Source: Rhodocyclaceae bacterium (GTDB lineage Bacteria; Pseudomonadota; Gammaproteobacteria; Burkholderiales; Rhodocyclaceae). From it: a DNA stretch of 9,865 nucleotides. Location of the stretch: contig DAIEEM010000280.1 in NCBI GenBank assembly GCA_027325905.1, positions 1 through 9,865 of the forward strand, in the 5' to 3' direction. The number at the start of each line of letters is the position of its first letter. Position 1 is the stretch's first letter. Shown in pieces: positions 1-9,865 of the stretch. The translations under genes and the position numbers were made by a program. The notes below the pieces were generated by a model, which worked only from the letters and a program-made list of their open reading frames with translations, ran no database searches and was not told where the DNA came from.

Positions 1-20
1 TATATCAAAACCCAAAAACA

Positions 21-26
21 GAGGAG
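21..26 (+). promoter_or_regulatory. Strong Shine-Dalgarno site for the CBS-domain gene
   Basis: The purine run GAGGAG sits six bases before the ATG at 33. It fixes that ATG as the start and predicts good translation. The AT-rich bases 1-20 may be the end of a promoter or leader, but too little is in the window to identify one. Confidence 0.8.
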
Positions 27-32
27 ACCGTC

Positions 33-626
33 ATGCAACGCGCCGTCTACAAACCCATGCCTTTCCGCAAGCTCGCGCCCGGAGCGAGTTTCCAGCAGCC
101 CGCCACCTACAAGCCCGTGCAGGCGGATTCGCCCGCCCTCGAAGTAATGACGGACTTGCAACGGGTTTCCGCCGCCACGACGACCGCCGACGTATCGCTG
201 TCCCAGGCAACGCAGATCATGGTGGCGCGCAGCGTGCGCCTGCTGCTGGTCGTCAACGAAGCCAACGAAATCATCGGCCTCATTACCGCGCGCGACACCA
301 TGGGCGACCGCCCGGTCAAGCATATCAAGGAGCACGGCGGCAAGCACGGCGACCTCACGGTGCGCGACTGCATGACCTTCATCGAGGACATCGACGTGCT
401 CGCCATGGCCGACGTCATGCGCGCCGAAGTCGGCCACATCATCGCCACGCTGGAAAGCGTCGGCCGCCAGCATGCGATGGTCGTGGACATCGACCGTCTC
501 AGCGGCGAGGAAAGCGTGCGCGGCATCTTCTCGCTCAGCCAGATCGGCCGCCAACTCGGCATGCCCCTGCCGACCTTTGAAGTCGCCAAGACCTTCGCCG
601 AGATCAAGTCCTTGCTCGCGGCGTAG
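33..626 (+). CDS. Small protein with two CBS domains
   Basis: This 197-residue soluble protein is essentially a pair of CBS domains (a Bateman module), a fold that usually binds adenosine nucleotides and acts as an energy or redox sensor. After a basic, proline-rich leader of about 35 residues, the first CBS repeat runs from roughly 38 to 92 (a VMTDLQRVSA start, then VRLLLVV and the IIGLITARD strand-turn). The second runs from about 108 to 175 (LTVRDCMT start, HAMVVDI, GIFSLSQIG). There is no catalytic, membrane or DNA-binding domain, so it probably acts on a partner or stores a nucleotide signal. The start is set by a strong ribosome binding site. The next gene is convergent, so this gene is not in its operon. 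The domain call is firm; the ligand and partner are unknown. Confidence 0.88.
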   Translation: MQRAVYKPMPFRKLAPGASFQQPATYKPVQADSPALEVMTDLQRVSAATTTADVSLSQATQIMVARSVRLLLVVNEANEIIGLITARDTMGDRPVKHIKEHGGKHGDLTVRDCMTFIEDIDVLAMADVMRAEVGHIIATLESVGRQHAMVVDIDRLSGEESVRGIFSLSQIGRQLGMPLPTFEVAKTFAEIKSLLAA

Positions 627-652
627 CCGACGCACGGACCGCCGCCGCATTT

Positions 653-673
653 CCGCCGGCATGCGACCGGCGG
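653..673. terminator. GC-rich hairpin between convergent genes, possible bidirectional terminator
   Basis: In the 93-bp gap between the two convergent stop codons, a perfect 7-bp stem (CCGCCGG at 653-659 and CCGGCGG at 667-673) closes a 7-base loop. The position suits a shared terminator. Neither side is followed by a clear run of U, so intrinsic termination is uncertain and the hairpin may only stabilise mRNA 3' ends. Confidence 0.35.
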
Positions 674-719
674 GGCTGCCCGTCCCGCGGCGACGGATAG
701 CCGAGCCGTCCAATACGCT

Positions 720-2771
720 TCAGCTCGTCAGCTTGCGGTAGATATCGGCGATCTTCAGCGGCAGCTTGGCGACGTCGGCCAGCACCGTGTAGCCGGCCGG
801 ACCGACCATGTGCTTGAGGTAGTCGGCGCCGTGGCGGTCGATGGTGACGCAGTAGCTGCGCACCCCGGCACGGCGCGCTTCGATCAGCGCCTGGCGCGTG
901 TCCTCGACGCCGTATTGGCCGCGGTATTCGTCGCCAAAATCGTCGGGCCGGCCGTCGGACAGCGTCACCAGCAGCCGGTGCTTCGCCGGTTCCCGCAGCA
1001 AGAGCTGCGTCAGGTGGCGCAGCGGCGGGCCCAGGCGCGTGTAGTCCTTGGCCTCGATGGCGGCGATGCGGCGTTGCACGGCCTCGTCGTAGCGGTCGGC
1101 GAAATCCTTGATGCGGTAGAGTTCGCAGCGCGTGCGCGTCCAGCCCGAGAAGCCCCAGATCGCATAGCGGTCGCCGAGCATCTCCAGCGCCTCGCACAGC
1201 ATCACCAGCGCCTCGCGCTCGGCGTCGTTCACCCAGCCCTTGGTCGAGCCGCTCATGTCCACGAGGAACGCCGCCGCCAGCGACCGCTGGTCGCGGCTGC
1301 GGCGCACGAACAGGCGCTCGTCGGCATCCTCGCCGCCGCGGCGGTCGGCGATGGCGGCGACCAGCGCATCGAGGTCGATCTCACCGCCGTCGGGCTGGCG
1401 CTTGAGAATGCGATCCTCGCTGCGCAGCGCCTCGAAGCGGCGGCGGATCTGGCGGATCGGCAGCGCATAGCGGCGGCGCACCTCGGCGACGTAAGCGGCG
1501 TCTCCCGGCGGCAGGTCGCGCCAGTAGAGGTGGCACCAGCGGCGGCGGTAGGCGCGGCGGCGGTAATCCCATTCGTCATAGACGGCGTCGGCCGCGGTCG
1601 TCGTCGCCGCGGTCGGACCGGCGCCGTCGTGCGCCGTCGGCGTCCAGGCACCGGGACCGGCCGGCGTCATGCATTCCGGCGGAATCTCGCCGAGGTCGTG
1701 GATCAGCGACTGCGCCGCGGCGCGGCCGTCGGGCGGCAGGGCGACGACTTCGCCATCGATGCGCAATTCGCCGGCATCCGCCGCCATGGCGATGTCGATC
1801 GCGGTCTCGCCGCTGCCGGCCTTGCCGAGCGCGGCAACGAGGCCGGCAATCGCGCGGCGCAACACCAGCTTGTCCTGCGCGATGCGCTCGGCGCGCGCCT
1901 GCATGGCGAGTTGCGCGCGCAGCGGGCCGAAGGGCGCGGCGGCCGGCGGCGCACAATCCATCAGGCGCGGCAGCCAGGCGAGGCTGTCGGCGACGCTCGC
2001 CGCCGGCCGCGCCAGCGTCGCCCGCGCCGCATCGAGCTGCGGCGGCAGTTCTGCCAGCAGGTCGGCCAGCGCCGCGCCCAGTCCCGGCAGGTCGCGCGCC
2101 AGGCGCGCCGACAGGCGCAGCGCCTCAAGCAGCGCCAGCCAGGCCGATGCGCGTGCGGGTTCGCCGACGGCGGCCAATGTCTCCTCCAGCCCGGCGCCGA
2201 AGGTGCCGTAGCGCGTCTGCGCCCATAGCAAGGCGGCGAGCGCCTTGTAGCGGCCGACGGCATCCGCTGCGGCGATCTGCGCCGGCAAGTGCAGCGTCGC
2301 CGTGTCCGTCCACGCCCCGTCGCCACCAGCACCGGCGGCGATCTGCAGCGGCCGTCCCGACAGACCCTGGACGAAGTGCGCGAGCCGCGCTTCGATGCCG
2401 TCGAGCCGCAAGGCGGTGCCCGCCCGCGCGCCGGCGCCGATGTCGCGCAGGCTCGCCACCGCCGCGCGCGCGCCCTTGCCGTCGTATTCGTCGAGCGCGG
2501 CGATGACCCAGCGCTCGGCCTGCGGCTGCGCCATCGTCCGCAAGGCCTCGGGCGCGAGCTGGATGACCAGGTAGCCGATCTCGACGTCGGTGCGCGCCGC
2601 CACCTTGCCCCAGTGCAGCGCGAAGTCCTGCTTCGGCCGCGGCAGCAGGACGAGCGCGTCGAGCAGGCGCTCGTAACTGCGGCCGCCGACGATGTCGAGG
2701 TAGAAGATGTCGTCGAGCCGGGATTTCAGCTCGTCGAGGGTCAGGCGCGATGCGGCATCAGAAGACGGCAC
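720..2771 (-). CDS. cbbO: CbbO-type VWA-domain protein, RuBisCO activase partner (CbbO/NorD family)
   Basis: This 683-residue protein is the adaptor partner of the MoxR-type ATPase encoded just upstream. In characterised CbbQO complexes, CbbO recognises RuBisCO while the CbbQ ring supplies the ATP-driven remodelling that frees inhibitor-blocked sites. The N-terminal half is helical and contains the family-like stretch QDFALHW...ARTDVEIGY (about 49-70). A YDEWDYR motif at 398-404 precedes the arginine-rich linker typical of CbbO and NorD. A C-terminal von Willebrand A domain (about 495-683) has an intact metal site, with DMSGST at 505-510 and SDG at 605-607. The [14 protein letters not shown] block and the ending [12 protein letters not shown] match CbbO closely. 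The start is a GTG lying 14 bp inside the end of cbbQ with no clear ribosome binding site, so translational coupling is likely. NorD, the nitric oxide reductase partner, is the main alternative; motif wording favours CbbO. No RuBisCO gene is in the window. Confidence 0.88.
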
Positions 2772-3603
2772 GGATCAGGTCGTCGATGGCCATGGCCATC
2801 TCGGCGTCGTCGCCGAGCGCGCGGGCGATGGCCGCCAGGCAGGCTTCGCGCTCGGCGACGCCGTCCGCGATCAGGTGCCCGGCATGGACCAGCAGGCGCG
2901 TGCTGGCGCCCTCGTTGAGGCCTTGGCCCTTGAGGTTGCGCGTGAGCTCGGCGACGCGCACCAGCCGCTGCGCGACGTCCGCCGCGACGCCGGTTTCGCG
3001 CACGACGATCTCGGCTTCGGCGGCGGCGGACGGGTAGTCGAAGTCGATGGCGACGAAGCGCTGGCGCGTGCTCTGCTTGAGTTCCTTCAGCACGCTCTGG
3101 TAGCCGGGGTTGTAGGAGACGACGAGCATGAAGCCGTCCGCGGCATGCACCAGTTCGCCGCGCTTTTCCACCGGCAGCGCACGCCGCGTGTCGGCGAGCG
3201 GATGGATGACGACGGTGGTGTCCTTGCGCGCCTCGACGATCTCGTCGAGATAGCAGATCGCGCCGGCGCGCACCGCCGCGGTAAGCGGCCCGTCGAGCCA
3301 GGCCGTCTCCTCGCCGACGAGCAGATAGCGGCCGACGAGGTCCGCCGTCGACAAGTCGTCGTGGCAGGCCACCGTCACCAGCGGCCGCGCCAGCTTCCAG
3401 GCCATGTACTCGACGAAGCGCGTCTTGCCGCAGCCGGTCGGGCCTTTCAGCAGCACCGGCAAGCGGCGGCGCCAGGCGGCTTCGAACAACGCCACCTCGC
3501 CGCCGCAAGGACGATAGTAGGGTTCGTCGCCCAGGGTTTCCAGTTGCGGCGCGAGTGCGTGCAACTCCGAAGACAAGCGCGGCTGCGTATTTTCGATCGC
3601 CAT
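2758..3603 (-). CDS. cbbQ: CbbQ-type AAA+ ATPase (MoxR family; CbbQ/NirQ/NorQ group)
   Basis: This 281-residue protein, about the usual length for the family, is a AAA+ ATPase. Members form hexameric rings that with CbbO remodel RuBisCO, or as NorQ help insert metals into nitric oxide reductase. Visible are the Walker A loop GPTGCGKT (54-61), Walker B CYLDE (117-121), the sensor-1 region SYNPGYQS (163-170) and the conserved STRQRF segment (178-183). The lead-in [15 protein letters not shown] (29-43) and the [16 protein letters not shown] block (80-95) are characteristic of the CbbQ/NorQ group. All ATPase residues look intact. The ATG lacks a close ribosome binding site: the nearest GGAGG is 19 bases away. 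The gene follows tpx by 45 bp and overlaps cbbO by 14 bp. The family call is firm; CbbQ rather than NorQ rests on motif wording and the CbbO-like partner. Confidence 0.93.
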
Positions 3604-3609
3604 GCGGCG

Positions 3610-3638
3610 ATGGTGTCGTCCGCCTCCGCGAATGTCAA
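3610..3638 (-). promoter_or_regulatory. Possible internal promoter ahead of cbbQ
   Basis: In the 45-bp gap between tpx and cbbQ, the minus strand carries a perfect TTGACA (at 3638-3633). A weak -10-like hexamer CACCAT (at 3615-3610, three of six matches) lies 17 bp downstream. Initiation about 7 bp further on would fall at the cbbQ ATG itself, giving a nearly leaderless message, which fits the missing ribosome binding site. The poor -10 keeps this tentative. Confidence 0.25.
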
Positions 3639-3648
3639 GCGCAAGCGT

Positions 3649-4152
3649 TCAGCCGAGCGCCGCCAAGGCCGCGGCGTAGTTCGGCTCGTTCTTGATTTCC
3701 GGCACCAGTTCGCTGTAGAGCACCTTGTCGTTTTCGTCGACGACGACGACGGCGCGCGCGGCGACGCCGACCAACGGGCCGGTCTTGATGGCGACGCCGT
3801 AGGCTTCGAGAAAGCCGGCGCCGCGCATGGTCGACAGCGTGACGACGTTTTCCAGTCCCTCGGCGCCGCAGAAGCGGGCCTGGGCGAACGGCAGGTCGGC
3901 GGAGATGCACAGCACGACCGCGTTCGGCTTGTCGTTGGCCTGCTTGTTGAACTGGCGCACCGACGCCGCGCACGTCGGCGTGTCGAGGCTGGGGAAGATG
4001 TTGAGAATCTTGCGCTTGCCGGCGAAACCCGTCAGCGCAACGTCGGCGAGGTCCTTGCCGACGAGCGCAAAGGCGGGCGCGGTCTGGCCCTTCTGCGGCA
4101 GCTTGCCGGCGAGTTCGATGGGCTTGCCGCCCAGGGTCACGGTACTGGACAT
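3649..4152 (-). CDS. tpx: Thiol peroxidase Tpx (atypical 2-Cys peroxiredoxin)
   Basis: This is a 167-residue peroxiredoxin of the Tpx group, which reduces hydrogen peroxide and, preferentially, alkyl hydroperoxides using thioredoxin as electron donor. It has no signal peptide. The peroxidatic cysteine is C61 in the motif [16 protein letters not shown], with the conserved Thr and Arg of the active site. The resolving cysteine is C95 in ARFCGAEG, the same two positions as in E. coli Tpx. The length, the N-terminal [10 protein letters not shown] and the C-terminal VPEI segment are typical. The ATG is preceded by a good ribosome binding site. The gene is read in the same direction as cbbQ, ending 45 bp before it, so read-through into cbbQ-cbbO is plausible. 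Nothing is missing or unusual in the protein itself; the unusual part is its neighbours. Confidence 0.97.
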
Positions 4153-4157
4153 GATGG

Positions 4158-4164
4158 TCTCCTT
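4158..4164 (-). promoter_or_regulatory. Shine-Dalgarno site for tpx
   Basis: The minus strand reads AAGGAGA ending five bases before the tpx ATG. It confirms the chosen start and is the clearest ribosome binding site on the leftward cluster. Confidence 0.8.
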
Positions 4165-4204
4165 GGGTGAAGGGCGTCATCTTGGCGGCGCCCGGCAGGT
4201 TCGA

Positions 4205-4226
4205 GAATACAGGGGTCCGGGTATTC
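4205..4226. repeat. Inverted repeat GAATAC-N10-GTATTC upstream of tpx
   Basis: Two perfect 6-bp arms (4205-4210 and 4221-4226) are separated by 10 bp. This gives a centre-to-centre spacing of 16 bp, somewhat more than one and a half helical turns. It lies 53 bp before the tpx start and overlaps the only -10-like sequence seen there, so an operator for tpx is possible. I recognise no known regulator consensus. Confidence 0.4.
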
Positions 4227-4331
4227 GGGCTACCGGATTTCCGCTCGCCGTCGAACGCGGGCCGGCCATCGTCGGAGTCCGTCCGGTCCGGTGCCCTTGC
4301 GCCGAACTGCCGGGCCGGCCGGCGAAGCGCG

Positions 4332-4371
4332 GTCGCGGCCGAAATTTCGGTCGATTCAGTTGTTCCGCGAC
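4332..4371. repeat. Nested inverted repeats with a 12-bp perfect palindrome
   Basis: A perfect palindrome CCGAAATTTCGG (4339-4350) lies inside a second inverted repeat, GTCGCGG at 4332-4338 and CCGCGAC at 4365-4371. The palindrome is AT-centred in otherwise GC-rich DNA and sits about 115 bp before the first gene of the rightward operon. It looks like a dimeric-repressor operator or, if transcribed, a leader hairpin. The regulator is unknown. Confidence 0.45.
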
Positions 4372-4464
4372 GGCCCGGCCTGTGCTCAAATTCAGCCTGT
4401 TGCGCAGGCCGTCCGGCACGCAATGCTGCGGGGGAGAGCGGCGCTGCGGCGTCGATGAACAGAA

Positions 4465-6099
4465 ATGAAAATAGCGGTAAGCGAACTGATCGTCAGGTTC
4501 ATGGAGCGGCTGGGCATCGGCCATGTGTTCGGCATGCCGGGCGCGCATATCCTGCCGGTTTACGACCGCCTGTACGGCTCGCAGATCAAGAGCGTCCTGG
4601 TCAAGCACGAGCAGGGCGCCGCCTTCATGGCCTGCGGCTATGCCCGCGCCGGGAACAGGATCGCCGCCTGCATCACCACCGCCGGTCCCGGCGCCACCAA
4701 TCTCGTTACCGGCATCGCCAACGCCTTCGTCGAGAAGCTGCCGCTGCTCGTCGTCACCGGCGAGACCTCAACCTACATTTTCGGCAAGGGCGGCTTGCAG
4801 GAAAGTTCCGGCGAGGGCGGCGCCATCGACCAGTCCACGCTGTTCGGCGGCATCACCCGCTATCACCGCATCGTCGAGCGCACCGACTATCTCGCCCAGG
4901 TGCTAAAGCAGGCCGCGAAGATCCTGCTGTCCGACAATCCGGGCCCGGTGCTGCTCAGCTTCCCCTACAACGTCCAGAAGGAAATGGTCGACGCCAGCCT
5001 GCTCGACGGCATCCGCTTCGCGCCCGACGCGCAGCCCGTCTGCAACCGCTTCGCGGCCACAGCCGACATGGCCGCCATGGTGCTGGCGGCGCAGCATCCG
5101 GTCATCGTCGCCGGCCACGGCTGCTTCCTGGCCGGCGCGCACGACCTGCTCCAGGCGCTCAGTACCGAAGAGCAGATTCCCGTCGCCACCACGCTGAAGG
5201 CCAAGGGGCTCGTCGACGAAGACTCGCCGCTGGCGCTCGGCTGCCTGGGCATCACCTCCGACGGCAAGGCCTACCGGCACATCGTCGAACACGCCGACCT
5301 GCTGATCTTCCTCGGCGCCGGCTTCAACGAGCGCACCAGCTATCTGTGGGACGCCCGGCTGCTCGGCGGCAAGCGGGTCATCCAGGTGGACATCGACGGC
5401 GAACAACTCGAAAAGGCGTTCGCCGCGGACCTGGCGATCCACGGCGACATCCGCGCCGTGCTGAAAGACCTGCTGCTGCATATCGACGATCGCCGGCGCG
5501 CCGCCGCGGCGACCCCGATTGCACGCGCAGAGGCCGCCCTGCCGCCGCCACACTTCGCCGCGATTTCCTGTTTTCTCGACCGCCTCGTCGCCCGCTTCCC
5601 GGAAGGCACGCAGATCTTCGACGACAACATCATCCTGGCGCAGACCTACCTGAAGGCATCCGCCCGCCATCGCTACTTCCCCAACACCGGGATTTCCGCG
5701 CTCGGCCACGCCATCCCGGCCGCGCTGGGCGCGCGCTGCGCCGTCGCCGCGCCGACGGTGGCGATCCTCGGCGACGGCGGCTTCCAGATGTGCTGCATGG
5801 AACTGATGACGGCCGTCAATTACCGCATTCCGCTCAATGTCGTGATGATCAACAACGGCACGCTCGGCCTGATCCGCAAGAACCAGTTCCAGCTCTACCA
5901 CGAGCGCTACATCGACTGCGATTTCGTCAACCCCGACTACGCGCTGCTGGCGCGATCGTTCGGCATCGCGCACTGGCGCGTCGAGACGTCCGACGACGTG
6001 GACCGCGTCTTCGCGGATGCGGACCTGGCGGGCGGCATCAACCTCATCGAGATCGTCTGGGACAAGAATGTTTTCCCGGCCTACAAGTCCGATCGCTGA
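4465..6099 (+). CDS. Thiamine-diphosphate enzyme of the acetolactate synthase family, probably not biosynthetic AHAS
   Basis: The 544-residue protein has the full three-domain layout of acetolactate synthase-type enzymes. The N-terminal pyrimidine-binding domain (about 1-165) carries the catalytic Glu E49 in KHEQGAAFMACGYARA and the TTAGPGATNLVTGIANA block (71-87). The central domain covers about 190-345. The C-terminal pyrophosphate-binding domain carries GDGGF (436-440) through NN (463-464), which binds Mg and ThDP. The enzyme should therefore decarboxylate a 2-oxo acid and transfer the resulting carbanion. Pocket positions differ from true AHAS: the usual FQE motif reads LQE (111-113) with extra glycine-rich residues after it, PKDVQ reads PYNVQ (167-171), GMHG reads GITS (262-265), and the specificity Trp reads Asn (N473). 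The Arg of GARFDDR is kept (R290). There is no small regulatory subunit nearby. YerE-type enzymes, which add an acetyl branch to a keto-sugar, are a plausible analogy given the setting. The substrate is unknown. Confidence 0.88.
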   Translation: MKIAVSELIVRFMERLGIGHVFGMPGAHILPVYDRLYGSQIKSVLVKHEQGAAFMACGYARAGNRIAACITTAGPGATNLVTGIANAFVEKLPLLVVTGETSTYIFGKGGLQESSGEGGAIDQSTLFGGITRYHRIVERTDYLAQVLKQAAKILLSDNPGPVLLSFPYNVQKEMVDASLLDGIRFAPDAQPVCNRFAATADMAAMVLAAQHPVIVAGHGCFLAGAHDLLQALSTEEQIPVATTLKAKGLVDEDSPLALGCLGITSDGKAYRHIVEHADLLIFLGAGFNERTSYLWDARLLGGKRVIQVDIDGEQLEKAFAADLAIHGDIRAVLKDLLLHIDDRRRAAAATPIARAEAALPPPHFAAISCFLDRLVARFPEGTQIFDDNIILAQTYLKASARHRYFPNTGISALGHAIPAALGARCAVAAPTVAILGDGGFQMCCMELMTAVNYRIPLNVVMINNGTLGLIRKNQFQLYHERYIDCDFVNPDYALLARSFGIAHWRVETSDDVDRVFADADLAGGINLIEIVWDKNVFPAYKSDR

Positions 6100-7669
6100 T
6101 CCGGCCGCGACGAAGCCGCGCCACAATTTCGTCGTCGTCGTTCCCGTGGCCGACCGGCCGCAGCACCTGCGCGCCTGCCTCGACAGCCTGCTCGAACTGC
6201 TGCGCCGCTATCCCTACGACGGGCGCATCGAGGTACTGATCGCCGACGACAGCGACGATCAAAGCTACGTCGCCGACAATGGCGCATTGGCCAAGCGCTA
6301 CACCGAACTCGGGCTGCCCTGCAGCCACTTCGCCCCCGCCGAGCAGATCGACCTCGTGGAATCGCTCGGCGACCGTCACGCGCTGCTCGGCGCCGTCGGC
6401 AACGCCCCGCGCGAGCGCTTCGGCCACAAGGGCCAGGGCGCCATGCGCAACATCGCCTATTTGAAGCTGGCGCGCATGCTCGCCGGCGCCGACGCCGACA
6501 CTCTGATCTGGTCGATCGACAGCGACCAGGAGTTCCGGGTGAAGGTGACGACGGCGCACGGCGACGAGGAAGCGTACTGCGTCGATTTCTTCCATGCGCT
6601 GGATGCCATCTTCGACGGCAGCGACACGCTGGTGCTCACCGGCAAGGTGGTCGGCGATCCGCCGGTGTCGCCGGCCGTGATGACCGGAAATTTCCTCGAC
6701 GACCTGCTCGCCTTCCTCGCCGACGCAGCGACGCGCGACCCGGCCGCGGCGTGCGCGCATCACGACGCGGCTGCGCGCCGCCAGGGCGAGGCGGCTTATC
6801 ACGACATGGCCGACCTGTTCGGTTTCGCGCGCAGCGAGGCCTACGCCTATCGCTGTCCGCTGGCGGGCGAACATGCCGAGGGCGACTGCTTCGCCCACTT
6901 CGCATCGCGCCTTGCCGGCTTCTTCCATGGCGAGCACCCGACCCGCGTTTCCTACTACGTGCCCGACGACGCCGTCGCCTCGGTGCAGCCGGCCCGCACC
7001 GTCTATGCCGGCAATTACGTGTTCCGGCCCGCGGCGCTCGAATATTTTCTTCCCTTCGCCGACCTGCGGCTGCGCATGTCGGGACCGACGCTCGGTCGGC
7101 TGGTGCGTGCGCAGATCGGCCCGCGCTTCGTTTCCGCCAACCTGCCCATGCTGCACCGGCGCACCGTAGGCGGCACCGCGCAAGCGGAGTTCCGTCCCGG
7201 CATCCATGTCGCGGCGCAAAACGTGGACATGGGCGGCGAATTCGAGCGCCAGTTCTACGGCGACGTCATGCTGTTCTCGATCGAGCGTCTGACTGCGCTG
7301 GGCTACCCGCAACAGCCGGTTGCAGACGACGTGCTGGCCGGCATCGTCGATACCGTTCGCACCGAGATGCTGGAAAGGTACAACGCACGGCACGAGTCGA
7401 TCCGAGCCAAGCTCGCGCAAGCCGAGGCGCTTCTGCGCAATCCCGCTCGCTGGTGGAATCAGTCGTCATCCCACGCCGCCGCCGTCGACGACCTCGCCGC
7501 CTTCTGCGGCAACGTCGCGCGCAACTTCGCCGTCGATGCGCCGGCCTGCCTGCGCATCAACTCGCCCGACGGCTGGGCCCAGTGGCGCGCCGGCCTGATC
7601 GGCGCGATCACGCGCTACCCCGCGGAATGCGCGACGTGGCGGCGCGTGCTCGGCGACCCGGCCCGATGA
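6068..7669 (+). CDS. Probable GT-A-fold glycosyltransferase with unrecognised C-terminal half
   Basis: I place the start at the ATG 6068, giving 533 residues. The Rossmann-like strand FVVVVPVADRPQHLRACLDS begins only at residue 21 from here, and a GGGA-like ribosome site precedes it. An ATG at 6017 would add 17 residues of antisense-like sequence. The N-terminal third resembles GT-A nucleotide-sugar transferases: VVVPV...RP (24-31), IEVLIADDSDD (54-64), GHKGQGAMRNIAY (119-131) and the metal-binding DSD at 151-153 in WSIDSDQEF. Farther on are YAGNYVFRPAALEYF (313-327) and a possible metal-site His in MLHRR (361-365). Residues from about 370 to 533 are mostly helical and I do not recognise them. 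No signal peptide or membrane span is seen, so it is probably cytosolic. It overlaps the preceding gene by 32 bp and the next by 4 bp. The donor and acceptor sugars cannot be read from sequence. Confidence 0.72.
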   Translation: MFSRPTSPIADPAATKPRHNFVVVVPVADRPQHLRACLDSLLELLRRYPYDGRIEVLIADDSDDQSYVADNGALAKRYTELGLPCSHFAPAEQIDLVESLGDRHALLGAVGNAPRERFGHKGQGAMRNIAYLKLARMLAGADADTLIWSIDSDQEFRVKVTTAHGDEEAYCVDFFHALDAIFDGSDTLVLTGKVVGDPPVSPAVMTGNFLDDLLAFLADAATRDPAAACAHHDAAARRQGEAAYHDMADLFGFARSEAYAYRCPLAGEHAEGDCFAHFASRLAGFFHGEHPTRVSYYVPDDAVASVQPARTVYAGNYVFRPAALEYFLPFADLRLRMSGPTLGRLVRAQIGPRFVSANLPMLHRRTVGGTAQAEFRPGIHVAAQNVDMGGEFERQFYGDVMLFSIERLTALGYPQQPVADDVLAGIVDTVRTEMLERYNARHESIRAKLAQAEALLRNPARWWNQSSSHAAAVDDLAAFCGNVARNFAVDAPACLRINSPDGWAQWRAGLIGAITRYPAECATWRRVLGDPAR

Positions 7670-8970
7670 TCCTCGACCACCTGCGCCATCGGCTGCATCG
7701 CCGCCGCCGCCCACAGCGCTACGCCCTGCTCGACATGCTGCTGCACGATCAACCGTGCGGCCGCGAGGCTGCGCTGCGCCGGCGCGAAGAAGACCTGCAC
7801 CGCATCGTGCGGTTCGCCGCGGTCAACACCGACTACTACCGCGACCGCTACGCCGAGGCGCGCATCGACGTCGGCGGCGAATGGAATATCGCCGACCTGC
7901 CCCTGCTGCGCAAGGCCGACGTCACGCAATACCTCGATGGCCTGCTGGCGCGCGGCGCCGACCGCAGCCGCGCGAAGATCGGCCATACCGGCGGCTCGAC
8001 CGGCAAGCCGCTGGCGTTCTGGTACGACGAATTCAAGCATGAGTTGATGCTCGCCGGCATGTGCCGCAGCTACATGGGCTCGGGTTGGCGACCGGGCCAG
8101 AAGATCCTCAACTTCTGGGGCGCGCGCCAGGACACGGTGGCGGGCGGCGTCTTCGGCGCCGGCCTGGACGATTTCATCGCCGCGGAAAAGACCATCGCCG
8201 CGCACGAATACACCGCGCGGCAATTGCGCGAGTGGGCCGACGCCGTGCGGGCCTACCGCCCCGTGCTGCTGCAGGGCTATGCCTCGATACTGGCGGAGCT
8301 GGCGCGCTTCGTCGTCGCCCACGGGCTGCCGATGCCGCGCAGCCTGCTGGGCGTCTACTCCACCGCCGAAGTCCTCGACGACGGCCAGCGCGAGATCATG
8401 GAGCGCGCTTTCGGCTGCAAGGTCTTCAACCAGTACGGCAGCCGCGAGATACCGAACATCGCCTGCGAATGCCGGCGCGGCAACATGCACGTGTTCACCG
8501 ACATGGTCTATCTCGAATCGCTGCGCGCAGGCGACGAGGACCGGCTCGTCGTCACCTCGCTGACCAATCGCCTCATGCCCTTCATCCGCTACGACATCGG
8601 CGACTCGGGCCGGCTCGTCGACGGCGACTGCGGCTGCGGCTGGCCCTTCCCGCTGATGGCGATGGGCATGTGCCGGAAGAACGACCTCGTCCGCACGCGC
8701 AGCGGCAAACGCGTGCACCCGGCGTACTTCAACCGCCTGCTCTACGGCCTGACGCAGATCGAGCAGTACCAGTTCGTCCAGGACGAGCCGGGCAGGATCA
8801 TGCTCAACGTCGTGGCGCCGGCGCAGTTGGACGCGGGCACGGCGGCTGCCCTGCGGGACAGCATCCGCCGCGATGTCGACGGGCAAATCGAATTCCAGAT
8901 CAATTACGTCGCCGAGATTCCGCGCAGCGCCGACGGCAAGCACCGCTTCGTCATCAGCCACTGCGTTTGA
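7666..8970 (+). CDS. PaaK/CapK-like adenylate-forming enzyme (acyl-AMP ligase family)
   Basis: The 434-residue protein begins at an ATGA junction where its ATG overlaps the stop codon of the gene before, so it is translationally coupled. It is an adenylate-forming enzyme of the phenylacetate-CoA ligase/CapK type, which activates a carboxylic acid as acyl-AMP. Visible in order are the phosphate loop HTGGSTGKP (107-115), the adenine-site motif NQYGSRE (255-261), FIRYDIGD (306-313) holding the ribose-binding Asp, the hinge segment RKNDLVRTRSGKRVHP (337-352), and a C-terminal SADGKHRF (421-428) with the likely catalytic Lys K425. Cys267, Cys269 and His275, followed by Cys322 and Cys324, match the layout of the zinc site seen in PaaK-like proteins. 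The N-terminal arginine-rich segment (8-18) is unusual. CapK-like members are common in polysaccharide loci, but the acid and the acceptor (CoA, amine or sugar) are unknown here. Confidence 0.85.
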   Translation: MILDHLRHRLHRRRRPQRYALLDMLLHDQPCGREAALRRREEDLHRIVRFAAVNTDYYRDRYAEARIDVGGEWNIADLPLLRKADVTQYLDGLLARGADRSRAKIGHTGGSTGKPLAFWYDEFKHELMLAGMCRSYMGSGWRPGQKILNFWGARQDTVAGGVFGAGLDDFIAAEKTIAAHEYTARQLREWADAVRAYRPVLLQGYASILAELARFVVAHGLPMPRSLLGVYSTAEVLDDGQREIMERAFGCKVFNQYGSREIPNIACECRRGNMHVFTDMVYLESLRAGDEDRLVVTSLTNRLMPFIRYDIGDSGRLVDGDCGCGWPFPLMAMGMCRKNDLVRTRSGKRVHPAYFNRLLYGLTQIEQYQFVQDEPGRIMLNVVAPAQLDAGTAAALRDSIRRDVDGQIEFQINYVAEIPRSADGKHRFVISHCV

Positions 8971-8994
8971 ACGCGCGGCGTCCGGAGCGAATCC

Positions 8995-9865
8995 TCAGAG
9001 CCGCCCGTCGACGTCGGCGGCCGGCAGCAGATACTTGACGTCGTAGAGGATGGCGCCGGGCTTGCCCCAACAGCGGATGCCGGCGGCGCCGCGCTCCCTG
9101 AACTGCCGATGGCCGACGGCGACGACGATGGCGTCGTAGCGTCCCGATTCCGGATCGGCTATCGGGCGCAGTCCGATTTCCCGCTCGGCGTCGTCGCCAT
9201 CCACCCACGGGTCGTAGACGTCGACCTCGGCGTTGTAGCCGCGCAGTTCGCGGACGACGTCGGCGACGCGGGTGTTGCGCACGTCGGGACAGTTCTCCTT
9301 GTAGGCGAGGCCCATGACGAGGACGCGGGCGCCGACGACGGGCATGCCGCGACGCGTCATCAGGCGGACGACCTCGATGGCGACGTGGGCGCCCATGTCG
9401 TCGTTGATGCGCCGGCCGGCGAGGATCACCTGCGGGTGGTAGCCGACCTCCTGCGCCTTGTGCGTCAGGTAGTAGGGATCGACGCTGATGCAATGGCCGC
9501 CGACGAGGCCGGGACGAAACGGCAGGAAGTTCCATTTGCTGCCGGCGGCGGCGAGGATTTCTTCGGTGTCGATGCCGAGGCGCTGGAAGATGATGGCCAG
9601 TTCGTTGATGAGCGCGATGTTGACGTCGCGCTGGGTATTCTCGATGACCTTGGCCGCTTCGGCGACGCGGATGCTGCTGGCCCGGTGGGTGCCGGCGGCG
9701 ATGATGCGGCGGTACAGCGCATCGACGAAATCCGCGATGGCCGGCGTCGAGCCGGCGGTGATCTTCTTGATGTCGGCGAGGCGATGCTGGCCGTCGCCGG
9801 GATTGATGCGTTCGGGGCTGTAGCCGACGTGGAAATTGCGATTGAAGGCGAGCCCGGAGACGCGC
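8995..9865 (-). CDS. tviB: UDP-N-acetylhexosamine 6-dehydrogenase, TviB/WbpO type (5' end outside window)
   Basis: The frame is open from the window edge to its stop, giving the C-terminal 289 residues; family members run about 420-430, so the NAD-binding N-terminal domain is outside the window. Such enzymes oxidise UDP-GlcNAc or UDP-GalNAc twice at C6 with NAD to the uronic acid used in capsule or O-antigen synthesis. Visible are [17 protein letters not shown], the helical central domain with [16 protein letters not shown] containing the conserved Lys, and the catalytic-Cys motif [18 protein letters not shown] (Cys codon at 9490-9492). These are followed by [10 protein letters not shown], characteristic of the TviB group, and the C-terminal UDP-binding domain beginning at [18 protein letters not shown]. 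All visible catalytic residues are intact. It converges on the three-gene operon with only 24 bp between stop codons. UDP-GlcNAc versus UDP-GalNAc preference cannot be told from this part. Confidence 0.9.

Follow-up and report, generated by a model that had tools for sequence, protein, structure and literature searches.

A conserved ThDP–GT gene pair with a changeable third gene in Apr/Dsr-bearing Proteobacteria

Three overlapping genes of a Rhodocyclaceae bacterium encode a ThDP-dependent enzyme, a GT-A-fold protein, and an adenylate-forming ligase. Their arrangement raises the question of which joint task they serve, and whether that task is the building of a surface glycan, as the nucleotide-sugar dehydrogenase gene next door might suggest. 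The window, i.e., the whole stretch of 9,865 nucleotides analyzed here, makes up the entire contig 194 of a draft genome of 1.67 Mb that is 59% complete. Its features are listed below.

33–626: CBS-domain protein
720–3603, divergent from the operon: CbbO-type VWA protein and CbbQ (Rubisco activase pair)
4465–6099, plus strand: ThDP-dependent enzyme of an acetohydroxyacid-synthase-like subfamily, 544 aa; core gene 1
6068–6099, plus strand: overlap of the ThDP and GT genes, 32 bp
6068–7669, plus strand: GT-A-fold protein without a named family, 533 aa from the ATG at 6068; core gene 2
7666–7669, plus strand: overlap of the GT and ligase genes, 4 bp, ATGA, seen in the sequence
7666–8970, plus strand: PaaK/CapK-like adenylate-forming ligase, 434 aa; variable third gene
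9864–8995, minus strand: nucleotide-sugar dehydrogenase, truncated by the window end

Gene layout and the two core enzymes

The three genes and their overlaps of 32 and 4 bp, described in a sequence-only reading of this DNA, were confirmed from the open reading frames; the longest frame of the GT-A-fold protein begins at 6017, i.e., before the ATG at 6068. Both overlaps exceed chance, since 45 of 80 relatives share the ATG and the exact 32-bp overlap, and the ATGA overlap returns in 23 of the 53 that have a ligase match (one of these matches lies far away). Genes for Tpx, CbbQ, and the CbbO-type VWA protein lie upstream and are divergent from the operon. The dehydrogenase that had been placed next door is real, with PF00984 and PF03720 both over cut-off, but it sits downstream on the opposite strand, convergent to the operon. 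No RNA families or tRNAs were found in the window. Thiobacillus-type loci (L050, L056, L065, and L079) likewise have a relative of the CBS-domain protein ahead of the ThDP gene.

The ThDP chemistry attributed to the first gene is supported by the TPP_enzyme N, M, and C domains (PF02776, PF00205, and PF02775), all of which score over their Pfam cut-offs. These three domains, together with a GDG...NN cofactor motif, liken the protein to acetohydroxyacid synthase (AHAS). Residues E49, Q112, and R290, each conserved in 74 of 74 rows of the subfamily (window included; rows cut or with stops left out), align with AHAS I, and their retention makes an AHAS-type carboligation likely. The enzyme differs from acetohydroxyacid synthase, however, in its score against TIGR00118 (acetolactate synthase large subunit), which at 344.7 bits is far below the cut-off of 538.35, and in that its subfamily occurs only in those of 61 related genomes that also have the GT gene. 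The best PDB sequence match is the ThDP enzyme BbmA (8x3x; E = 1.3e-81 over residues 4–539), which has W at the place of the invariant R290; the reactions of BbmA and of CsmA were not found in the literature searched. A reading of the enzyme as a glyoxylate carboligase was weaker (244.3 bits), and E49 is retained here, a Glu that glyoxylate carboligase is not known to have.

The GT-A-fold protein has no Pfam family over cut-off, and searches of NCBIfam, Pfam, and PDB sequences gave nothing for it above any curated cut-off. It scores 18.1 bits against PF00535 (glycosyltransferase family 2) over residues 23–65, short of the cut-off of 23.3, and 22.4 bits against MftF, for which the cut-off is 280. 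The GT-A core proposed for this gene is nonetheless supported by a predicted model (pLDDT 87, pTM 0.88), which matches GT-A structures in a structure search, and the protein carries a DSD metal motif. Many relatives of 575–615 aa (e.g., P0044 and P0120) have ~60 extra N-terminal residues before the GT-A domain, which are missing from the window protein. Plasmids gave no match to the protein.

A conserved pair and a variable third gene

Among 8000 scored candidates, 2187 GT relatives were found at E up to 1e-3. A genome scan for the GT gene gave 213 loci, the best 80 of which (L014–L093) were retained; with L013 and 25 class-wide loci (L124–L148), these make up the 106 loci considered here. At 103 of the 106, a ThDP gene on the GT strand precedes the GT gene by no more than 4 kb, and the two are nearly always adjacent (L084 has a gap of 3.4 kb between them). 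The exceptions are L136 and L146, which have no ThDP gene, and L143, which has it downstream. Outside the 106 are L008–L010 (the same DNA as L014, L015, and L034), L149 (a GT fragment), L150 and L151 (no GT), and L011 and L012, distinct loci carrying the ThDP, GT, and ligase genes. The full-length phylum-wide match G594 is outside the neighbor survey.

The GT gene is present in 7 of the 61 related genomes, and the ThDP subfamily in exactly the same 7, at 59–100% identity; the next best ThDP match in the 61 has 261 bits and ~34% identity, and shorter partial matches reach 37–38%. In the class-wide sample, 29 of 370 genomes match the GT protein (26 at full length, including the window genome), and in the phylum-wide sample 7 of 397, of which the 3 at full length all fall in the same class. 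The G184 genome (L149) holds a GT fragment with stops, likely a decaying copy. Thus, the core of what we call the cassette consists of the ThDP and GT genes, which are conserved and travel together, while the third gene varies. The joint task envisaged by the sequence-only reading is supported by this adjacency, which is the opposite of a scattering of homologues.

The third gene of the window encodes an adenylate-forming ligase, as had been proposed. Its conserved adenylation motifs, C-terminal Lys, and PDB matches, including phenylacetate-CoA ligase 9s3l (E = 9.7e-21) and 4r1l (E = 3.9e-16), place it in the adenylate-forming (ANL/PaaK) superfamily. T108-G113, Y257-G258, R260-E261, R308-Y309, G312-D313, and K425 are each conserved in 49 of 49 rows (window included; rows cut or with stops left out), as are C269, C322, C324, and C336. 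PaaK/CapK/F390-synthetase-like ligases are matched by phmmer with E to 1e-20. The protein lies, however, far below the cut-offs for PaaK, F390, and BagE/FevW (against TIGR02155, the PaaK phenylacetate-CoA ligase, it scores 54.5 bits, the cut-off being 646.3), and its position behind the ThDP–GT pair sets it apart from PaaK/CapK/F390-type ligases.

Across the loci, the third slot holds the ligase in 54 cases, ST1, a small sulfotransferase-fold protein, in 20, and ST2, a second sulfotransferase-like gene encoded on the other strand, in 9; a recognized third gene is absent in 13. The 80 scan loci lean to ligase-type beta-proteobacteria, and the 25 class-wide loci have ST1 in 13, ST2 in 7, the ligase in 2, none in 2, and a cut slot in 1. 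In a quick tree without an outgroup, the third-slot labels cluster, requiring 11 changes vs a shuffled mean of 38.8, or 4 once only loci with a third gene are counted. By fold comparison, ST1, which is not present in this window, has the PAPS-sulfotransferase fold, the same as that of small bacterial sulfotransferases (curacin ST 4gbm, SgdX2 8y9p, and Cpz8 9kf1). It differs from these in reaching PF13469 (Sulfotransfer_3) only below cut-off, with 2 of 19 members matching (best E = 0.0066). More generally, the Pfam sulfotransferase matches of ST1 and ST2 stay below cut-off, some members have no match, and profiles of the two gave no sulfotransferase match among PDB sequences.

Two further observations concern the ST1-type loci. 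A ~208-aa methyltransferase-like gene, possibly another tailoring enzyme, lies on the opposite strand beyond ST1 in L061, L083, L126, L127, L129–L132, and L141. In L090, genes at 12454–13844 adjoin the operon; we take them to encode an APS kinase and a PAPS reductase, which would fit with PAPS supply.

In the literature searched, titles and abstract openings revealed no published pathway for this gene set. The earlier statement that no described pathway combines exactly these three genes is supported as regards this literature, but "exactly these three" is not, since many loci have sulfotransferase-like genes in place of the ligase or show no ligase.

Association with sulfur-oxidation genes

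A tie to sulfur oxidation (Dsr/Apr), absent from the sequence-only reading, is strong in the carriers of the cassette. At E of 1e-100 or better, aprA (TIGR02061) is found in 31 of 32 carriers vs 24 of 109 non-carriers. By sample, with Fisher p values that are uncorrected for kinship and overstate independence because carriers are kin, the counts are 7/7 vs 10/54 among the relatives (p = 4.5e-5) and 24/25 vs 14/55 in the class sample (p = 1.8e-9); over the curated cut-off, they are 7/7 vs 8/54 (p = 1.5e-5) and 23/25 vs 14/55 (p = 1.7e-8), the values of p being subject to the same limit. Carrier G272 and non-carriers G004 and G005 have aprA only as pieces under cut-off, and carrier G253 has no aprA match. 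The search for dsrA covered every one of the 32 carriers, the 22 non-carriers whose aprA is over cut-off, and 26 of the remaining 87; the gene is over cut-off in 29, 20, and 1 of these, respectively. The shortfalls among the carriers are the window genome (none; 59% complete), G294 (a piece at a contig end), and G050 (sub-threshold partial matches).

The GT loci include those of tubeworm and clam symbionts, Thiobacillus, Sulfuricella, and Rhodocyclaceae, and we infer from genes and, for some, from names that the carriers oxidize sulfur. ThDP genes of the cultured carriers Sulfuricystis multivorans and Sulfurisoma sediminicola were also found. By TIGR02061 positions, six carriers have aprA no more than 8 kb from the GT gene; other genes near the cassette presumably encode AprB, Sat, Qmo/Hdr, CysC, and CysH, as we read their sequences. 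The cassette is not required for the Apr/Dsr pathway, because 22 genomes with aprA over cut-off lack it; among the aprA-bearing relatives, 7 of 15 have it. It is thus typical of some Apr/Dsr-bearing bacteria and is not required by all.

Genes for CbbQ/CbbO, CBS-domain, and CxxCxxCC proteins recur near part of the loci. The last of these, a conserved YkgJ-like cysteine-cluster protein, is present in 18 loci (e.g., L022:12756–13703 and L027:12038–12985) and often sits between the operon and apr-like genes.

What the cassette may make

We give about even chances to the reading that the window genes represent the ligase-type form of a conserved, probably biosynthetic cassette of Apr/Dsr Proteobacteria, which would build a decorated glycosylated small molecule. 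This product and each of the three steps toward it are inferred. The ThDP enzyme would decarboxylate pyruvate or another 2-oxo acid and couple the resulting acyl anion with a further 2-oxo acid; the likely product is a tertiary alcohol resembling acetolactate (a hydroxy-keto acid). The GT-A protein, through its DSD metal motif, would then move a sugar from a nucleotide sugar onto the ThDP product. Finally, the ligase would activate an acid as the adenylate and acylate the glycoside; in other lineages, the glycoside would instead be sulfated with PAPS. The tight overlaps would hold the enzymes in equal supply. Of the products suggested by the sequence-only reading, a small glycosylated metabolite fits best. 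A more specific version, which we hold to be unlikely, is that lithotrophic sulfur oxidizers have a small molecule of their own: a glycosylated hydroxy-keto acid made by the two-enzyme core, given an acyl or sulfate finish according to lineage, and used in the reverse Dsr/Apr pathway as a carrier, as a cofactor, or for storage. The PAPS for sulfation would then come from the pool of APS in the sulfur pathway.

The second step is where a different activity deserves consideration, because the solved folds closest to the GT model are GT75 nucleotide-sugar mutases rather than transferases. Like the cassette protein, the GT75 mutases (MtdL and plant UAM) combine a GT-A fold carrying DXD at the N terminus with helices at the C terminus, but they are ~370 aa long, as against 533 for the cassette protein. 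If the GT-A protein were a metal-dependent GT75-like mutase (pyranose to furanose), the cassette would make an unusual activated sugar, which the ThDP enzyme would branch and the third enzyme modify. We consider this improbable, although worth keeping in view: PF03214 (GT75/RGP) matches neither the protein in Pfam scans nor any of 199 sampled genomes, that of the window included; Foldseek TM-scores to MtdL are low (0.36–0.40 by query), and transferases rank closely behind (1.1e-4). The nucleophilic Arg that MtdL requires (R159; its base is D260) could not be placed in the cassette protein from the fold match. No furanosyltransferase was recognized among recurring neighbors.

The capsule link drawn from the dehydrogenase fares worse. 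According to it, the operon would build a branched or acylated capsule or LPS sugar with a YerE-like ThDP enzyme, for which there is precedent: YerE-like enzymes produce branched LPS sugars, as reported in PMC12247030. The dehydrogenase adjoins the operon, and the contig ends inside it, so that the genes beyond lie outside the window. However, it is near 9 of 112 loci, a count that includes three genomes twice, or 7 of 109 without repeats. The close relative G003 has this dehydrogenase too, at 88% identity, and what comes ~1.6 kb beyond it there is aprA rather than a capsule locus. The 25 commonest of 149 neighbor families (127 neighbors) include none for capsule, flippase, polymerase, or export functions and no other glycosyltransferase family, and no keto-sugar-making dehydratase, needed for the YerE route, was recognized among recurring neighbors. 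These neighbor families and the aprA gene of G003 make the capsule reading unlikely, and we judge it less probable than a mutase step. Least probable of all, in our opinion, is a service to carbon fixation, in which the cassette would make or remove a metabolite acting with the Rubisco activase CbbQ/CbbO. Of the 112 loci, 13 have CbbO nearby and 12 have CbbQ (11 distinct each); these genes lie upstream and divergent in Rhodocyclaceae, or downstream and convergent just past the GT gene (CbbO in L037 and L063; a CbbQ piece in L027), and RuBisCO is present in 7/7 carriers vs 23/54 non-carriers among the 61 relatives. Against this, CbbQ/CbbO are not seen near most loci, in the 7 carriers tested RuBisCO is either over 50 kb away or on a different contig, and the tie to aprA is stronger.

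Thus, rather than three capsule-locus enzymes, the window probably holds one form of a cassette in which two core enzymes are fixed and the finishing enzyme can change, a case of one finishing step switched between lineages. Its GT protein represents a GT-A family near the border between mutases and transferases, and its unnamed ThDP–GT pair marks part of the Apr/Dsr-bearing Proteobacteria. If the cassette makes a metabolite of sulfur lithotrophs, it would be an unrecognized piece of sulfur-oxidation physiology, testable in cultured strains.
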